Below are positions 1-64,000 of a stretch of DNA of 64,000 bases, piece by piece; positions within the stretch are counted from its first letter, which is position 1; every line of letters starts with the position of its first letter. This DNA is from a bacterium (lineage in GTDB: Bacteria; DRYD01): the NCBI GenBank assembly GCA_030549815.1, contig JAUQQQ010000003.1:106813-170812 (forward strand). Direction: 5' to 3'. A program made the position numbers and the translations under genes. The notes beneath the pieces were generated by a model. That model worked only from the letters and a program-made list of their open reading frames with translations. It was not told the DNA's origin and did not search any database.

Positions 1-1
1 T

Positions 2-466
2 AATGTTGTAATTTATGATTATGTTGAGAAAAAAAGAATTTTTGTGGATAGTATTGAATATAAATTTGAATTAGATAATAATGATAATGGTAGGCAAAGA
101 AAGATGCATAGGGAGGAAGTGAATTTTTTACAACTTTTAAAGATGGCAAAGGAGTATGAGAATAGTGGTTTTGCAGATCTTGCTTTTGAAATGTATGTAA
201 AAATCCATTTGAAATTTATTTTTCCGTTTAGTTCAATATTTTTATTATTTTTGGTTTTTCCTTTTTCATTGTCTAAGGTTAGGGTTAGTAGTTTTTTGGG
301 GATAGTTTTGTCAGTATCTGTGGCTATTGCTTATTACATTTTAATAACTTTTGTTCAGATTTTGACTACTAAAACGGGAGTTATTTGGTTTTTGTGGTTA
401 CCAAATTTTGTTTCAATATTTTTAGGAGGAATTTTTATATTTTTGAAAAATAAAAATCTTGTGTAA
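2..466 (+). CDS. LptF/LptG family LPS export permease, C-terminal fragment
   Basis: The reading frame is open to the left edge of the window, so only the last ~155 residues of a longer protein are seen. LptF and LptG are the inner-membrane subunits of the LptB2FG transporter that extracts lipopolysaccharide. The visible part shows the family's C-terminal layout: a soluble segment ending in a helix (residues near YENSGFADLAFEMYVK), then three hydrophobic membrane segments, with the Pro-rich start of the first (FIFPFSSIFLL) and a WLPN motif before the last. It ends 20 bases before pilM on the same strand. F and G cannot be told apart from this fragment. Membership rests on recognised family pattern, not a search. 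Confidence 0.75.
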   Translation, partial: NVVIYDYVEKKRIFVDSIEYKFELDNNDNGRQRKMHREEVNFLQLLKMAKEYENSGFADLAFEMYVKIHLKFIFPFSSIFLLFLVFPFSLSKVRVSSFLGIVLSVSVAIAYYILITFVQILTTKTGVIWFLWLPNFVSIFLGGIFIFLKNKNLV

Positions 467-486
467 GGCAAAATTGAGAAGGAAGG

Positions 487-1560
487 ATGGGTATGTTTTT
501 CAGTGGTTTGTTTGGTAGTAAGGAGATTTACGTAGGTTTGGATATAGGTAATTACTATATGAAAGTTGTTTGTGCTGAATCTAATTGGCAGGATATTAAA
601 AATTTGAAATCTGCTAAGATAGATTTTATTTCCAAGGTAAAAGTTCAGAGTATAGCGGATAAGGAACTTTTAACTTCGGAGTTGTCAAATATTTTTAGTC
701 GTTATAAATCTCAGAAAAAAACGGTAAAAGTAATAGCTTGTATGTCTAATCCCAACGTTATAGTAAGAACTATTGAGGTTCCCAAAAAAGCTAATCTTGA
801 TAAAGAAGGAGATGAAATTGCAAGAAACTATATCCCTTATAAGATAGAGGATGCCAAGTATGATCTTTACGTTTTAAGAGAGGAGATACCTGATGCTCCT
901 GATAAAAAAGAGGTTTTATTAATTTCTTTTTTGTTGGAGGATGTAGTAGCGTTGAATGATATTATTGAGGGTGCTGGATTGGAGAAAGTTGCTATAGAAT
1001 TCGATGAGCTTGGTGTTTGGAGATTGCTTGAAGGTATTAATTATCAAAATTTTAGAACAACAAACAATATAGTTGTTGATTTAGGTTTTATTTCTACTAA
1101 AATAATGGTCTTTGTTGGTGGACAGTTAAAACAAATGAGGAATTTGAGGATAGGTGGAGAGGAAATAAGGAAAAGAATTGTTGAAAAAGTGGCTATTGAA
1201 TTAGAAGATTGGTCAAGTGTATCTTTTAATGACCATCAGTATAATGCCTTACTTGTTAAGGCTTTTGAACCTATAGTGAAGGAAATAAAAAGGACAATTA
1301 TTGCATATAAGGGTAAGGTTGATTTTAGCAATATCTATACAATTGGTGGTATGTCTTATCTTAATGGTATAAACGAGTATTTTTCCAAGGAATTTAATTT
1401 ACCTGTGGATTATATTGATTTAGCAAAGATGGGTAATTTTATAAAGGTAGATAAAAAAATAGAAGGAGATTTAAGGAAAGAATTTAATATTTATATAAAT
1501 GCGTTGGGATTGGCATTGGGTCATGGGCAGCAGAAATTTGTATCTAAAAGGATAATATAG
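487..1560 (+). CDS. pilM: Type IV pilus assembly protein PilM
   Basis: PilM is an actin-like cytoplasmic ATP-binding protein that docks onto PilN and links the pilus motor to the inner-membrane alignment complex. The 357-residue product starts with a short amphipathic stretch and then the phosphate-1 motif GLDIGNYYMKVV near residue 18. A second actin-fold signature (VVDLGFISTKIMVF) is near residue 197 and an adenosine-type loop (YTIGGMSYLNG) near 285. Length matches the family. It is the first gene of the pilM-N-O-P-Q order, with 11 bases to pilN, and a GGAAGG ribosome site precedes the ATG. Confidence 0.95.
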   Translation: MGMFFSGLFGSKEIYVGLDIGNYYMKVVCAESNWQDIKNLKSAKIDFISKVKVQSIADKELLTSELSNIFSRYKSQKKTVKVIACMSNPNVIVRTIEVPKKANLDKEGDEIARNYIPYKIEDAKYDLYVLREEIPDAPDKKEVLLISFLLEDVVALNDIIEGAGLEKVAIEFDELGVWRLLEGINYQNFRTTNNIVVDLGFISTKIMVFVGGQLKQMRNLRIGGEEIRKRIVEKVAIELEDWSSVSFNDHQYNALLVKAFEPIVKEIKRTIIAYKGKVDFSNIYTIGGMSYLNGINEYFSKEFNLPVDYIDLAKMGNFIKVDKKIEGDLRKEFNIYINALGLALGHGQQKFVSKRII

Positions 1561-1571
1561 GAGGTGTTAAA

Positions 1572-2168
1572 ATGGGAATAGTAATCGTTGATCAGGATAG
1601 GCGGGTAAATTGGGGTAAAGAGATTGCTATTATAATAATAATCCTTGTTTTTATAGCTGTTGGCTATATTATACCTTACTTTATGGCTCAGAAGGAAATT
1701 CAGCAAATCCAAGATATGAAAGAAAAAGTTGAAAAGTATGTTAAAGATTCAAAGTATTTTGAAAGTCAGTTACCAACGATTGAAAATAACATAAAGAAGA
1801 TTAAAGTTATATCGAATGAGCTAAATACTTTAAGATTGGTGCTTAATGAATCTGTGTTACAAAGATTTATATTGGTTGAAATACCTCATATTCTTCCTCC
1901 TGAGGCTTGGATGACAAATCTAAACGTTAATTTTGATGCTAAAACTGCTTCTTTTGGAGTAAATATTGTTGGAAGTAGAGATAGAGTTCTTCAGAATTCT
2001 GCTCAATTATTGGATAATATTAATAATAGTATTATATTTAAGAATCCGAAAGTTACAGGTATTTCTTTACAGGAAAAAGAAGGAGAAGTGGTTTCTAATT
2101 TCAATGTTGAGGTAAATTTTGACTACTCTGTTGACCTTTTAGAAAATTATTATAAGAATTTGAAATAA
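1572..2168 (+). CDS. pilN: Type IV pilus inner-membrane protein PilN
   Basis: PilN is a bitopic inner-membrane protein that binds PilM through its cytoplasmic N-terminus and pairs with PilO in the periplasm. The 198-residue product has a short N-terminus, one membrane helix around residues 18-38, a coiled-coil stretch around 40-90 and a ferredoxin-like C-terminal domain containing the LPPEAWMTNLNV segment typical of PilN. The usual N-terminal INLLP-type PilM-binding motif is not obvious; IVIVDQDRRVNWGK stands in its place, so the contact with PilM may be divergent. A GGAGGTG site precedes the start. Confidence 0.9.
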   Translation: MGIVIVDQDRRVNWGKEIAIIIIILVFIAVGYIIPYFMAQKEIQQIQDMKEKVEKYVKDSKYFESQLPTIENNIKKIKVISNELNTLRLVLNESVLQRFILVEIPHILPPEAWMTNLNVNFDAKTASFGVNIVGSRDRVLQNSAQLLDNINNSIIFKNPKVTGISLQEKEGEVVSNFNVEVNFDYSVDLLENYYKNLK

Positions 2169-2183
2169 AAGGGGGTTGGTATA

Positions 2184-2792
2184 ATGACTTTAGCAGATTT
2201 GTTTAAATTTATAGGTGGGTTGGTTGCTGCTGTTGTTGTTGCTTTTTTTAGTTACCAAATTAACTATTCTCCTGTTGTTGAAAGAAAAGTAAAATGGCAA
2301 GAACAATTAAAGAAGGCTGAAGAAATATATAATTCGAGTATACAAATAAAAAAGGATTATGAAAAATATCAAAAAATGGCAGAAGAGTATGAAAAACTTA
2401 GAAATGAAGTGTTTCCTAAGGGAAATACCAATGAATTATTTATGTCAATGATCCTTAAAAATTTGGAAGGAATTGTTACTGATGTTAGAAAAAATACTAA
2501 TGATAAAGAATTTAAACTTAGTAATATAAATTTTGGAGCAATTTCTAACAGAAATATAGGGGCATCAGAAGAAAGCGAAGGTATAGCTGTTAGAAGTACT
2601 GAAATAACAATGAGTCTTAATGGTAAATATTCAACTATTATTAGATTTTTAAAAGAGTTATCTGATTCTCAAAAAATAGGTGCTTTGATAAGAATAAAAA
2701 CTATATCTTTTAGTCCTTCATCTAAAGAAGTCGGAAAATCCCCTGTTAATAGTGTAAATATTACCTTAGAGATGATACAAGTAATAAGGTAG
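2184..2792 (+). CDS. pilO: Type IV pilus inner-membrane protein PilO
   Basis: PilO is the heterodimer partner of PilN in the periplasmic alignment subcomplex. The 202-residue product has one membrane helix near residues 8-26, a coiled-coil segment rich in Lys and Glu at about 35-75, and a C-terminal ferredoxin-like fold ending in a strand rich in Ile and Val. Sequence conservation is weak, as is normal for PilO, and the call leans on size, topology and its position between pilN and a PilP-like lipoprotein. GGGGGTTGG lies just before the ATG. Confidence 0.88.
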   Translation: MTLADLFKFIGGLVAAVVVAFFSYQINYSPVVERKVKWQEQLKKAEEIYNSSIQIKKDYEKYQKMAEEYEKLRNEVFPKGNTNELFMSMILKNLEGIVTDVRKNTNDKEFKLSNINFGAISNRNIGASEESEGIAVRSTEITMSLNGKYSTIIRFLKELSDSQKIGALIRIKTISFSPSSKEVGKSPVNSVNITLEMIQVIR

Positions 2793-2801
2793 GTGGTGTA
2801 A

Positions 2802-3413
2802 GTGATTAGAAAGTTTAAGGTTGAGTTATTAGTAGGGTTATCGATTGTTGTGCTTTTAAGTGGTTGTAGTTCTGATCAATTAGCTAATATTGAAGTTCCT
2901 ACTGATTTAACAAAGGAAGTAAAGATAGACGCTAGTAAATTAAATGTTGATGTAGCTAGTATTGAAGAAATAAGGAAAAAATTGACAAGCAAACCTGTGA
3001 TACCTGAAAAAAGAGAGACTTCAGATTTAAAAGATCCTTTTATTTTGAAATCTTTGAAGGCTTTGGGATTAGAAAAAGAAAAATCTGAATCTAAAAGTAA
3101 ATCTGAAAGTAAATCCGAAAAATCTGAAGGTAAAGTTGAGGGAAACCAAGAAAAATCTCCTGAAACTTCTCCTACAGAAACGAATAAACCAATTAACATT
3201 GCTGAGGAATCTCCGATGATGTTCAATTTTGAAGGTAGCTCGCTTTATGGGGCAGAAAGAAGAGCTATTCTGAGACACTTGATTAATAATAGGACTTATA
3301 TTGTTAGGAAAGGTGATATTGTTGGTGGTTACTCGGTTGTTGATATTACAGATGAAAGTATGGTTCTTGTCAAAGGGACTGAGAAATTGGTAATAACTAA
3401 GAAAAAACAATAG
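2802..3413 (+). CDS. pilP: PilP-like pilus assembly lipoprotein
   Basis: PilP is an inner-membrane lipoprotein that bridges PilN/PilO to the secretin PilQ. The start is a GTG nine bases after the pilO stop, behind AGGTGGTG. A signal peptide runs to a lipobox LLSGC with the lipidated Cys at residue 22. The middle (about residues 85-130) is a low-complexity Ser/Lys/Glu linker, which fits a span across the periplasm. The last ~60 residues form a beta-rich domain (YIVRKGDIVGGYSVVDI) of the PilP type, where an RKGD-type turn is common. The order after pilO and before pilQ supports the call. Confidence 0.85.
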   Translation: MIRKFKVELLVGLSIVVLLSGCSSDQLANIEVPTDLTKEVKIDASKLNVDVASIEEIRKKLTSKPVIPEKRETSDLKDPFILKSLKALGLEKEKSESKSKSESKSEKSEGKVEGNQEKSPETSPTETNKPINIAEESPMMFNFEGSSLYGAERRAILRHLINNRTYIVRKGDIVGGYSVVDITDESMVLVKGTEKLVITKKKQ

Positions 3414-3426
3414 GAGGTGAAATGAG

Positions 3427-5448
3427 GTGAAGAAAATATTACAACTGCTAATTGTTGCGGTTATACTAATTAATATATCATTAGCGGCTACGGTAAGCAA
3501 AGTGGAAATAAAAGAAATTGACAGTACTGTAAAGATAACATTAAACACTGTTGCTTCTTATAAATCGTTTTTAAAAGATGATAAAATAAGAGTTTTACTT
3601 AAGGATACACAAGTTAATCTATCTCAGACAGAAGCAACTTTAATGCCGGGTGGTCCTGTTTCTAAAGTATCATTATCTCAAGAAGGCAAAGATGCTTATG
3701 TTGATATACATCTTGCATATAGTTCTGTTAATTATAAAATATACACTGTCAATGGTTTAACTGTTGTCGAAGTAAAAGAAAAAACATTGCCTGAGCCTGT
3801 TGGACCTAAAACTGTTTATTCTGAACAAAAAGGTGTAAGGAATTACATAGTTTTATCAGCACCTATTGAACAAAATCAGCAAACTCAACAAGAAAGCCAG
3901 CAAGTAAAGCAGCAAGAAAAGCAAGAGGTTAGAACTGTTGAAGTAAAACAAATTCAGACTACAAAAACTCAATCAAATGTCAAAAAAACAACTTCTATTA
4001 AAAAAACGGCTGCTAAAAATTTAAATGTAAAACCTGTTAGGAAGACTATAACTCTGGATTTGGTTGATGCTACATTGGTTGATACTGTTAGATTAATAAC
4101 TGAAAATTTAGGATGGAATGTTATATTTGCTCCTGAAGTTATTAAATATCAAGAGAAATTAACGATGAAATTGGTTAATGTTGATCCTGAACAAGCTTTA
4201 AAGATGATACTATTAGCAAATGGTTTTGATTATAAAATAGTTAATGGTATTGCATATGTTGCTGCTCCTGATAAGTTGGAAAAATTCCAGCAAGATGTTA
4301 AAGTTGCTGGTCCGATGAAAACTCAGGTTATAAACCTTGAAAATGCTTCTGCTAAGGAAGTGGAACCTGTTATAAAAGCTAACTTTCCGGAGGCAAGTGT
4401 TCAAGTAGTAGAGAAAACAAATAGTTTGTTAGTTAAAGCTCCAGTTCAGACGATTGTTGAGATAAAAAACTTGGTTGGTCAATTAGATGTTCCTCCACCA
4501 CCACCTCCTCCGGTAACTCCTCCAGTTACTGAGGTTATTAGATTAAATTATGCTCAAGCACAAGATGTGATTCAAATGATGGGTAACTTGGTTCCTAAGG
4601 AAGCAATAGCTATTGATCAGAGGATGAATTCATTGATAGTTACTGCAACTCCTGATGTTGTAGATACTGTTAAATCTTTTGTGAAAGCAGTGGATGTTCC
4701 TCAGCCTCAGGTTGCTCTAAGATTACATTTCTTAAGTATAGATCAAACTGCTTCTAAGAACTTAGGGGTTGACTGGGGTAGTTATTCTAATTCTATTACT
4801 TTTAATGAACAACCTGGTGGTAATGTACCTAATATGGGGGTTAACTGGTTTACAAGAAGTTCTCTTTCTTTCCAAGCAACGTTGAATTATCTAATAGAAT
4901 CAAAGAAAGGAAGAGTTTTATCTGCTCCGTATGTTATGACTCAGAATAAGCAACAAGCTGAGATACAAGTGGGACAACAAATTCCTATTCTTTATACGGA
5001 CTACAGGACAGGACAAATTCAGGCACAATATGTTAATGTTGGTATAATTTTAAGAGTAACGCCTGAAATATCTCCTGATGGTTATGTAACATTGAATTTA
5101 CAGCCTGAAGTTTCTGAATTGGGTGCTCAAATACCGGGAACGCAATATTTTATCATCAATACAAATAGAATTCAAAACACTGTTAGGATAAAGCAAGGTG
5201 ATACTGTTTTAATAGGTGGTTTATTGAGAAATACCAATTCCGATTCTATAAAAAGGGTTCCATTATTGTCTGATATACCTATAATTGGAGAAATATTCAA
5301 AGCAAGAGCAAAAAGTAATGCACAAATAGAGTTGGTGGTAGCAATAACACCTGTGGTATTAACGGATTTACCAAAATTAAATGATACTATGCAATATCAA
5401 AAGATGGAACAGAAAGGTATTCAAGTTAAAGATGCGACTAAGTTTTAA
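3427..5448 (+). CDS. pilQ: Type IV pilus outer-membrane secretin PilQ
   Basis: This forms the gated outer-membrane channel for the pilus. The start is a GTG behind an AGGAGGTG site. In order the 673 residues show a signal peptide (about 1-20), an AMIN-type beta domain (about 21-120, peptidoglycan contact), a Gln/Lys-rich linker (about 140-200), an STN/N0 domain starting near TITLDLVDATL (~205), N1 and N2 ring domains, a poly-Pro hinge near residue 355 and the secretin barrel domain. The barrel carries VGQQIPI and the conserved end segment GDTVLIGGLL followed by VPLLSDIPIIGEIF. It is the last gene of the pil operon, followed by a terminator at 5476-5509. Confidence 0.95.
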   Translation: MKKILQLLIVAVILINISLAATVSKVEIKEIDSTVKITLNTVASYKSFLKDDKIRVLLKDTQVNLSQTEATLMPGGPVSKVSLSQEGKDAYVDIHLAYSSVNYKIYTVNGLTVVEVKEKTLPEPVGPKTVYSEQKGVRNYIVLSAPIEQNQQTQQESQQVKQQEKQEVRTVEVKQIQTTKTQSNVKKTTSIKKTAAKNLNVKPVRKTITLDLVDATLVDTVRLITENLGWNVIFAPEVIKYQEKLTMKLVNVDPEQALKMILLANGFDYKIVNGIAYVAAPDKLEKFQQDVKVAGPMKTQVINLENASAKEVEPVIKANFPEASVQVVEKTNSLLVKAPVQTIVEIKNLVGQLDVPPPPPPPVTPPVTEVIRLNYAQAQDVIQMMGNLVPKEAIAIDQRMNSLIVTATPDVVDTVKSFVKAVDVPQPQVALRLHFLSIDQTASKNLGVDWGSYSNSITFNEQPGGNVPNMGVNWFTRSSLSFQATLNYLIESKKGRVLSAPYVMTQNKQQAEIQVGQQIPILYTDYRTGQIQAQYVNVGIILRVTPEISPDGYVTLNLQPEVSELGAQIPGTQYFIINTNRIQNTVRIKQGDTVLIGGLLRNTNSDSIKRVPLLSDIPIIGEIFKARAKSNAQIELVVAITPVVLTDLPKLNDTMQYQKMEQKGIQVKDATKF

Positions 5449-5475
5449 TCTATAATTGGTTTTGTAAAGAATCAC

Positions 5476-5509
5476 GGAGAGGATTTGCTATTCCTCTCCT
5501 TATTTTTTT
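5476..5509 (+). terminator. Rho-independent terminator after pilQ
   Basis: GGAGAGG and CCTCTCC form a 7-bp GC-rich stem around a 10-base loop, followed directly by TTATTTTTTT. It sits 28 bases after the pilQ stop and plausibly ends the pil operon. Confidence 0.88.
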
Positions 5510-5799
5510 ATATTCTGGAATAAATTATTTTTTGGGATAAATCATTTAAAGCAAAAGGAAACCAATTGTAACAAATTTTTAATATTCTATTAAGGTTGTG
5601 AACTCTTCCATCAATTAATTGAGGAGCTTCCTGCTTCACGACGGGAATTTCCTGCTTCACAGAGGATTTCGCCACTCCACAGGTTTTAGCTTGCGGTTGT
5701 TCCAGCCCTAATGCTTGCAAGCTAAGCTACCCCATAAAGCAATAAGTTTTTGCCAGCGTTTAATCTCTTTAAAAAGGAGAGAATTCCCGCGGCAAAACT
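5508..5799 (-). pseudogene. Decayed TnpB-like (IS200/IS605-type OrfB) C-terminal remnant
   Basis: On the minus strand two broken frames together resemble the extreme C-terminus of TnpB-type transposon proteins. One frame gives an SFAAGILSFLKRLNAGKNLL stretch, recalling the end of the RuvC region followed by the variable tail. After a frame change comes an ACG-type segment (TCGVAKSSVKQE...VKQEAP), the CG...KQEA pattern often seen at TnpB tails. An in-frame TAG near 5727 and the missing N-terminal ~350 residues mean it cannot be functional. Base composition from about 5610 to 5800 is clearly richer in G and C than the flanks. The assignment is from pattern memory and could be wrong. Confidence 0.42.
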
Positions 5800-5850
5800 C
5801 CTAAAGACTTTTTCCTCCTTGTTTGTGCAATTTTTTGTGCTTTCAGCTGT

Positions 5851-5947
5851 CCTTATTTTCTTTTTTTCAATTTTTTTTAATTACTTTCCTCTTTTTCTTT
5901 TATTTTGTAGACTTGTATTAAGATATCTTGGATTTGTTGTTTATGCT
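5851..5947 (-). pseudogene. Decayed partial copy of the adjacent 92-residue gene
   Basis: Read on the minus strand, this stretch gives KQQIQDILIQVYKIKEKEE before a stop, closely matching KKQIQDILMQDLQKKRES in the intact gene at 5948-6226. The DNA match (TTTTGTA..CTTG.ATTA..ATATCTTG.ATTTGTT) is visible over about 50 bases and weakly further left, in a different frame and with stops. It looks like a partial tandem duplication that has decayed. The gap 5800-5850 between it and the TnpB-like remnant holds nothing I recognise, only T-rich sequence. Confidence 0.5.
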
Positions 5948-6226
5948 TTATTCGGATCCTAAAGCTTTTGCCCAGGCTTCTCCAAAACTTTCTTGCTTTT
6001 CTTTCTTTTCTTCATTTTGTTTTTTCAATTCTTCAAATAGTTTATTTTGTGATTCTCTTTTCTTTTGTAAATCTTGCATTAGTATATCTTGTATTTGTTT
6101 TTTTGCTTGCATATCTACTTGCATTGCTTGTTGGTAAGCTTGGTTAATATTTTGGATTGCTTGTCCTGCAGAGCTTAGTATTTGTGGTGCTGCTGTTATT
6201 AATGATTTAATTATTTCTCCTCCCAT
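5948..6226 (-). CDS. Small Gln/Lys/Glu-rich helical protein, unknown function
   Basis: This 92-residue product is not recognised. It has an N-terminal hydrophobic-to-small-residue stretch (GGEIIKSLITAAPQILSSAG), then a long, almost continuous predicted helix rich in Gln, Lys and Glu from about residue 22 to 80, and no Cys. A GGGGG ribosome site lies 6-10 bases before the ATG, which supports real translation. It is monocistronic, divergent from the operon starting at 6387, and has a decayed partial copy just downstream. Size and composition are reminiscent of small coiled-coil structural or secreted helical proteins, but I assign no function. Confidence 0.7.
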   Translation of the reverse strand: MGGEIIKSLITAAPQILSSAGQAIQNINQAYQQAMQVDMQAKKQIQDILMQDLQKKRESQNKLFEELKKQNEEKKEKQESFGEAWAKALGSE

Positions 6227-6306
6227 ATTACTACCCCCTTTATCTTTTAGTTTTCTATTTGTTATATATTCATTTTTTCCTCAAAAACAAGTTTTAATAG
6301 GTTTTT

Positions 6307-6323
6307 TTTACATTTTTTTTACA
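6307..6323 (+). promoter_or_regulatory. Pho-box-like direct repeat, site A
   Basis: TTTACA-TTTTT-TTTACA: two identical hexamers 11 bp apart (one helical turn), embedded in a T-rich run. The same arrangement occurs at 24881, 51258 and 52287. It resembles the TTAACA-N5-TTAACA operators bound by PhoP-type OmpR-family regulators. It lies between divergent genes, so it may act on the 6387 operon, on the small gene at 5948-6226, or on both. Inference from pattern only. Confidence 0.5.
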
Positions 6324-6324
6324 T

Positions 6325-6354
6325 TTGTAAGAAATATGTAGAGAGGAATATAAT
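6325..6354 (+). promoter_or_regulatory. Putative promoter of the 6387-19818 operon
   Basis: TTGTAA at 6325-6330 and a perfect TATAAT at 6349-6354 are separated by 18 bp, 33 bases before the first start codon. The -35-like hexamer directly abuts the TTTACA repeat, as expected for an activator that contacts RNA polymerase. Confidence 0.55.
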
Positions 6355-6386
6355 CTATTTGTTTTTTTAAAGGATATTTTTATTTT

Positions 6387-6788
6387 ATGAGGAATACTAT
6401 TTATGTTATGATTAACGTTAAGTATCAATTATTAAATGATAAAGAAAGTGTCTTTAATAAAGTTTTGTTTTTGATAGGTAGTAATTTGATGCAGGAAAAG
6501 AAGTATATTTTGGGAGATAGTGTATGTGTTTATAAAATACTTGATTTTGTTAATAATGAGAATAAAATTTTCATTATAAATTTTTACTATGAGAAGACTC
6601 ATTTTTATGATTTTAAACAAAACTTTTTAGCCAAGATTATTAAGGAAGAAGATGAAATAATATATGTAATGGAAAGTGTAGGATATATTTTTATAACTGA
6701 TTTAATGGTTAAGAGTTTTGTTTTCTTTTGGAATGATGTTTTTCAGGATGCTTTTAAAGAAAGTAAGTTGATTTATAAGAACTTCTAA
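6387..6788 (+). CDS. Hypothetical protein, first gene of a long operon
   Basis: The 133-residue product is not recognised. It is rich in Asn, Phe, Ile and Lys and alternates short hydrophobic strands, for example KIFIINFYYEK and GYIFITDLMVK, which suggests a small alpha/beta fold. There is no signal peptide or clear membrane segment. AAAGGA lies about 12 bases before the ATG, a rather long spacing. Only 3 bases separate it from the next gene, so the two are very likely co-translated. It is the first gene after the promoter and operator-like repeat. Confidence 0.7.
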   Translation: MRNTIYVMINVKYQLLNDKESVFNKVLFLIGSNLMQEKKYILGDSVCVYKILDFVNNENKIFIINFYYEKTHFYDFKQNFLAKIIKEEDEIIYVMESVGYIFITDLMVKSFVFFWNDVFQDAFKESKLIYKNF

Positions 6789-6791
6789 ATT

Positions 6792-7337
6792 ATGAATTTT
6801 TATTTGGGTTGGAATAAAGTAATAAATAGAAAATTTAATAGCGATTACAAATTGGTTATGGTTTTTGATAAAATATCTTTTTATCCTGTTACTGCTTTAT
6901 TAAAGCTTTACTTGATTAAGGGTGAAGAAAAGATAGAGGTTAATAGTGTTGAGGCATTTAAAGGAAAGGTTAATATACAAAATGAAGAGCAGGCGTTGGA
7001 TTTTGTTAGGCTATTTACCGATCCTGAGCTTCATGTTTTTTTTGATCTTTTAGCAATAGAGGTTTTTAGGAAATCTTCTAATCCTTTTGAACCTTATGGT
7101 AGTGTTGACGATGTTGATTTTGATAAACTTGGATTGATTGAAGCGAAAGTTGATGTTGAGGGGGATATATTTATTGTTAAAAGAACTTTACTTTTTTATC
7201 CTGATTCTGAAGGTATTGTTGATCGTAGGTTGGCTATTGTGAGAGAATATGTTAAAAAAGATGGGGAGTATTCAATGGAAATAATTAAGGAAGTAGATTA
7301 TGAAAAAATTTATAGCATAGAGATGCCAATAAAATGA
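6792..7337 (+). CDS. Hypothetical protein upstream of gcvT-like gene
   Basis: The 181-residue product is not recognised. It looks cytosolic and beta-rich, with an acidic central part (GSVDDVDFDKLGLIEAKVDVEGD) followed by strands ending in KIYSIEMPIK. No Cys or obvious catalytic motif is present. Its stop overlaps the start of the GcvT-like gene by 4 bases (ATGA), which indicates translational coupling. Confidence 0.7.
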   Translation: MNFYLGWNKVINRKFNSDYKLVMVFDKISFYPVTALLKLYLIKGEEKIEVNSVEAFKGKVNIQNEEQALDFVRLFTDPELHVFFDLLAIEVFRKSSNPFEPYGSVDDVDFDKLGLIEAKVDVEGDIFIVKRTLLFYPDSEGIVDRRLAIVREYVKKDGEYSMEIIKEVDYEKIYSIEMPIK

Positions 7338-8353
7338 GAGAAAGTGTTTTCACTAATTTTTATAAAGATTTGGGTGCTAAATTTGTTGATTTTTATGGAT
7401 ACTTTTGCCCTCTTTATTTTAGGGGAATATTTCAAGAAGTTTTAGATGTTAGAAATAATGTTGGAATTTTTGATTTATTTCATATGGGTAGAATTTTTAT
7501 CTATAAGAACAATAATTTAAAAAATTTACAATCTATACTTTCTCTAAAGATTGAGTCTATAAGGGAATACAAGAATAAGGGAAAAGCAAGGTATGCTCTA
7601 ATTTTTAATGAGAAAGGAACTATTGAAGATGATGTTGTCATATATGATTATTATGATAAATTTTTTATGGTTTGTAATGCTGCAAATAAGGAAAAAAATA
7701 TGAATTTATTTAAAGAGTTATCATTAGATTTTAGTGATGTTAGTGATGATTTATTAATGATTGCAGTTCAGGGTCCCAAATCTGCTTTGCTGGTTCAAAA
7801 ATTTTTTAATAAAGATCTAAGTGACTTATATTTTTATGAATATATTATAGAAGAGGGTTTAATTATTTCGAGAAGTGGTTATAGTGGGGAGGATGGTTTT
7901 GAAATTTATTCGCGGCCAAATATTCTTGAAGAATTTTTGATGTGGGTTATAAAAGAGAATGGGAATGTAATGTGTGGATTGGGAGCAAGGGATACTTTGA
8001 GAATTGAAGTAGGGCTACCACTATATGGGAATGAAATTGATGATAAGACGACTCCTTTGGAAGCTAATCTTATGTGGGCAGTTAATGTTGAAAGGAACTT
8101 TACTAAGAACAAAGAACTGAGATATTTTGAAGTAGTTAATTCAAAGAAAATTCCTCGAAAAGGTAATGAGGTTTTTTATAATGATGTTAGTATTGGCTAT
8201 GTAACGAGTGGAACTTTTTCTCCTGTATTAAATAAACCTATTGGAATGCTATATATTACGAGGCCTGTTGATTTTGTAAGGGTTGGAGAAATAGAATTAT
8301 CTTTGTCTACAAAGCCTTTGTTAAAAACTAATTATTATAAGAGGTTGAAGTAG
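7334..8353 (+). CDS. gcvT: GcvT-family aminomethyltransferase-like protein
   Basis: GcvT is the T-protein of the glycine cleavage system, which moves the aminomethyl carbon to tetrahydrofolate. The 339-residue product has the folate-binding fold: the NNVGIFDLFHMGRIFI segment near residue 38, an EDDVVIYDYYDKFFMVCNAANKEK segment near 95 (the family's conserved Asp region), GYSGEDGFEIY near 180, and GARDTLRIEVGLPLYGNEID near 217. The barrel domain ends with GYVTSGTFSP. It is shorter than the usual ~365 residues. None of gcvH, gcvP or lpd is nearby; instead it sits in a TPR/unknown operon, so a specialised folate-dependent role cannot be excluded. Confidence 0.82.
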   Translation: MRESVFTNFYKDLGAKFVDFYGYFCPLYFRGIFQEVLDVRNNVGIFDLFHMGRIFIYKNNNLKNLQSILSLKIESIREYKNKGKARYALIFNEKGTIEDDVVIYDYYDKFFMVCNAANKEKNMNLFKELSLDFSDVSDDLLMIAVQGPKSALLVQKFFNKDLSDLYFYEYIIEEGLIISRSGYSGEDGFEIYSRPNILEEFLMWVIKENGNVMCGLGARDTLRIEVGLPLYGNEIDDKTTPLEANLMWAVNVERNFTKNKELRYFEVVNSKKIPRKGNEVFYNDVSIGYVTSGTFSPVLNKPIGMLYITRPVDFVRVGEIELSLSTKPLLKTNYYKRLK

Positions 8354-8354
8354 T

Positions 8355-11300
8355 ATGGATGAAATAAAGGCTATAGAGGAAAAGATAAAAACTGATATAA
8401 ATTCAGTGGATCCTTCGTTGATATATAAAGTTGCAAATTATTATTTTACTAATCACAATTTGGATGAGGCTTTAAAGTATTATAATTTGTTGCTTAAGGT
8501 TGATCCTAATCATAAGATGGGTTTGTTTGAATTGGGAAGTATTTATTCGAATATTGGTAATTTAAATGAGGCTATAAATTTGTGGCAGAAAGTTATTTCT
8601 CTTGATCCTCATTTTACAAGGGCTCATTTTAATTTGGCTCTTGCTTATTCTAAGCTAAAGAGGTATTCAGATGCTCTTTCTGAATTTCATATAACTCTTT
8701 CTTTAGTTAGGCAAAGTGGAGACCCTGTCGGGTTAGAGAAAAGAATATTACAGGAGATAAAAAGAATTCAAGAATTACAAGCTAATATTGGTACTTCTGA
8801 TTCTGTTCAGGATATAGAGACACAAAGACAATATGCTTTGATTTTGATGAAGAAAGGCGATTTAGATGGTGCTCTACAGGCTTTTAAGGAAATTATTAAA
8901 ATAGATAGCGATGATGTGGTTAGTTTACTTAATCTTGGAATTATATATTATAAGAAGAAGCAATATGAGGAGGCATTGGATTATTTAAGTAGAGTAATTG
9001 AAATAAAACCTGATGATTCTGATGCTTATTTTCATATCGCAAGTATTTATGAGGAAATGGGAGATTTAAAAATTGCTATTGATTATTATAAAAAGGCTAT
9101 TTCTTATAATCCTAATAACTATTTTTGGTATTATAGGATAGGCAGAATATTATATACATTGGGGGCTTATGATGAAGCTATTAAGTATTATAAAAAAGCA
9201 GTTGAATTAAATCCTTTGGATAATTATTCTCATAATAATTTAGGGATGGCTTATTTGGAGGCGGGTAATGTTACTGAGGCTATAAAACATTTTTTAAAGG
9301 CTATTTATCTGGACCCTAATGATTCGTATAGTTACTATAATTTGGCGAAAGCTTATGTTAAATTGGGGCAATTGAACAAGGCTTACAAGAGTATTCAGAA
9401 GGCTATAGAGCTTGAGCAAAAACCGGTTTATTATTTAGAGGCTGCTAGGATTTTATACAAATTAAGAAATTATCGAGAATCTTTAGTTTTTGCGGTTAAG
9501 GCTACTGAAATGGATCCTAATCTCTACGATGCTTATATCCTCATTTCCAAACTCTATGCTGTTGCAAAGAAATATGATGAAGGTATTGCTATACTTGAAA
9601 AGTTTGCTAATTTCCAAAGGATAAATTTGGTTTTGGAATTAGCTCAAATGTATTATATTAAAGGTGAAGTAGATAAAGCTATTGCTACTCTAAAGAGTAT
9701 ATTATCTAATGCTAATGAAAAAGATGAAGATATAGTTTGGGAAGCTACGAGAAGATTGATAAGAATATATTTAAGTACGGGTAGTTATAATGAAGCATAT
9801 GATTTTTGTAAAAATTTATTATCCAGAAAATTTTTAGATAAAGAAGATTACTTTTTGTTAATATCTGTATTTTTGAAGATAAAGAAATATCCTGAATTGT
9901 ATAATATTTTATCGCATATTGATTTAGATAGCGAAGATGGTGATATAATTTTTTACTATGCTTATTGTGCTATAAAGATTGGGTTGTTTGATGTAGCGAA
10001 GAAGTATTTAGAAAAGCTTTACAGTTCTTATTCTACTAAACTCCATATTGCTTACTATTATTTTTATTCCCTCTTGAAAAATGGGGATTATACTTTAGCG
10101 AGGGAGATATTTTCTAAAATAGAGCAGCAAGTTTTTTCTGATCCTTTGTCTTTCGATAATTTGTTCGAAAATTATATAGAATTATTATTTGTTTTTAATG
10201 AATACGATTTGTTGTTTGAGAAATCGCTTTATTTTTTGAATTCTCAAAATGTTGAGTTTTCTCAAAAGCAAAGAATATTATTTTATTTGTTTAAAAGTTT
10301 ATATAATCAGAAGAAAATAGAAAAAATAATAGAATTTGAAAATTTTGTTGATTACTTTGATGAAAAGGTTAAATATATTTTTCTTCTTTCTTTACTAATA
10401 AAGAAAGATTACAGTAGGTTAAATCAATTTATTTCTAATTTTCTTCATGACTTTGAGAAAGAAGAAGTTGATGAGAATTATCTTTTTATTTTTATTATTT
10501 CTCTTTTAAAGCTTGGTTTTTTTGAGGAAGCAAAGAAATTAGCTAAGAAAATTGAAGGTAAAAATAAGATAATTGATTTAAAGTTAAAAATGTTTATCGA
10601 TGTTTATGAAAATAACTTAAATAATGCTGTTGATTTGATAAAAGAAAATCTTGAGGTTTTGTATAATTTTTATGTTATTCTTGGAATTATCTTTGATTTT
10701 GTTAATCGGGAAGATATAAATAAAATATGGAATAATCTTCCTGATTTCTTGAAAGACATATGGGAAGTTTATTCGTTTAATTATTTAAAGATCAATGATG
10801 AAAATTTGAACAAATTTTGGAAGTTGGTTGAAAAGATTGAAAAGTATGTTAGTCAGTTTGAGTTTGTTGAAGATTTATATTTGTTACCTGATAATATAGT
10901 AGTTTATTATCTATATAATCCTGCTCTTTTATTTTTGTACAAACTTACTAGTTTTGTTGATAACTATATGTTGTTTGAGGAGTGGAATAGAATTAATGTT
11001 TTCAGGGAAGTAAGTTTGAAAGAAAGAAAAAAAATATATGAAAAACTTAGTCTCATATTTGAGAAAGTTATTGGAATACATGGAAATTATTACATAACTT
11101 ATCTGTATGCAAAGTATGCTCTTATTACTGGAGATTTAGATAAAGCTATTAGCTTCCTATTTGAGTCTCTTAATTATGATAAATACTTTTATTCTGCAAG
11201 GTTTCTTTTAAGTTCTATTTATTATTTAAGAGAAATGTATGACTTAGCGATTGAGCAATTAATAGATATATATCACAACGATAATGAAATTTTAAGATTT

Positions 11301-12158
11301 TTATTAGGTAAAAATTATATAGCTACTAAATCTTTTAAGCTTGCTGAAGAAGAGTTTAATTATCTTTATAAGAGATATCCAAATAATTACATGTATTTAT
11401 ATTACAAGGTTTTGGCAAATGTATATATGATGAACATTAAAGCTGTTGAAGAATTAGAGAATTTGTTTAAGGAAGTCAGTAAGGTAAAAAGTAGCAAAGA
11501 ATTTTTGGAGATTGCTTTATATTTGGCCTACATATATATACTTACAAAAAAATACAAGGAAGCTGAGCAAATTCTTTTAGATTTACTAAATACATTTAAT
11601 AATAATGAACTTATTTATAAATATCTTGCTATAATATATATTTCTACGAATCAAATACCGAAGGTTTTAAATGTCTATAACATGGGTATAAAGAATATAC
11701 CTGATAGTTCAGATCTTTATTCACAGAGAGGAGTATTGTATTATAAGGCTAATAAATTAGATTTAGCAGAGAAGGATTTTTTAAAGGCTTATGAACTTAA
11801 TAGAATAGATTTTGTTGCGGTAAGTCATTTGGGATTAATCTGTTTAAAGAAGGATGATTATGTGTCTGCTTTGAATTATTTTAAGGAAGCCATTTCGATT
11901 AAACCTTTAGCTTATGATGTTTATACAAATATAGGTAATGTCTATGAAAAGATGGGTAAAATAATAGAGGCAAAGGAGTATTTTGAAATGGCTTATGAAC
12001 ATAATCCATCTAATATACAAAACATAAAAAAATTGATAGAGATTTTGAAAAAATTATCTGATACTTTAAAGTTGCAAATGATAAAAGAGGAAATAGAGAA
12101 AAATCCTTCTTTTGACCCCCAAATTAAATCTGAACTTATTTCCTTAATAGGAGGATAG
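8355..12158 (+). CDS. Large tetratricopeptide-repeat (TPR) protein
   Basis: This 1267-residue protein is built almost entirely of 34-residue TPR units, a helical scaffold for protein-protein contacts. Clear repeats with the W/Y-x-x-G-Y-A-P pattern run over residues 20-140 and 155-460, with at least eight consecutive units such as YYNLAKAYVKLGQLNKAYKS. The middle (about 470-900) is more degenerate helical repeat. Good TPRs return at about 920-1240. No signal peptide, membrane helix or catalytic domain is visible, so it looks cytosolic. It starts 1 base after the gcvT-like stop and ends 6 bases before the next gene. The partner is unknown; the 859-residue neighbour is one candidate. Confidence 0.88.
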   Translation: MDEIKAIEEKIKTDINSVDPSLIYKVANYYFTNHNLDEALKYYNLLLKVDPNHKMGLFELGSIYSNIGNLNEAINLWQKVISLDPHFTRAHFNLALAYSKLKRYSDALSEFHITLSLVRQSGDPVGLEKRILQEIKRIQELQANIGTSDSVQDIETQRQYALILMKKGDLDGALQAFKEIIKIDSDDVVSLLNLGIIYYKKKQYEEALDYLSRVIEIKPDDSDAYFHIASIYEEMGDLKIAIDYYKKAISYNPNNYFWYYRIGRILYTLGAYDEAIKYYKKAVELNPLDNYSHNNLGMAYLEAGNVTEAIKHFLKAIYLDPNDSYSYYNLAKAYVKLGQLNKAYKSIQKAIELEQKPVYYLEAARILYKLRNYRESLVFAVKATEMDPNLYDAYILISKLYAVAKKYDEGIAILEKFANFQRINLVLELAQMYYIKGEVDKAIATLKSILSNANEKDEDIVWEATRRLIRIYLSTGSYNEAYDFCKNLLSRKFLDKEDYFLLISVFLKIKKYPELYNILSHIDLDSEDGDIIFYYAYCAIKIGLFDVAKKYLEKLYSSYSTKLHIAYYYFYSLLKNGDYTLAREIFSKIEQQVFSDPLSFDNLFENYIELLFVFNEYDLLFEKSLYFLNSQNVEFSQKQRILFYLFKSLYNQKKIEKIIEFENFVDYFDEKVKYIFLLSLLIKKDYSRLNQFISNFLHDFEKEEVDENYLFIFIISLLKLGFFEEAKKLAKKIEGKNKIIDLKLKMFIDVYENNLNNAVDLIKENLEVLYNFYVILGIIFDFVNREDINKIWNNLPDFLKDIWEVYSFNYLKINDENLNKFWKLVEKIEKYVSQFEFVEDLYLLPDNIVVYYLYNPALLFLYKLTSFVDNYMLFEEWNRINVFREVSLKERKKIYEKLSLIFEKVIGIHGNYYITYLYAKYALITGDLDKAISFLFESLNYDKYFYSARFLLSSIYYLREMYDLAIEQLIDIYHNDNEILRFLLGKNYIATKSFKLAEEEFNYLYKRYPNNYMYLYYKVLANVYMMNIKAVEELENLFKEVSKVKSSKEFLEIALYLAYIYILTKKYKEAEQILLDLLNTFNNNELIYKYLAIIYISTNQIPKVLNVYNMGIKNIPDSSDLYSQRGVLYYKANKLDLAEKDFLKAYELNRIDFVAVSHLGLICLKKDDYVSALNYFKEAISIKPLAYDVYTNIGNVYEKMGKIIEAKEYFEMAYEHNPSNIQNIKKLIEILKKLSDTLKLQMIKEEIEKNPSFDPQIKSELISLIGG

Positions 12159-12164
12159 AAAAAT

Positions 12165-14744
12165 ATGGAAATGACTATTAGCAAATTGTTTAGAGCAAAA
12201 AAAACTTACTTTTATTTAATTGAAGATTTTAAATCTATTAAAGATCTATATAGTATGTTAAATACTTTAATGAAGGCTCTTAATTTTGAAAGTTATGTAT
12301 TTTCAGGATTAGAAGGTATAAAAGAGGCTCTGGGATATTTACCTATCTTATTAAATGTCCTATTTTTTTTATCTAAAGATGGAAATGATCTCTTTATAAT
12401 TGATTATATAAATATTAATGATAAAATGGTTCTAATCCTTTATCATTATTCCAAAAATGATCAAAATGATATTGATTCTAAAATATCTATTATATTTGCT
12501 GAGATAGCAAAAAATTACAATATAACGTATAAATTAATTAATTTTTTTGAATATGGAGATAATAAATTAAGTAAATTTTTACTAAAAAATTTAAATCTAG
12601 AATTTTTAAAAACATTAAGAGAATACAGTTTTGATCGATCTAAGATTGACCTTGACAAATATTTTATCGATCCTTCTGTTTTTAAAGTTTCTCAATATGT
12701 TTTAAATGGTAGACAATCAGAATTAGGTATTGATGATATAAGATATATGAAAACTTTGGAAAAAAACAATTTCTTAAAAATTTTTATCATCTTTCGTTGT
12801 TCTTCTAATAATACTTCTATTTTTCAGATGAATAATTTAGATAATCTTGAAATTTTGTTAGAAAGCTTTAGGTGTCCTATTTGTTCTAAGAAATTGGCTG
12901 AGGAAAGTAAAGAAATAAATTTAACAATATCTCCTTTCTATGAGATATATTTCAAAAATTATATTTGGTTGAGAAATGTTGTTTTTGATAATTTACTGTC
13001 ATTTAATGTTAGGATTTATGAATATGATAATAATGTGTATTTGTTACAATTTTTTGATTTACCTATTCTTTTTGTGTTTTGTAATTACGAAAATTTGTTC
13101 AGTGCTTTTTCTTATTATAAAGATATGGAAATACTTAATTTGCCCCATGCTTTCTTTTGGGTTATAAATTATAACGATGACCCTATTAATTATTCTATGC
13201 TTGATAAATTTTCAGGAAAGATATCTGTTATAAATATTAATAAGGATAGCTTAGTTAAAGAAAAATTTGAGAGTATTATTGAACAATTAAAAGAAAAAAT
13301 AAAATATTTATATAGCATGAAACAGTTGGAAAATATTACTCTCTTTATTAATTATTCTCAAATGTTTGAACATGATTTTCAATTTGAAGAAAAGGAAAGA
13401 ATAGAAGTTTCACAAGAAATAGAAAAAGCAGAAACAAAAGAGGAAATAGTAGAATTCTTTGAAGAAAAAGTTGGTGATAAGATAGAGGATAAAAAAGAAA
13501 TGAATATGCAACAAGATGTAAAGGAATTAAAATCCGAATTAGTTGATTTGATAGAAATGAAAAAGGAAGATCAAGAAATGAAAACCGAAGAATTAATATT
13601 AGAGGAACCATATGAGTTGGGAAACGGACCAATAATGGAAGAAAAGGTAAAGCCATTAGAAATAATAGATATTGAAAATAAAAAGGAAAGTAATGTTATA
13701 CAAAGGGAGGAATCCTCTTCTATTGAGTATTTTGAAGAATTATTACCTCAACAAATGCAAGATTTGACTCAAGATAAACTTCAACAAGATGAATCTATTG
13801 AAATGGTAGAGGAAACTAAAAATACAGAGATTCAAAATATAATTGAGGAAATAGATAATATTCTGGATAATACTTTTGAAAATGAAAGTCAAAATATTGC
13901 TGTTTCTGATATCCATAATAAGAGTAAAGTGGCTTTGGAGGAAACCGGGGTTATATCTCTTGATGAGTTATTAAAACAAGTAAAAACTGATTTTAAAAAT
14001 ACACTAGAAAAAGATCTTGCTTTCAAAGATTTTACATCTGTATTTTATCATCTGTTGGCTGGGATGAGTAAAGAAAAATTGGCTTTCTTACCAAAGAATA
14101 TAGCTTTCTTTAACCAAAAAATGGCTTCTGAATTTATTGAGTACTATGTTTTAATCTATAGCCCAAGAGGCGTTAATATGGAACCAAAGAATGAAATGTT
14201 GTTTATGACTGTTTATCAACCTATATTAAATTCTATTTATTTAATGAAAGATTATTATCTTGATGATAGAGAAGTTTATAACTTTTTCATTAATCGTGAT
14301 TCTTTATTTTTTAATTTACTTTTTAATGCTGCTCCAAATATTATTTGCTCTTCTTTTGTCATAAAGTCAATGATTAATGGTGAAGTAATATCAAGTTATC
14401 CTGCTGAATTAAGAGAATTTAAGATAGATATTATTCGTCGAATAGAGGAAAATCTAAATAATTTGAAACTTAGTAATGCTATTGAAAATTTTGGTATTTT
14501 TGATCTTGATTTTGAGCCATTGATAGAAAGTGATATAAAACCTTCTGTTGTATCTAAAACTTTTGATTATTATCAATTATTTGCTAATTATCAGCCGTAT
14601 GTTTGGGGATTTGGTAAAAAAGATGAGGGATTATTCATTGCTTTTAGATATAGGAATGCTTTAATTTTAGTAAATAAAAAAGATTTCTCTTATAATGATT
14701 TAATTAGTTTATATAATGGATTGTATCTATTAGAAATACTGTGA
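12165..14744 (+). CDS. Hypothetical 859-residue protein with acidic linker
   Basis: I do not recognise this protein. It has an N-terminal part (about 1-405) of mixed helices and strands containing a single CPIC pair near residue 240, then a long highly charged Glu/Lys/Gln segment (about 408-600) likely to be disordered or coiled coil, and a C-terminal globular part (about 605-859). The C-terminal part has a hydrophobic core and the conserved-looking YQPYVWGFGKKDEGLFIAFRYRNALILV stretch in two pieces. There is no signal peptide. Its stop overlaps the possible GTG start of the next gene by 4 bases. The layout, two domains tethered by an acidic linker next to small signalling-like proteins, suggests a regulatory scaffold. 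Confidence 0.75.
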   Translation: MEMTISKLFRAKKTYFYLIEDFKSIKDLYSMLNTLMKALNFESYVFSGLEGIKEALGYLPILLNVLFFLSKDGNDLFIIDYININDKMVLILYHYSKNDQNDIDSKISIIFAEIAKNYNITYKLINFFEYGDNKLSKFLLKNLNLEFLKTLREYSFDRSKIDLDKYFIDPSVFKVSQYVLNGRQSELGIDDIRYMKTLEKNNFLKIFIIFRCSSNNTSIFQMNNLDNLEILLESFRCPICSKKLAEESKEINLTISPFYEIYFKNYIWLRNVVFDNLLSFNVRIYEYDNNVYLLQFFDLPILFVFCNYENLFSAFSYYKDMEILNLPHAFFWVINYNDDPINYSMLDKFSGKISVININKDSLVKEKFESIIEQLKEKIKYLYSMKQLENITLFINYSQMFEHDFQFEEKERIEVSQEIEKAETKEEIVEFFEEKVGDKIEDKKEMNMQQDVKELKSELVDLIEMKKEDQEMKTEELILEEPYELGNGPIMEEKVKPLEIIDIENKKESNVIQREESSSIEYFEELLPQQMQDLTQDKLQQDESIEMVEETKNTEIQNIIEEIDNILDNTFENESQNIAVSDIHNKSKVALEETGVISLDELLKQVKTDFKNTLEKDLAFKDFTSVFYHLLAGMSKEKLAFLPKNIAFFNQKMASEFIEYYVLIYSPRGVNMEPKNEMLFMTVYQPILNSIYLMKDYYLDDREVYNFFINRDSLFFNLLFNAAPNIICSSFVIKSMINGEVISSYPAELREFKIDIIRRIEENLNNLKLSNAIENFGIFDLDFEPLIESDIKPSVVSKTFDYYQLFANYQPYVWGFGKKDEGLFIAFRYRNALILVNKKDFSYNDLISLYNGLYLLEIL

Positions 14745-14758
14745 AGGTGGTGAAAGAA

Positions 14759-15145
14759 ATGGGAATAAATAATTTTGAAGGAACGGTGGCTTACTTTGTC
14801 ATATCCAGGTTAGCAGGAGGTGAAATATTAGAAAATTATACAAAAGATGAAACTTCTTTGCAACCTTTGCTGGAATATTCACTAAGTTACCTTGAAAATT
14901 TTGAAACATTAAAAAATGATGCTGCTAATTGGGAACAAAATATTTCTCAACATTCGAATTCCATTAAAGTAGGAAAGTTGAATCAAGTTAGTTTTTTTTA
15001 TCAAAATCTAAAAGTTTTCTTTGTTGAAATAAAAGAGGATGATATATTTGTTGTTGGATTTTTCAATAATAATTATCCTGATGGTATTATTAAACTTTTT
15101 TGGAAAGAATACATAGATTATGTCAGACAAAATTATAGTTTCTAA
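14759..15145 (+). CDS. Small roadblock/LC7-like protein (tentative)
   Basis: The ATG at 14759 is preferred because AAGGTGGTG lies just before it; a GTG at 14741 is an alternative. The 128-residue product shows an alternation compatible with the roadblock/longin fold: a strand GTVAYFVISRLAGGEILENY, a helix over about residues 34-65, a turn, then strands KLNQVSFFYQNLKVFFVEI and DIFVVGFF and a final helix. Roadblock proteins regulate small GTPases and are common in bacterial signalling operons. Sequence support is weak and other small alpha/beta folds are possible. It overlaps the next gene by 26 bases. Confidence 0.6.
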   Translation: MGINNFEGTVAYFVISRLAGGEILENYTKDETSLQPLLEYSLSYLENFETLKNDAANWEQNISQHSNSIKVGKLNQVSFFYQNLKVFFVEIKEDDIFVVGFFNNNYPDGIIKLFWKEYIDYVRQNYSF

Positions 15146-15650
15146 CATGGATATAAAAAGTGTCAGAGAATTGCTAATAAAGGCTACGGGTGGTAAGTTT
15201 AGGCTTAGCGATAAAGAATCTTTTGAAAAAAACGTAGAAAAAGTAAAGTTAAGTGCATCAGATTTCTATGTATTTGAAATTAATGAAGACAAAGATATAT
15301 TTAATATCAGACACAAGTTACAAGAGTTAATAAAAAATAGTTTTCAAATTGAAGAAAAAAAGCTTTATAATATTTTACTTGTATTTACTGAATTAGCTAC
15401 TAACATTATAAAACATGCTATTAAAGGAGTGGTCGAGGTTTATATTTCTAAAGAAGGCATATATATACTTTTTAGGGACCAGGGAGAGGGAATTGATATA
15501 GAGAAAATACCTTACATAGCTCTTTCTAATTATTCAAGTATGGAAGATTCTTTAGGATTTGGTTTTACTATTTGTATTAATATGTGTGATTCTATTGATA
15601 TGGAAACAAGTAAGGAAGGAACTAATATATTGGTGTACATAAGGATATGA
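15120..15650 (+). CDS. RsbW/RsbT-like anti-sigma-factor-type ATPase (HATPase_c)
   Basis: This 176-residue product carries a GHKL ATPase domain of the serine-kinase/anti-sigma type. The N-box is FTELATNIIKHAI (Glu91, Asn95), the G1 box DQGEGID (Asp120), and the G2 region SLGFGFTICINMCD (about 144-157). Such proteins phosphorylate STAS-domain partners or sequester sigma factors. The first ~55 residues are extra and may be an interaction segment. The start overlaps the upstream gene by 26 bases; a second ATG at 15147 would match shorter family members. No STAS partner or sigma gene is in the window. The 4-base overlap with uppS places it in the operon. Confidence 0.82.
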   Translation: MSDKIIVSNMDIKSVRELLIKATGGKFRLSDKESFEKNVEKVKLSASDFYVFEINEDKDIFNIRHKLQELIKNSFQIEEKKLYNILLVFTELATNIIKHAIKGVVEVYISKEGIYILFRDQGEGIDIEKIPYIALSNYSSMEDSLGFGFTICINMCDSIDMETSKEGTNILVYIRI

Positions 15651-16363
15651 TATATGTTGATGAAAAAAAGTTAAAACAAATAGATATTTCTAAATTACCA
15701 GGTCATATTGCTTTTATAATGGATGGAAATAGGAGGTGGGCTAAAATAAATAATTTACCTGCTTTTGTTGGGCATAAAAAAGGGTTTTCCAATTTTAAAA
15801 ATATAATTTTCTTTTGTAAAGGTATTGGAATAAAGGAATTATCATTTTTTGCGTTTTCTAAAGAAAACTGGCAGAGAAGTTCAGAAGAAGTTAGTTTTCT
15901 TTTTGATTTGATGGTTTTTTATACTTACAGAGAAATTTCAAGAATAATAGAGGAAGGTATTAGAATAAGGATAATCGGGGATAAAGAAAGTTTGCCACAC
16001 AAAGTAAGAGAAGCTTTTGAAAAGATAGAAAAAGAAAGTGAAGGATGCAAAAATATGATTGTCAATGTTATGATAAATTACTCGGGCCAATATGATGTTT
16101 TACAAGCTGTAAAAAAAATTGTTGAAAAAGGTTATAAATCTAATGAAATCAGTATTGATTTAATTCAATCATTTTTGTTAATAAATTCGCCGGATTTGTT
16201 AATAAGGACAGGTGGAGAAATCAGGATAAGTAATTTTATGCTTTTTCAAATTGCTTATACTGAGCTTTATTTTTCTGAAAAAATGTGGCCAGATTTTGAA
16301 ATTGATGACCTTATTGAATCTATCATAGAATACCAAAAAAGAGAGAGAAGATGGGGAAAATAG
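15647..16363 (+). CDS. uppS: Undecaprenyl (or shorter cis-) polyprenyl diphosphate synthase
   Basis: It condenses isopentenyl diphosphate onto farnesyl diphosphate to make the C55 carrier lipid for peptidoglycan and LPS assembly. The 238-residue product has the signature HIAFIMDGNRRWA near residue 20 with catalytic Asp26, the FSKENW segment, the RIRIIGD segment near 105, and the C-terminal LIRTGGEIRISNFMLFQIAYTE region, where two arginines bind the diphosphate. Length is typical. The start overlaps the preceding gene by 4 bases, and the end overlaps the glycosyltransferase start by 13 bases. Confidence 0.95.
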   Translation: MIYVDEKKLKQIDISKLPGHIAFIMDGNRRWAKINNLPAFVGHKKGFSNFKNIIFFCKGIGIKELSFFAFSKENWQRSSEEVSFLFDLMVFYTYREISRIIEEGIRIRIIGDKESLPHKVREAFEKIEKESEGCKNMIVNVMINYSGQYDVLQAVKKIVEKGYKSNEISIDLIQSFLLINSPDLLIRTGGEIRISNFMLFQIAYTELYFSEKMWPDFEIDDLIESIIEYQKRERRWGK

Positions 16364-17553
16364 TAGTTTTACATTTCTCAGATTGCTTCTATCCAAGAAT
16401 TAATGGAGTAACTGTAGCAATAGAGTCTATATCTTTTGCTTTGAAAAATAAAGATATTGATAGTATTATTTTAGCTCCATCTTATGAAGATGTTGAAACT
16501 ATAAAAATTGAAGAATTACAAGGGATGGATATTATTAGAATTCCCTCTAAAAGATTTATATTTAACCCTGAGGATAGATTTATGTCACCATTCTTAGTTG
16601 ATGAAATTTATAATGAAATTAGTAACAAAATCAGTAATTATTCAACTGTGGTTTTTCTTTTCCATAATATTATGAACAGTTTTGTTATTGGTTACTTTTT
16701 GTATAAAAAACTAAAGAACTCAATCAATTTAAAGAAATCAACTAATTCTAAGATTATAAAAATTGGATATTACCATACTTTTTGGGAATATTATCTCCAT
16801 TATATTCCTCTTCCTAAATTTTTGCTTCTTAAAACTCTTGATTTGGTAGAAGGTATATTTTTTAGTAAAATGGATTATATATTTGTTGCTAATGAGTATG
16901 TTGGTATTAAAATAAGTGAGAGGTACGGTTTGAATGGTAAGGTCTTGATTAATCCTTTACCTTTGAATAAAATATTTTTTGATGATTGTGATGTTTCTCA
17001 AAATTTAGATCATTATCTATGTAAAAAATACTTATTGTATGTTGGTAGGTTAGGTAAAGAAAAAAATTTATATTTCCTATTGGATGTTTTTTATGAGATT
17101 TCAAAAAAAGATGATAGTATTTTGTTATATATTATTGGTGATGGACCTGAAAAAAAGAATTTGGTGTATTATTCTGAAAAGTTAGGTATAAAGGAAAGAG
17201 TTGTTTTTTGGGGATATCTGAACCAAGAAGAAATAAAAAAATTTTATAAATTTTCCACAGGAGTTATTTTTACATCAAAAACTGAAACATTAGGATTGGT
17301 TGTTTTGGAGGCAATGGCTTGCCAATCGGTTATATTTACCCTCAATACTCCTCCCTTTAATTACTATATTAGGAGCGGGTACAACGGATTTTTAATCGAA
17401 GAAGATAAAGAACGTTTCGCTAACAAAATTTTGGATGTTATACATGATCAAAATTTAATTAAAAGAGTAAAAGAAAATGTTTCTTCATATTTTCAAACTT
17501 TTCATCCAGATAATTTTGTGAACAAAATGATTAGTTTGATAGGTGGATTATGA
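16351..17553 (+). CDS. GT4-type glycosyltransferase, envelope/glycolipid type
   Basis: The 400-residue product has a GT-B fold. The N-terminal half opens with VVLHFSDCFYPRINGVTVAIES, the pattern of diacylglycerol or phosphatidyl-lipid glycosyltransferases (MgtA/SQD2-like). The C-terminal half has the nucleotide-sugar site: YVGRLGKEKN near residue 230, IIGDGPEKKNL near 263, and the EX7E-type acidic motif in TSKTETLGLVVLEAMAC near 310-325. The acceptor cannot be read from sequence; its place between uppS and plsX suggests a membrane glycolipid or LPS intermediate. It overlaps plsX by 4 bases. Confidence 0.85.
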   Translation: MGKIVVLHFSDCFYPRINGVTVAIESISFALKNKDIDSIILAPSYEDVETIKIEELQGMDIIRIPSKRFIFNPEDRFMSPFLVDEIYNEISNKISNYSTVVFLFHNIMNSFVIGYFLYKKLKNSINLKKSTNSKIIKIGYYHTFWEYYLHYIPLPKFLLLKTLDLVEGIFFSKMDYIFVANEYVGIKISERYGLNGKVLINPLPLNKIFFDDCDVSQNLDHYLCKKYLLYVGRLGKEKNLYFLLDVFYEISKKDDSILLYIIGDGPEKKNLVYYSEKLGIKERVVFWGYLNQEEIKKFYKFSTGVIFTSKTETLGLVVLEAMACQSVIFTLNTPPFNYYIRSGYNGFLIEEDKERFANKILDVIHDQNLIKRVKENVSSYFQTFHPDNFVNKMISLIGGL

Positions 17554-18623
17554 TTAAAATTGGGATAGATATAATGGGTGGAGATTATGCACCTTATTCT
17601 ACTTTAGAAGGTGTATTGTACTCTTTGATGGAAAATAAGGATTTATATGTTGTTGCTACTTATCATAAAGATGTTGATTTAAACGATTTGATGAAAAAAA
17701 TATTTGTATCTTCTCCAAAGAGAAGTAAAATAAGAGGATTTATAAAAAACAATTTATGGAAGAGTAGGTTAAATTTTATTCCTTGTAGTAGTTATGTTTC
17801 CATGAAAGATAAGCCTTCCAATTTTTTCAAAGATAAGGATAATACCCTCAATAAGATATTTGAATTATTGAAGATGAAGGAAGTGGATGGTGTTGTTTAT
17901 GCTGGTAATACAGGAGCTTTTTTAGAGGGTTCTGTTTTAATCGTGGGTAGGATTGATAATGTTAAACGTCCTGCTTTATTGACAATACTCCCTTTTTCTA
18001 ATCCACCTATATTTTTGCTTGATAGTGGAGCTAATGCTGAATGTAAACCCGAGTATATCCTCCAATTTGCTATCATGGCTTCTACTTACTATAAAATAAT
18101 CGTTTCTAAAACTCCTACTGTGGGAATATTGAATATAGGTAATGAAGAAATAAAAGGAAATACTTTAACGAAAGAAGCAAATATTCTACTTAAGAATTAC
18201 ATACAAAAGAATGAAAATTTATTCAATTACATTGGTTTTGTTGAGCCTTATGATGTAGTTAATTCTAAGGTTAATATAGTTTTAGCTGATGGGTTTAGTG
18301 GTAATATTATGTTAAAATCGTTTGAATCTCTTTCTGAATATATGATGGATGTTCTTAAAAGAGAATTTTCAAAAGGATTAATTAATAAGGCATTGGGGTT
18401 GGTTTTAAGGTCAAATTTTAGAAGGTTAAAAAATTTCTTTGATTATTCTGAGTATGGTGGTGCAATTATGTTAGGCTTGAAGGGAATATGTATAAAAACA
18501 CATGGGAGAGCAAATTACAAAGCAATTAAAAATGCCATTAATTTTACCTATAAGCTGGCCAAAAATAACATAATTGAAAGAATTCATGAACAAATAAAAT
18601 CGGGAGAAGTATGGATTACTTAA
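17550..18623 (+). CDS. plsX: Phosphate acyltransferase PlsX
   Basis: PlsX makes acyl-phosphate from acyl-ACP, the donor used by PlsY in the first step of phospholipid synthesis. The 357-residue product begins KIGIDIMGGDYAP, the family hallmark, and contains GVVYAGNTGAFL near residue 113, RPALLTILPF near 140, LLDSGANAECKP near 152, VGILNIGNEEIKGN near 190 and VLADGFSGNIMLK near 247. In most bacteria plsX follows yceD-rpmF; here yceD (DUF177) lies two genes downstream and rpmF is not adjacent. The stop overlaps the next gene by 13 bases. Confidence 0.95.
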   Translation: MIKIGIDIMGGDYAPYSTLEGVLYSLMENKDLYVVATYHKDVDLNDLMKKIFVSSPKRSKIRGFIKNNLWKSRLNFIPCSSYVSMKDKPSNFFKDKDNTLNKIFELLKMKEVDGVVYAGNTGAFLEGSVLIVGRIDNVKRPALLTILPFSNPPIFLLDSGANAECKPEYILQFAIMASTYYKIIVSKTPTVGILNIGNEEIKGNTLTKEANILLKNYIQKNENLFNYIGFVEPYDVVNSKVNIVLADGFSGNIMLKSFESLSEYMMDVLKREFSKGLINKALGLVLRSNFRRLKNFFDYSEYGGAIMLGLKGICIKTHGRANYKAIKNAINFTYKLAKNNIIERIHEQIKSGEVWIT

Positions 18624-19384
18624 AATACAATCTTAAAAAAGGATACAGAAAAATTTATAGTTTGTATGAACTAAACAACCATCTAATGACTTTAGGATTG
18701 GATATATACTGGAGGAAAAAAGTAACAGATATTATGAACAAACATTTAATAGAAACAAATTATTATAATAATATCAAAAAGTTTGTATATTGTGATTTTT
18801 GTATTGGAACAGGAGAATTCTTTGATGAGATGGTAAAAAGAGTAAAGAAAAATATTGACAAACTTGAGAAAAAATTATTTGTTGGTCTTGATTTTAGTTT
18901 TGATATGATTAGCTTAGCGAAGCTGAAAAAAGTATATAAAGAAGAAAATGTGTTTTTCATATTAGCAGATGTAGGATTACTTCCTTTTAGGGATGAGTCT
19001 GTTGATATTGTTAGTATATCCCTGGGGGTAAGAAATCTTAGAAATTCAAACGATGGTAAAAAAGACGAGCAAATATTTATTAAAAGATTTAAAGAAATAT
19101 ATAGAGTTATTAGGTTGGGAGGTTATTTTTGTGGGTTAGAAACAAGTAGACCTCCTAATAGAATTATACGTAGGATATCCGACTTTTTTACTATGTACAT
19201 TTCTACAAACATAGCAAAGATAGTGTCTGGTGATTTCGAAACTTATACTTATTTAGCTAAAAGTATGCTTGATTTTTACGATGCTGACAATTTTAAGAAT
19301 TTTTTATTGAATATAGGTTTTGAAAAAGTTAATTATTATCTTTTTACTTTTGGAGTTGTCGCTTTACATTTAGCACAAAAATGA
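18611..19384 (+). CDS. menG: UbiE/MenG-type quinone C-methyltransferase
   Basis: This is an S-adenosylmethionine-dependent methyltransferase that probably carries out the last step of menaquinone synthesis (demethylmenaquinone C2 methylation). The 257-residue product shows the SAM-binding motif I variant CDFCIGTGEFFDEM near residue 60, the acidic strand FVGLDFSFDMI near 90, DVGLLPFRDESVDIVSISLGVRNLRN near 118-143 (the UbiE/MenG signature with NLRN), and RVIRLGGYFCGLETSRP near 160. MenG and UbiE share this pattern; menaquinone is the more likely product but the window does not prove it. It overlaps the next gene by 4 bases. Confidence 0.85.
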   Translation: MDYLKYNLKKGYRKIYSLYELNNHLMTLGLDIYWRKKVTDIMNKHLIETNYYNNIKKFVYCDFCIGTGEFFDEMVKRVKKNIDKLEKKLFVGLDFSFDMISLAKLKKVYKEENVFFILADVGLLPFRDESVDIVSISLGVRNLRNSNDGKKDEQIFIKRFKEIYRVIRLGGYFCGLETSRPPNRIIRRISDFFTMYISTNIAKIVSGDFETYTYLAKSMLDFYDADNFKNFLLNIGFEKVNYYLFTFGVVALHLAQK

Positions 19385-19818
19385 AAAGGTTTGATCAAAA
19401 TACACAGGAAATATTTGTTGTTGATTTAAATGATTTAATACATAATAAAGTTGAGTTTTTAACAGGTCAGTTTAATATATTTTTTGATAAAGAAGAAGTA
19501 ATAGGTTTATACTGTTATGATAATTTTGTTGTTAACTGTATTTATACAATTAGAAGAGTTGCTAATAGCTTTTTAGTTAATTTAAATATTAGGGTGTCAT
19601 TACCTGTTTTTTGTGATCTTTGTCTTAACAAATTTGAGTATGATTTTAATTTAAGCGTAGAGGAAATATTTACGACATCCTTTGAGTATACTGGCAAATC
19701 GGAAGATTTATATTATTTCATTTTTGATGGTAGGCATATAGATGTTGGAAGAGTTTGTGTAGAGAATTTTATATCAAATTTACCTTCTAAAATAGTAGAT
19801 AATTGTAAAAGGAAATAA
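19381..19818 (+). CDS. YceD/DUF177 family protein
   Basis: The 145-residue product has the DUF177 core: a hydrophobic beta start, then VSLPVFCDLCLNKFEYDFNL with a CxxC pair, EEIFTTSFEY, and a C-terminal helix. YceD proteins are linked to 23S rRNA metabolism and usually precede rpmF (ribosomal protein L32). Here no rpmF follows; the next gene is convergent. It ends an operon of overlapping genes. The 8-base gap to the convergent gene means the two 3' ends share a T/A-rich stretch with no clear hairpin. Confidence 0.8.
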   Translation: MKRFDQNTQEIFVVDLNDLIHNKVEFLTGQFNIFFDKEEVIGLYCYDNFVVNCIYTIRRVANSFLVNLNIRVSLPVFCDLCLNKFEYDFNLSVEEIFTTSFEYTGKSEDLYYFIFDGRHIDVGRVCVENFISNLPSKIVDNCKRK

Positions 19819-19826
19819 AATTATTT

Positions 19827-20618
19827 TTATTTATTTTTATTTATTTTTAAATAGATTCTATAGTATAATATTCCTATCATTTCTCTAATTGCTAAATTTG
19901 TGATAGAAAAATATGTAAAAGATGGGATCAAATCGTATACATTAAGATATAATTTATATCTGAAAGAACAAGGGACAAAAATTACATTATATTTTACAAA
20001 TTTTTCATTAAAGATGTTATAGAATGTAATCTTTGCTCTTTTCATATGAAAAGCAGAAGTAACAACTAATATTTTGTCTTTTTCATTTATTATTTTCTTT
20101 AAGTTCAAGACGTTTTGATAAGTGTCGAGAGAGTCTATGTCTTCTCTTATTTTAGCCTTTTCAAATTTTTCTATTAATAATTTCATTTGTTTAGCAGTTT
20201 GATTATCTTTATTTATATCGCCTCCTAAAATTATGATTTCTGGTGTTTTATTATATGTTTCTTTTAGGCTTTTGTATATAATGATTGCAGTTATTATTCT
20301 TGACATACTGTCTTTTGATAATTCTTTGTTGTCATTTATTCCTCCTGCTAATACTATTATTTTATCTACATCTTTATACATTGTTATTGTTTTTTCTGGA
20401 TTGGTAATTAGAGAATAGTATAAAAAATATTGATTTAAATAATCTTTTTCTAATGGGTAAATTGCTACATTGCTACCTATTGGAGTAGAGAAAAAATAAA
20501 CGATAATAAATAAGAAAATTATAAACTTTCTTTTTTCTTTTGGAGTGATAAAAAAAATGATAAAAAAAATAATAAAAACTACATTTATTAATCCTGATAA
20601 TAATTTTTTTATGAACAT
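19827..20618 (-). CDS. DUF218 (ElyC/SanA/YdcF-like) membrane protein
   Basis: The 263-residue product has two N-terminal membrane helices (about residues 5-25 and 30-48) and then the DUF218 domain: DKIIVLAGGIND near residue 85, IIILGGDINKDNQTAKQM near 147, DSLDTYQNVLNLK near 180, and ILVVTSAFHMKRAKITF near 202. ElyC-type proteins of this family affect envelope (peptidoglycan or carrier lipid) homeostasis; the biochemical activity is unclear. It is the last gene of a minus-strand group and lies 12 bases downstream of the peroxiredoxin gene. Confidence 0.85.
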   Translation of the reverse strand: MFIKKLLSGLINVVFIIFFIIFFITPKEKRKFIIFLFIIVYFFSTPIGSNVAIYPLEKDYLNQYFLYYSLITNPEKTITMYKDVDKIIVLAGGINDNKELSKDSMSRIITAIIIYKSLKETYNKTPEIIILGGDINKDNQTAKQMKLLIEKFEKAKIREDIDSLDTYQNVLNLKKIINEKDKILVVTSAFHMKRAKITFYNIFNEKFVKYNVIFVPCSFRYKLYLNVYDLIPSFTYFSITNLAIREMIGILYYRIYLKINKNK

Positions 20619-20630
20619 GGGAAAGAGTTT

Positions 20631-21077
20631 TTATTTATTATTGCTTGAATGTTTTTTTATAAATTCGAGGACTTGATAGGGGTTTTCTGAGGCTGAGACT
20701 TTCCTCCATATTTTTACTATTTTACCTATTGGATCGATGATTATTGTATCCCTTGAGAAAAATGTTTTTCCTTCTACTCCGAATAGTGATGCTATTTTTC
20801 TATCTTTATCACTTACTAATTTGATTTTTAGATTGTATTTATCTATAAATTTTTTGTGTGAGTTCTCTCCATCTCTACTTATACCAATTATTTCTACATT
20901 TAGTTTATTAAATTCTTCAGCTAAATTAGAAAAGTTTTGTGCTTGTCTTGTGCATCCTGGTGTATCGTCTTTAGGATAGAAGTATATTACTATCCATTTG
21001 TTTTGACCTGTTTTTATTGTTTCCCCATCTATTGTTTTTAGTTCCAAATTAACTACTATGTCCCCTTCATTATACAT
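20631..21077 (-). CDS. bcp: Bcp/PrxQ-type peroxiredoxin
   Basis: This thiol peroxidase reduces hydrogen peroxide and organic hydroperoxides in the cytosol. The 148-residue product has the active-site segment YPKDDTPGCTRQAQNF with the peroxidatic Cys42, followed by GISRDGENSHKKF and a thioredoxin-like end. The resolving Cys usually found five residues later in Bcp is replaced (CTRQAQ), so it would have to work as a one-Cys enzyme or use another thiol. A GGAGGT site precedes the ATG. The upstream neighbour is a hypothetical exported protein 13 bases away. Confidence 0.92.
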   Translation of the reverse strand: MYNEGDIVVNLELKTIDGETIKTGQNKWIVIYFYPKDDTPGCTRQAQNFSNLAEEFNKLNVEIIGISRDGENSHKKFIDKYNLKIKLVSDKDRKIASLFGVEGKTFFSRDTIIIDPIGKIVKIWRKVSASENPYQVLEFIKKHSSNNK

Positions 21078-21090
21078 TATTAAATACCTC

Positions 21091-21654
21091 CTATATTTTT
21101 ATCGTATATTTCTTTTCTTGTTTTATTTTTTGATTTTTATAAATTGCTTTTATCGTTATTTTTTTCTTTTTATAATTTTTGGGAATTTTTATCGTTAATG
21201 AATTGGGAGAGGTATAGAAAACTTCTATATATTTTTCTTCTAAGCTTAATTCTACGAATGGAGAAAAATTGAAATACCAGATTACATAATAAGCGTTGTA
21301 GTTATTAAATTCAAATTTGTCAATTTTCATAATATCAGGGAAAGTGTAGTTGTAGTTTTCTGGTAGTTTTTCACTGAATTCAACTACCTTATTGTCTTCT
21401 AACTTAAAGTAAAAGTATTTATTTGTTGTATTTATTTGAATTAAATTGTTATAAATTTCTTCTGTTGTATAAAATCTTTGTGATGATGATAGTAGTATGA
21501 AAGGAGGGGAATAGGAGGTAGGCTTCCCTATATATTTTATACTTCCTTCTGCTGTTAATATTTTATTATTTGCTGAAGTAAAAAAAGATAATAGTACGAT
21601 AAACAAAACAAGTGTTATAAGTTTTGTTGTTTTTCTATTCTTTGTAGTTTTCAT
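21091..21654 (-). CDS. Hypothetical exported or membrane-anchored protein
   Basis: The 187-residue product is not recognised. A basic N-terminus (MKTTKNRKTTK) is followed by a hydrophobic segment LITLVLFIVLLSFFTSA, which fits a signal peptide possibly cut after TSA or kept as an anchor. The rest is beta-rich, with many Tyr, Lys and Asn residues and a very basic end (KNYKKKKITIKAIYKNQKIKQEKK). It overlaps the upstream gene by 20 bases. A periplasmic beta-sandwich is a fair guess, nothing more. Confidence 0.7.
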   Translation of the reverse strand: MKTTKNRKTTKLITLVLFIVLLSFFTSANNKILTAEGSIKYIGKPTSYSPPFILLSSSQRFYTTEEIYNNLIQINTTNKYFYFKLEDNKVVEFSEKLPENYNYTFPDIMKIDKFEFNNYNAYYVIWYFNFSPFVELSLEEKYIEVFYTSPNSLTIKIPKNYKKKKITIKAIYKNQKIKQEKKYTIKI

Positions 21655-22096
21655 AGTTAAATTCTTCTATTAACTCGTTAATATCTAATATTAATGAAAA
21701 CATTGTTTCTCCTATCATTGTTGAATTTGTTCTTAACTCTGACAATTTTTTTATCTGAAATTCGAGAATTTTTTCTTTTTGTGGGTGAAAATATTTTCTT
21801 ATTTCTTTGATATTTTTTAAAATAGTTTCTATATTTGTAGTTAGTTCAAGAATAAGTGCATCTATTTTCAATACTTTTTCTTCTATTGATTTTGACATTA
21901 TTATTGATTTATTAAATTTAATTGAAAATAGGTTTTGTATGTATTCTCTTATTTTTGAATATTGTTCTAATAATTTTGTTGTTAGTTCTTGAATTTTTTC
22001 TATTTCACTAGGATTTTTTTCTTTTATAAGTAAATATTCTATTTCTTGCAGTAATTCGAAAAAATTTTGTAGGGAATTAGTCATTTTAAGAGACAA
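21635..22096 (-). CDS. Hypothetical helical protein
   Basis: The 153-residue product is not recognised. It is almost entirely helical with heptad-like spacing of Leu and Ile (for example EEKVLKIDALILELTTNIETILKNIKEI), consistent with a coiled-coil bundle, and has no signal peptide. The start lies just downstream of tRNA-Ile on the same strand, with a 12-base gap. It overlaps the next gene, suggesting both are one transcript. Confidence 0.65.
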   Translation of the reverse strand: MSLKMTNSLQNFFELLQEIEYLLIKEKNPSEIEKIQELTTKLLEQYSKIREYIQNLFSIKFNKSIIMSKSIEEKVLKIDALILELTTNIETILKNIKEIRKYFHPQKEKILEFQIKKLSELRTNSTMIGETMFSLILDINELIEEFNYENYKE

Positions 22097-22107
22097 GTAA
22101 ATCGTAC

Positions 22108-22181
22108 TGGGCCTCTCTGGACTCGAACCAGAGACCTTACCCTTATCAGGGGTACGCTCTAACCACCTGAGCTAGAGGCCC
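22108..22181 (-). tRNA. tRNA-Ile (anticodon GAT)
   Basis: On the minus strand the sequence folds as a full cloverleaf. A 7-bp acceptor stem GGGCCTC/GAGGCCC is present, a D arm containing AGCTCAGGTGGTTAGAGC, and an anticodon stem CCCCT/AGGGG around loop CTGATAA, giving anticodon GAT. The T arm is CTGGTTCGAGTCCAG. The discriminator is A and CCA is not encoded. It lies between the 587- and 153-residue protein genes in the same direction. Confidence 0.95.
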
Positions 22182-22226
22182 TTTTATTTATAATTTGATA
22201 AAAATTTGTCCAATCCTTCCTATTGT

Positions 22227-23990
22227 TTATACTTGTGGAGATTCTAATAGGGGTTTTAATTCCTTTGATATTTCTAAAAATTTAGCTATTTCTTCTCTTA
22301 TTTCCTCTTCCTTACTTACTCTTTCTCCTATTTGAGTTAAAATTTCAATTAATTTTGGTATGATCTCATTATTTTCATTTTGTGAACTTAATGCTTTCTC
22401 TAATTGTTCTATGCTATTATTTATCTGTATTAATGTATTTTCTATGTCTTTCTTTATTATGTAATTTTCTACTAATTGGATAACATAATTTTGGATAATA
22501 GAAGGATTTGCTTGTAAGTTTATTAGTAATATTTTTTCTGTTGTTAAAGGGAAAGGAAAATTACAGTTTATGCACTTTGTATTTAAATAGTCATTTTCAG
22601 TTTTGCAAGATGGACATATAATTTTCCTATCTGATATTTCTTTTATTGTCTTGAATATTTTTCTAAAAAGAGAAAAAAAATCGAGGAAATTTAAATACAT
22701 TTCCTCTAAATTATTGTTATATATTGCGTACATTACTGAAAAATATTGTAGATCTTCTATTTTTTGAATGATTTCTTCTATTTCTATTGTTTCTACTTTT
22801 AGCATAGCTAAGATTGTTAATGTGGTTTTTATGTTTGAAATGATATTGATAAATGTTGAAAGTGGTAATGTATTATTTGTGAATAGTATAAATGAGTTTA
22901 ATAATTCTATGATTAATTTTTGTTCCTTCTCTATTTCGATTTGATTATTTATCAAAGAGTATGATAAAAATTCTAATAGTATTGTTTTTTCACTTAGACT
23001 AAGATTTTGAATAACATGTATTAAATTTTCTGCTTTTATTTTTAATCTATTTTCATTCGTTATATTGTATATGAAAATTGGATTGTTTAAAATTCGAATA
23101 ATCATTGCATTTATAGTATTCTGTAAAAATTGTTTTTCTTCTTCATTGAAGATATTTTCTTTGTTTGGTGTTTCTTCTTGTAAAACAGAAAGAAAAGATT
23201 CTATTATTTCTATTGTGTTTATACTTTCTTGTTTTTTTTGTTCAAATGTAAAGAAAACATTTGAGGCTTGGTTTATCTGGATAAATATTTTTTGTGGTAA
23301 TTGGGGATCTTCATTTAAATCTATTTCTCCTGTTATTAATTGGTATGCTGCTCCTAAAGCATATTTTATAGCTTCTATTAAAGAAAATTGTTCTTCTATG
23401 TATTTTTTTATTTTTTCCTTTCCTAATTTTTCTAGTATTTTTAATTCGATGTTTATCCTTTTATCGGTATCTTCTATGAATTTTGTGCTACTAAAGAGAT
23501 ATTTTATTAGTAGATCAACAGGAAAATTCTCTAAATTTTTTATGTTTTCAACATATGTCCAGAATATTTTTAAAAATCGATCTATTATGGGATAAGGAGA
23601 TAATATCTTTTGATTGCCTAATATTTGTGATACAATGTTGTTGGTATTTAGAATATATATTACGTAATCTAATATTTTATTAATGTCTTCCATTTCAATT
23701 TTTTGTAAATCTGGTATTTTGTTTAATTTTTCTGTTATTAGTGATAATTTATCTACTCTTTTTTGAATTTGTTCAATAACTTTAGGATCAATAGGTAGTG
23801 TAACTTTTGCTAATTTCCAATCATCTGTTATTTGATTTATTAGATTTGATAGAAAATTTAGGAACAATTCTTTTTTGTTATTAAAAATGTTAAAAAGCTC
23901 TTCAATATTTTCTATTTGATTTTGTTGGTATATGTAATATTCTATTACATTTAGCAAATTCGTAACAGGAGGAGGCAGTATTACTATCAT
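22227..23990 (-). CDS. Hypothetical helical protein with a zinc-ribbon
   Basis: The 587-residue product is not recognised. It is mostly alpha-helical, rich in Ile, Asn, Leu and Lys, with one short treble-clef-like zinc ribbon near residues 455-475 (CPSC, then CINC about 13 residues later, followed by FPFP). The helical parts before and after the ribbon may form an all-helical repeat scaffold. There is no signal peptide and there are no obvious catalytic motifs. It lies 11 bases downstream of the EEP nuclease gene and upstream of tRNA-Ile. Confidence 0.7.
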   Translation of the reverse strand: MIVILPPPVTNLLNVIEYYIYQQNQIENIEELFNIFNNKKELFLNFLSNLINQITDDWKLAKVTLPIDPKVIEQIQKRVDKLSLITEKLNKIPDLQKIEMEDINKILDYVIYILNTNNIVSQILGNQKILSPYPIIDRFLKIFWTYVENIKNLENFPVDLLIKYLFSSTKFIEDTDKRINIELKILEKLGKEKIKKYIEEQFSLIEAIKYALGAAYQLITGEIDLNEDPQLPQKIFIQINQASNVFFTFEQKKQESINTIEIIESFLSVLQEETPNKENIFNEEEKQFLQNTINAMIIRILNNPIFIYNITNENRLKIKAENLIHVIQNLSLSEKTILLEFLSYSLINNQIEIEKEQKLIIELLNSFILFTNNTLPLSTFINIISNIKTTLTILAMLKVETIEIEEIIQKIEDLQYFSVMYAIYNNNLEEMYLNFLDFFSLFRKIFKTIKEISDRKIICPSCKTENDYLNTKCINCNFPFPLTTEKILLINLQANPSIIQNYVIQLVENYIIKKDIENTLIQINNSIEQLEKALSSQNENNEIIPKLIEILTQIGERVSKEEEIREEIAKFLEISKELKPLLESPQV

Positions 23991-24001
23991 TCTTGTAAAT
24001 T

Positions 24002-24799
24002 TTATTCTAATGCTTTTCTGTAATTTTCTTCTAATTTTAGTTGAACTTCTATTAATCTATGATCTGATACTTTATCTGCAATTGGATTTTCTCTGTTTCC
24101 TACAACGTTGAAACTTTTTTGAACTACTTTATCTTGGAGTTGCGGAGATAAGAATATATAGTCTAAAATACTAACATGTTTACTAAAATGAGTTGGAGTA
24201 TTTGTTTCATTGGATAGCTTATCTAATTTTCTTACATCTTTGAAGTTATTATTTTCTATTGTCTTAATAACTTTTGAATCGGGTAAATCGTTAAAGTCAC
24301 CCATTAGGATTGTAGGAACTTCTGAATTTTTTGCCAATTTAATTAAATTTTGAGCTTCTTTTTGCCTTTGTATATCTGATTCTGGACCACCCCTTTTGGA
24401 TTTTAAATGAACAGCAAATACTTTGACATTAAAACCGGGTGCTATTTCAACAAGCGCTTCTACAGGAGGCCTCTTAAAATTGTTGTTGTTCTCATTTATA
24501 GTGTAACTTTTTACTTTAAACCTTTTACTTACTAATAGTGCTGGTGCTATACCTCTATCGTCTGATTTACCCACTATTACTTCATATTTATCCTCAATAC
24601 CTGCTGTTTTTAATAAATCAACAAGTATTTCTTTGTTTTCCACTTCTTGAAGAGCAATTATGTCTGCGTTGGAATTTTTGATTATTTCTCCAATACCTTC
24701 TATCTCTTTCTCTTTTTTAGGGGGCCCATCATTTTTTAAAGGATCGTCATACTTATCAAAAAGATTACGGATATTATAACTCGCTAACTTTATTATCAT
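24002..24799 (-). CDS. Endonuclease/exonuclease/phosphatase (EEP) family hydrolase
   Basis: EEP enzymes are metal-dependent phosphodiesterases acting on nucleic acids, inositol phosphates or lipids. The 265-residue product has all core motifs: ASYNIRNLF near residue 7, IIALQEVEN with metal-binding Glu52, FAVHLKSKRGGPES near 130, ILMGDFNDLPDS near 163 (catalytic Asp/Asn), and DKVSDHRLIEV near 243 (Asp-His). No signal peptide is seen, so it may be cytosolic. It is divergent from the subtilase, and the Pho-box-like repeat at 24881 lies between them. The substrate is unknown. Confidence 0.87.
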   Translation of the reverse strand: MIIKLASYNIRNLFDKYDDPLKNDGPPKKEKEIEGIGEIIKNSNADIIALQEVENKEILVDLLKTAGIEDKYEVIVGKSDDRGIAPALLVSKRFKVKSYTINENNNNFKRPPVEALVEIAPGFNVKVFAVHLKSKRGGPESDIQRQKEAQNLIKLAKNSEVPTILMGDFNDLPDSKVIKTIENNNFKDVRKLDKLSNETNTPTHFSKHVSILDYIFLSPQLQDKVVQKSFNVVGNRENPIADKVSDHRLIEVQLKLEENYRKALE

Positions 24800-24880
24800 A
24801 AACCTACCACTTCCTAATATTCTTTTATCTAATATATTTATATCCTCTTTTGAGAATTTTTAAATATTTTTGCTTTTTTT

Positions 24881-24897
24881 TTTACATTTTTTTTACA
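24881..24897 (+). promoter_or_regulatory. Pho-box-like direct repeat, site B
   Basis: TTTACA-TTTTT-TTTACA, identical to site A, 62 bases before the subtilase ATG and 82 bases from the start of the divergent EEP nuclease. No strong -10 box is visible downstream; the sequence after the repeat is AT-rich and ambiguous. Confidence 0.5.
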
Positions 24898-24958
24898 AAT
24901 TCGTTAGTTTTTTCTTAGAAGAAGTTTGCAAAAACACACTAATAGGAGGTGTTGTAAA

Positions 24959-26107
24959 ATGATTATCGAAAAAATAAAAAATCTACCATTTCTCAAAAAA
25001 ATATTTAATAAGCAGGACTATAACACTGTTAGTAATCCAAATAAAATCATCGATAATTTTAACCCTAATACAGTAAGCTATTATAAACCTATTGAATTAA
25101 CAAATCAAAAATCTAAGTTGCCACATAATGTTCATAGAATAGACGTTATAAAAGAAGTTCTTAAGACAGATGAAGTTTGGAAGATGGGTATAACTGGAAA
25201 AGATATAACTGTTGCTGTTATTGATACAGGTATATACCCTCATCCTGACGTAAAAAACAGAATTATTGAATTTGTTGATTTTGTTAACAATAAAAATGGT
25301 GTTGAAAATGCTTATGATGACAATGGACATGGGACTCACTGCGCTGGCCTTGTTGCAGGTGACGGAACTAAAGCTAATGGTAATTACAAAGGACCAGCAT
25401 ACGAAGCTAATCTCATCGGAATAAAAGTCCTTGACAAAATGGGATCAGGAAGCTTATCCAATATAATTAAAGCTATTTACTGGTGTATTCAAAATAAAGA
25501 TAAATACAATATCAGAGTTTTATCAATGTCTTTGGGAGCAAATTCCGTTATAAAAGAAAAAGATGATTTACTTGCTAAAGCAGTTCAAGATGCAACTAAA
25601 GCAGGTTTAGTCGTCGTAATCGCTGCTGGGAATAGTGGTCCACTTACTGAAACTATTGGAACACCAGGAATTAGTAAAGATGCTATTACTGTAGGAGCTT
25701 ATGACGATAAAAATACACCATCTCTTGATGACGATACTCCCGCTTTCTTTACATCAAAAGGACCTACCCCTGTTGATAAAGCTAAAAAACCTGATATTTC
25801 CTCTCCAGGAGTTGAAGTAGTTAGCCTAAGAAGCCCAGGATCTACAATAGATAAAGAACCAGTTATACATTATGGTGATTACTATACATTGCTTTCTGGA
25901 ACTTCAATGGCAACGCCGATTGTTGCAGGTGTTGTGGCACTAATTTTACAAGCTAACCCAAATCTTACTCCTCAACAAGTTAAGGAAATTATAATGGAAA
26001 CTGCAACTCCTGTAAAAGATGCAAGTCATTATTCTGTAGGTAACGGTTTAATAAACCCTGTAGCTGCTGTTAAAAAAGCACTCGAATTGAAAAATAATCA
26101 TTTGTAA
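24959..26107 (+). CDS. S8 subtilisin-like serine protease
   Basis: The ATG at 24959 is chosen because AGGAGGTG lies just before it; longer frames upstream have no ribosome site. The 382-residue product has the full catalytic triad: Asp89 in VAVIDTGIYPHPDV, His124 in DDNGHGTHCAGLVAG, Ser316 in SGTSMATPIVAG, with oxyanion Asn225 in VIAAGNSGP. The first ~70 residues may be a short propeptide. No signal peptide is evident, so it resembles intracellular AprX-type subtilases. It is monocistronic, preceded by the Pho-box-like repeat and followed by a hairpin. Confidence 0.93.
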   Translation: MIIEKIKNLPFLKKIFNKQDYNTVSNPNKIIDNFNPNTVSYYKPIELTNQKSKLPHNVHRIDVIKEVLKTDEVWKMGITGKDITVAVIDTGIYPHPDVKNRIIEFVDFVNNKNGVENAYDDNGHGTHCAGLVAGDGTKANGNYKGPAYEANLIGIKVLDKMGSGSLSNIIKAIYWCIQNKDKYNIRVLSMSLGANSVIKEKDDLLAKAVQDATKAGLVVVIAAGNSGPLTETIGTPGISKDAITVGAYDDKNTPSLDDDTPAFFTSKGPTPVDKAKKPDISSPGVEVVSLRSPGSTIDKEPVIHYGDYYTLLSGTSMATPIVAGVVALILQANPNLTPQQVKEIIMETATPVKDASHYSVGNGLINPVAAVKKALELKNNHL

Positions 26108-26134
26108 GTTTTAATTTTTTTTACTGATTTAAAG

Positions 26135-26168
26135 CAAGAAATCTCCACTCTCTTGGAGATTTCTCTTG
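26135..26168 (+). terminator. Hairpin after the subtilase gene
   Basis: GAAATCTCC and GGAGATTTC form a 9-bp stem with an 8-base loop, extendable with CAAG/CTTG and a small bulge. There is no clean T-tract, so it may act as a weak terminator or protect the mRNA 3' end. Confidence 0.5.
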
Positions 26169-26246
26169 TAGGTATTCTGATATAACCAATACTAGTTTTG
26201 TAAAATAAGGTTAATAATGTAAAAATTAATTTTTTGCTAAATAAAA

Positions 26247-26274
26247 AAAGAGGGCTTTTTTCAAAGCCCTCTTT
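26247..26274 (-). terminator. Rho-independent terminator of groESL
   Basis: AAAGAGGGCTTT and AAAGCCCTCTTT form a perfect 12-bp stem with a 4-base loop. On the minus strand it is followed by a run of T residues (A-run at 26243-26249 on plus), 29 bases after the groEL stop. It could also stop plus-strand readthrough from the subtilase. Confidence 0.9.
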
Positions 26275-26302
26275 CTATAAACTTTATTACCTATAACTTA
26301 AA

Positions 26303-27952
<1,650 letters not shown>

Positions 27953-27965
27953 ACTTTAACACCTC

Positions 27966-28274
27966 CTATTCACTTTCTACTACTGCTAAGATTTCACTTT
28001 CTCTTAAAATTAAGTATTCTTCACCTTTGATTTTCAATTCTGTTCCTGCATATTTACCGAATAATACTTTATCTCCTTTTTTGACACTTGGTTCAACTCT
28101 TGTTCCATTTTCTAACAACTTTCCAGGACCGACTTCTATAACTTCACCTTTTTGTGGTCTTTCCTTAGCTGTATCTGGTAAGTATATACCACTTTCAGTT
28201 TTCTCATCCTGTGGCATTGGTTTTACCAGTACTCTATCTTCCAACATTCTTAATTTTAGGGTTTGGGTTGGCAT
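27966..28274 (-). CDS. groES: Co-chaperonin GroES (Hsp10)
   Basis: GroES is the heptameric lid of GroEL. The 102-residue product has LRMLEDRVLVKPM near the start, the mobile-loop region EKTESGIYLPDTAKERPQ, and the conserved GDKVLFGKYAGTELKIKGEEYLILRESEILAV end. Length and arrangement are canonical, and it is the first gene of groESL. A strong AGGAGGTG precedes the ATG. I looked for a CIRCE element (GAGTGCTAA-type inverted repeat) upstream and found none, so HrcA control of that type is not indicated. Confidence 0.98.
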   Translation of the reverse strand: MPTQTLKLRMLEDRVLVKPMPQDEKTESGIYLPDTAKERPQKGEVIEVGPGKLLENGTRVEPSVKKGDKVLFGKYAGTELKIKGEEYLILRESEILAVVESE

Positions 28275-28326
28275 TTTTTTTCACCTCCTTCTTATTTATA
28301 CCTTTTTATACATCCCTACATTTTTT

Positions 28327-28357
28327 ATTATACCCTTTTTTTAGGAATTTTATACAA
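28327..28357 (-). promoter_or_regulatory. Putative promoter of groESL
   Basis: On the minus strand a perfect TATAAT (28332-28327) follows TTGTAT (28357-28352) with a 19-bp spacer, 53 bases before the groES start. The spacing is slightly long but both boxes are close to consensus. Confidence 0.55.
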
Positions 28358-28451
28358 TTCTTTACAAAATTTTTTTAATAAAAAAATAATTTTTTAAACA
28401 AAAAAAATAGTAGTATTTTGTTTTAATGGAGAAACCTTTGACTTAGTTGTT

Positions 28452-29678
28452 TTAAACTTTTCGGAAGCTAATAACTACGTTATGTCCTCCAAAACCAAAA
28501 GAATTTTTCACTGCTACTCTTACTTCTCTTTTTACTGCTTGGTTTGGAGTATAATTTAAATCACATTCAGGATCCCGTGTAAAGTAGTTTATCGTTGGAG
28601 GGATTATACCATTTTTGCAAGCTAAAATTGTAGCAATTGATTCAATAACTCCTGCTGCTCCTAATGTATGACCTATCATCGACTTTATTGAGCTTATATT
28701 TACCTTGTAAGCTTTTTGACCTAAAACACTCTTTATTGCAAAAGTTTCAGTTTTATCATTGTAAGGCGTTGATGTCCCATGAGCATTTATATAATCTATC
28801 TCATCTATATCAATATTTTCTATTGCTTTTTTTATAGCATATATTATACTTTTAGCTTCTGGTTCGGGAGCAGTAATATGATAAGCATCACATGTATGAG
28901 CGTACCCTACAATTTCAGCATATATGTTAGCTCCTCTTTTTTCGGCATACTCTTTCTCTTCTAATATAATGCTACCTGCACCTTCTGATATAACGAATCC
29001 ATCCCGGTTTAGATCAAAAGGACGTGAAGCACTGTTGGGATCATTATTTTTTGACAAAGCTCCCATATTTTCAAAACCTGCTATTGCTGTAGGCACTATA
29101 GGAGCTTCTGAACCACATACTATTGCCACATCAACTATCCCACTTTTTACTGCTAAATAAGCTTCCCCTAATGCATGTAATGAACTTGAGCACGCACTTA
29201 CATAAGTTAAATTTGGACCCCTAATGTTGTATATTATACCTATCCACCCTGATAAAATATTCACTATCATTTTAGGAACAAAGTAAGGAGAAACCTTATC
29301 ATTACCTTTTTCTAAAAAAGTTTTTACCTGTTCTTCAAATGTTTCTATTCCTCCAATACCGGATCCCGTAAAAACACCTACCCTGAAACTATCTATTTTA
29401 CCCAAATCTAATTTTGAATCTTCTATAGCCTGACTTACCGAAGATAAACCGTATTGAACAAACCTGTCCATTTTTCTTATATGCTTCTTATCTATGTATT
29501 TAAGAGGATCAAAATTTTTTACCAAACCTGCTATCTTGACTTGGAAATTACTTACATCCATCCTATCGTTATAAGTTATTCCATTTTTTCCCTTAATCAA
29601 ATTATCCCAAAATTCATTAACTGTATTTCCAATAGGTGTTATAGCACCCAAACCTGTAACAACTACCTTTCTATTCAT
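28452..29678 (-). CDS. fabF: Beta-ketoacyl-ACP synthase II (FabF)
   Basis: It elongates fatty acids by condensing malonyl-ACP with acyl-ACP. The 408-residue product has the thiolase-fold triad: Cys163 in VSACSSSLHAL, His300 in NAHGTSTPYND and His337 in IKSMIGHTLGAAG, with Lys332. It ends with SFGFGGHNVVISF as expected. It is preceded by the PilZ-like gene (18-base gap) and is not clustered with acpP or fabG here. Confidence 0.97.
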   Translation of the reverse strand: MNRKVVVTGLGAITPIGNTVNEFWDNLIKGKNGITYNDRMDVSNFQVKIAGLVKNFDPLKYIDKKHIRKMDRFVQYGLSSVSQAIEDSKLDLGKIDSFRVGVFTGSGIGGIETFEEQVKTFLEKGNDKVSPYFVPKMIVNILSGWIGIIYNIRGPNLTYVSACSSSLHALGEAYLAVKSGIVDVAIVCGSEAPIVPTAIAGFENMGALSKNNDPNSASRPFDLNRDGFVISEGAGSIILEEKEYAEKRGANIYAEIVGYAHTCDAYHITAPEPEAKSIIYAIKKAIENIDIDEIDYINAHGTSTPYNDKTETFAIKSVLGQKAYKVNISSIKSMIGHTLGAAGVIESIATILACKNGIIPPTINYFTRDPECDLNYTPNQAVKREVRVAVKNSFGFGGHNVVISFRKV

Positions 29679-29696
29679 AACACCTTTCTCCTCTTA

Positions 29697-30386
29697 TTAA
29701 TCTACTTTTTGATTTAACAATGAATATTCAAGTAGGTAATTTTTTAAGCTATCTTCTATTGATTCATAGTTAAGCACAGTTTCAAATTTTTTCTTTTCCA
29801 ATTGTTTTGATTCAACAACACTTGCTGTGAATTTATCCTTTTTCTTTTCTGCATATTCTACATAGGGTATTTTTAGGGATACTTCAATAATAGTTTTTAC
29901 GGGAATTGGAATTGATGTGAAAAGACTTATACCATTATGAAAAATCCTGTGTGTTTTTCCTTTTTGAACATGCGGCACTCCCACTGCATTATACTCTATA
30001 TCTATTTCTACTTCTATGTCAAAATTATTCAATAATTCTTTGGCTTTTCCAAAAGTTTTTTCTTTAAATTTGGAAGGTTTGGATATAACAATAATCCTTT
30101 CGGATAATAAAATATCCTTTATTTTTGTTGAAAAATTGAATAATTTAACACTTCCATCTTTATGTATTTCTAATAAATTGGTATCTACCTCTTTTTCAGG
30201 AGATATTGGTACTAAAGTGTTTGCCATGTATTGTGGTAAAAGCGGTACTTTTATCTCGATTTCATCTTTTTTTACATTTTCTATTACTCCATATATATCT
30301 ATCCAATTGTTTCCTTCTATTGCTACCATTTTTATAGCACTATCGATATTGAAGCTTGGTTCTTTTTTACCAAATAATCCAAACAT
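29697..30386 (-). CDS. PilZ-like (YcgR-type) domain protein, tentative
   Basis: The 229-residue product has two beta domains: an N-terminal one (about 20-100, IYGVIENVKKDEIEIKVPLL) like the YcgR-N/PilZN module, and a C-terminal one (about 130-205) with a PilZ-like segment (KTHRIFHNGISLFTSIPIP, where PilZ has (D/N)xSxxG) and a strand IIEVSLKIP. The RxxxR loop needed to bind cyclic di-GMP is not clear, so ligand binding is uncertain. A short helix closes the protein. It could tune pilus or flagellar function, or only share the fold. It lies between the heptose genes and fabF. Confidence 0.6.
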   Translation of the reverse strand: MFGLFGKKEPSFNIDSAIKMVAIEGNNWIDIYGVIENVKKDEIEIKVPLLPQYMANTLVPISPEKEVDTNLLEIHKDGSVKLFNFSTKIKDILLSERIIVISKPSKFKEKTFGKAKELLNNFDIEVEIDIEYNAVGVPHVQKGKTHRIFHNGISLFTSIPIPVKTIIEVSLKIPYVEYAEKKKDKFTASVVESKQLEKKKFETVLNYESIEDSLKNYLLEYSLLNQKVD

Positions 30387-30881
30387 TTAAATACCCCCTT
30401 TTTCAATTATCCTATAGATTATCTTTGTAGTTGATACTTCAGGAATTAAAGAAAGAACTTTATATGTTATTCTATATTTTTCAATTATCCTCATTTCTGG
30501 TATTACTTTATCTTTATAATCTCCTCCTTTAAAGTATATATCGGGCTTAAGATATTCGATTAAATTTTCTGGAGTATCTTCATCAAAAACAGTCACAAAA
30601 TCTACGGCTTCTATCGCAGATAAAACTATAATTCTATCCTCTAAACTGTTAATCGGTTTTTTTATACCTTTTATTCTTCTTATACTTTCATCTGTATTTA
30701 CACCAACTACCAAAATATCACAATATTCCTTTGCTTGGAAAAGATAAGTTATATGACCCTTATGAATAATGTCAAAGCATCCATTTGTAAAACCAATTAT
30801 TTTCCCATTTTGTTTATAACTTTCTATTATTGTTTTCAATTTTTGCCAATTGTAGAATATTTTATTTTCAAACCATCTCAT
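30387..30881 (-). CDS. hldC: D-glycero-beta-D-manno-heptose 1-phosphate adenylyltransferase
   Basis: It activates heptose-1-phosphate to ADP-heptose for the LPS inner core (the RfaE domain II function). The 164-residue product has the nucleotidyltransferase signature TNGCFDIIHKGHITYL with HxGH at residues 40-43, VVGVNTDESIRRIKG near 70, and YFKGGDYKDKVIPE near 135. The start overlaps the end of the kinase gene by 14 bases. Kinase and transferase are separate genes, unlike the fused HldE of E. coli. Confidence 0.92.
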   Translation of the reverse strand: MRWFENKIFYNWQKLKTIIESYKQNGKIIGFTNGCFDIIHKGHITYLFQAKEYCDILVVGVNTDESIRRIKGIKKPINSLEDRIIVLSAIEAVDFVTVFDEDTPENLIEYLKPDIYFKGGDYKDKVIPEMRIIEKYRITYKVLSLIPEVSTTKIIYRIIEKGGI

Positions 30882-31935
30882 TTTGTTTTTCCCCTTTTTT
30901 TATTTTAGTTATACTATAATTTACAACTTTACCATTTGTTTTTTGCATTTTTGAAAAATAATTAATTAAATCAGAAGGCTTTACTGCTATTGTTCCAGGT
31001 TTTGAGACGCAAATTGAACCCGCAATATTTGATAATATACCACATTCTAAAATACTTAATCCCGTTGAATAGAATAGTCCAAAAATTGAGATTACGTTAT
31101 CTCCTGCTCCCGTAACATCAAAAACCTCTACCTCTATCCCGTCTACCTTTATAAAGTTATCATTACTCATTATACATAATCCATCTTTACCCAAAGTTAC
31201 TACAAGATTTATGACATTATAAGTTTTTACGAAATCTACCATATTTTCTTGTAATTCCTTGCTTAAATTTATTTCCTTACTTATTTGTTCAAATTCTTTT
31301 TTATTTAGAGAAAGAAGGTCAATTTTTTGATTTTTTAAAAAAGAAGAAAAAGCTTTAAAATTGGAGGGTTTAATCGATAAGAAAATATTCTTGCTTTTAA
31401 GATAATTTAGTATTAAGTTTAAACTATCTTTAGTTAATAATCCTTTATTATAGTCGATAATGAAAATTGAATCAAATCTATCTTTGATTTTTGCCAAATT
31501 TTCTTCGAGTATTTTTTCAGGTATTATTAGATTTTCTTTTTCCCTATCAACTCTTGCTATTTGTTGATTGTTATGTGCTATTAATCTTGTTTTCACGATT
31601 GTTTTATCATAAGAAAAACTTAAATCTTTTATTCCATATCTTTTTAGAAGATTTTTTATCCTTGTTGAAAATTGGTCTTTACCTATGAATCCTAATAAAC
31701 TTACGTTATTAGAATAATAGGAAAGGATTTTAGCGACGTTAGCGGCTCCCCCTAAATCATTCCATTCTTTTTCTACTCTCAACACGGGAACTGGAGCTTC
31801 TGGAGAAATCCTATCAACAACCCCCTTTAACCACCTATCTAATATTATATCTCCAATAACCAATATTCTTAAATTTTTTAATCTATCTATTTTTTCGTTT
31901 ATTTTTCCTACTAAATTACTTAGCTGCTGTTTCAT
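30868..31935 (-). CDS. hldA: D-glycero-beta-D-manno-heptose-7-phosphate kinase (PfkB family)
   Basis: It phosphorylates heptose-7-phosphate at C1 in LPS core synthesis (RfaE domain I). The 355-residue product has the family N-terminal motif VGDIILDRWLKGVVDRISPEAPVPVL near residue 27, LGGAANVA near 61, FIIDYNKGLLT near 158, and the C-terminal GAGD catalytic motif at 276-279 within VFDVTGAGDNV. It overlaps both neighbours, so the three envelope genes form one translational unit. Confidence 0.93.
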   Translation of the reverse strand: MKQQLSNLVGKINEKIDRLKNLRILVIGDIILDRWLKGVVDRISPEAPVPVLRVEKEWNDLGGAANVAKILSYYSNNVSLLGFIGKDQFSTRIKNLLKRYGIKDLSFSYDKTIVKTRLIAHNNQQIARVDREKENLIIPEKILEENLAKIKDRFDSIFIIDYNKGLLTKDSLNLILNYLKSKNIFLSIKPSNFKAFSSFLKNQKIDLLSLNKKEFEQISKEINLSKELQENMVDFVKTYNVINLVVTLGKDGLCIMSNDNFIKVDGIEVEVFDVTGAGDNVISIFGLFYSTGLSILECGILSNIAGSICVSKPGTIAVKPSDLINYFSKMQKTNGKVVNYSITKIKKGEKQNEMV

Positions 31936-32920
31936 TTTTTTTATATACTCTTGCGGGATTTCCTATAACAATAGTTTCTGGAGGAACATCTTTTGTAACT
32001 ACACTTCCTGCACCAACATAAGAATTTGGACCTATTGTTTTGGGTGAGATTATCACAGCATTAGAACCAATAAATGAATTTTCTTTGATAATTGAAGTAT
32101 ATTTATTTTTACCGTCATAGTTAGCAAAAACTACACCTGCACCTATATTCACATTTTTCTCTATTATTAAATCTCCTAAATATGCCAAATGAGATGCTTT
32201 TAAATTTCCTTCTGCTCTTATGTTTTTACATTCTACAAAAGCACCTATCTTTGAATTCTCTATAACATTGTTTTCCCTTAAATGACTAAAAGGACCAATA
32301 CTATTTAGATTCATCAATTGATTTTTTCTTATAACGCTAAACAGAATCCTATTATCATTACCTATTTCTGAATCAACTATATAACAAGAGGGACCTATTT
32401 TGTTCCTATCCTTCACTTTTGTTCTTATTAAAAACGTATTATCCATTATTACATTATGTTTTCCTATTTCTGTTAAAGGACAAATGAAAATATTGTTTCC
32501 CAAAATAACATTATCTTTTATCTTTAAGGATTTTTTCTGTATCTCATCAAAAAGTTTTTTAAAACTACTTAATTCTTTTATTTTAAAAATATATTCTTTT
32601 GACCTTTTTATTTTTCCTTTATTTGACAATATTTCTTCTCTTTTATAATACAACAGAGGGGAGTTAAAGTCTATAACGATATGGTTTTTTGAATCCAATT
32701 CTTTGTTAGTTAGGTCAAAATCGAAATTAAGTGAAATACTGTGATCTTTTATCAATTTTTCTATTAAGCTGCTATTATGCTCATTAGTTTTAAACAGTAC
32801 TTTTTTGTTAATATTATTGCTAAGAAATTCTAATAATTTAAGAGTAGGGAGACAAACGGGGTAATAAAAATACGAATCGTCATATTTCCAAATTTCTTCT
32901 TGTGCTAAAACTATTATCAT
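31916..32920 (-). CDS. GlmU-like left-handed beta-helix acyltransferase with a divergent N-domain
   Basis: The C-terminal ~200 residues of this 334-residue protein are a hexapeptide-repeat acetyltransferase very close to the GlmU C-domain: NVNIGAGVVFANYDGKNKYTS near 257, FIGSNAVIISPKTIGPNSYVGAGSVVTKDVP near 285-313. The N-terminal ~120 residues lack the GlmU uridylyltransferase signature (LAAGxGTRM); the equivalent start is IIVLAQEEIWKYDDSY. It may acetylate a sugar phosphate without making a nucleotide sugar, or act on another sugar of the LPS path. It overlaps hldA by 20 bases and the lyase gene by 4. Confidence 0.75.
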   Translation of the reverse strand: MIIVLAQEEIWKYDDSYFYYPVCLPTLKLLEFLSNNINKKVLFKTNEHNSSLIEKLIKDHSISLNFDFDLTNKELDSKNHIVIDFNSPLLYYKREEILSNKGKIKRSKEYIFKIKELSSFKKLFDEIQKKSLKIKDNVILGNNIFICPLTEIGKHNVIMDNTFLIRTKVKDRNKIGPSCYIVDSEIGNDNRILFSVIRKNQLMNLNSIGPFSHLRENNVIENSKIGAFVECKNIRAEGNLKASHLAYLGDLIIEKNVNIGAGVVFANYDGKNKYTSIIKENSFIGSNAVIISPKTIGPNSYVGAGSVVTKDVPPETIVIGNPARVYKKNETAAK

Positions 32921-35403
32921 AAGCTTGCTGTTTTCTTTAGCGGTTCAAACCTGATTGTGAAAAATCTTAAGAATGGAGGCTCATAAGTTATAGACAAACC
33001 ATTTATCCTTTCTCTTATTTTATAAACTTCATTTATAACATCCTTTGTATATTCCATTTGTTCATTTGTATATACTCTTCGAGGAATTGTTATCCTAACC
33101 AATTCTAGTTCGGGGTATTTATGTTTTCCTGTTTTTGGGTCTCTACCTGCGGAAACTATTCCTCTTTCCATTGTTCTAATTCCACCATGTAAATATATGT
33201 ATGCTGCGAGAGTTTGTGCAGGGAATTCATCCTGCTTTATATGTGGTAAGAATTTTTTTGCATCTAAATAAATAGCATGACCACCTATTGGTTTTACAAT
33301 TGGGATCCCAGAATCTTCTAACAACTTACCTAAATATCTTACTTGTTCTATTCTGTTTTTTAAATAAAAATAATCTGTCATTTCGATTATTCCTTGAGCT
33401 AACATTGCTATATCTCTTGCTGACAAACCACCATCATAAATTTCTCCTTCAAATATCTGTTGTAATTTTTTCATTTTTTCATACAATTCTTTCGACCTAA
33501 TTAATATTAAGCCACTTATATTGGTTAGCGGATCTTTTTTTGCAGATATGGTAGCTGCATCTGATAACGACATTATTTCTCTTATTATTTCTTTTATACT
33601 CTTATTTTGGTAACCATATTCTCTTTCTTTTATGAAGAAAGCATTTTCTGCTATTCTGGTAGCATCAAGGACTAATGGTATTTTATAATGATCACAAACT
33701 TTTCTTATTTGTTTGAGATTTTCTAAGGATACTGGTTGTCCACCTGCCATATTTACATTATTTTCAACACATACATAAGCAATCTTTTCTGCTCCATTAC
33801 TCTCTATGAAATTAACCAATTTATCAACATCTATATTCCCTTTAAACGGATGCTCTATTTCTGGTTTGTATGCTTCCTCGATTATTAGATCAACAAAAAC
33901 TCCTTTTGCGTACTCTTGATGAAAACGTGTTGTGGTAAAGTACATATTGTTTATTACATATTGATTTGGTTTAATCATTGTTTGAGAAAGTATGTGTTCA
34001 GCTGCTCTACCTTGATGGGTAGGTAAAAAATAATGATATCCAAATACATCTTCTATAGCGTTTTGTAGCAAGTTATAAGCTCTTTTCTGATCATATTTTA
34101 TCCCTAAGCTCCATTGTTCATCACTCATGCTACTTGTTCCACTATCTGTAAGAAAATCTAAATAAACCTCTTCTGCGGGAATCAAGAAAGTATTATAACC
34201 TGCTTTTTCTAAAATCTCTTTCCTTCTTTCGAAAGATGATAATTTTATTATTTCTATTCCTTTGAAATTGTAAGTTGTGTAATTTCTTGGATCTATGTAA
34301 TCAACCAAAAAGTTTTTGCTATCGTGTAAAGATTTTTGAAAACTATCGATAAACAGTTCCAAGTTTTGTTTTTGATACCTTCGTGAGGGAATGTAAATTA
34401 GCAAGTATTCATTATTTGCTTTAGCTCTTGATTGCCCATATAAAAATAAAGAATTATTTAGATTAATTAAGTTTTGACCACTTTTGGATTTTATGTAAAA
34501 ATGATGAGTGGAGAAATATGGACTAATTTCAAGATCACTTTTTTCTACTATCAATTTTTTTAGTTCATCATATAAAAACTTTATGTTTTCTTTTTTGTAT
34601 TCCCAAATTTGGTTATTTGTTGCTTCTATTAATCCTTGGTTTATTATTTCCATATCTCTTCCTGCTAAACCACCATAAGTATGCAAGCCTTCAAAAGCAA
34701 CCACCCACTCTGTTAGATATTCGTAATACTTAAAACTATTTGTTAAAATTATTGCCCCTGTATTGCACATTAAATCAAAACAACAATCTATTACTGCTAT
34801 ATCTACTAAATCTGAGAGTTTTTTTATTTTTTCTAAATCTGAATTAGCTAAAGAAAAAATACTTGAAAAATCGGCTATTGTTAGTATGGAACTTTCTTTT
34901 AATAAAGCCAGATGCTTTTCTATTTGCTCGAATGTTTTTGAAAAGCATTCTATTGAATTTAAAAAGATGATAGAAATTTGTGAAGAACCGTTGTAGTTAA
35001 TTTTATAGTATTCCATAAGATTATGAAAATCAATATTCTCTATTGGATTGTAATGAACCAAATTTAATTTAAAATCATTAAATTTTTCAAGTATTTTTAT
35101 TATTAGATTCCAAGCTCCTTTTATGTTATGTGCTGGAACTACGTATTCTTTATTAAATATTTCTTTTACTGTGTTGTTTAGCTTTATGAAATTTTTACTT
35201 CCTGCATAGGATTCATCACCTAAAAATAAAGCTGCATATTGGTTTTCACTAAGAGCATTCAAACTTATCTTTGATAAATCAGTCCATATATATTCTTCTT
35301 CTATCAAATTTGCATTGTTTTCATGGGATTCTAATATATTCATTCTTTGTTGTATATCGAGAAATTTCGGAAAATAGACTATTTTAGCTTTATATGGTTG
35401 CAT
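32917..35403 (-). CDS. Tandem-fused tyrosine phenol-lyase/tryptophanase-like protein
   Basis: The 828 residues are two copies of a PLP beta-eliminating lyase. The C-terminal half (about 372-828) keeps PLP and substrate residues: TDSGTSSMSDEQW at 419, PTHQGR at 461-466, YFTTTR at 488-493, DATR at 580-583, the Lys pair SAKKD at 620-624, RTMERG at 743-748 and IPRRVY at 773-778, all nearer to tyrosine phenol-lyase than to tryptophanase. The N-terminal half (about 1-370) has lost the Lys motif, THQGR and DATR but keeps GDESYAGS (62-69) and EGLHTYGGLAGRDME (238-252). Those two are degraded in the C-half (EGEIYDGGLSARDIA). AAAGGGG precedes the ATG. Confidence 0.88.
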   Translation of the reverse strand: MQPYKAKIVYFPKFLDIQQRMNILESHENNANLIEEEYIWTDLSKISLNALSENQYAALFLGDESYAGSKNFIKLNNTVKEIFNKEYVVPAHNIKGAWNLIIKILEKFNDFKLNLVHYNPIENIDFHNLMEYYKINYNGSSQISIIFLNSIECFSKTFEQIEKHLALLKESSILTIADFSSIFSLANSDLEKIKKLSDLVDIAVIDCCFDLMCNTGAIILTNSFKYYEYLTEWVVAFEGLHTYGGLAGRDMEIINQGLIEATNNQIWEYKKENIKFLYDELKKLIVEKSDLEISPYFSTHHFYIKSKSGQNLINLNNSLFLYGQSRAKANNEYLLIYIPSRRYQKQNLELFIDSFQKSLHDSKNFLVDYIDPRNYTTYNFKGIEIIKLSSFERRKEILEKAGYNTFLIPAEEVYLDFLTDSGTSSMSDEQWSLGIKYDQKRAYNLLQNAIEDVFGYHYFLPTHQGRAAEHILSQTMIKPNQYVINNMYFTTTRFHQEYAKGVFVDLIIEEAYKPEIEHPFKGNIDVDKLVNFIESNGAEKIAYVCVENNVNMAGGQPVSLENLKQIRKVCDHYKIPLVLDATRIAENAFFIKEREYGYQNKSIKEIIREIMSLSDAATISAKKDPLTNISGLILIRSKELYEKMKKLQQIFEGEIYDGGLSARDIAMLAQGIIEMTDYFYLKNRIEQVRYLGKLLEDSGIPIVKPIGGHAIYLDAKKFLPHIKQDEFPAQTLAAYIYLHGGIRTMERGIVSAGRDPKTGKHKYPELELVRITIPRRVYTNEQMEYTKDVINEVYKIRERINGLSITYEPPFLRFFTIRFEPLKKTASL

Positions 35404-35514
35404 AAAAATACCCCTTTCTCTTTTATATCCTCATTAATAAAAATTAATATATTTTTTCTTTTATCCTCTTTTTCTTTTTTTATAGGTTAATCTATTTTGT
35501 TTTTGATTTAATTT

Positions 35515-36708
35515 TTAATTTAATTTAAGGGGTTGGATCAGGTTATTGTCTAAGGAAAAACAGAATTCTCTCCAATCATCAGTTTTTAAAACATTGAAAT
35601 TAGCTAAAAATCCTTCTCTTATTTGACCAGAATTTATATTTAACAAAAATGAAGGATTTACTGTTATGAAACTAAGGATGTATTCTGGTTTAAGTTTAAG
35701 GTATATTGAGGCTAAGTTTGCCACGAATAATAATGAAATTGCATTTGATGATCCTGCATTGTAATCCGTTGCTAAACAAACTGGTATATCTTGCTCTAAT
35801 ATTTCTAAAACGGGGCTGTAGTTTTTACCTAAAAACCAAGATGTTGAAGGCATGATTACAGCAAAAGCACCTATTTTTCTTATCGCTTCTATCGTCTTCT
35901 TTTTTAAAACCAAAAGATGATCAAAACTTACTATATTTATTTTTTTCCCATATCTTTCATATAACTCTTCTATCAATCCATCGTCATCAAATTCATTAGT
36001 ATGGAACCTGTAGTAAAATTTATAATCTTTGGTAATTTCTACGATCTCAAGTGTTTGTTTTACTGAAAATGCTGTTTTATCGCAGAATATATCAAAAAAA
36101 TCGGTCAAATTTCTTATTTCCTTAGCCTTTGCCTTTAATTCTTTTTTATATTCTTCAAAATTTTCTGGCGGTATGTGAGCCAAAAAAGTTGGTATTAATT
36201 GGACTTTAACAAAGTTTGATACTTCTTTAATTAGCTTTAAATGTTCTATTTCTTTTTCTAATTCTATGGCATAACCATTTTTTGCTTCTATTATTGTTGT
36301 TCCGTTTTGGTAAAAATTTTGTATCCTTTGAATTAGTAAGTTTTTCAAGTTAGGGGAGTTGATGGTTTTTTCAACTGTGTATTTTATTCCTCCACCTTCT
36401 TTTGCTATTTCTTGATAACTTTTGCCTTCTACTCTTTTGATAAAATCATTTATTCTTTTTCCATCGAAAACAGGATGTGTATGACAGTCTACAAACCCAG
36501 GTAATAAATAATTGTGGTTTATATCAATGATTTCAGTGTCTTTTGTTATTTCATTTTTTATCTCACGATAATTTCCTATTTTTTTTATTTTGTTTTTATC
36601 AATTAATAGGCAATGATCTTTAAATTCGAAAACTTTAGCTTGTTTGCTAATTGGTTTTTCAGTTAAAGGAGTTATTATATTAGCATTAATTAGTAAGTAT
36701 GCCATCAA
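35515..36708 (-). CDS. hutI: Imidazolonepropionase HutI
   Basis: HutI hydrolyses imidazolone-5-propionate to formimino-glutamate in histidine breakdown. The 397-residue amidohydrolase has LLPGFVDCHTHPVF near residue 69 (metal-binding His pair), RVEGKSYQEIAKEGGGIKYTV near 92, the FAKNGYA-type segment (IIEAKNGYAIELEKE), FHTNEFDDDG near 231 and LATDYNAGSSNA near 311. No other hut gene is in the window, so the rest of the pathway must lie elsewhere. It sits 20 bases downstream of the M32 peptidase gene and 111 bases upstream of the lyase gene. Confidence 0.9.
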   Translation of the reverse strand: MMAYLLINANIITPLTEKPISKQAKVFEFKDHCLLIDKNKIKKIGNYREIKNEITKDTEIIDINHNYLLPGFVDCHTHPVFDGKRINDFIKRVEGKSYQEIAKEGGGIKYTVEKTINSPNLKNLLIQRIQNFYQNGTTIIEAKNGYAIELEKEIEHLKLIKEVSNFVKVQLIPTFLAHIPPENFEEYKKELKAKAKEIRNLTDFFDIFCDKTAFSVKQTLEIVEITKDYKFYYRFHTNEFDDDGLIEELYERYGKKINIVSFDHLLVLKKKTIEAIRKIGAFAVIMPSTSWFLGKNYSPVLEILEQDIPVCLATDYNAGSSNAISLLFVANLASIYLKLKPEYILSFITVNPSFLLNINSGQIREGFLANFNVLKTDDWREFCFSLDNNLIQPLKLN

Positions 36709-36728
36709 TAAATATTATTTATTTTGTA

Positions 36729-38216
36729 TCAATTATATACTTCCTTTAGTTTACTTTCAATATAATTAATAAAATGTTGAGGATTAATAGGTTCATTGGT
36801 TATCAACTTTATTAATTCTTTTGTAGTATAAGTTTTTCCATAGTCATATATATTTTCTTTGAGGAATTTTATAATGTTTTCAAAATTACCTTGTTTTATT
36901 TCATCGAAATTTACTTTATTTTTCATCGTATTGTATATTTGAGCAGATATAAGGTTGCCTAATGTGTAAGTTGGGAAATAGCCAAATAATGATTCTGCCC
37001 AATGTATGTCTTGTAAAACACCTATGCTATCGTTTTCAGGATAATATCCAAAATATTCTTTGAAAGTTTCATTCCATAATTCTGGTAATTCTTCTAACCT
37101 AATGTTTTCATTGAATATTTTCCTTTCTATGTTGAATCTGAGAATAATGTGTAGATTGTATGTAGTTTCATCTGCTTCTGTTCTTATTGGTTTTAAATCT
37201 ATTTTATTTATGTGCTTAATAAAATCATCTATTTTTATATTTTTAAAATCTTCAATATGTTTGGTTAATTCTCTGTAGAAGAATTCCCAGAAGTTTCTAC
37301 TTCTTCCAATTATGTTTTCGAAGAATCTTGATTGGGATTCGTGAATACTTAAGGATATACTATTTGATACAGGTTGTCCAAAGTATTTACTTGAGGGTAA
37401 ATAATAATCGTATAGTCCGTGTCCCAATTCGTGTAATGTTCCAAATATTGCGCTTTCTATCGAGTTATATCTTGTTGTAATTCTTATATCAAAAGGGGAA
37501 ATTGTTGTTGCAAATGGGTGTGATGTAGGGTCTAAGCGGATTTCTAAATTACTAATCTTTTTTATTAAGAATTTGCAGAATTGCTCAAGTTTTTGAGTAT
37601 CGAATTTTATTTTATCTATTTCAATCTTTGGAACTTCTTTGCCTTTATATTTTTGGATAATCTTTATTAAGTTTTCTTTAAGTGGTGAAAATATTTTTTC
37701 TATTTCCTTTGGTGTTATATCTATTTCATATCCTTTAACGAGAGCTTCATAAGGTTCTTCATCGTATCCCCATTTTTCTATCATTTCTTTATTTATCGAT
37801 ACTATTTTTTTTAAGTAAGGCAAAAGTATTTTGAATTTTTTTTCTTTCTTAGCTTTTTCCCATGCTTGTAAAGACGTAGGAATTAAGGATGACAATTTTG
37901 AGATTAATTTGGGTGGTATCTTGCTATTTCTTTCATATTCAAATTTCCACCATTTAACATTTACCCATTCAATGCTGTATTTTTTATAATCATCTAAATT
38001 TAGGGAGTTAACAAGTTGTCCGTATTTTTTTGATGTTCTTACTTTATGTATGTATTCAGTTATTATGGCGATTTGTTTTCCTCTGTATTCTGCAGCTTTG
38101 GGATTCATGCATACTCTATCATCCCAATACAACAAACTCAGGATACTATCATAGTGTGCTAATTGCTCATTTATTTTTAGAAGTTTTTTATATGTTTCAT
38201 TTTTTACTTTTAACAT
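36729..38216 (-). CDS. M32 family metallocarboxypeptidase (Taq-type)
   Basis: M32 enzymes remove C-terminal residues from peptides in the cytosol. The 495-residue product has the zinc motif HELGH at 262-266 in FGTLHELGHGLYD, the HESQSRFFEN motif at 292-301 with the third zinc ligand and the family's IRTEADETTYNLHII segment near 335. Length is typical (~500) and no signal peptide is present. Together with two M14 peptidases and the subtilase this gives the window four peptidases. AGGAGGTA lies before the start. Confidence 0.94.
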   Translation of the reverse strand: MLKVKNETYKKLLKINEQLAHYDSILSLLYWDDRVCMNPKAAEYRGKQIAIITEYIHKVRTSKKYGQLVNSLNLDDYKKYSIEWVNVKWWKFEYERNSKIPPKLISKLSSLIPTSLQAWEKAKKEKKFKILLPYLKKIVSINKEMIEKWGYDEEPYEALVKGYEIDITPKEIEKIFSPLKENLIKIIQKYKGKEVPKIEIDKIKFDTQKLEQFCKFLIKKISNLEIRLDPTSHPFATTISPFDIRITTRYNSIESAIFGTLHELGHGLYDYYLPSSKYFGQPVSNSISLSIHESQSRFFENIIGRSRNFWEFFYRELTKHIEDFKNIKIDDFIKHINKIDLKPIRTEADETTYNLHIILRFNIERKIFNENIRLEELPELWNETFKEYFGYYPENDSIGVLQDIHWAESLFGYFPTYTLGNLISAQIYNTMKNKVNFDEIKQGNFENIIKFLKENIYDYGKTYTTKELIKLITNEPINPQHFINYIESKLKEVYN

Positions 38217-38297
38217 ACTACCTCCTCAATATTATTTAACTATTTTTATTTTATATTTCAATAAATTTTCTAAAGCTACCTTTTTTATGTTTTAAGA

Positions 38298-39542
38298 TTA
38301 TGAATTTGTATCTGTATTTTTATAGTGGGATATTATTTTTTTATCTATTTTCATTATTTCTTTAAGGAAGGTTTTTGTTAGTTCGTAGGTTTCTTCTTTT
38401 AGGCTTTCTAATTCATTTTTTGTGGGGAAGAAGTTTGATCCTATTTCTATTGTGTAAGATAAAGTCCCTAGTGCATCAGCGATAGATATCATTGTTCCTG
38501 TTGTAGGATATAATTCTGTATCTTTTTCAATCCAATATTTATTTCCAATTGATTGATTCATTTTATCTGCTACTATTTCATATGTTTTAACTTTATCTTT
38601 GTCATTTTTAGGGTAAAGTATCATGTTTCCAAAACCATGAAAATCCAAAATGGCATCTATTTTTTTATTTTTTATAAAATTAAGCAGGTTTCTTGTTTCT
38701 ATTTCACTGTTTCCTGCTGATCCTCTGTAGGCATCGCTATATTCATTGTCGCTTGCGCCTATGTCATCATCTGTTCTATCTGGTTTATCTTCAGGTAATC
38801 TATATAGTTCAGGTTTTTCTTCAATATGGAAATTTCTATTTAGATCTACTCCTATCAACTTACCGTCTTTCTTGTACATATTTTTTCTCCACATAAAATT
38901 TGTATTAAGGGAGTATTCATAGCCATCTGGATTTGCAACTGGTAATAAATAAATTTCGCAATTATTAAGTATGTTTGATATTTCTTCTTGATCTTTGTTT
39001 TTCAAGAGAGTGCTCATGATATTTAGGACTGTTTCTGCAGGTGCCCATTCTCTTGCATGCATTGTTCCTTGAATAAATATTTTTTTCTTTGTATTTTTTG
39101 AATTAGGGTTTGTTATTTTTAGTCCTATCATATCCCTTCCTTCTGTTGTTTTTCCCAAGTTTATAATCTCAGTAAAATTGGGGTATTCTTGATTTAATTG
39201 TTTTACTGTATTTACTATTTCGTCATAGTGTTTATAATTTTTTATTGAGCCTGGATGTTGTTGAAAGAAGATTTGTAGATAATGTTTCATAAAACCCTTA
39301 GCTAAAGTTTCTGCTGTATTTTCAGGAAGATGTTGAAATTGCTTTTTTATTATTGATACTATTTCTTTAGGTTCGATAAAGTTATCTTTATTTTCATCGA
39401 AGCGTTGTAGAAATTTTTTATCTTCCAGTATATGGTATAACATTGAGCCTATTTTTAATTTTGGATCATTATTATTTTCTCTAGTTTTTAGATAATTTGA
39501 ATTTAGCAACTTGTTAAGGGTTATTTGATTAACTGTGTTCAT
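38298..39542 (-). CDS. M14 zinc carboxypeptidase with N-terminal EF-hand-like motif
   Basis: The catalytic domain (about 100-414) has zinc ligands His162 and Glu165 in GTMHAREW and His302 in LDFHGFGN, the Arg/Asn substrate pair region GVDLNRNF at 231-238 and the general base Glu366 in YTIEIGSNFFP. The ~95-residue N-terminus carries an EF-hand loop DENKDNFIEPKE at 49-60, suggesting calcium binding. No signal peptide is visible. It is a paralogue of the protein at 52378-53583 with the same layout. GGAGGG lies before the ATG, and a weak copy of the TTWACA repeat is upstream. Confidence 0.9.
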   Translation of the reverse strand: MNTVNQITLNKLLNSNYLKTRENNNDPKLKIGSMLYHILEDKKFLQRFDENKDNFIEPKEIVSIIKKQFQHLPENTAETLAKGFMKHYLQIFFQQHPGSIKNYKHYDEIVNTVKQLNQEYPNFTEIINLGKTTEGRDMIGLKITNPNSKNTKKKIFIQGTMHAREWAPAETVLNIMSTLLKNKDQEEISNILNNCEIYLLPVANPDGYEYSLNTNFMWRKNMYKKDGKLIGVDLNRNFHIEEKPELYRLPEDKPDRTDDDIGASDNEYSDAYRGSAGNSEIETRNLLNFIKNKKIDAILDFHGFGNMILYPKNDKDKVKTYEIVADKMNQSIGNKYWIEKDTELYPTTGTMISIADALGTLSYTIEIGSNFFPTKNELESLKEETYELTKTFLKEIMKIDKKIISHYKNTDTNS

Positions 39543-39619
39543 TTTTTATCCCTCCTTTTTGTTTTTATTTTTTATAGCGTAATATTTGAGGAAATTTTAT
39601 TAAAAATTTGAAATCTAAT

Positions 39620-39636
39620 TTTTAAATTTTTGTTAA
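39620..39636 (-). promoter_or_regulatory. Weak Pho-box-like repeat, site E
   Basis: On the minus strand TTAACA-AAAAT-TTAAAA: the first hexamer is perfect and the second has one mismatch to TTWACA, with the same 11-bp spacing. It lies 78 bases before the M14 peptidase start. In such an A/T-rich region a chance match is quite possible. Confidence 0.3.
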
Positions 39637-39740
39637 TTTTGATATGAATTTTTTAAAATATGAAATTTTTCTATATGAAATTTTTCTAAAGGGTAATTAT
39701 TATAAATAGTAGAATAATACAAATAAAAAAGTTGTTAAAT

Positions 39741-40262
39741 ATGGAGTTAGTTTTTAATAATTTTGAAATAAAAAAGGCTATTTTAAATTTGTCTTCTAAA
39801 ATTTCCGAATATTTATCTAAAATTTCATCTAAAATTTCATCTAAAATTTCAGATTCAGTTCATTTCATTACTATTCTAAAAGAAGGGATTCATTTTTCTG
39901 TTGATCTATCCAAAGCTTTAAGCGACTATGATTTGATATTGGATTATATTTTTCTTGAAAACATTAATCCTGAAAACAGGGAATTAGCTATAGAGAAAGA
40001 TATATTTTTACCTGTCAAAAACAAAGTTGTTATTGTTTGCTCAGTCTTAACAAGAACGGGATATGAGATAACTTTTATTGAAAATTATCTAAAAATTAGG
40101 GGAGCAAAGGATATTAAAACTGTTTCTTTAATCTGTAAAGAGGGTACCCTTAAGAAACCTGACTTTTATCACTTTACTGTTCCTGATGGTTATTATTTAG
40201 TTGGTTATGGACTTGATTACCATGAAAAATACAGAAATTTAGAAAATATATATAAGATTTAA
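39741..40262 (+). CDS. HPRT-like phosphoribosyltransferase with altered PRPP motif
   Basis: The C-terminal segment KKPDFYHFTVP...YYLVGYGLDYHEKYRNLENI is clearly hypoxanthine phosphoribosyltransferase, and ILKEGIHFSVDLSKAL resembles its PPi-loop strand. However, the PRPP-binding motif, normally VEDIxDTG with two catalytic acidic residues, reads VCSVLTRTGYE, so the acidic pair and the general-base Asp are gone. The enzyme may be inactive or changed in function. Start: ATG 39741 (a TTG at 39732 is also possible); no good ribosome site is seen. A 12-bp triple repeat lies inside the gene. It ends 2 bases before the exonuclease gene. Confidence 0.7.
   Translation: MELVFNNFEIKKAILNLSSKISEYLSKISSKISSKISDSVHFITILKEGIHFSVDLSKALSDYDLILDYIFLENINPENRELAIEKDIFLPVKNKVVIVCSVLTRTGYEITFIENYLKIRGAKDIKTVSLICKEGTLKKPDFYHFTVPDGYYLVGYGLDYHEKYRNLENIYKI
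39815..39850 (+). repeat. Three exact 12-bp in-frame tandem repeats
   Basis: The unit ATCTAAAATTTC occurs three times head to tail and adds three SKIS-type tetrapeptides in a helix near residue 28 of the HPRT-like protein. A related degenerate unit (TCTAAAATTTCC) precedes it. It is probably a slippage product. Confidence 0.9.
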
Positions 40263-40264
40263 AA

Positions 40265-41104
40265 ATGTTGTTCATCATCGATACGTATAGTGTTTTGTAT
40301 AGATTGTTTTTTGCTTTACCTGAACTTACCTCTAAAAATACCCCTATTAATGCCATTTATGGTCTTGTTAAATTAATGATAAAATTGACGAAAGAATACA
40401 AACCTAAATACTTGGTTTTTTGTGTAGATAAAGGAAAGTCTGATAGGGATAAAGTAATAAAGGAATACAAGGCTCACCGAAAACCTACTTCTGATAAATT
40501 TAAACAGCAGATACCCATATTCTATGAAATGGCTAATTCTGCAGGATTTAAAGTTTTTGGAATAGAAAATACAGAAGCTGACGATTCCATTGCTACTCTA
40601 ACTAACATCTTTAAACAACAAACACAGATATACGTATTATCAGGTGATAAGGATTTGCTTCAGCTTTTGGATAATAAAAAAGTTTTTGTTTTACTTATGA
40701 AAAAAGGGATAACTGACGTTGATTTTTACGATGACAAAAAATTTAAAACAGAATTTGGTTTTGATAGTAATCTTTACCCTTATTATAAGGCACTCGTTGG
40801 AGATAACTCTGATAATATAAAGGGAGTGAAGGGAATAGGACCTAAGAAAGCTAAAGAAATAATTCAAAAATACACTAATATCAATGAATATTTATCCTCA
40901 ACACTAACTCCTGAAGATTATAAAATTTTTCGTAATAATTTGGAAGTAGTTATACTTAAGTATAAGGATATTAGTATGAATTTGGAGGATTTAAAAATTT
41001 CTAATGATTGGTATAAAAAACAGGAGTTTATTAATTTTATTAAGAAGTATAATTTTGTGAGTATTTTAAAGGAAGTGGAGGAGAAGCAGTTAAAACTATT
41101 TTGA
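40265..41104 (+). CDS. Stand-alone 5'-3' exonuclease (PolA N-terminal domain homologue)
   Basis: This flap-type nuclease removes RNA primers and 5' flaps. The 279-residue product matches the N-terminal domain of DNA polymerase I: LFIIDTYSVLYRLFFALP with metal-binding Asp6 near the start, a VFCVDKGKSDRDKVIKEYKAHRKP segment near 52, IENTEADDSIATL near 101 (acidic cluster), YVLSGDKDLLQLL near 121, and the helix-hairpin-helix GDNSDNIKGVKGIGPKKAKEII near 180. No polymerase domain follows; the next feature is a tRNA. Free-standing forms occur in several deep lineages. Confidence 0.92.
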   Translation: MLFIIDTYSVLYRLFFALPELTSKNTPINAIYGLVKLMIKLTKEYKPKYLVFCVDKGKSDRDKVIKEYKAHRKPTSDKFKQQIPIFYEMANSAGFKVFGIENTEADDSIATLTNIFKQQTQIYVLSGDKDLLQLLDNKKVFVLLMKKGITDVDFYDDKKFKTEFGFDSNLYPYYKALVGDNSDNIKGVKGIGPKKAKEIIQKYTNINEYLSSTLTPEDYKIFRNNLEVVILKYKDISMNLEDLKISNDWYKKQEFINFIKKYNFVSILKEVEEKQLKLF

Positions 41105-41133
41105 ACAAATTTGATTTTTTTGTCCACTATATA

Positions 41134-41221
41134 GGAGGGATGGCTGAGCGGTCGAAAGCGGCGGTCTCGAAAACCGTTGTGGAGTTATACTCCACCGGGG
41201 GTTCGAATCCCCCTCCCTCCG
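41134..41221 (+). tRNA. tRNA-Ser (anticodon CGA)
   Basis: It has a 7-bp acceptor GGAGGGA/TCCCTCC, a D arm with TGGCTGAGCGGTCGAAAGCG, an anticodon loop CTCGAAA giving CGA, and a long class II variable arm (TGTGGAGTTATACTCCACC region) as expected for serine. The T arm is GGGGGTTCGAATCCCCC, with G as discriminator. CCA is not encoded. It ends only 10 bases before the next coding start. Confidence 0.95.
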
Positions 41222-41231
41222 TACTATCCCA

Positions 41232-42527
41232 ATGGATATAATCCAAATAAAAAAATCAATAGAAGAATGGCAAAAAATATTACCCAAAGCTGATAATTAC
41301 AAAATAATTAAAATTATCCAAGAAGTTATCAGTTTATACCCAAAATTAGATGAAAAACAAAAAGAATTGTTTTTGGTTAATTTTAAACCCATTCAAAAAA
41401 AGATTTTTGACTATATATATTCAAATGATCCCTTTCTAAGAAAACATTTGGTTTTATTAGCTTCTATATTAAACTCTAATGAATTGATATTGGATGTTAT
41501 AAAGTATCTAAAAATTGAAAAAGATTATGATAATATTATGGTATATTTGGATTATATTGATAAGTTTAAGGTTGTTGGTTTTGTAGAAAATTTATTTGAT
41601 TTTACTAAAACCCCAGATCTACCATTTGCCATTAAACTAAAAGCTTTTTATATAATCCTTGTTTTATCAACAGGATATAAAAGTTATGAAAAATTTCTTG
41701 ATTTTATCTTTGAAGAATTGAAAAATGTATTCATTCAGTCTAAGAAGATGTATTTTCAATTAATTGTTAATTTTTTGAATGATTTTTTATTCTATACTCT
41801 CAATTTCTTAAGTAATAAAGAATGTCCTAAGAATTTGTCAGTTTATTCTCCTAATATTTTGTCAATTTTTTCTAATTTCTATAATACCTTATTTTTTAGA
41901 TTAATTGATTTTGTAAAATTTATAGTTCAAAAAAGCGAAGAAGATGAAAAAGTTGTTAATATTATTTCTAAAGCATTCTTATTGTTATTTGTTATATATT
42001 GTGTTTTAAAGGAAAACAAATATTTTGAAAATCAAAATCTACAAGAAAATAATGAAGAAAATATCTATGATAAGATCAATTTAATGAATTTTCTTAAAGA
42101 GATTATAGATAAAGAAAAAAAATTGATTACTGTTCTACTATTTATTTTAAACGATATTGAAGAATGTGGTATAAAGAATGCATTTAAGCAGTATTTAATG
42201 GAAAATAATAATTTAGATGAGGATTCAAGTTTTATCGGGTATTTGTTAAACTTTTTAGGTAATGAAAAGTATTCTAATATGGTTTTGCAATTTATAGACA
42301 AACTCGATTTATCCTTAACTAATTCTGAGTTAGAAAAAATTTCAGAGTTTTGTAAGAGAAGCACTAACGAAAATGATATTTTATTGTGTTTGAACATAAT
42401 GGATAAAAATTCTTATTATGAAGATATTTTTTATTTTGCAAAATATTCTGCTGGTTATTCTGAAAAAGTAAAGATAAGAATAAAAGAATTGCTACAGAAA
42501 ATGATCGAAAGTAGGAAAGATGAATAA
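41232..42527 (+). CDS. Hypothetical all-helical protein
   Basis: The 431-residue product is not recognised. It is almost entirely helical, with HEAT/ARM-like alternation of Leu, Ile, Phe and Lys, and no signal peptide or catalytic motif. Only 10 bases separate the ATG from the 3' end of tRNA-Ser, and no ribosome-binding site fits in that gap, so translation may start on a nearly leaderless mRNA after tRNA processing. Its stop overlaps the pth start by 8 bases, so coupling with pth is likely. Confidence 0.7.
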   Translation: MDIIQIKKSIEEWQKILPKADNYKIIKIIQEVISLYPKLDEKQKELFLVNFKPIQKKIFDYIYSNDPFLRKHLVLLASILNSNELILDVIKYLKIEKDYDNIMVYLDYIDKFKVVGFVENLFDFTKTPDLPFAIKLKAFYIILVLSTGYKSYEKFLDFIFEELKNVFIQSKKMYFQLIVNFLNDFLFYTLNFLSNKECPKNLSVYSPNILSIFSNFYNTLFFRLIDFVKFIVQKSEEDEKVVNIISKAFLLLFVIYCVLKENKYFENQNLQENNEENIYDKINLMNFLKEIIDKEKKLITVLLFILNDIEECGIKNAFKQYLMENNNLDEDSSFIGYLLNFLGNEKYSNMVLQFIDKLDLSLTNSELEKISEFCKRSTNENDILLCLNIMDKNSYYEDIFYFAKYSAGYSEKVKIRIKELLQKMIESRKDE

Positions 42528-43116
42528 TTTATTATTTTTTGTTGGCTTAGGTAATCCTGGTAAGAAATATCAAAGAAATAGGCATAATGCGGGTTTTATT
42601 GTCTTGGATTATTTTGTTAATGAAATTTATAAATCTAAAAGTATTGATATTAAGCAGGATTTTAAGTTTAATAGTTTGATTTATACTTTCAAAAGAGAAA
42701 ATACTGATGTTATTTGCGTTTTCCCTTTGACCTTTATGAATCTTTCGGGAAATGCTGTTAAACAGGTATTAGATTATTATAAGGTAAGTGATGCAAGCAA
42801 AAATTTAGTAGTGATCCATGATGATATGGATATTCCTTTGGGGAGTTTCAAGTTAAAGTTTGATGGTGGTGATGGAGGACATAATGGAGTAAAATCTATC
42901 ATTAACTATTTAGGAAAGGATTTTGGTAGGCTTAGGGTAGGAATATCAAAACCTATAGATAAGAATTATAAAGAGTATGTATTGCAGGATTTCTTGAACG
43001 AAGAATGGATTAGATTGAACGACATTTTACCTACATTATCTTCTATCCTTAATAACATTATAAGAGAAGGCTTTGAGATGACAATGTCTAAAATAGGAAT
43101 TTTTATTAAAAAATAA
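42520..43116 (+). CDS. pth: Peptidyl-tRNA hydrolase
   Basis: It recycles peptidyl-tRNA released from stalled ribosomes. The 198-residue product has GLGNPGKKYQRNRHNAGF at 9-26 (Asn12, catalytic His22), FMNLSGNAV near 72, VIHDDMDIPLG with Asp101, and GDGGHNGVKSII near 117. Length is typical. Confidence 0.97.
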   Translation: MNNLLFFVGLGNPGKKYQRNRHNAGFIVLDYFVNEIYKSKSIDIKQDFKFNSLIYTFKRENTDVICVFPLTFMNLSGNAVKQVLDYYKVSDASKNLVVIHDDMDIPLGSFKLKFDGGDGGHNGVKSIINYLGKDFGRLRVGISKPIDKNYKEYVLQDFLNEEWIRLNDILPTLSSILNNIIREGFEMTMSKIGIFIKK

Positions 43117-43146
43117 AAAAATATTTAGGTAAAGGAGGTATTGCAA

Positions 43147-44502
43147 ATGGATAAACAAATTTACCATGAAATAGCTTCCAAGAGGTTGATACCACATTTT
43201 GCTCTTTGGAAAGAAATAGAAAAATACGGGCCAAGAATAATATCTAAAGGTAAAGGAGTTTATCTATGGGATATTGATGGAAATCAATATATCGATGCAA
43301 TGTCTATTTTATGGGTTGTTAATGTTGGACATGGGAGAGAAGAAATCATTAATGCTATGTATGAGCAGATGCAAAAAATAAACTATGTTTCTCTTTTTGG
43401 TGGTTATCACCATGAAAAGGCATTGGAATTGGCAGATTTAATTTGTTCTATTCTACCAGTTTCTTCGGTTTTCTTTTCAAATAGTGGAAGTGAAGCAATA
43501 GAAACAGCTATAAAGCTTTCCAAACAATACCATTACGTTAATGGTAATCCTCAGAAGTACAAAATAATTGGTAGGTGGCATTCATATCACGGTGTTACTT
43601 ACGGTGCTTTAAGTGTTTCAGGTATTAGACAAAATAGGAATTTCTTTGAGCCACTTGTTCCAGGATTTATACATTTTGATGTTCCTTACTGCTATAGGTG
43701 TCCTTTTAATCAAAAGTATCCAGAGTGTAATTTGAGATGCGCTGATGATTTTGAAAGGTTAGTAGAAAATGAAGGGCCTAAGACTATTGCTGCTGTAATT
43801 GTTGAGCCAGTGATGTCTGCTTTAGGTTCTGTCTTTGCTCCTGATATAAAAGAGTATTATAGAAGAATTAGAGAGGTTTGTGATAAGTATGATATAATTT
43901 TGATTTTTGACGAGGTTAATAATGGTTTTGGTAGAACTGGAAAATTCTTTGCTTATGAACATACAGGAGTTGTACCAGATATGTTTGTTTTAGGTAAAGG
44001 TATAACGAGTGGTTACGCACCGTTGGGTGCAACTGCGGTTAATGAAAAAATAACGAGTGTCTTTAAAGAGTGGATGTTTGTTCATGGTCTTACTTTTGGG
44101 GGACATCCGATTTCTTCCGCTGCTGCTATCGAAAATATTAAAATAATAAAAAACGAAAAATTGTATGAAAATGCTGATAAAATGGGACATTATTTAGGGG
44201 AAAGATTAAAGGAAATGTTAGAGTTTGACATTGTTGGTGATGTAAGAGGTATAGGATTACACTGGTCTATTGAATATGTGGATGATAAGAAAACAAAGAA
44301 ACCTATTCCTTCTAAATTCTGGGTTGCTGCTAAGGTGGAGAAGGAATTGTTAAAGAATGGTGTTTATTTAGCTCGTGCCTCTGTCGATAGAACTTACATT
44401 GCTCCCCCCTTAATAATAAATAAAGATCAAATCGATTTTATCATCGATAAATTGAAAAAGTCAGTATACGAAGTTCAAAAGGAATATAAAAGTTTGGTGT
44501 AA
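43147..44502 (+). CDS. Class III aminotransferase (omega-amino acid type)
   Basis: The ATG at 43147 follows AAAGGAGG with good spacing; a TTG 6 bases earlier is possible. The 451-residue PLP enzyme has FFSNSGSEAIETAIKL near 109, GRWHSYHGVTYGALSVSG near 142, LIFDEVNNGFGRTG near 252 and the PLP Lys284 in LGKGITSGYAPLGA. A Cys cluster (Cys182, 185, 194, 198) may form a structural zinc site, as in taurine/beta-alanine:pyruvate-type members. The substrate is uncertain (an omega-amino acid or amine with pyruvate). Confidence 0.9.
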   Translation: MDKQIYHEIASKRLIPHFALWKEIEKYGPRIISKGKGVYLWDIDGNQYIDAMSILWVVNVGHGREEIINAMYEQMQKINYVSLFGGYHHEKALELADLICSILPVSSVFFSNSGSEAIETAIKLSKQYHYVNGNPQKYKIIGRWHSYHGVTYGALSVSGIRQNRNFFEPLVPGFIHFDVPYCYRCPFNQKYPECNLRCADDFERLVENEGPKTIAAVIVEPVMSALGSVFAPDIKEYYRRIREVCDKYDIILIFDEVNNGFGRTGKFFAYEHTGVVPDMFVLGKGITSGYAPLGATAVNEKITSVFKEWMFVHGLTFGGHPISSAAAIENIKIIKNEKLYENADKMGHYLGERLKEMLEFDIVGDVRGIGLHWSIEYVDDKKTKKPIPSKFWVAAKVEKELLKNGVYLARASVDRTYIAPPLIINKDQIDFIIDKLKKSVYEVQKEYKSLV

Positions 44503-44509
44503 TATAGCA

Positions 44510-45460
44510 ATGGAATTTAATTGTGTTAGTATAAGTTTAGGTAGTTCAAAGAGAGATAAATTCATTTCTTTTAATATCGGTGATAACGTTATAAATATTT
44601 GTAGGATGGGTTTTGATGGTGATTTGGTAATCGCTAAAAAAATGATAGAAAAGTTACAAGATGAAGAAGTTGATTCTATTGGACTGGGCGGGATAGATTT
44701 ACTTTTGTTTATCAACAACAATTATTTTGTCATAAAAGATGCTAAGATTCTATATGATCAGTCTTATAGGATTCCCGTTGTTGATGGAAGCATAACAAAG
44801 AGAATCTTAGAGCCTATCATAGTTGAAAATTTAATAAAAGATGGAATTTTAAAAAGGGATCAAAAAGTTTTGTTAGTTAGCTCTTTAGATAGGTTTCAGA
44901 CTTTGCTGACTTTCCTAAATAGTGGTTTTAATGTTTTGATAGGCGACTTAGTTTTCGCTTTAAAGATTGATAAAATTTTGAACAATCCCAAAGAAATAGA
45001 GGAAATTGCTAAAATTTTATTAAGCGATGTTTTGAATTTACCTTTTAATTTGATATATCCTATTGGTAAAGAACAAGAGAAAGATGATGAAGCTATATTA
45101 AATATAATTAAAAAGTATGATTTTGATATAGTTTTTGGAGATTTCCATTATATAAGAAAAATTCAAAAATTGCTAAAAAACAAAATTGTTATAACTAATA
45201 CTTTGACCGACAAAAATATTGAAGAATTAAAAAAGATTGAAGTTAAGTTACTTATATCAACGGGTATTTATGTAGAGGGTAGATCTTTTGGAGCAAATGT
45301 CACTGATTCTATCTTTGCAGCCTATTGTCTTAAATTGAAGAATAAAAAGATTTCTCCTTTTGAACCATTGGATAGACAAATCTATTTGGAATTTGTAAAC
45401 GACTTTTTGAGGATTGGAGAATTAAAAGGAAAAGTTATTATTGATATAGAAAAATATTAA
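44510..45460 (+). CDS. Conserved protein of the family often labelled quinate 5-dehydrogenase
   Basis: The 316-residue product opens with VSISLGSSKRDK and continues with RMGFDGDLVIAKKMI, IGLGGIDLLLF near 57, VVDGSITKRILE near 88, and a late TGIYVEGRSFGANVTDS segment. I recall this pattern from proteins annotated as quinate 5-dehydrogenase in thermophilic bacteria, but no shikimate-type catalytic motif is evident and the label is doubtful. It lies between the aminotransferase and fliR. Confidence 0.7.
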   Translation: MEFNCVSISLGSSKRDKFISFNIGDNVINICRMGFDGDLVIAKKMIEKLQDEEVDSIGLGGIDLLLFINNNYFVIKDAKILYDQSYRIPVVDGSITKRILEPIIVENLIKDGILKRDQKVLLVSSLDRFQTLLTFLNSGFNVLIGDLVFALKIDKILNNPKEIEEIAKILLSDVLNLPFNLIYPIGKEQEKDDEAILNIIKKYDFDIVFGDFHYIRKIQKLLKNKIVITNTLTDKNIEELKKIEVKLLISTGIYVEGRSFGANVTDSIFAAYCLKLKNKKISPFEPLDRQIYLEFVNDFLRIGELKGKVIIDIEKY

Positions 45461-45467
45461 AAGAATT

Positions 45468-46250
45468 ATGGCTGAGGAATTGGGGTTAAAATCTTTGGTG
45501 TTTTATTTATTGATTTTTGCAAGGTTAGGTGGAATGGTTTTGCAAGCTCCAATATTTGCCAGTCCCCACTTAAATGCTCCTGCTAAGATAGGTTTAATAG
45601 GATCTTTGTCATTGCTTTTATTTTTTGTTTTGCCACTTCCTGATGTTTCTCTTGATTTTGGGTGGATAGTTTTTAATCTTATAAAAGAATTTTTTATTGG
45701 CCTTATCTTGGGCTACATTACTATTTTCTTTCTTAATGCTATTCAGGGTGGAGGTGCTATTTTGGATCAACAACTTGGATTATCAACGGGTGCATCTTTT
45801 GATCCACAATTAGGTGCTGTTAATATGAACGCCCGTTTTTTATTTTATTTGGCTTTTACTATTTTCATCCTCAGTGGTGGATTTTATCTAATACTTGAAG
45901 CTATTAAGTTCTCTTTTACCATTATTCCTGTGGCTTCTAATTACTCAATAACAGAAAAGACCATTTTTACTATTATTAATCTTACTTCTAAATTTTTTTA
46001 TGTGGGTTTGCATGTTGTTGGTGCTGTTGTTATTGCTGTTTTCATAGGACAGGTGGGATTGGGATTAATAGCTCGTGTTGCTCCTCAGTCAAATGTATTT
46101 ATGCTTTCTTTCCCTGTTAATTTTATGTTAGGTATTTTCGTATTTTCTTTGATAATATTTGGTATTTACGATTTGCTGGTTAATAATTATTTTTCTATTG
46201 ATGTTTTAGGACAATATATTTCTGATGCTTTAAAAGGATTAAAACAATGA
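45468..46250 (+). CDS. fliR: Flagellar biosynthesis/type III export protein FliR
   Basis: FliR is part of the FliPQR export gate in the inner membrane. The 260-residue product has six hydrophobic segments and the family's conserved stretches: FARLGGMVLQAPIF near 18, KEFFIGLILGY near 68, ILDQQLGLSTGASFDPQLG near 98 and the C-terminal VFMLSFPVNFMLGIFVFSL. No other flagellar gene is nearby; fliQ and flhB are usually adjacent. Confidence 0.92.
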   Translation: MAEELGLKSLVFYLLIFARLGGMVLQAPIFASPHLNAPAKIGLIGSLSLLLFFVLPLPDVSLDFGWIVFNLIKEFFIGLILGYITIFFLNAIQGGGAILDQQLGLSTGASFDPQLGAVNMNARFLFYLAFTIFILSGGFYLILEAIKFSFTIIPVASNYSITEKTIFTIINLTSKFFYVGLHVVGAVVIAVFIGQVGLGLIARVAPQSNVFMLSFPVNFMLGIFVFSLIIFGIYDLLVNNYFSIDVLGQYISDALKGLKQ

Positions 46251-46298
46251 CCGCCATTGGGGAATGGGGCGGAATATAAATCCCCATAAAAAGGAAAT

Positions 46299-47606
46299 AT
46301 GCCAAAAGTATTGGAAGAAAAGGATAAAACACAAACTGTTAGAGAAGTAAAATTGGAAGTAAGTAAGGAAGAAATAGATGAGGTATATTCCAAAGTTATG
46401 AGAGAAATACAAAAGGAGTTTGTGGCTCCAGGATTTAGAAAAGGAAAGGTCCCATTTAATATAATAGAAAATAAACTTGGACAGGGATACATATTCCAAA
46501 AAGTACTGGAAAATGTTATCGACGAAACACTGAAAAATTACATTTCTTCCTTGAATAGAATGGTTGTTTCCATAACCAACATCAAACTTGAAGTTGCTAA
46601 TTATGAAAGAATAGTATATGATGTTGTTATGGAATTGGAACCACTTGTTGATATACCAGATGATGTAGAGGTTGAAGTTAATAAGTTAGAGGTAAGAACA
46701 GAAGAAGAAATTGAAAGAAGAATTAGTCAGATAAAAGATCAGTTTTCTAAATTCCAAGAAACAGATAGAGAAGTTAAAGAAGGAGATAGAGTAGATATTT
46801 ATTTTGAAATAAAGGATTCTGCAACAGGAACAGTGTTAGCTGGCGGAGATAACAATGTGTATCAAGTTATGGCAATAAAAGAACTTTTATTACCAGGAGT
46901 TTTTGAACATCTTATTGGTATGAAAAAGGAAGAAGAAAAAGAATTCGAAATTGAAGGACCTTCCAATATAGAACAATTTAAAGATAAAAAATTAAAAGTG
47001 AAGTTAAAAATATCCAACGTTTTAGAAAAGCAAATACCAACTGACGAAGAATTACTTAAACTTGTAAATTACAAATCAATGGAAGATTTGAAGAAAGATA
47101 TTAAAAAAGTAATAGAACAAGAAAAAGAGAATGTCCAAAAAGACCTGATTTTCTCAAGATATTTATCAGTTTTGAAAGAAAAATTAGAATTTGAGATCCC
47201 TGAAACTCTATTGAAAAAGGAAAAAGAATTACAGATGAATAATTTTATTTCTTTGCTTTCACGACAAAATAGAACATTAGAACAATACCTCAGCTCTTCT
47301 AATCTATCTAAGGAAGAATTTGAAAAGAATATAGAAAATATAGCAAAAGAAAATATAAAGAGGGGAATAATTATTAACAATTTATTAAGAAAGTTTAATA
47401 TTTCTGTTGATAATGTGGAAATAGAATACTTTCTAAAGAATGATATAGAGACACAAAGATATGTTTTTGAACTCTCTCAAATGAAGTTAAATCAAGAAGA
47501 GATTAACTACAGGTTATACCAGTTTTTATTGATGAAGAAGTTGAAGGAAGAGGTTGCTAAAAAAGTAAAGGTAAATTTTGTTGAACAGGTTTCCCAAAAT
47601 ACCTGA
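46299..47606 (+). CDS. tig: Trigger factor
   Basis: Trigger factor is a ribosome-bound chaperone and prolyl isomerase. The 435-residue product has an N-terminal ribosome-binding domain with the signature VAPGFRKGKVPFNII near 46, a central FKBP-type domain around 155-240 (EGDRVDIYFEI...EFEIEG) and a helical C-terminal domain. The 48-base leader contains short G-rich inverted repeats of unknown role. Its end overlaps tilS by 29 bases. Confidence 0.94.
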   Translation: MPKVLEEKDKTQTVREVKLEVSKEEIDEVYSKVMREIQKEFVAPGFRKGKVPFNIIENKLGQGYIFQKVLENVIDETLKNYISSLNRMVVSITNIKLEVANYERIVYDVVMELEPLVDIPDDVEVEVNKLEVRTEEEIERRISQIKDQFSKFQETDREVKEGDRVDIYFEIKDSATGTVLAGGDNNVYQVMAIKELLLPGVFEHLIGMKKEEEKEFEIEGPSNIEQFKDKKLKVKLKISNVLEKQIPTDEELLKLVNYKSMEDLKKDIKKVIEQEKENVQKDLIFSRYLSVLKEKLEFEIPETLLKKEKELQMNNFISLLSRQNRTLEQYLSSSNLSKEEFEKNIENIAKENIKRGIIINNLLRKFNISVDNVEIEYFLKNDIETQRYVFELSQMKLNQEEINYRLYQFLLMKKLKEEVAKKVKVNFVEQVSQNT

Positions 47607-49044
47607 AAAAATATTTGAAAGAATTCAAAGAATAATAGAGGACTATGGTTTGATAAATAGGGGCGACAGAGTACTCTTAATGTGCTCTGGTGGCCCCGAC
47701 AGCACTTTCCTCTTTTTTTTATTCTTAAAACTAAAGCAATTATATAACCTCTATTTCTCCATATTTCACTTAGACCATAAAATAAGGCCTGATTCTTATA
47801 AAGAAAGAGAATTACTAAAGAGATACTGTGAGAGTTTTAGTATACAACTTTATAGTTTTGAACAAGATATTCTCAAAATTTCAAAGGAAAATAAAAAAAA
47901 TTTAGAAGATACTGCAAGAGTAATAAGGTACAACACTGCTTATAAAGTAGCAAAAGAATATGGGTTTAACAAATTATCAACTGCTCACAATTTTAACGAT
48001 TTTTTGTCTACTTTCTTTATAAATTTGATTAACAAAAACCATCCTATTAACCTTTTTAATTTAAAGCCTAAAAGTTATTGGAAAGATTTGCCTGTTATTA
48101 GACCAATTATATTTATTCACAAAAAGGACATATTAAAGTATCTTGATAAAAACCATTTGGAATACATTATTGATTATACTAATTTTGATACCAAATTATT
48201 AAGAAATAAGATTAACAAATATTTAACTAATTTTGTCGTTGATTTTTTTTATAATTACAACGTGGATGATTTGTTTAAAAATATTGTAAACTTTTCTGAA
48301 GATTATTTCCAAACAATGAGATCTTTAATTGAAGTTCAATATTTAAAACAAAAAGTCTATAAGCTTTTACCTAAGGGAATCCAAAATAATTTTCTTCTGA
48401 AAGAGTCGTTGTTTTTTACTCTGAAAGACCTCTTTAAAAATGAAATTGAAAAGGAGAATGAAAAAATAAAAGATCTTAGGATAAAATATCAAATAATTGA
48501 AGATGCTTTAAACAAAGAAAAAGTTAATATAAAAGGTAATTGGGTTCTGAAAAAAATTGACAATCAATTTTTCCTTTTCTTTGATAAATACAAAATTGAT
48601 AAAATTGAAATAGATTTAAATGAAAAGAATCAAATTTGTATTGATGATGAGTTATTTATAAAGTTTAAAGTAATTGATATTCTGGATTATGGAGAAAAAA
48701 GTTTAAAAATGATAGAAGATATTTTTAAAAATAACATAGAAAAAATAAAAAACGAAAAAGGGTATTTTATTGGAGTATTTGATAGAAAGATAAAGGTAAG
48801 ATCAAGAAGAAATGGGGATTATTTTCAACCTTTTGGTTTAGGAGGAAAATCTAAAAAATTAAAAAATTTTCTAATTGATAACAAAGTGGAGGATTTTATG
48901 AAGCAACGATGTTTGGTTTTTGAGGATAAGTATGGAATTGCTGTTGTGTGGTGCTACCTTTGTAATCTAAAAAGAGGAAGAGATATGAATTTTATAAAAA
49001 AAGCAGACGATAAACTTTTTGTTGTAGAAATTGAAATTTATTGA
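47578..49044 (+). CDS. tilS: tRNA(Ile)-lysidine synthetase TilS
   Basis: TilS converts C34 of the CAT-anticodon tRNA-Ile to lysidine so that it reads AUA. The 488-residue product has the PP-loop SGGPDS at 37-42, a following FHLDHKIRPDS segment near 64, EDTARVIRYN near 107, the middle helical region and a C-terminal substrate domain (KVRSRRNGDYFQPFG near 408). The start is a TTG (47578 or 47581) inside tig; the true start could be slightly downstream. The essential tRNA substrate is not in the window. Confidence 0.92.
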   Translation: MLNRFPKIPEKIFERIQRIIEDYGLINRGDRVLLMCSGGPDSTFLFFLFLKLKQLYNLYFSIFHLDHKIRPDSYKERELLKRYCESFSIQLYSFEQDILKISKENKKNLEDTARVIRYNTAYKVAKEYGFNKLSTAHNFNDFLSTFFINLINKNHPINLFNLKPKSYWKDLPVIRPIIFIHKKDILKYLDKNHLEYIIDYTNFDTKLLRNKINKYLTNFVVDFFYNYNVDDLFKNIVNFSEDYFQTMRSLIEVQYLKQKVYKLLPKGIQNNFLLKESLFFTLKDLFKNEIEKENEKIKDLRIKYQIIEDALNKEKVNIKGNWVLKKIDNQFFLFFDKYKIDKIEIDLNEKNQICIDDELFIKFKVIDILDYGEKSLKMIEDIFKNNIEKIKNEKGYFIGVFDRKIKVRSRRNGDYFQPFGLGGKSKKLKNFLIDNKVEDFMKQRCLVFEDKYGIAVVWCYLCNLKRGRDMNFIKKADDKLFVVEIEIY

Positions 49045-49687
49045 TTGTATGAATGAGTTTTTTGCAAAATTTTTTAATTATTTTATAACCATGTTTGTAA
49101 TTATAGATCCTATTGGTGTTATTCCTATTTTTATTTCAATTACAGCGGGTGTATCAAGGAAGTTTAAGAAAGCGTTAGCTTTAAGGTCAGTTATTTTTTC
49201 TTCTTTTGTTGTTATAGTTTTCTTTATTTTTGGGAAAAAAATATTAGATTTGTTCAGTATAGATATAAATGCTTTTAAGGTTGCAGGTGGAATAGTTTTG
49301 TTTATTTTGGCTATGGAGATGTTATTTGCTTCTGAAAAAACAACGAAAATAACGAGGGAGGAGAAGGAGGAGATTAGGGAACAAATGTTAGAGGAGCAAG
49401 GAGTTTGGGTGGTCCCCTTAGCTATTCCTGCCTTGACAGGACCTGTAACTATGTCAAGTATCATTATCTTTACCTCCCAAGAAAATATATTTATCTACAA
49501 AATTTTGATACCTTTATCTGCTATTCTATGCTTAATGTTTGCTTATTTTTTCATGATTTTTGCTGATAAAGTTGTAAGTAAGTTAGGTAATGCTGGGATA
49601 AATGCTTTGTCAAGGATAATGGGAATTATTTTATTATCGATTTCTATAAAAATTTGTGTTACGGGGGTAAGAGAACTATGGATATAG
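49031..49687 (+). CDS. MarC family integral membrane protein
   Basis: The 218-residue product has about six membrane helices and the MarC signature VIIDPIGVIPIFISITAG near 22, AFKVAGGIVLFILAMEML near 82, and VVPLAIPALTGPVTMS near 130. The family is widespread and the substrate is not established. The start overlaps tilS by 14 bases and the end overlaps the next gene by 10. Confidence 0.9.
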   Translation: MKFIDCMNEFFAKFFNYFITMFVIIDPIGVIPIFISITAGVSRKFKKALALRSVIFSSFVVIVFFIFGKKILDLFSIDINAFKVAGGIVLFILAMEMLFASEKTTKITREEKEEIREQMLEEQGVWVVPLAIPALTGPVTMSSIIIFTSQENIFIYKILIPLSAILCLMFAYFFMIFADKVVSKLGNAGINALSRIMGIILLSISIKICVTGVRELWI

Positions 49688-50526
49688 ATTCTATTATTCA
49701 AAAATTCCGTGATTTTTTTGAAAGAAAAAAAACTTGGCCTTTTATAAAAGAAGCTGCACGAGTACTTACCTATAAAACGAAAGCAGGATATAAAATTATA
49801 CATTACTTAACTGCTACTGCTATTTTTATGTTTGTGTTAATATTTGGTTTTATAGTTTTTTCTTTTTTTAATTGTTTTGGTGCTGTTAATAGTCTTAATG
49901 CTATCAGTCCTATAACTATCTTTTTCTTTTTTATTTCTATTATTGCTGTTAGTTTTATTTTGTCGCCTTTTTTCAGTGGTTATTATTTGATGGTTTATAA
50001 GGATGTATTTGGCAGTTTGGATTCAGATTTTTCAGATTTCCTCTTTTTTATCCATTCATTGGATAAAAATAAAAAAAATTTTCTCGTTGAAAGTTTTATT
50101 GTATGTTTTTTGAATTTATTTTTGCTTTCTATTTTTGTAATTGTTTCTATAGGATTTATTAGCTTTCTCTTAAAGTTTATTCCTCCTATACCTGTGATTA
50201 ATTTTATCTTGGCTTTTGTAGTAAAGGTTGTAATATCTGTTATTTCTTTAACCTTTATCCTTCCTATTTTACCCATTTCTTTTATACTTATTACTAAAGT
50301 TAATGAACGGTTTTTTATTAACCCAAAGGGAGATGAAAAAAATATAGAGATAAGGAATGTAATAGATGTCATTTTGAAATCATTTAAACTTTATTTTAGT
50401 AATTTTTCTGTTATTTTAATTAATGGTTTTATTTTAGCAATAGGATTTATTACTTTAGTTGGGAATCTTGTTTCTTTTCCTTTAGGAAGTTTGGGGTTGA
50501 TAATAGCGTTGAGGAAAAAGATGTAG
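49678..50526 (+). CDS. Hypothetical polytopic membrane protein
   Basis: The ATG at 49678 is preferred because GGGGG lies 9-13 bases before it. The 282-residue product has four to six hydrophobic segments (about 42-67, 78-100, 135-165, 175-210, 240-275) and a basic N-terminus with amphipathic helix. The layout (FINPKG loop, IRNVIDVILKSF) is somewhat like EI24/CysZ-like proteins, but I cannot confirm it. It lies between marC and an SDR gene in one operon. Confidence 0.7.
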   Translation: MDIDSIIQKFRDFFERKKTWPFIKEAARVLTYKTKAGYKIIHYLTATAIFMFVLIFGFIVFSFFNCFGAVNSLNAISPITIFFFFISIIAVSFILSPFFSGYYLMVYKDVFGSLDSDFSDFLFFIHSLDKNKKNFLVESFIVCFLNLFLLSIFVIVSIGFISFLLKFIPPIPVINFILAFVVKVVISVISLTFILPILPISFILITKVNERFFINPKGDEKNIEIRNVIDVILKSFKLYFSNFSVILINGFILAIGFITLVGNLVSFPLGSLGLIIALRKKM

Positions 50527-50544
50527 TTAAAAAAACAATGTTAT

Positions 50545-51246
50545 ATGAAAGTTGCTTTTGTTTCAGGTAATTCTAAAGGTATCGGTAGAAGTATAACATT
50601 GAGGCTGATAAGTAAAGGTTATTTGGTTCCTATTCACTACAGAAGTAGTGAAAAAGAAGCACTGGAACTAAAAGAGTATATCCTGAAAACATATCAAATT
50701 GAACTTCCTACTATTAGAGCTGATTTAATGATTATTGATGAAGTAAAGAGATTGGGTAATTTTATTATTGAAAACTATGGTTTTATAGATGTTTTGGTTA
50801 ATAATGTCGGTGATTATCTTTATAAAAACATATTAGAGTTGAGTATTGAGGAGTGGAATTATATAATAAATTCTAATTTAAACACGGCTTTCAATTTAAC
50901 GCAGACTTTGCTATCTTTTATAAAGAGAAGGATAGTTTTTATGGGTTTTGCAGGTACTGACAAGGTAAAAGCTTATCCTTTTACAACTGCTTATAATGTT
51001 GCGAAGACAGGATTACTCATATATGCGAAGAGTTTAGCAAAGATGTTAGCTTCAAAGAATATTACTGTTAATGTTATAGGTGTTGGGGTTGCTGAAAATT
51101 CCATAACTAAGCCTATTAATGAAATACCTATGAAAAGAACCGCTAAATTGGAGGAAATTTGCGATCTTTTGGAATTTTTAATAAGTGAAAAAGCTGATTA
51201 CATTACGGGACAGTTAATAGAAATTTCCGGCGCTTGGAAACTTTAA
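50545..51246 (+). CDS. SDR-family oxidoreductase lacking the usual catalytic Ser
   Basis: The 233-residue product is a Rossmann-fold short-chain dehydrogenase: cofactor motif SGNSKGIGRSI near 8, VLVNNVGDY near 85, Tyr/Lys pair in TTAYNVAKTG near 150, and a C-terminal AEEIxxLxxFLxSxxADYITGQ-type end. The strand that normally supplies catalytic Ser (ISS) reads VFMGFAGTD, so the Ser is replaced. It resembles FabG but lies outside a fab cluster, so a different substrate such as a pteridine or sugar is possible. It is the last gene before the Pho-box-like repeat C. Confidence 0.85.
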   Translation: MKVAFVSGNSKGIGRSITLRLISKGYLVPIHYRSSEKEALELKEYILKTYQIELPTIRADLMIIDEVKRLGNFIIENYGFIDVLVNNVGDYLYKNILELSIEEWNYIINSNLNTAFNLTQTLLSFIKRRIVFMGFAGTDKVKAYPFTTAYNVAKTGLLIYAKSLAKMLASKNITVNVIGVGVAENSITKPINEIPMKRTAKLEEICDLLEFLISEKADYITGQLIEISGAWKL

Positions 51247-51257
51247 TTCTTTTTTTT

Positions 51258-51274
51258 TTAACATTTTTCTTACA
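51258..51274 (+). promoter_or_regulatory. Pho-box-like direct repeat, site C
   Basis: TTAACA-TTTTT-CTTACA, with the same 11-bp spacing as sites A, B and D. The first hexamer is the textbook PhoP half-site; the second has one difference. It is 84 bases before the start of the duplicated hypothetical protein and only 12 bases after the SDR stop. Confidence 0.5.
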
Positions 51275-51357
51275 TTAGAACTTTCTTTTTTATGATTGAA
51301 AAATTAATAATAGAAATGCTAAGAGGTAAATTGTAATTATAAAAGGAGGTAAAAAAA

Positions 51358-52212
51358 ATGCAAATAAATAATAGTATTGCTCTTAACCTGCAGGTTCCAA
51401 ATAATCCCCAGGCTATAAATACGATGGAGAGTGAAAGTGAAGAAAAAGATATTTCTATTGGTGAAGCATTAAAATCTATTGTAGCAGGTATATCAGATGG
51501 TTTTATTAGCTTAGTTGGTTATACTGGATCAACCTTATACCATCTTCCCAAAGCAACGTATGAGCTTGCAGAAGGAATAATAAAAACTAAAGCAATAGGT
51601 CCGAATTTGAAAGCTTTATGTTTAGCTTTACTACCTTTAGCAGTTGCATTAACGCCTGCATTAGCCGCAGTAGGATCAACTACATATGGAATAGTAAAGG
51701 GTTTTGAGGAAGCATTAAAAACTGACAAATCGATTAAAGAAATACTGAAAGAAGAAGTAAATAATATAAATAAGTTTCACAATGAGAAAGCTAAAGAAGC
51801 AATAGAGTATTTAGAAAAATTACAAGATTTAAAACCGGACGAAGGTGAAAAACCTGTTGATATTAGAATTATAGAAACACTAAAGGCATTAATATCTGCA
51901 GTTATTGGTATGGGATTAGATTCAGTTGGTGCGACAGCCATAACTGCTCTGAATTTACCACAATTGACTATTAAAAGTATAAAAGAGATTATTAAGGATA
52001 CTAAAAATAAGCCAATTCTAAGAGGTCTACAACTTTTACTTCTTTCTTTACTTGTACCTCTCTCGTTGCCATTAAGTTTAGTTGGTGGAGCAGCATATGG
52101 ATTATACAATGGTGCTAAGGAAGGTTATCAAGAAGGGATTTTGCAAGCAATATCAAAAAATTTTAGCGACTTGCAAAATTATAATAAATTTTTGAAAGAA
52201 ATAGCAAAATAA
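51358..52212 (+). CDS. Hypothetical protein made of two internal repeats
   Basis: The 284-residue product is not recognised. Residues about 36-121 and 173-260 are copies of one module: a helix (EALKSIVAG / ETLKALISA), LP-x-x-T helix (LPKATYELAEGIIK / LPQLTIKSIKEIIK), a hydrophobic Leu/Ala/Pro-rich hairpin, and a Gly-rich end (VGSTTYGIVKGFEEA / VGGAAYGLYNGAKEG). The two are joined by a charged helical linker. The hydrophobic hairpins could insert into or sit on a membrane. There is no signal peptide. AAAGGAGGT precedes the ATG; it is monocistronic with its own terminator. Confidence 0.75.
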   Translation: MQINNSIALNLQVPNNPQAINTMESESEEKDISIGEALKSIVAGISDGFISLVGYTGSTLYHLPKATYELAEGIIKTKAIGPNLKALCLALLPLAVALTPALAAVGSTTYGIVKGFEEALKTDKSIKEILKEEVNNINKFHNEKAKEAIEYLEKLQDLKPDEGEKPVDIRIIETLKALISAVIGMGLDSVGATAITALNLPQLTIKSIKEIIKDTKNKPILRGLQLLLLSLLVPLSLPLSLVGGAAYGLYNGAKEGYQEGILQAISKNFSDLQNYNKFLKEIAK

Positions 52213-52242
52213 AAAATTTAACCGAATCAAAAAAAATCTTTA

Positions 52243-52268
52243 AAGGCCTCTTGTTATAAAGAGGCCTT
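52243..52268 (+). terminator. Rho-independent terminator after the duplicated protein gene
   Basis: AAGGCCTCTT and AAGAGGCCTT form a perfect 10-bp stem with a 6-base loop, followed by CTTTATTT. It lies 31 bases after the stop and separates this gene from the M14 peptidase. Confidence 0.88.
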
Positions 52269-52286
52269 CTTTATTTATAAATACTT

Positions 52287-52303
52287 TTTACATTTTTTTT
52301 ACA
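52287..52303 (+). promoter_or_regulatory. Pho-box-like direct repeat, site D
   Basis: TTTACA-TTTTT-TTTACA, identical to sites A and B, placed immediately after the terminator and 75 bases before the M14 peptidase start. TACTAA at 52323-52328 is a possible -10 box 20 bases further on. Confidence 0.52.
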
Positions 52304-52377
52304 AACAATAATTTATTTTTTTTACTAAATTGGTAAATTTAATTACACAAGTAAAAATTAGAAAGGAGATGATAATT

Positions 52378-53583
52378 ATGGATTACAAAATACAAACTGT
52401 AAGGGGATTTGAGAAAGTTAGTCCCAAGAATATCGATTATGCTAAAAGAATAGACAGAAACAATGATGGAATATTGGATTATAATGAGATAAAGGATTAT
52501 TTGATAAAGAATGATGATTTAAAGGTTGTTTACACAAGGAATGGTAGTAAGATAGTTAATGAAGGACAAATAATAAGGGAATTTACAGATTTTCTTGCAG
52601 ATAAGCCAATTGAAGCACAGAGTTTCATAAGAGATTATGGACAAATTGTAGAATCGATGAAAAAATTGGCGGAGAAGTATCCGGATAAAGTTAGTTTGGA
52701 AGTAATTGGAAAAACATTTGAAGGAAGAGACTTAGTGGTGATGAAGATATCAACGTCGAATAAGGAAGGAAAGAAGAGTTTGATGATAACGGGGTTGCAT
52801 CATGCGCGTGAATGGGCAACAGGGGAGGCAGCACTGAATGTTGCTGAAAAATTATTATCTGAATATGATAGTAATGAGGTAGTAAAGAATTTGTTGGATA
52901 ATACAGATTTGTATATATTTCCGGTAGTAAATCCGGATGGATACGAATATTCATTGAAACAAAGTAGATGGTGGAGGAAGAATAGGAAAGTATTTGAAAA
53001 GGGTGTTGGAGTAGATTTAAATAGGAACTATTTTACACCAAAGGATCCAACGCTTTACAGACAACCGAATGATAAGCCAGATTCAACATGGGATGATTAT
53101 GGAGCAAGTGACAGTGTTTATTCAGATACATACAGGGGACCATATGGAGCAAGTGAAGAGGAAATAAGTGCGTTAGAGAAATTTGTAAATGATAAAAAAA
53201 TCCAAACAGTGATAGATATTCATAGTTATGGAAATATGATTTTATTTCCGTGGGGTCATACAAACCAACCTACCGAAATGGATGCTTTATACAAGGAAAT
53301 TGGTAATGAAATGAATAGTGTGGTAGGAAATAAATATTGGGTTGCTCAATCTGTTGAACTTTATCCTACTACAGGAAGTAGTGAAGATTATCATCATGAG
53401 GAAGGAAGGTTTAACTATACATTTGAAATAGGAAATAGCTTTTTCCCATCTTCTAAGAAGGAATTGGAACAATTGAAACAAGAAGTATTGGATATGACCA
53501 AAGTTTTCTTGAAAAACTTAGTTAATGGCAAGATACCTACAAGTACTTACCAAGTTGTGCAAAATCAGGAAAAAGTTGCGTGA
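52378..53583 (+). CDS. M14 zinc carboxypeptidase with N-terminal EF-hand
   Basis: The ATG at 52378 follows AAAGGAGATG. The 401-residue product has zinc ligands His142 and Glu145 in GLHHAREW, His282 in IDIHSYGN, the VDLNRNY segment, and general base Glu350 in YTFEIGNSFFP. The N-terminal region carries a canonical EF-hand loop DRNNDGILDYNE at 26-37. There is no signal peptide, although M14 enzymes are usually secreted. It is a paralogue of the gene at 38298-39542. Base composition in the central catalytic part is slightly more GC-rich than its neighbours. Confidence 0.92.
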   Translation: MDYKIQTVRGFEKVSPKNIDYAKRIDRNNDGILDYNEIKDYLIKNDDLKVVYTRNGSKIVNEGQIIREFTDFLADKPIEAQSFIRDYGQIVESMKKLAEKYPDKVSLEVIGKTFEGRDLVVMKISTSNKEGKKSLMITGLHHAREWATGEAALNVAEKLLSEYDSNEVVKNLLDNTDLYIFPVVNPDGYEYSLKQSRWWRKNRKVFEKGVGVDLNRNYFTPKDPTLYRQPNDKPDSTWDDYGASDSVYSDTYRGPYGASEEEISALEKFVNDKKIQTVIDIHSYGNMILFPWGHTNQPTEMDALYKEIGNEMNSVVGNKYWVAQSVELYPTTGSSEDYHHEEGRFNYTFEIGNSFFPSSKKELEQLKQEVLDMTKVFLKNLVNGKIPTSTYQVVQNQEKVA

Positions 53584-53698
53584 ATTGTGTAGGATAAGTA
53601 TGTAAAATAATGATAGGTATGTTAGTGTGGATGTCAATATGCTTAGTTATGAGATATATTGATAGATGCACCTGATGAGGTGAGAATTCATTTGTTAT

Positions 53699-54448
53699 TT
53701 AGGGCGATATTAATAGGATTTGACTTATAGCAACGATGGGAGCAATTTCCGCTTTTATTCCAAAATCTATGTTCTTAAATTTGAGTATAAGAGTGTTTTT
53801 TTGTTTTTGGAAAAATTCTATTTCTTCTTTACTCCAGCCACCTTCGGGACCAATCATTAAACAAATCTTCTTCCCTTTTAAATCTAAACCACAATTGATT
53901 TCTTGATCCGTTCGGGGATCAAATACAATAAATCTGTCGTAATCTATAGTATTGAATAATTCACTTAATCTTATGTCAAAAAAATCTATTTTTGTTATGA
54001 ATGGTTTTCTTATGTATATTGAATTCCAGTAGGATATTTTTCTTAACCTGTCTATTTTTTCTATCGTTTTCTTGAAATCGGTTGATATGAATTTTGATTT
54101 TATAAGAAAAATTGAGTTTATTGGTAGTTGGCAGATGTGTTCTATGCTATCTTCGAAATATCTTGATTTTAGCGGCACAATAAATATGTCGATTAACGGA
54201 AAGTTTTTCTTTTCTTCCCTTTTTTCTAAAATTGTAACCTCTATTTTATTTTTCTCAAATTTATTAAATTTGCAATAACAGTATTGATAGTTGTTTGGTG
54301 TATTATTTTTATCGCAAATAATTAATTTTTCTCCTTCTCTTATCCTCAAAACATTCTTCAGATAATGCATTAATTCTTCTTCAATGTTTATTAGTTTTTT
54401 CCCATCTAATTTAGAGAATTCTTCATTTTCTAAGAATATTACCATCAT
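53699..54448 (-). CDS. rsmE: 16S rRNA m3U1498 methyltransferase RsmE
   Basis: It methylates U1498 of 16S rRNA with SAM. The 249-residue product has an N-terminal PUA-like part (LMHYLKNVLRIREGEKLIICD), then the SPOUT knot: KSRYFEDSIEHICQLPINSIF near 95 and IGPEGGWSKEEIEFF near 200. The last knot segment is divergent (the usual ILRxETA is LKFKNIDFGIKAEIAPI). It is convergent with the M14 gene; the 115-base gap between them holds only a small CACCT/AGGTG hairpin near 53672. Confidence 0.9.
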   Translation of the reverse strand: MMVIFLENEEFSKLDGKKLINIEEELMHYLKNVLRIREGEKLIICDKNNTPNNYQYCYCKFNKFEKNKIEVTILEKREEKKNFPLIDIFIVPLKSRYFEDSIEHICQLPINSIFLIKSKFISTDFKKTIEKIDRLRKISYWNSIYIRKPFITKIDFFDIRLSELFNTIDYDRFIVFDPRTDQEINCGLDLKGKKICLMIGPEGGWSKEEIEFFQKQKNTLILKFKNIDFGIKAEIAPIVAISQILLISP

Positions 54449-54562
54449 TGATTATTTTTCTTGATAATTCAATAAAATTCCTTTGGATTTCGTCTTAATA
54501 AAGGAAAAAAATTTTTTTTGATGAATATCTAAAGTAAGGGGGAAAGGAATTGAAAATGTTCA

Positions 54563-55879
54563 ATGAGAATACTTTCTTTGATACTTATTCTTCTTTTAGT
54601 TTCTTTTTCTTATGCTTCTGACGTTGATGATTTAGTTTTACAGTTACCAGAAGTTAAGAAGGCTCATCACGAGCTTAGTGCTGCTTACTATGATTTAAAA
54701 GCCACTTATTCGCAATTCGGTTTAAATGTTGATTCTTTTTATAGGTATTCTTATAATCAGCCTACGGTAACCGTTGGGCTTGGACCTACTCGAATCAGAG
54801 TTTCTAACGATTATAACTATAATTATGGAATCCAATTTAATTGGTTATTATACACTTTTGGGGTTCTTGAGAATCAAATTAAATCTAAGGAATTGATCTA
54901 TTATTCTAAAGTTTTAAAATATCGTCAAACTGTTAATGATAGTTATTTAAAATTCTATCAACTTTTATATGATTTTACCAAATCTTGTAACCTTTTAGAT
55001 TTTTCAAATAACACTTTAAAATATTCGGAAGAATTTTTGAATACATCAAAGAGGTTGTATGATGTTGGTATTGCTCCAAAAGTTGATTACTTAAGGGCTC
55101 TTTCTGTTTATCAGGATTCATTAACTCAAAACAGTGCCGCTTATCAAAATTATATTATAACCACTCAAAATTTGTATTCTTTCCTTTTTCCTAATAGTAA
55201 CAACTATTTCTTACCAAACTTTGTAAAAAAATACATTTATTACATTGATTCTGATGTTATTCCTAAATTACCAAATGAATACAAGAATCCAGAAGAGTTA
55301 GTAGTTTCCCAAATTCTTTATTCTAACATAATTTCGTTACTTTACCAAAGAAGAGCTGTTTTAGCACAAAGCAACCCTAAACTTGCTCTTTCTTCTCAAT
55401 ATGTTAGACAAAGACCTTCAGGTTTTTCAAGGGATTATAGTTTCAATATAATACTGTCGTTAAGTTGGAAGATATTTGATTCGGGGCTGGTAAAAAATCA
55501 AGCCCAATCTGTTGAAGAACAAGCAAACGCCCTTTATCAAGATTACCTAAGAACTATAGTCAATCTCTATAATTCTCAAAGAAATGTAAAATCAAAATAC
55601 CATATCGATTATAAAATGTATAAATCTTATCTTTACAATCTTGATTTTAGGAAAGAATCATTTAGGTTAGTAAAATTGAAGTATGAGAATGGGCTTTCAT
55701 CTTATCTTGATTATTTGGACGCCCAGAATAGCTTACTCCAAACCATACTCAATATAAAAAACTCGAAAAATGATCTGTTTTGGGATTTGATAAATTACTC
55801 CTATTTAAACGACTTGAATATAACTACAAGAAAAATATCCGAACTAATAGAAAGAAAGATAAATGGGGAAAAGAAATAA
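54563..55879 (+). CDS. TolC-family outer-membrane efflux protein
   Basis: TolC-type proteins form the outer-membrane duct of tripartite pumps. The 438-residue product has a signal peptide (LSLILILLLVSFSYA, cut near residue 18), and two repeats of long amphipathic helices and beta strands: YNYNYGIQFNWLLYTFG near 88, LYDVGIAPKVDYLRA near 167, and LKYENGLSSYLDYLDAQNSLLQ near 370, which is the classic family motif. It is the first gene of a three-gene efflux operon. Confidence 0.88.
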   Translation: MRILSLILILLLVSFSYASDVDDLVLQLPEVKKAHHELSAAYYDLKATYSQFGLNVDSFYRYSYNQPTVTVGLGPTRIRVSNDYNYNYGIQFNWLLYTFGVLENQIKSKELIYYSKVLKYRQTVNDSYLKFYQLLYDFTKSCNLLDFSNNTLKYSEEFLNTSKRLYDVGIAPKVDYLRALSVYQDSLTQNSAAYQNYIITTQNLYSFLFPNSNNYFLPNFVKKYIYYIDSDVIPKLPNEYKNPEELVVSQILYSNIISLLYQRRAVLAQSNPKLALSSQYVRQRPSGFSRDYSFNIILSLSWKIFDSGLVKNQAQSVEEQANALYQDYLRTIVNLYNSQRNVKSKYHIDYKMYKSYLYNLDFRKESFRLVKLKYENGLSSYLDYLDAQNSLLQTILNIKNSKNDLFWDLINYSYLNDLNITTRKISELIERKINGEKK

Positions 55880-55898
55880 ATGGGGAAGGTAGAAAAAT

Positions 55899-57215
55899 AT
55901 GAAAAAAATTTACTTATATAGATCTTTGGTTTTATTCTTTATTGCAATTATTTTACTTTCTATTAATTCTTGCTCCGAAAAGGAAGCGAAAAATTTTGCT
56001 AATAAAAACCCTGAGGAAATAGTAGTTCCCGTTTTGGTAAAAGAGGCTTACCTTGGAACATTAGATTCTTTTCTTGATATCGATGCACGAGTAGAATACC
56101 AAAAAATTAGCAACGTTTCATTTCAGGTTTCTGGAAAAATAGAAAACATTTTCGTACAAGAAGGTGATAGAGTTAAAAAAGGGCAGTTATTGTTATCTTT
56201 GGATAAGACTCTTTATAATCAGCAAGTTGAGCAAGCTTATCAAGCAATGTTAGCAGCTAAAGCTAATTATGAACAAGCTGTTTTTAATCTAAAAATTCAA
56301 AAAGTGCAAGTAGATTCAGATTTACAAAAAACTCAGTTAGCTTTGAAACAAGCAGAAGAAAACCTGAATTTAGCACAAACTTTACTTTATCAAGCAAAAA
56401 AAGATTTTGAAAGATTCTCTAAATTGTATAACGAGGGTGTTATCTCTTCTCAACAATTCGAAAATGTAAAGATTCAGTATCAAAACAGTTTAACCAATTA
56501 CTATAATTCTAAGATAGCTTTTCAACAAGCCAGAGAAAATCTAAATGTAGCTAAATTGAAAAAAGAAAGGATTTCAATTTTTGAAAATCAAACCAAGGCA
56601 GCTTATTCTAATTATTTGGCATCTCAAAGAAACTATAACATAGTTAAAGAAAATTATAGATATACCGATTTATTTTCACCTATGGATGGTATTGTTTTGA
56701 AGAAATTACAAGATGTTGGAGCTACTGTTAATCCATCAGTTCCTGTTCTGACCATAGGTGATCCTTCCACTAAAATCGTTAAAGCTTCAATTGCAGATAC
56801 AGAAGCAAAAAATATAAAATCTAATACCAGAGCTTTTGTAGTTTTTAAAAACAAAGAGTATCCTGTCATAATATCCAAAATATATCCTAATGTTAGTTCT
56901 ATTGGTCAAACATTTATAGAAGGAAGGTTTATTAGTGATAATAATCTTAATCACAACGATTATGTAAATTTAAAGATTAACATAAAGTCGATAAGGGGTA
57001 TAATAATATTGAGGCAGGCAATAGTTTATTCCGAAGATGGAGCATACGTTTTTATCGTTGAAAACAATATTGCTGTTAAAAAGAAAGTAAAAATTGTTGA
57101 TAGTTATGGAGATTTGAGTATTGTTGAGGGAATTAGTGAAGGTGATAAAGTTATAATAGATGGCCAATATTTTGTTAAGGATGGTGACAAAGTTAAGGTT
57201 AGTTATAAAAAATAG
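55899..57215 (+). CDS. RND efflux periplasmic adaptor (membrane fusion protein)
   Basis: The adaptor joins the RND pump to the TolC duct. The 438-residue product has a hydrophobic start with a possible lipobox ending at Cys25 (INSC), a biotinyl/lipoyl-like domain (VSFQVSGKIENIFVQEGDRVKKGQLL near 75-100), a long Gln/Ala-rich helical hairpin (about 105-240), the second lipoyl half (DLFSPMDGIVLKKLQDVGATV near 250), then beta-barrel domains. The order TolC-adaptor-pump is typical. Confidence 0.92.
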   Translation: MKKIYLYRSLVLFFIAIILLSINSCSEKEAKNFANKNPEEIVVPVLVKEAYLGTLDSFLDIDARVEYQKISNVSFQVSGKIENIFVQEGDRVKKGQLLLSLDKTLYNQQVEQAYQAMLAAKANYEQAVFNLKIQKVQVDSDLQKTQLALKQAEENLNLAQTLLYQAKKDFERFSKLYNEGVISSQQFENVKIQYQNSLTNYYNSKIAFQQARENLNVAKLKKERISIFENQTKAAYSNYLASQRNYNIVKENYRYTDLFSPMDGIVLKKLQDVGATVNPSVPVLTIGDPSTKIVKASIADTEAKNIKSNTRAFVVFKNKEYPVIISKIYPNVSSIGQTFIEGRFISDNNLNHNDYVNLKINIKSIRGIIILRQAIVYSEDGAYVFIVENNIAVKKKVKIVDSYGDLSIVEGISEGDKVIIDGQYFVKDGDKVKVSYKK

Positions 57216-57234
57216 GGGATAGTGGTGATATTTT

Positions 57235-60200
57235 ATGGTAAAATTTGCTATTGAAAGATGGGTTGTTGTTGTTGTTTTGTCTTTTGCTATTGTTTTAATG
57301 GGTATTGTTTCCGTTATAAATTTAAAAATAGAGCTACTTCCCGATATAAATTATCCTATGGTTATAATTACGACAGTTTATCCAGGTGCTTCTCCGGAAA
57401 GGGTAGAAAAAGATGTTACTGAGAAAATAGAAAACGCTGCAACTCTGGTCAATAATGTAAAAAAGGTAACTTCAACAAGTGCTGAAGGTTTATCAATCGT
57501 TAGGGTCGAGTTTGAATGGGGAACTAATTTGGAATATTCAATATTTGATCTACGACAAAAATTAGATCAAATAAGAGATACGTTACCAGATGAGGCTAAA
57601 ACCCCATCGATAAATAAACAAAATGTTAGGTCAATTTTACCAATTGCTTTTTTAGCATTAACTGGGAATCTTGACAGAAAGTATTTGAGATTTTTGGCTG
57701 ATGAAGTAGTATCTAAAAAATTGGAATCTGTTCCTGGTGTAGCAAGCACTACTGTGTTGGGAGGCTTGAAAAGGGAAATTCAGGTTATAATTGACCCTTC
57801 TCTCGTTTATAAATATAATTTTCCTGTCTTTAATGTGATTAATTTTATAAAAGCAAACAACATTAATATTCCTACGGGTTATATTACATTGGGTAATAAG
57901 GATTTCACAATAAGACCGTTTAGTGAATTTTATAGCTTGGAGGAAATTAACTTAGTGCCGGTTAAATTTGAATATGGTAAAGCTATCAGAGTTCAGGATG
58001 TAGCTCAGGTTGTTGATGGGACCAGAGACGTTCAAAGTTATGCTTTATCTGATTTTAAACCCGCTTCTTATGTTTTGGTTTTTAAGGAAGCTGATATTAA
58101 TACTGTTGACGCAGTTAAGAGAGTTAGAGATGCAGTTCCTATAATAAATCGGGCTTTACCTCAGGGGGCAAATCTAAAAGTAGTTTTCGGTTTTGATGAA
58201 AGATTGATCCCTATAATAAGGAACATCCAAGAGGAAGCTTTATATGCTTCTTCATTAGCAATCTTAATAATATTTTTATTCTTGCTTTCTTTCAGAAGTA
58301 CATTAATATCTGCCATTTCTATTCCTATGTCTATATTGGCAACTGCTATAGGTTTGTATTTTAACAATACTTCCATAAATTTGATAAGTATTGGTGCGGT
58401 TGCTTTGGCTATAGGTAGGATAGTTGATGATTCTATTGTTGTTATAGAAGCAATACAAAGGAATATAGCTAATTCTGTAATAAATGGGGTTGAAGATTTG
58501 AAGAAGGTTATAATAAAAGGGACTAATGAGATTCTACCTGCTATAGTTGCTTCAACCTTAACCACTGTTATAGTATTTGTTCCTATAGTTTTTATCCAGG
58601 GTTTAGCACGTGAATTATTCTTGGATTTTTCTATCGTTATAATATTGGGATTGATAGCTTCTTTGCTTGTTGCTACTTTTATTGTTCCTCCTTCCTTTTT
58701 ATTCTTCTATAAAAGTAATTACAACATTTCTCATGAAAATTTTACCGATAAAATTTTGAATTACATAAGGAAACCTTACACAGCTATTCTACAGATTGCA
58801 TTAAAGAGAAGACTTGTAACTTTAATTATTGCTTTTGGGATATTTATGTTTTCTTTGTTTTTATTAGCAAAAAGTAAGAAAGACTTTTTACCTACTGGTG
58901 CATTTCCTGTTATAAATATCCAGGTTTATAATTCTGTTGGTGGGACTCTTTATGATACCTATGAAAAGGGACTGAAAGTTTTGAGAATTGTTTATGATAC
59001 TGCAAGGAAATATACTCATGTTTTGGGGGCAACGATGTCTGCTGGTGGTGACAGTGAAGCTGTGACCTTCCTTGTATCTATTTCTGGAGCTTCAACTATA
59101 TCATCCATTTGTGAGACAAGGGTTAAATTTGAAAGCAAAGATTTTGATAAATATCCTTTAATTATTAGGGAAGCAAGAGAAAAAATAAATGAGATACCTG
59201 GGATAACGATAAATGTTGCCGATACGTTTAGAAGCTTAGCAGGACTTGGTGGAACTAAGCAAATAGAAGTGGTTATTATTGGCCAAGATATTGATACTCT
59301 ATGGGAACTTGGTAATAAATATAAAAGTAAATTTGAAAGGATACCGGGAACTTTGGATTTGGATTTATCATGGAAAAAAGGAGTGCCAGAATTTAGAATT
59401 GAAGTAGATAGAAGAAAAGCAGCATTCTATGGAATAAATACCTTAGATGTTACTAATTTGCTCCAAATTGCAACCAGTGGAACCTTGGCAGGTAAATATA
59501 AAGAAAAAGGTTATGAATATGATATTAGGGTTAGAATACCTAAACCGATTAATGAAGAGCAAATGCTAAACTTACCAATTTTTTCTCCAGTTTTGAATAA
59601 AAATATTCCCCTTAGAGAAATTGCTTACAACACACCAAGCTATGGTCCTGTTATTGTTGAAAGATACGAAAGAGTAAGAAGTATAAGGATATATGGCAAT
59701 AAGGATCCAAAGTATAGCTTAAGTGAGATATTGGATAATATGAAAAAAATATTTGAAGAGGATCCTTTACCTTCAGGATATACTTTCCAATTTAAGGGAG
59801 AGGAAGAGCAAAGGTCTGATACTTTTGTCGCTTTCACTTTAATAATATTTCTCGGAGTTTTTCTTATCTACACTGTTTTGGCTATTCAATTTAATTCACT
59901 AATTCAACCATTTATTTTAATGGTTTCTATACCTTTAGAATTGATAGGTGTAGTTTTGGCAATCAATGCTTTTGGATCTTCTCTTAATTTAATGTCGTTA
60001 ATGGGAATATTAATGGTTACAGGTATAGTTGTTAGCAATGCTGTTCTTCTGATAGATTATGCAAATAAATTAAGAGAGGAAAAAGGATTGTCTGTCGAAG
60101 AAGCTTTAATAACCGCAGGTAATATCAGACTTAAACCAATACTTATGACTACATTGGCTACTATTTTTTCAATGATACCTTTGGCTTTAGGATTGAGAGA

Positions 60201-60366
60201 AGGAGGATATTTATTAAAACCTTTGGCAATCGCTGTTATTGGAGGACTTAGTAGCTCAACTTTACTCACTCTTGTTGTGGTCCCTGTTGTCTATTCTGTT
60301 GTTGAAGATTTGCAAAAAAAATTCCTAAATCAAGGTAAAGTTAGAGTAACTCAAGAAGGGGAATAA
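57235..60366 (+). CDS. RND family efflux transporter (AcrB-like)
   Basis: This is the proton-driven inner-membrane pump of the tripartite system. The 1043-residue product has the family N-terminus (ERWVVVVVLSFAIVLMGIVSV), PGASPERVEKDVTEKIE near 50, twelve expected membrane helices, and the TM4 proton-relay Asp pair in AIGRIVDDSIVVIEA near 400. The second half has GILMVTGIVVSNAVLLIDYAN near 925. The length is standard for the family. The substrate is not predictable. Confidence 0.96.
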   Translation: MVKFAIERWVVVVVLSFAIVLMGIVSVINLKIELLPDINYPMVIITTVYPGASPERVEKDVTEKIENAATLVNNVKKVTSTSAEGLSIVRVEFEWGTNLEYSIFDLRQKLDQIRDTLPDEAKTPSINKQNVRSILPIAFLALTGNLDRKYLRFLADEVVSKKLESVPGVASTTVLGGLKREIQVIIDPSLVYKYNFPVFNVINFIKANNINIPTGYITLGNKDFTIRPFSEFYSLEEINLVPVKFEYGKAIRVQDVAQVVDGTRDVQSYALSDFKPASYVLVFKEADINTVDAVKRVRDAVPIINRALPQGANLKVVFGFDERLIPIIRNIQEEALYASSLAILIIFLFLLSFRSTLISAISIPMSILATAIGLYFNNTSINLISIGAVALAIGRIVDDSIVVIEAIQRNIANSVINGVEDLKKVIIKGTNEILPAIVASTLTTVIVFVPIVFIQGLARELFLDFSIVIILGLIASLLVATFIVPPSFLFFYKSNYNISHENFTDKILNYIRKPYTAILQIALKRRLVTLIIAFGIFMFSLFLLAKSKKDFLPTGAFPVINIQVYNSVGGTLYDTYEKGLKVLRIVYDTARKYTHVLGATMSAGGDSEAVTFLVSISGASTISSICETRVKFESKDFDKYPLIIREAREKINEIPGITINVADTFRSLAGLGGTKQIEVVIIGQDIDTLWELGNKYKSKFERIPGTLDLDLSWKKGVPEFRIEVDRRKAAFYGINTLDVTNLLQIATSGTLAGKYKEKGYEYDIRVRIPKPINEEQMLNLPIFSPVLNKNIPLREIAYNTPSYGPVIVERYERVRSIRIYGNKDPKYSLSEILDNMKKIFEEDPLPSGYTFQFKGEEEQRSDTFVAFTLIIFLGVFLIYTVLAIQFNSLIQPFILMVSIPLELIGVVLAINAFGSSLNLMSLMGILMVTGIVVSNAVLLIDYANKLREEKGLSVEEALITAGNIRLKPILMTTLATIFSMIPLALGLREGGYLLKPLAIAVIGGLSSSTLLTLVVVPVVYSVVEDLQKKFLNQGKVRVTQEGE

Positions 60367-60418
60367 ATTACCTTTGGTAGGATACTTTGTTCGAAAAAAA
60401 TTATGAGAGGTGGGAATT

Positions 60419-61297
60419 ATGCTGGGAGTTTTGTTAATGAGTTATGGAAGCATATATACAATAGAGGATGTTGAAAGGTTTTATACTCATATTCTTGGAG
60501 GAAGGAAGCCTCCACAACATTTATTGGAAGAATTGAAGGAAAGGTTTGTTGCGGTTGGAGGTAAAAGTCCACTAAATGAAATATCTAAAAAGCAAGCTCA
60601 AAAACTCCAAAGTTTTCTGGGGGAAAATTATAAAGTCTATTTTGCTTTCAAACATATTGACCCTTATATAGAGGATGTTGTTAAAATTATGGAAGAGGAT
60701 GGAATAAATAGGGCAGTGGCAATGATTCTTTCCCCCTACTATTCAAATTATAATATCTCTGACTACTTTAAGAGAGTAAAAAGCTCAAGAATCGAATTTC
60801 ATTATGTTTATGGTTATTACAATAATCCACTTCTTTTGGAAGCTTTTCAAAAGAGGATAGAGTTGGTAATGAAAAGTAATCCTCCAAAACCTTTCTTTTT
60901 ATTTAGTGCTCATAGCTTACCCGAGAAAATTTTGCCTGATCCTTATCCAGAGCAATTAAAATTTGTAGTAGATAATCTTGTAAAAAGATTAGGTATAAAG
61001 GATTTTGCTTTTGCTTATCAAAGTGCGGGAAAAACTAATGATAAATGGTTAGGCCCCGATATACTTGAAGTAATAGAAAAATTGGATAATAACAATTACC
61101 ATACTATTATTAGTTGTCCTATTGGTTTTATTTGTGATCATTTGGAGGTTCTTTATGATATCGATATAGAAGCAAAGAATTTTGCTAAATCTAAAGGATT
61201 TGATTTACTCAGAATAAACCTTTTTAATGATGACGATGATTTTATAAATGTCCTTAAAGATGAGGTTAAAAAGGTTTTCGAAAGTGTAGTAAACTGA
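60419..61297 (+). CDS. hemH: Ferrochelatase
   Basis: It inserts iron into porphyrin at the end of heme synthesis. The ATG at 60419 is chosen because GAGAGGTGG precedes it (a GTG at 60410 is possible). The 292-residue product has LLMSYGS at the start, FFLFSAHSLPEKI near 161 with the metal-binding His, YQSAGKTNDKWLGPDI near 201 and CPIGFICDHLEVLYDIDIEA near 229-249 with the catalytic Glu. Protoporphyrin and coproporphyrin types share these motifs, so the exact substrate is unresolved. Confidence 0.93.
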   Translation: MLGVLLMSYGSIYTIEDVERFYTHILGGRKPPQHLLEELKERFVAVGGKSPLNEISKKQAQKLQSFLGENYKVYFAFKHIDPYIEDVVKIMEEDGINRAVAMILSPYYSNYNISDYFKRVKSSRIEFHYVYGYYNNPLLLEAFQKRIELVMKSNPPKPFFLFSAHSLPEKILPDPYPEQLKFVVDNLVKRLGIKDFAFAYQSAGKTNDKWLGPDILEVIEKLDNNNYHTIISCPIGFICDHLEVLYDIDIEAKNFAKSKGFDLLRINLFNDDDDFINVLKDEVKKVFESVVN

Positions 61298-61310
61298 TGA
61301 AATTTTTTTT

Positions 61311-62282
61311 ATGATAGTTATTGCGGGTTTAGGATCAATAGGATCTTTTCTTTACTTTTTATTGAGTCAAAAAGGATATAAGCCATTGGTTTTCTCCAAA
61401 AGGCAGGAAATCCAACCTTTTGAGGTTTTTTGTTTATCTAAGAATGAAAGAAAATTTATTGCTAAAATTGAAAATATCGCAAGGGTTGAGGGAGAAGGAA
61501 AAATAGAATACCTATTTTTATCATCAAAGGCATTTGAAACAAAAAATTATCTTAAATCCATTCTTTTAAATTATGAAGTAAAGAGAATTATACTAACTCA
61601 AAATGGGATAGGATTGGAAGAGGAAGTAAGGGAAATGTTTCCCGGCAATATTTACTATCTCACTTTTACTACTGCTCTTGAGTTTAATAATAGTCAACTA
61701 ACTATTTTTAATTTACATAAATCCCAGGCAGTTTTAACAAGTATCAACAACCAAGAAAAAGATTTACTCGATTTCGAAATTGATATAAATTCTAATTACT
61801 GCTTATTAAGCTATAGTTTCAACCATTTGAAAGTTCGGTTTTCTAAGTTGATTTTAAATTTAATACTTAACGTTGTACCTTCTGCTTTTGAGGAGTTACC
61901 CTGGCAAGTGTTTCCAAATAATCCAGAAGCTGTAAAGATGGAAAAAGATCTAATCAGGGAAATTTGCAATTTTATCGATGACCAAAAATTGGGATATTAT
62001 AATTTTAGGGGCTATAATACCTATTTTATTTCGCAAGTATACAAAAATTTACCTTTTTCGATTTTTAGAATATTTTATTCCAATCCAAATTTTTTAAAAA
62101 AGCTAAGAAACGATAGGGTTCCTTCATTCTATAATGACTTAATTTTGAAGGGACAAAAAACAGAGGTTGAGTACTATCTCGGATGGTTTAAGAAATATCC
62201 AAACTACGATTTATCTACCGTAAAATTTTTGTATAACAGAATTATAGAAATGGAAGGAAAATATTGCAAAAGAAACAATTAG
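61311..62282 (+). CDS. Ketopantoate reductase-like (PanE/ApbA) protein
   Basis: The 323-residue product has the NADP-binding Rossmann start IVIAGLGSIGSFLYFLLSQKGY near 2-23 and the KAFETKNYLKSI / ILTQNGIGLEEEV segments near 73-105 that match PanE-family proteins. The second domain is divergent and the family's catalytic Lys is plausible in SKAFE (residue ~68). Function as ketopantoate reductase is not certain; PanE-like paralogues act on other keto acids. It is 13 bases after ferrochelatase and is the last gene of this run. Confidence 0.7.
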   Translation: MIVIAGLGSIGSFLYFLLSQKGYKPLVFSKRQEIQPFEVFCLSKNERKFIAKIENIARVEGEGKIEYLFLSSKAFETKNYLKSILLNYEVKRIILTQNGIGLEEEVREMFPGNIYYLTFTTALEFNNSQLTIFNLHKSQAVLTSINNQEKDLLDFEIDINSNYCLLSYSFNHLKVRFSKLILNLILNVVPSAFEELPWQVFPNNPEAVKMEKDLIREICNFIDDQKLGYYNFRGYNTYFISQVYKNLPFSIFRIFYSNPNFLKKLRNDRVPSFYNDLILKGQKTEVEYYLGWFKKYPNYDLSTVKFLYNRIIEMEGKYCKRNN

Positions 62283-62352
62283 AAGGGAACATTGAGTTTT
62301 TTGTCCAACATTTTTAACATTAATGACGATAGCAAAATAGCAAGGAGGTATA

Positions 62353-64000
62353 ATGGGTGCAAATTTGGGTATCACTATTAAAGAGGGAGTGATAATTGAG
62401 GGCTCATTTTGGCCAGAGCCTGTTGAAATAAAAAAGGTTGAAGAGTTTGACGGTAGGATCCATATCATCGGTGCAACTATTTACTCCAATGAGCATATAG
62501 ACCAATTAATATCCAGCGAAGACCTTCAGAAAGTAAAGGTAAGGGAGAATGTTTTGGATTTCACAGCCAAGGGATCTGAGGTTTTTTTATCGCTTGAGGC
62601 GTTGCGGTTCAGGTTTGCTTCTCTTTTTGATCCACTTTTGGCTGTAAATGTTTCCAAAATCGACCCACTGCCTTTCCAGATAGAGGCGGTTTATGGTTAT
62701 ATCCTCAAGCTTCCTATTATAAGATTTCTCATTGCGGATGACCCTGGCGCTGGTAAAACTATTATGACAGGGCTTATTATTAAAGAATTAAAATTAAGGG
62801 GGATTGTAAATCGTATTTTGATAGTTGTTCCAGGACACCTTAAAAACCAATGGAAAAGAGAGTTACAGGAAAAGTTTCAAGAATATTTCACTGTTATTGA
62901 TAGGAGTTCTTTCGATGACCATTATGGAGAGAATCCTTGGCAAAGGGAGAATCAAGTTATTACTTCTATTGATTTTGCAAAAAGGGAGGATGTTTTACCA
63001 TCTCTTCTAAGCACTCAGTGGGATTTAGTTGTCGTGGATGAAGCACACAAAATGGCTGCCTACAAATATGGAGATAAATTATCAAAAACCGATAGATATA
63101 AATTAGGTGAAGTTCTATCAAAAAATACTACTCATCTCCTATTTCTTACTGCAACACCACACAAGGGCGACCCTGAAAATTATAGGCTTTTTCTTGATCT
63201 TTTAGTGCCCGGATTTTTTGCCAATCAAGAATTAATTCATGAATCCATACAAAACAGAGATAATCCGCTATTTATCAGAAGAATGAAAGAGGATTTAAGG
63301 GATTTTGAAGGGAAACCCCTCTTTACAAAACGCTACCCAAACACTATTAAGCTTAGTTTATCTGACCAAGAAAAGAAATTGTATAATGAACTTTCAAAAT
63401 ATGTAATTTCTCAGTATAACAAGGCTTTGAAGATGACTAAAAAGAAGAGTGTTGCTTTTGCTCTGTTAATATTACAAAGAAGGATGGCATCAAGTACTTA
63501 TGCACTCCTTAAATCTCTTGAAAGAAGAAAGGAAAAGCTTGAGGAACTACTTAAAGATCCAAATCCTGCACAAGATTTCCCGTATGCTGATATTGAAGAA
63601 GTTGAGGAATATGAGGAAGATGAACGCTGGGAACAAGAAAAGAAATGGGAATCTATAAGTATTGCTGGCAGTAAAGAAGAATTACAGAAAGAAATCAACA
63701 CTCTTAATCAGTTGATAACAATGGCAAAGGAAATTATTGATGGGGGAACAGAAGTTAAATTAAAAGAATTAAAGGAAGCAATAGAGGAAGGATTTAATAA
63801 AATAAGGGAAATGAATGGGAATGAGAAAATATTAATTTTCACTGAATCCAGAGACACGATGGAATATTTAGTCAAAAAGATTGAGTCCTGGGGATATTCT
63901 GTGAATTTTATCTATGGTGGTATGAGATTGGATGAGAGGATAAAGGCTGAGAAGATTTTCAAGCAAGAAAAGCAGATTATGGTGGCAACCGATGCCGCAG
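62353..64000 (+). CDS. SNF2/RapA-type helicase, DrmD-like, truncated by the window edge
   Basis: About 549 residues are visible and the frame is open at the right edge. It begins behind AAGGAGGTATA. There is an N-terminal ~100-residue region (FWPEPVEIKKVEEFDGRIHIIGA in part), Walker A at 129-136 (DDPGAGKT), DEAH at 229-232, TATPHKGDPENYRLF near 267, a long helical insertion with charged coil, and the start of the second RecA domain (ILIFTESRDTMEYLV; IMVATDAA). The pattern matches the SNF2-like helicase of class 1 DISARM (DrmD) and its relatives next to methyltransferases. More C/G-ending codons than neighbours hint at transfer. Confidence 0.85.
   Translation, partial: MGANLGITIKEGVIIEGSFWPEPVEIKKVEEFDGRIHIIGATIYSNEHIDQLISSEDLQKVKVRENVLDFTAKGSEVFLSLEALRFRFASLFDPLLAVNVSKIDPLPFQIEAVYGYILKLPIIRFLIADDPGAGKTIMTGLIIKELKLRGIVNRILIVVPGHLKNQWKRELQEKFQEYFTVIDRSSFDDHYGENPWQRENQVITSIDFAKREDVLPSLLSTQWDLVVVDEAHKMAAYKYGDKLSKTDRYKLGEVLSKNTTHLLFLTATPHKGDPENYRLFLDLLVPGFFANQELIHESIQNRDNPLFIRRMKEDLRDFEGKPLFTKRYPNTIKLSLSDQEKKLYNELSKYVISQYNKALKMTKKKSVAFALLILQRRMASSTYALLKSLERRKEKLEELLKDPNPAQDFPYADIEEVEEYEEDERWEQEKKWESISIAGSKEELQKEINTLNQLITMAKEIIDGGTEVKLKELKEAIEEGFNKIREMNGNEKILIFTESRDTMEYLVKKIESWGYSVNFIYGGMRLDERIKAEKIFKQEKQIMVATDAA

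Follow-up and report, generated by a model that had tools for sequence, protein, structure and literature searches.

Within a 64,000-nucleotide stretch of bacterial DNA (hereafter the window), a single open reading frame of 828 codons on the minus strand, with an ATG start and no internal stops, encodes two copies of a tyrosine phenol-lyase (TPL)-like protein in one chain. This reading, advanced in the original prediction, was borne out by Pfam, NCBIfam and profile-profile comparison. Both halves exceed the 27-bit gathering score of the Pfam Beta-eliminating lyase family (PF01212), the C-half with 229.8 bits (E=5.6e-68) and the N-half with 40.5; the N-half match is weak and partial in single-sequence search (E=2.7e-10, residues 49-105), and its profile-profile comparison, made against 19 unfused relatives, extends over 352 columns (probability 100, E=4.5e-46, 24% identity). 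Pfam, NCBIfam and PDB sequence search all identify the C-half as a beta-eliminating lyase of TPL type; it passes the threshold of the tryptophanase/TPL subfamily model NF009709 (at least 285 bits) with 556.7, the N-half alone staying below it with 123.3. The cut-off of the TPL equivalog TIGR02618 (720.7 bits) is missed both by the C-half (595.6) and by the whole chain (709), so that the fusion, though predicted to be TPL-like in its working, is not filed as an equivalog. The N-half of the window type (about 365 aa) is a shortened, fast-diverging domain, and no internal ATG was seen just upstream of the C-half start in the window gene. The features of the gene are as follows:

32917..35403, minus strand: fused double TPL-like gene, 828 aa, a single ORF with full-length relatives in 10 further genomes
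34309..35403, minus strand: N-half, residues 1-365, putative dead donor domain without the PLP lysine (profile and residue map; dN/dS 0.10-0.18)
35197..35220, minus strand: GDESYAGS of the N-half, residues 62-69, present in 11/11 N-halves and 0/11 C-halves
34648..34695, minus strand: FEGLHTYGGLAGRDME of the N-half, residues 237-252, nearly invariant among N-halves
32920..34290, minus strand: C-half, residues 372-828, predicted TPL-type PLP-binding catalytic domain (profiles, residue map, fold match to TPL)
34066..34110, minus strand: C-half site of the lost GDEAYAGS donor segment, residues 432-446, with a 4-residue deletion and substitution
34006..34020, minus strand: THQGR of the C-half, residues 462-466, PLP phosphate site (TPL Gln98-Arg100), kept in 11/11 C-halves
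33655..33666, minus strand: DATR of the C-half, residues 580-583, TPL Asp214/Arg217 (residue map)
33532..33546, minus strand: SAKKD of the C-half, residues 620-624, with Lys623 equivalent to TPL Lys257 (PLP Schiff base), in 11/11 C-halves and 0/11 N-halves
33412..33453, minus strand: FEGEIYDGGLSARD of the C-half, residues 651-664, degenerate second donor segment (residue map)
33163..33165, minus strand: Arg747 of the C-half, TPL Arg381, tyrosine specificity residue; the T124/R381/F448 signature is found in all C-halves

GDESYAGS, THQGR, DATR and SAKKD all lie where the original prediction had placed them, and RTMERG and IPRRVY are both present in the C-half. Within GDESYAGS, Glu64 corresponds to TPL Glu69, which we take to be a cation ligand coming from the neighbouring subunit, and Tyr66 to the donor Tyr71; within FEGLHTYGGLAGRDME, Leu240 corresponds to Met288 and Tyr243 to the donor Tyr291. 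The C-half has SLGIKYDQKR, four residues shorter, in place of GDEAYAGS, and YDGG where the TPL family has TYGG.

Upstream of the fusion gene, and in the same orientation, are an imidazolonepropionase-like gene and genes for carboxypeptidases of the M32 and M14 types. On the downstream side, a GlmU-like acyltransferase gene (31916-32920), whose first part is divergent, overlaps the fusion gene by 4 bases and precedes an HldE-type kinase and adenylyltransferase encoded as two separate genes (window 30387-31935); FabF and GroEL genes are found downstream as well. The downstream order recurs in G002 and G003 but in none of the other lineages compared, and this synteny (GlmU-like, HldE-like, FabF, GroEL) looks like housekeeping. 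The surroundings fit a peptide- and amino-acid-using organism, but no dedicated operon or transporter context for tyrosine degradation was found among them.

Complementary residue loss in eleven fusions

The TPL/tryptophanase family works as catalytic dimers, in which the PLP held by one monomer is contacted by its neighbour; in E. coli tryptophanase, a tetramer made of such dimers, Tyr74 and Tyr307 form hydrogen bonds to the phosphate of the PLP in the adjacent subunit, and the Y74F variant has negligible activity (PMC2770544). By alignment these two tyrosines are Tyr71 and Tyr291 of TPL, so the donation across subunits that the original prediction presupposed is backed by the tryptophanase contacts. 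Tyr71 also serves, with Arg381, in leaving-group protonation in TPL (PMC3870968).

A search of about 1,480 genomes, suggested at the outset as a check, yielded 10 further intact copies, giving full-length fusions in 11 genomes including that of the window. Four are in the window's family (G002 and G003 of the same genus, G004 and G005 of a sister genus), two in an order of Bacteroidota/Chlorobiota (G387 and G928; the public contigs of this order, L031 and L032, are labelled Bacteroidetes and Chlorobiota), and four in another family of the phylum of G387 (G437, G445, G782 and G783). Only fragments of the fusion are present in G001. A Bacteroidetes copy, in G386 (L031/L052), is frameshifted near residue 594 into frames of 618 and 226 codons; because the copies in the closely related G387 and G928 are whole, we attribute the split to sequencing error or to recent disruption of the gene. 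Neither split two-gene versions nor fusions with both halves intact in their motifs occurred among the well-ranked matches listed, a few of which were read at full length, and a search of a plasmid collection gave single-length TPL places only among the 8 matches listed. Closer inspection of the long open frames at the G780, G106 and G316 matches showed no double lyase; at L105 (G316:C206:2500-6147, minus strand), a stop-free frame of 624 codons runs from a GntR-type helix-turn-helix into an unfused TPL, possibly a regulator-enzyme fusion or directly abutting genes.

We mapped 21 functional positions, each half numbered by C. freundii TPL (2ez1 sequence), in the 11 full-length fusions, which span three lineages, and in 56 unfused relatives. 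All 56 relatives keep Glu69, Tyr71, Gln98, Arg217, Lys257, Tyr291 and Arg404. Among the fusions, every N-half keeps Glu69, Tyr71 and Tyr291, carries Leu at position 288 like most TPL-type relatives, and has lost Lys257 (the residue there being F, N, Y, E or G), Gln98 (Asn or Ala in 11/11), Arg217, Arg404 and the Phe448/449 pair. Every C-half keeps Gln98, Gly99, Arg100, Phe123, Thr124, Asn185, Asp214, Arg217, Ser254, Lys256, Lys257, Asn262, Arg381, Arg404, Phe448 and Phe449, and has Asp or Asn in place of Tyr291 and a replaced Tyr71 segment (11/11, with a 4-residue deletion in 7/11). In the C-halves of G004 and G005 a Tyr was aligned automatically to the Tyr71 column, yet the segment reads IKYQSDSAY and GDEAYAGS is gone; the C-halves of the G437 family retain Glu at position 69.

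The PLP lysine and the acceptor-site residues of TPL are accordingly in the C-half in all 11 fusions. In none do Tyr71 and Tyr291 share a domain with that lysine, as they do in TPL, the donors being in the N-halves; a homologous half that lacks the lysine and retains the cross-interface residues, the arrangement of a pseudo-dimer of the serine palmitoyltransferase type, is present in all. Same motifs kept, or lost, in both halves were found in 0/11 fusions. Since the N-halves hold the residues that are lent and the C-halves the site that borrows them, a complete site can form at one of the two possible places and no more; each half has lost the active-site parts kept by the other, and the two probably build one working site jointly. 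The original prediction had called the N-half the mirror image of the C-half, a description that suits its function and fails for its extent, as the N-half of the window type is shortened and fast-diverging. The shortening is graded: N-halves of the G437 family are nearly full length, and those of the Bacteroidota/Chlorobiota order and of the window genus measure about 370 aa.

All unfused paralogues read in the fusion-bearing genomes are of the tryptophanase type (D/I-V/H at TPL 124/381/448), so the fusion is the sole TPL-type gene seen in those genomes. The window genome has one such paralogue (L002, G000:C6:41028-42350), with a D/V/H signature, a long branch and LFDESYAG in place of the usual GDE motif.

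Predicted structure, selection and history

An AF2 model of the window protein (828 aa), built on a 32-row alignment, reached a mean pLDDT of 85.1 and a pTM of 0.80, with low confidence chiefly at the linker (residues 362-385) and the termini; the G437 protein (892 aa) gave 80.5 and 0.79. One half alone would account for a TM-score (TMq) of about 0.53 normalised to the full chain, and a pTM near 0.8 thus indicates that the models position the two halves relative to each other with some confidence. The modelled C-half matches TPL with Z 57.8 and an rmsd of 1.3 A over 443 residues. All matches listed in a fold search with the full model were to the C-half, as one domain fills the list.

Across six pairs, dN/dS is 0.10-0.18 for the N-half, and it is 0.04-0.06 for the C-half; values this far below 1 mean that both are maintained, the N-half more loosely. 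Identity between N-halves of different lineages falls to 28%, and 45 of 360 residues are invariant across the 11 N-halves; 25 of these 45 fall in the two donor segments, which together comprise 41 residues, a concentration not due to chance (hypergeometric P=5.6e-16). The separate, complementary and co-maintained conservation anticipated for the two halves held in all 11 fusions and all three lineages.

A tree from which the columns of the donor and active-site positions had been left out groups all 11 C-halves in a single clade (98/93) nested within the TPL branch, so the fusion arrangement is probably of single origin; one branch (98/95) sets the 11 N-halves apart, but their own branches are very long and the grouping may be artefactual. 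With the fastest N-halves left out, the branch remained too long, at 3.2 changes per column, to place their parent. The EGLHTYGG form of the N-halves resembles TPL-type and differs from tryptophanase-type relatives, and this likeness suggests duplication of a TPL gene. The simplest reading of these sequences would be a single origin with later spread, both vertical and lateral, and because of the shared origin the 11 cases do not count as 11 independent losses.

A predicted single-site lyase and its relatives

We consider it probable that the protein is a single-chain, single-site pseudo-dimer of TPL type, with a catalytic C-half and a dead donor N-half. The C-half would hold PLP on Lys623 together with the substrate residues; the catalytically dead N-half would sit where the second subunit of a normal catalytic dimer sits and supply Tyr66 (TPL Tyr71), Tyr243 (Tyr291), Leu240 (Met288) and Glu64 (Glu69) to the one site, the second, mirror-image site having been lost. 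Such a protein is predicted to bind one PLP per chain and, with TPL activity the most likely judging from its residues, to convert L-tyrosine to phenol, pyruvate and ammonia. The arrangement would have arisen probably once, by duplication/fusion and then complementary loss in the two halves. We infer the spatial contact, donation within the chain in preference to donation between chains, the activity and the substrate.

That the N-half is functionless, in a decaying duplicate or an assembly artefact, might be read from its shortening and divergence in the window family, but is scarcely credible given dN/dS far below 1 and the occurrence of an intact fusion across three lineages and 11 genomes, a recurrence that rules out assembly error or a chance ORF. 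Were it instead a regulatory or folding pseudoenzyme, with the C-half working alone or with its own kind, its kept segments would serve packing; the two donor segments are also part of the dimer interface, and the N-half diverges fast outside them. This reading is nevertheless quite improbable, as Tyr71, Tyr291 and Glu69 are invariant in all 11 N-halves and a homodimer of C-halves, all of which have lost Tyr71 and Tyr291, would have neither tyrosine.

Donation by the N-half to the C-half of another chain, in a domain-swapped dimer whose monomer is not self-sufficient, is rather unlikely: sequence alone fits intra- and interchain donation alike, the window-type linker is short (low-confidence residues 362-385) and tryptophanase itself is a tetramer of catalytic dimers (PMC2770544), but the single-chain models already reach pTM values of 0.80 and 0.79. 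There is a modest chance that the pseudo-dimer is correct and the substrate or reaction is other than tyrosine beta-elimination (with cysteine, serine or a different aromatic amino acid as candidates), since the family acts on several beta-substituted amino acids, changes of Tyr71 and of Arg381 affect substrates differently (PMC3870968), and the TPL equivalog cut-off is missed. Against it, T124, M379, R381, F448 and F449 are present in all C-halves, a set of the kind described as the residue exchange separating TPL from tryptophanase (PMC5805759); every C-half has the TPL set Thr124/Arg381/Phe448 and not the tryptophanase set. A pseudo-dimer with TPL activity is the reading we prefer.

Compared with TPL (EC 4.1.99.2, Citrobacter freundii, PDB 2ez1 and 7tcs), the C-half has 47-48% identity, the full acceptor site and the TPL specificity residues, and the same residues would cross the catalytic interface; unlike TPL, the fusion has both partners in one chain, each without the other's contribution, and would form a single site per pair where TPL forms two. 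With tryptophanase (EC 4.1.99.1) it is predicted to share the fold and the interface across which Tyr74 and Tyr307 are donated, but its C-half is without the D137/I396/H463-type signature. Outside the family, serine palmitoyltransferase LCB1/LCB2 is a homologous fold-type I PLP pair with one subunit devoid of the PLP lysine, and a single site is thought to operate in the heterodimer (PMC3794620). These partners, like the fusion, include one lysine-less homologue, but they are two unfused genes of the alpha-oxoamine synthase family. The glycine decarboxylase P-protein (GcvPA/GcvPB or fused), also a fold-type I PLP enzyme, combines, in its fused form, an inactive N-half with a C-half that binds PLP; it is the nearest mechanistic analogue, although as a decarboxylase that partners lipoyl protein it differs in family and reaction.

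With such dead-subunit, single-site heterodimers known among other fold-type I PLP enzymes, the earlier statement that no enzyme of this type had been described was too strong; it stands for the TPL/tryptophanase family, for which no fused or single-site member was found in the open-licence part of the literature. The fusion would be the first of the single-site type that we find in that family, with an unusually exact division of labour among residues. Automatic annotation as 'tyrosine phenol-lyase' or 'tryptophanase' would overlook the two-half arrangement.

We think it probable that this is a naturally evolved single-chain, single-site beta-eliminating lyase, produced by duplication/fusion and then a strict division of labour between the halves at the level of residues; the fusion may have gained control, stability or substrate scope absent from the symmetric two-site enzyme. 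As each interface residue could be mutated in just one of the halves, one active site could be studied without its twin, which bears on subunit communication in TPL and tryptophanase and also on biocatalysis, TPL being used there to make tyrosine and DOPA. The family would offer a natural case of complementary degenerative loss (subfunctionalisation), played out residue by residue over a shared active site.
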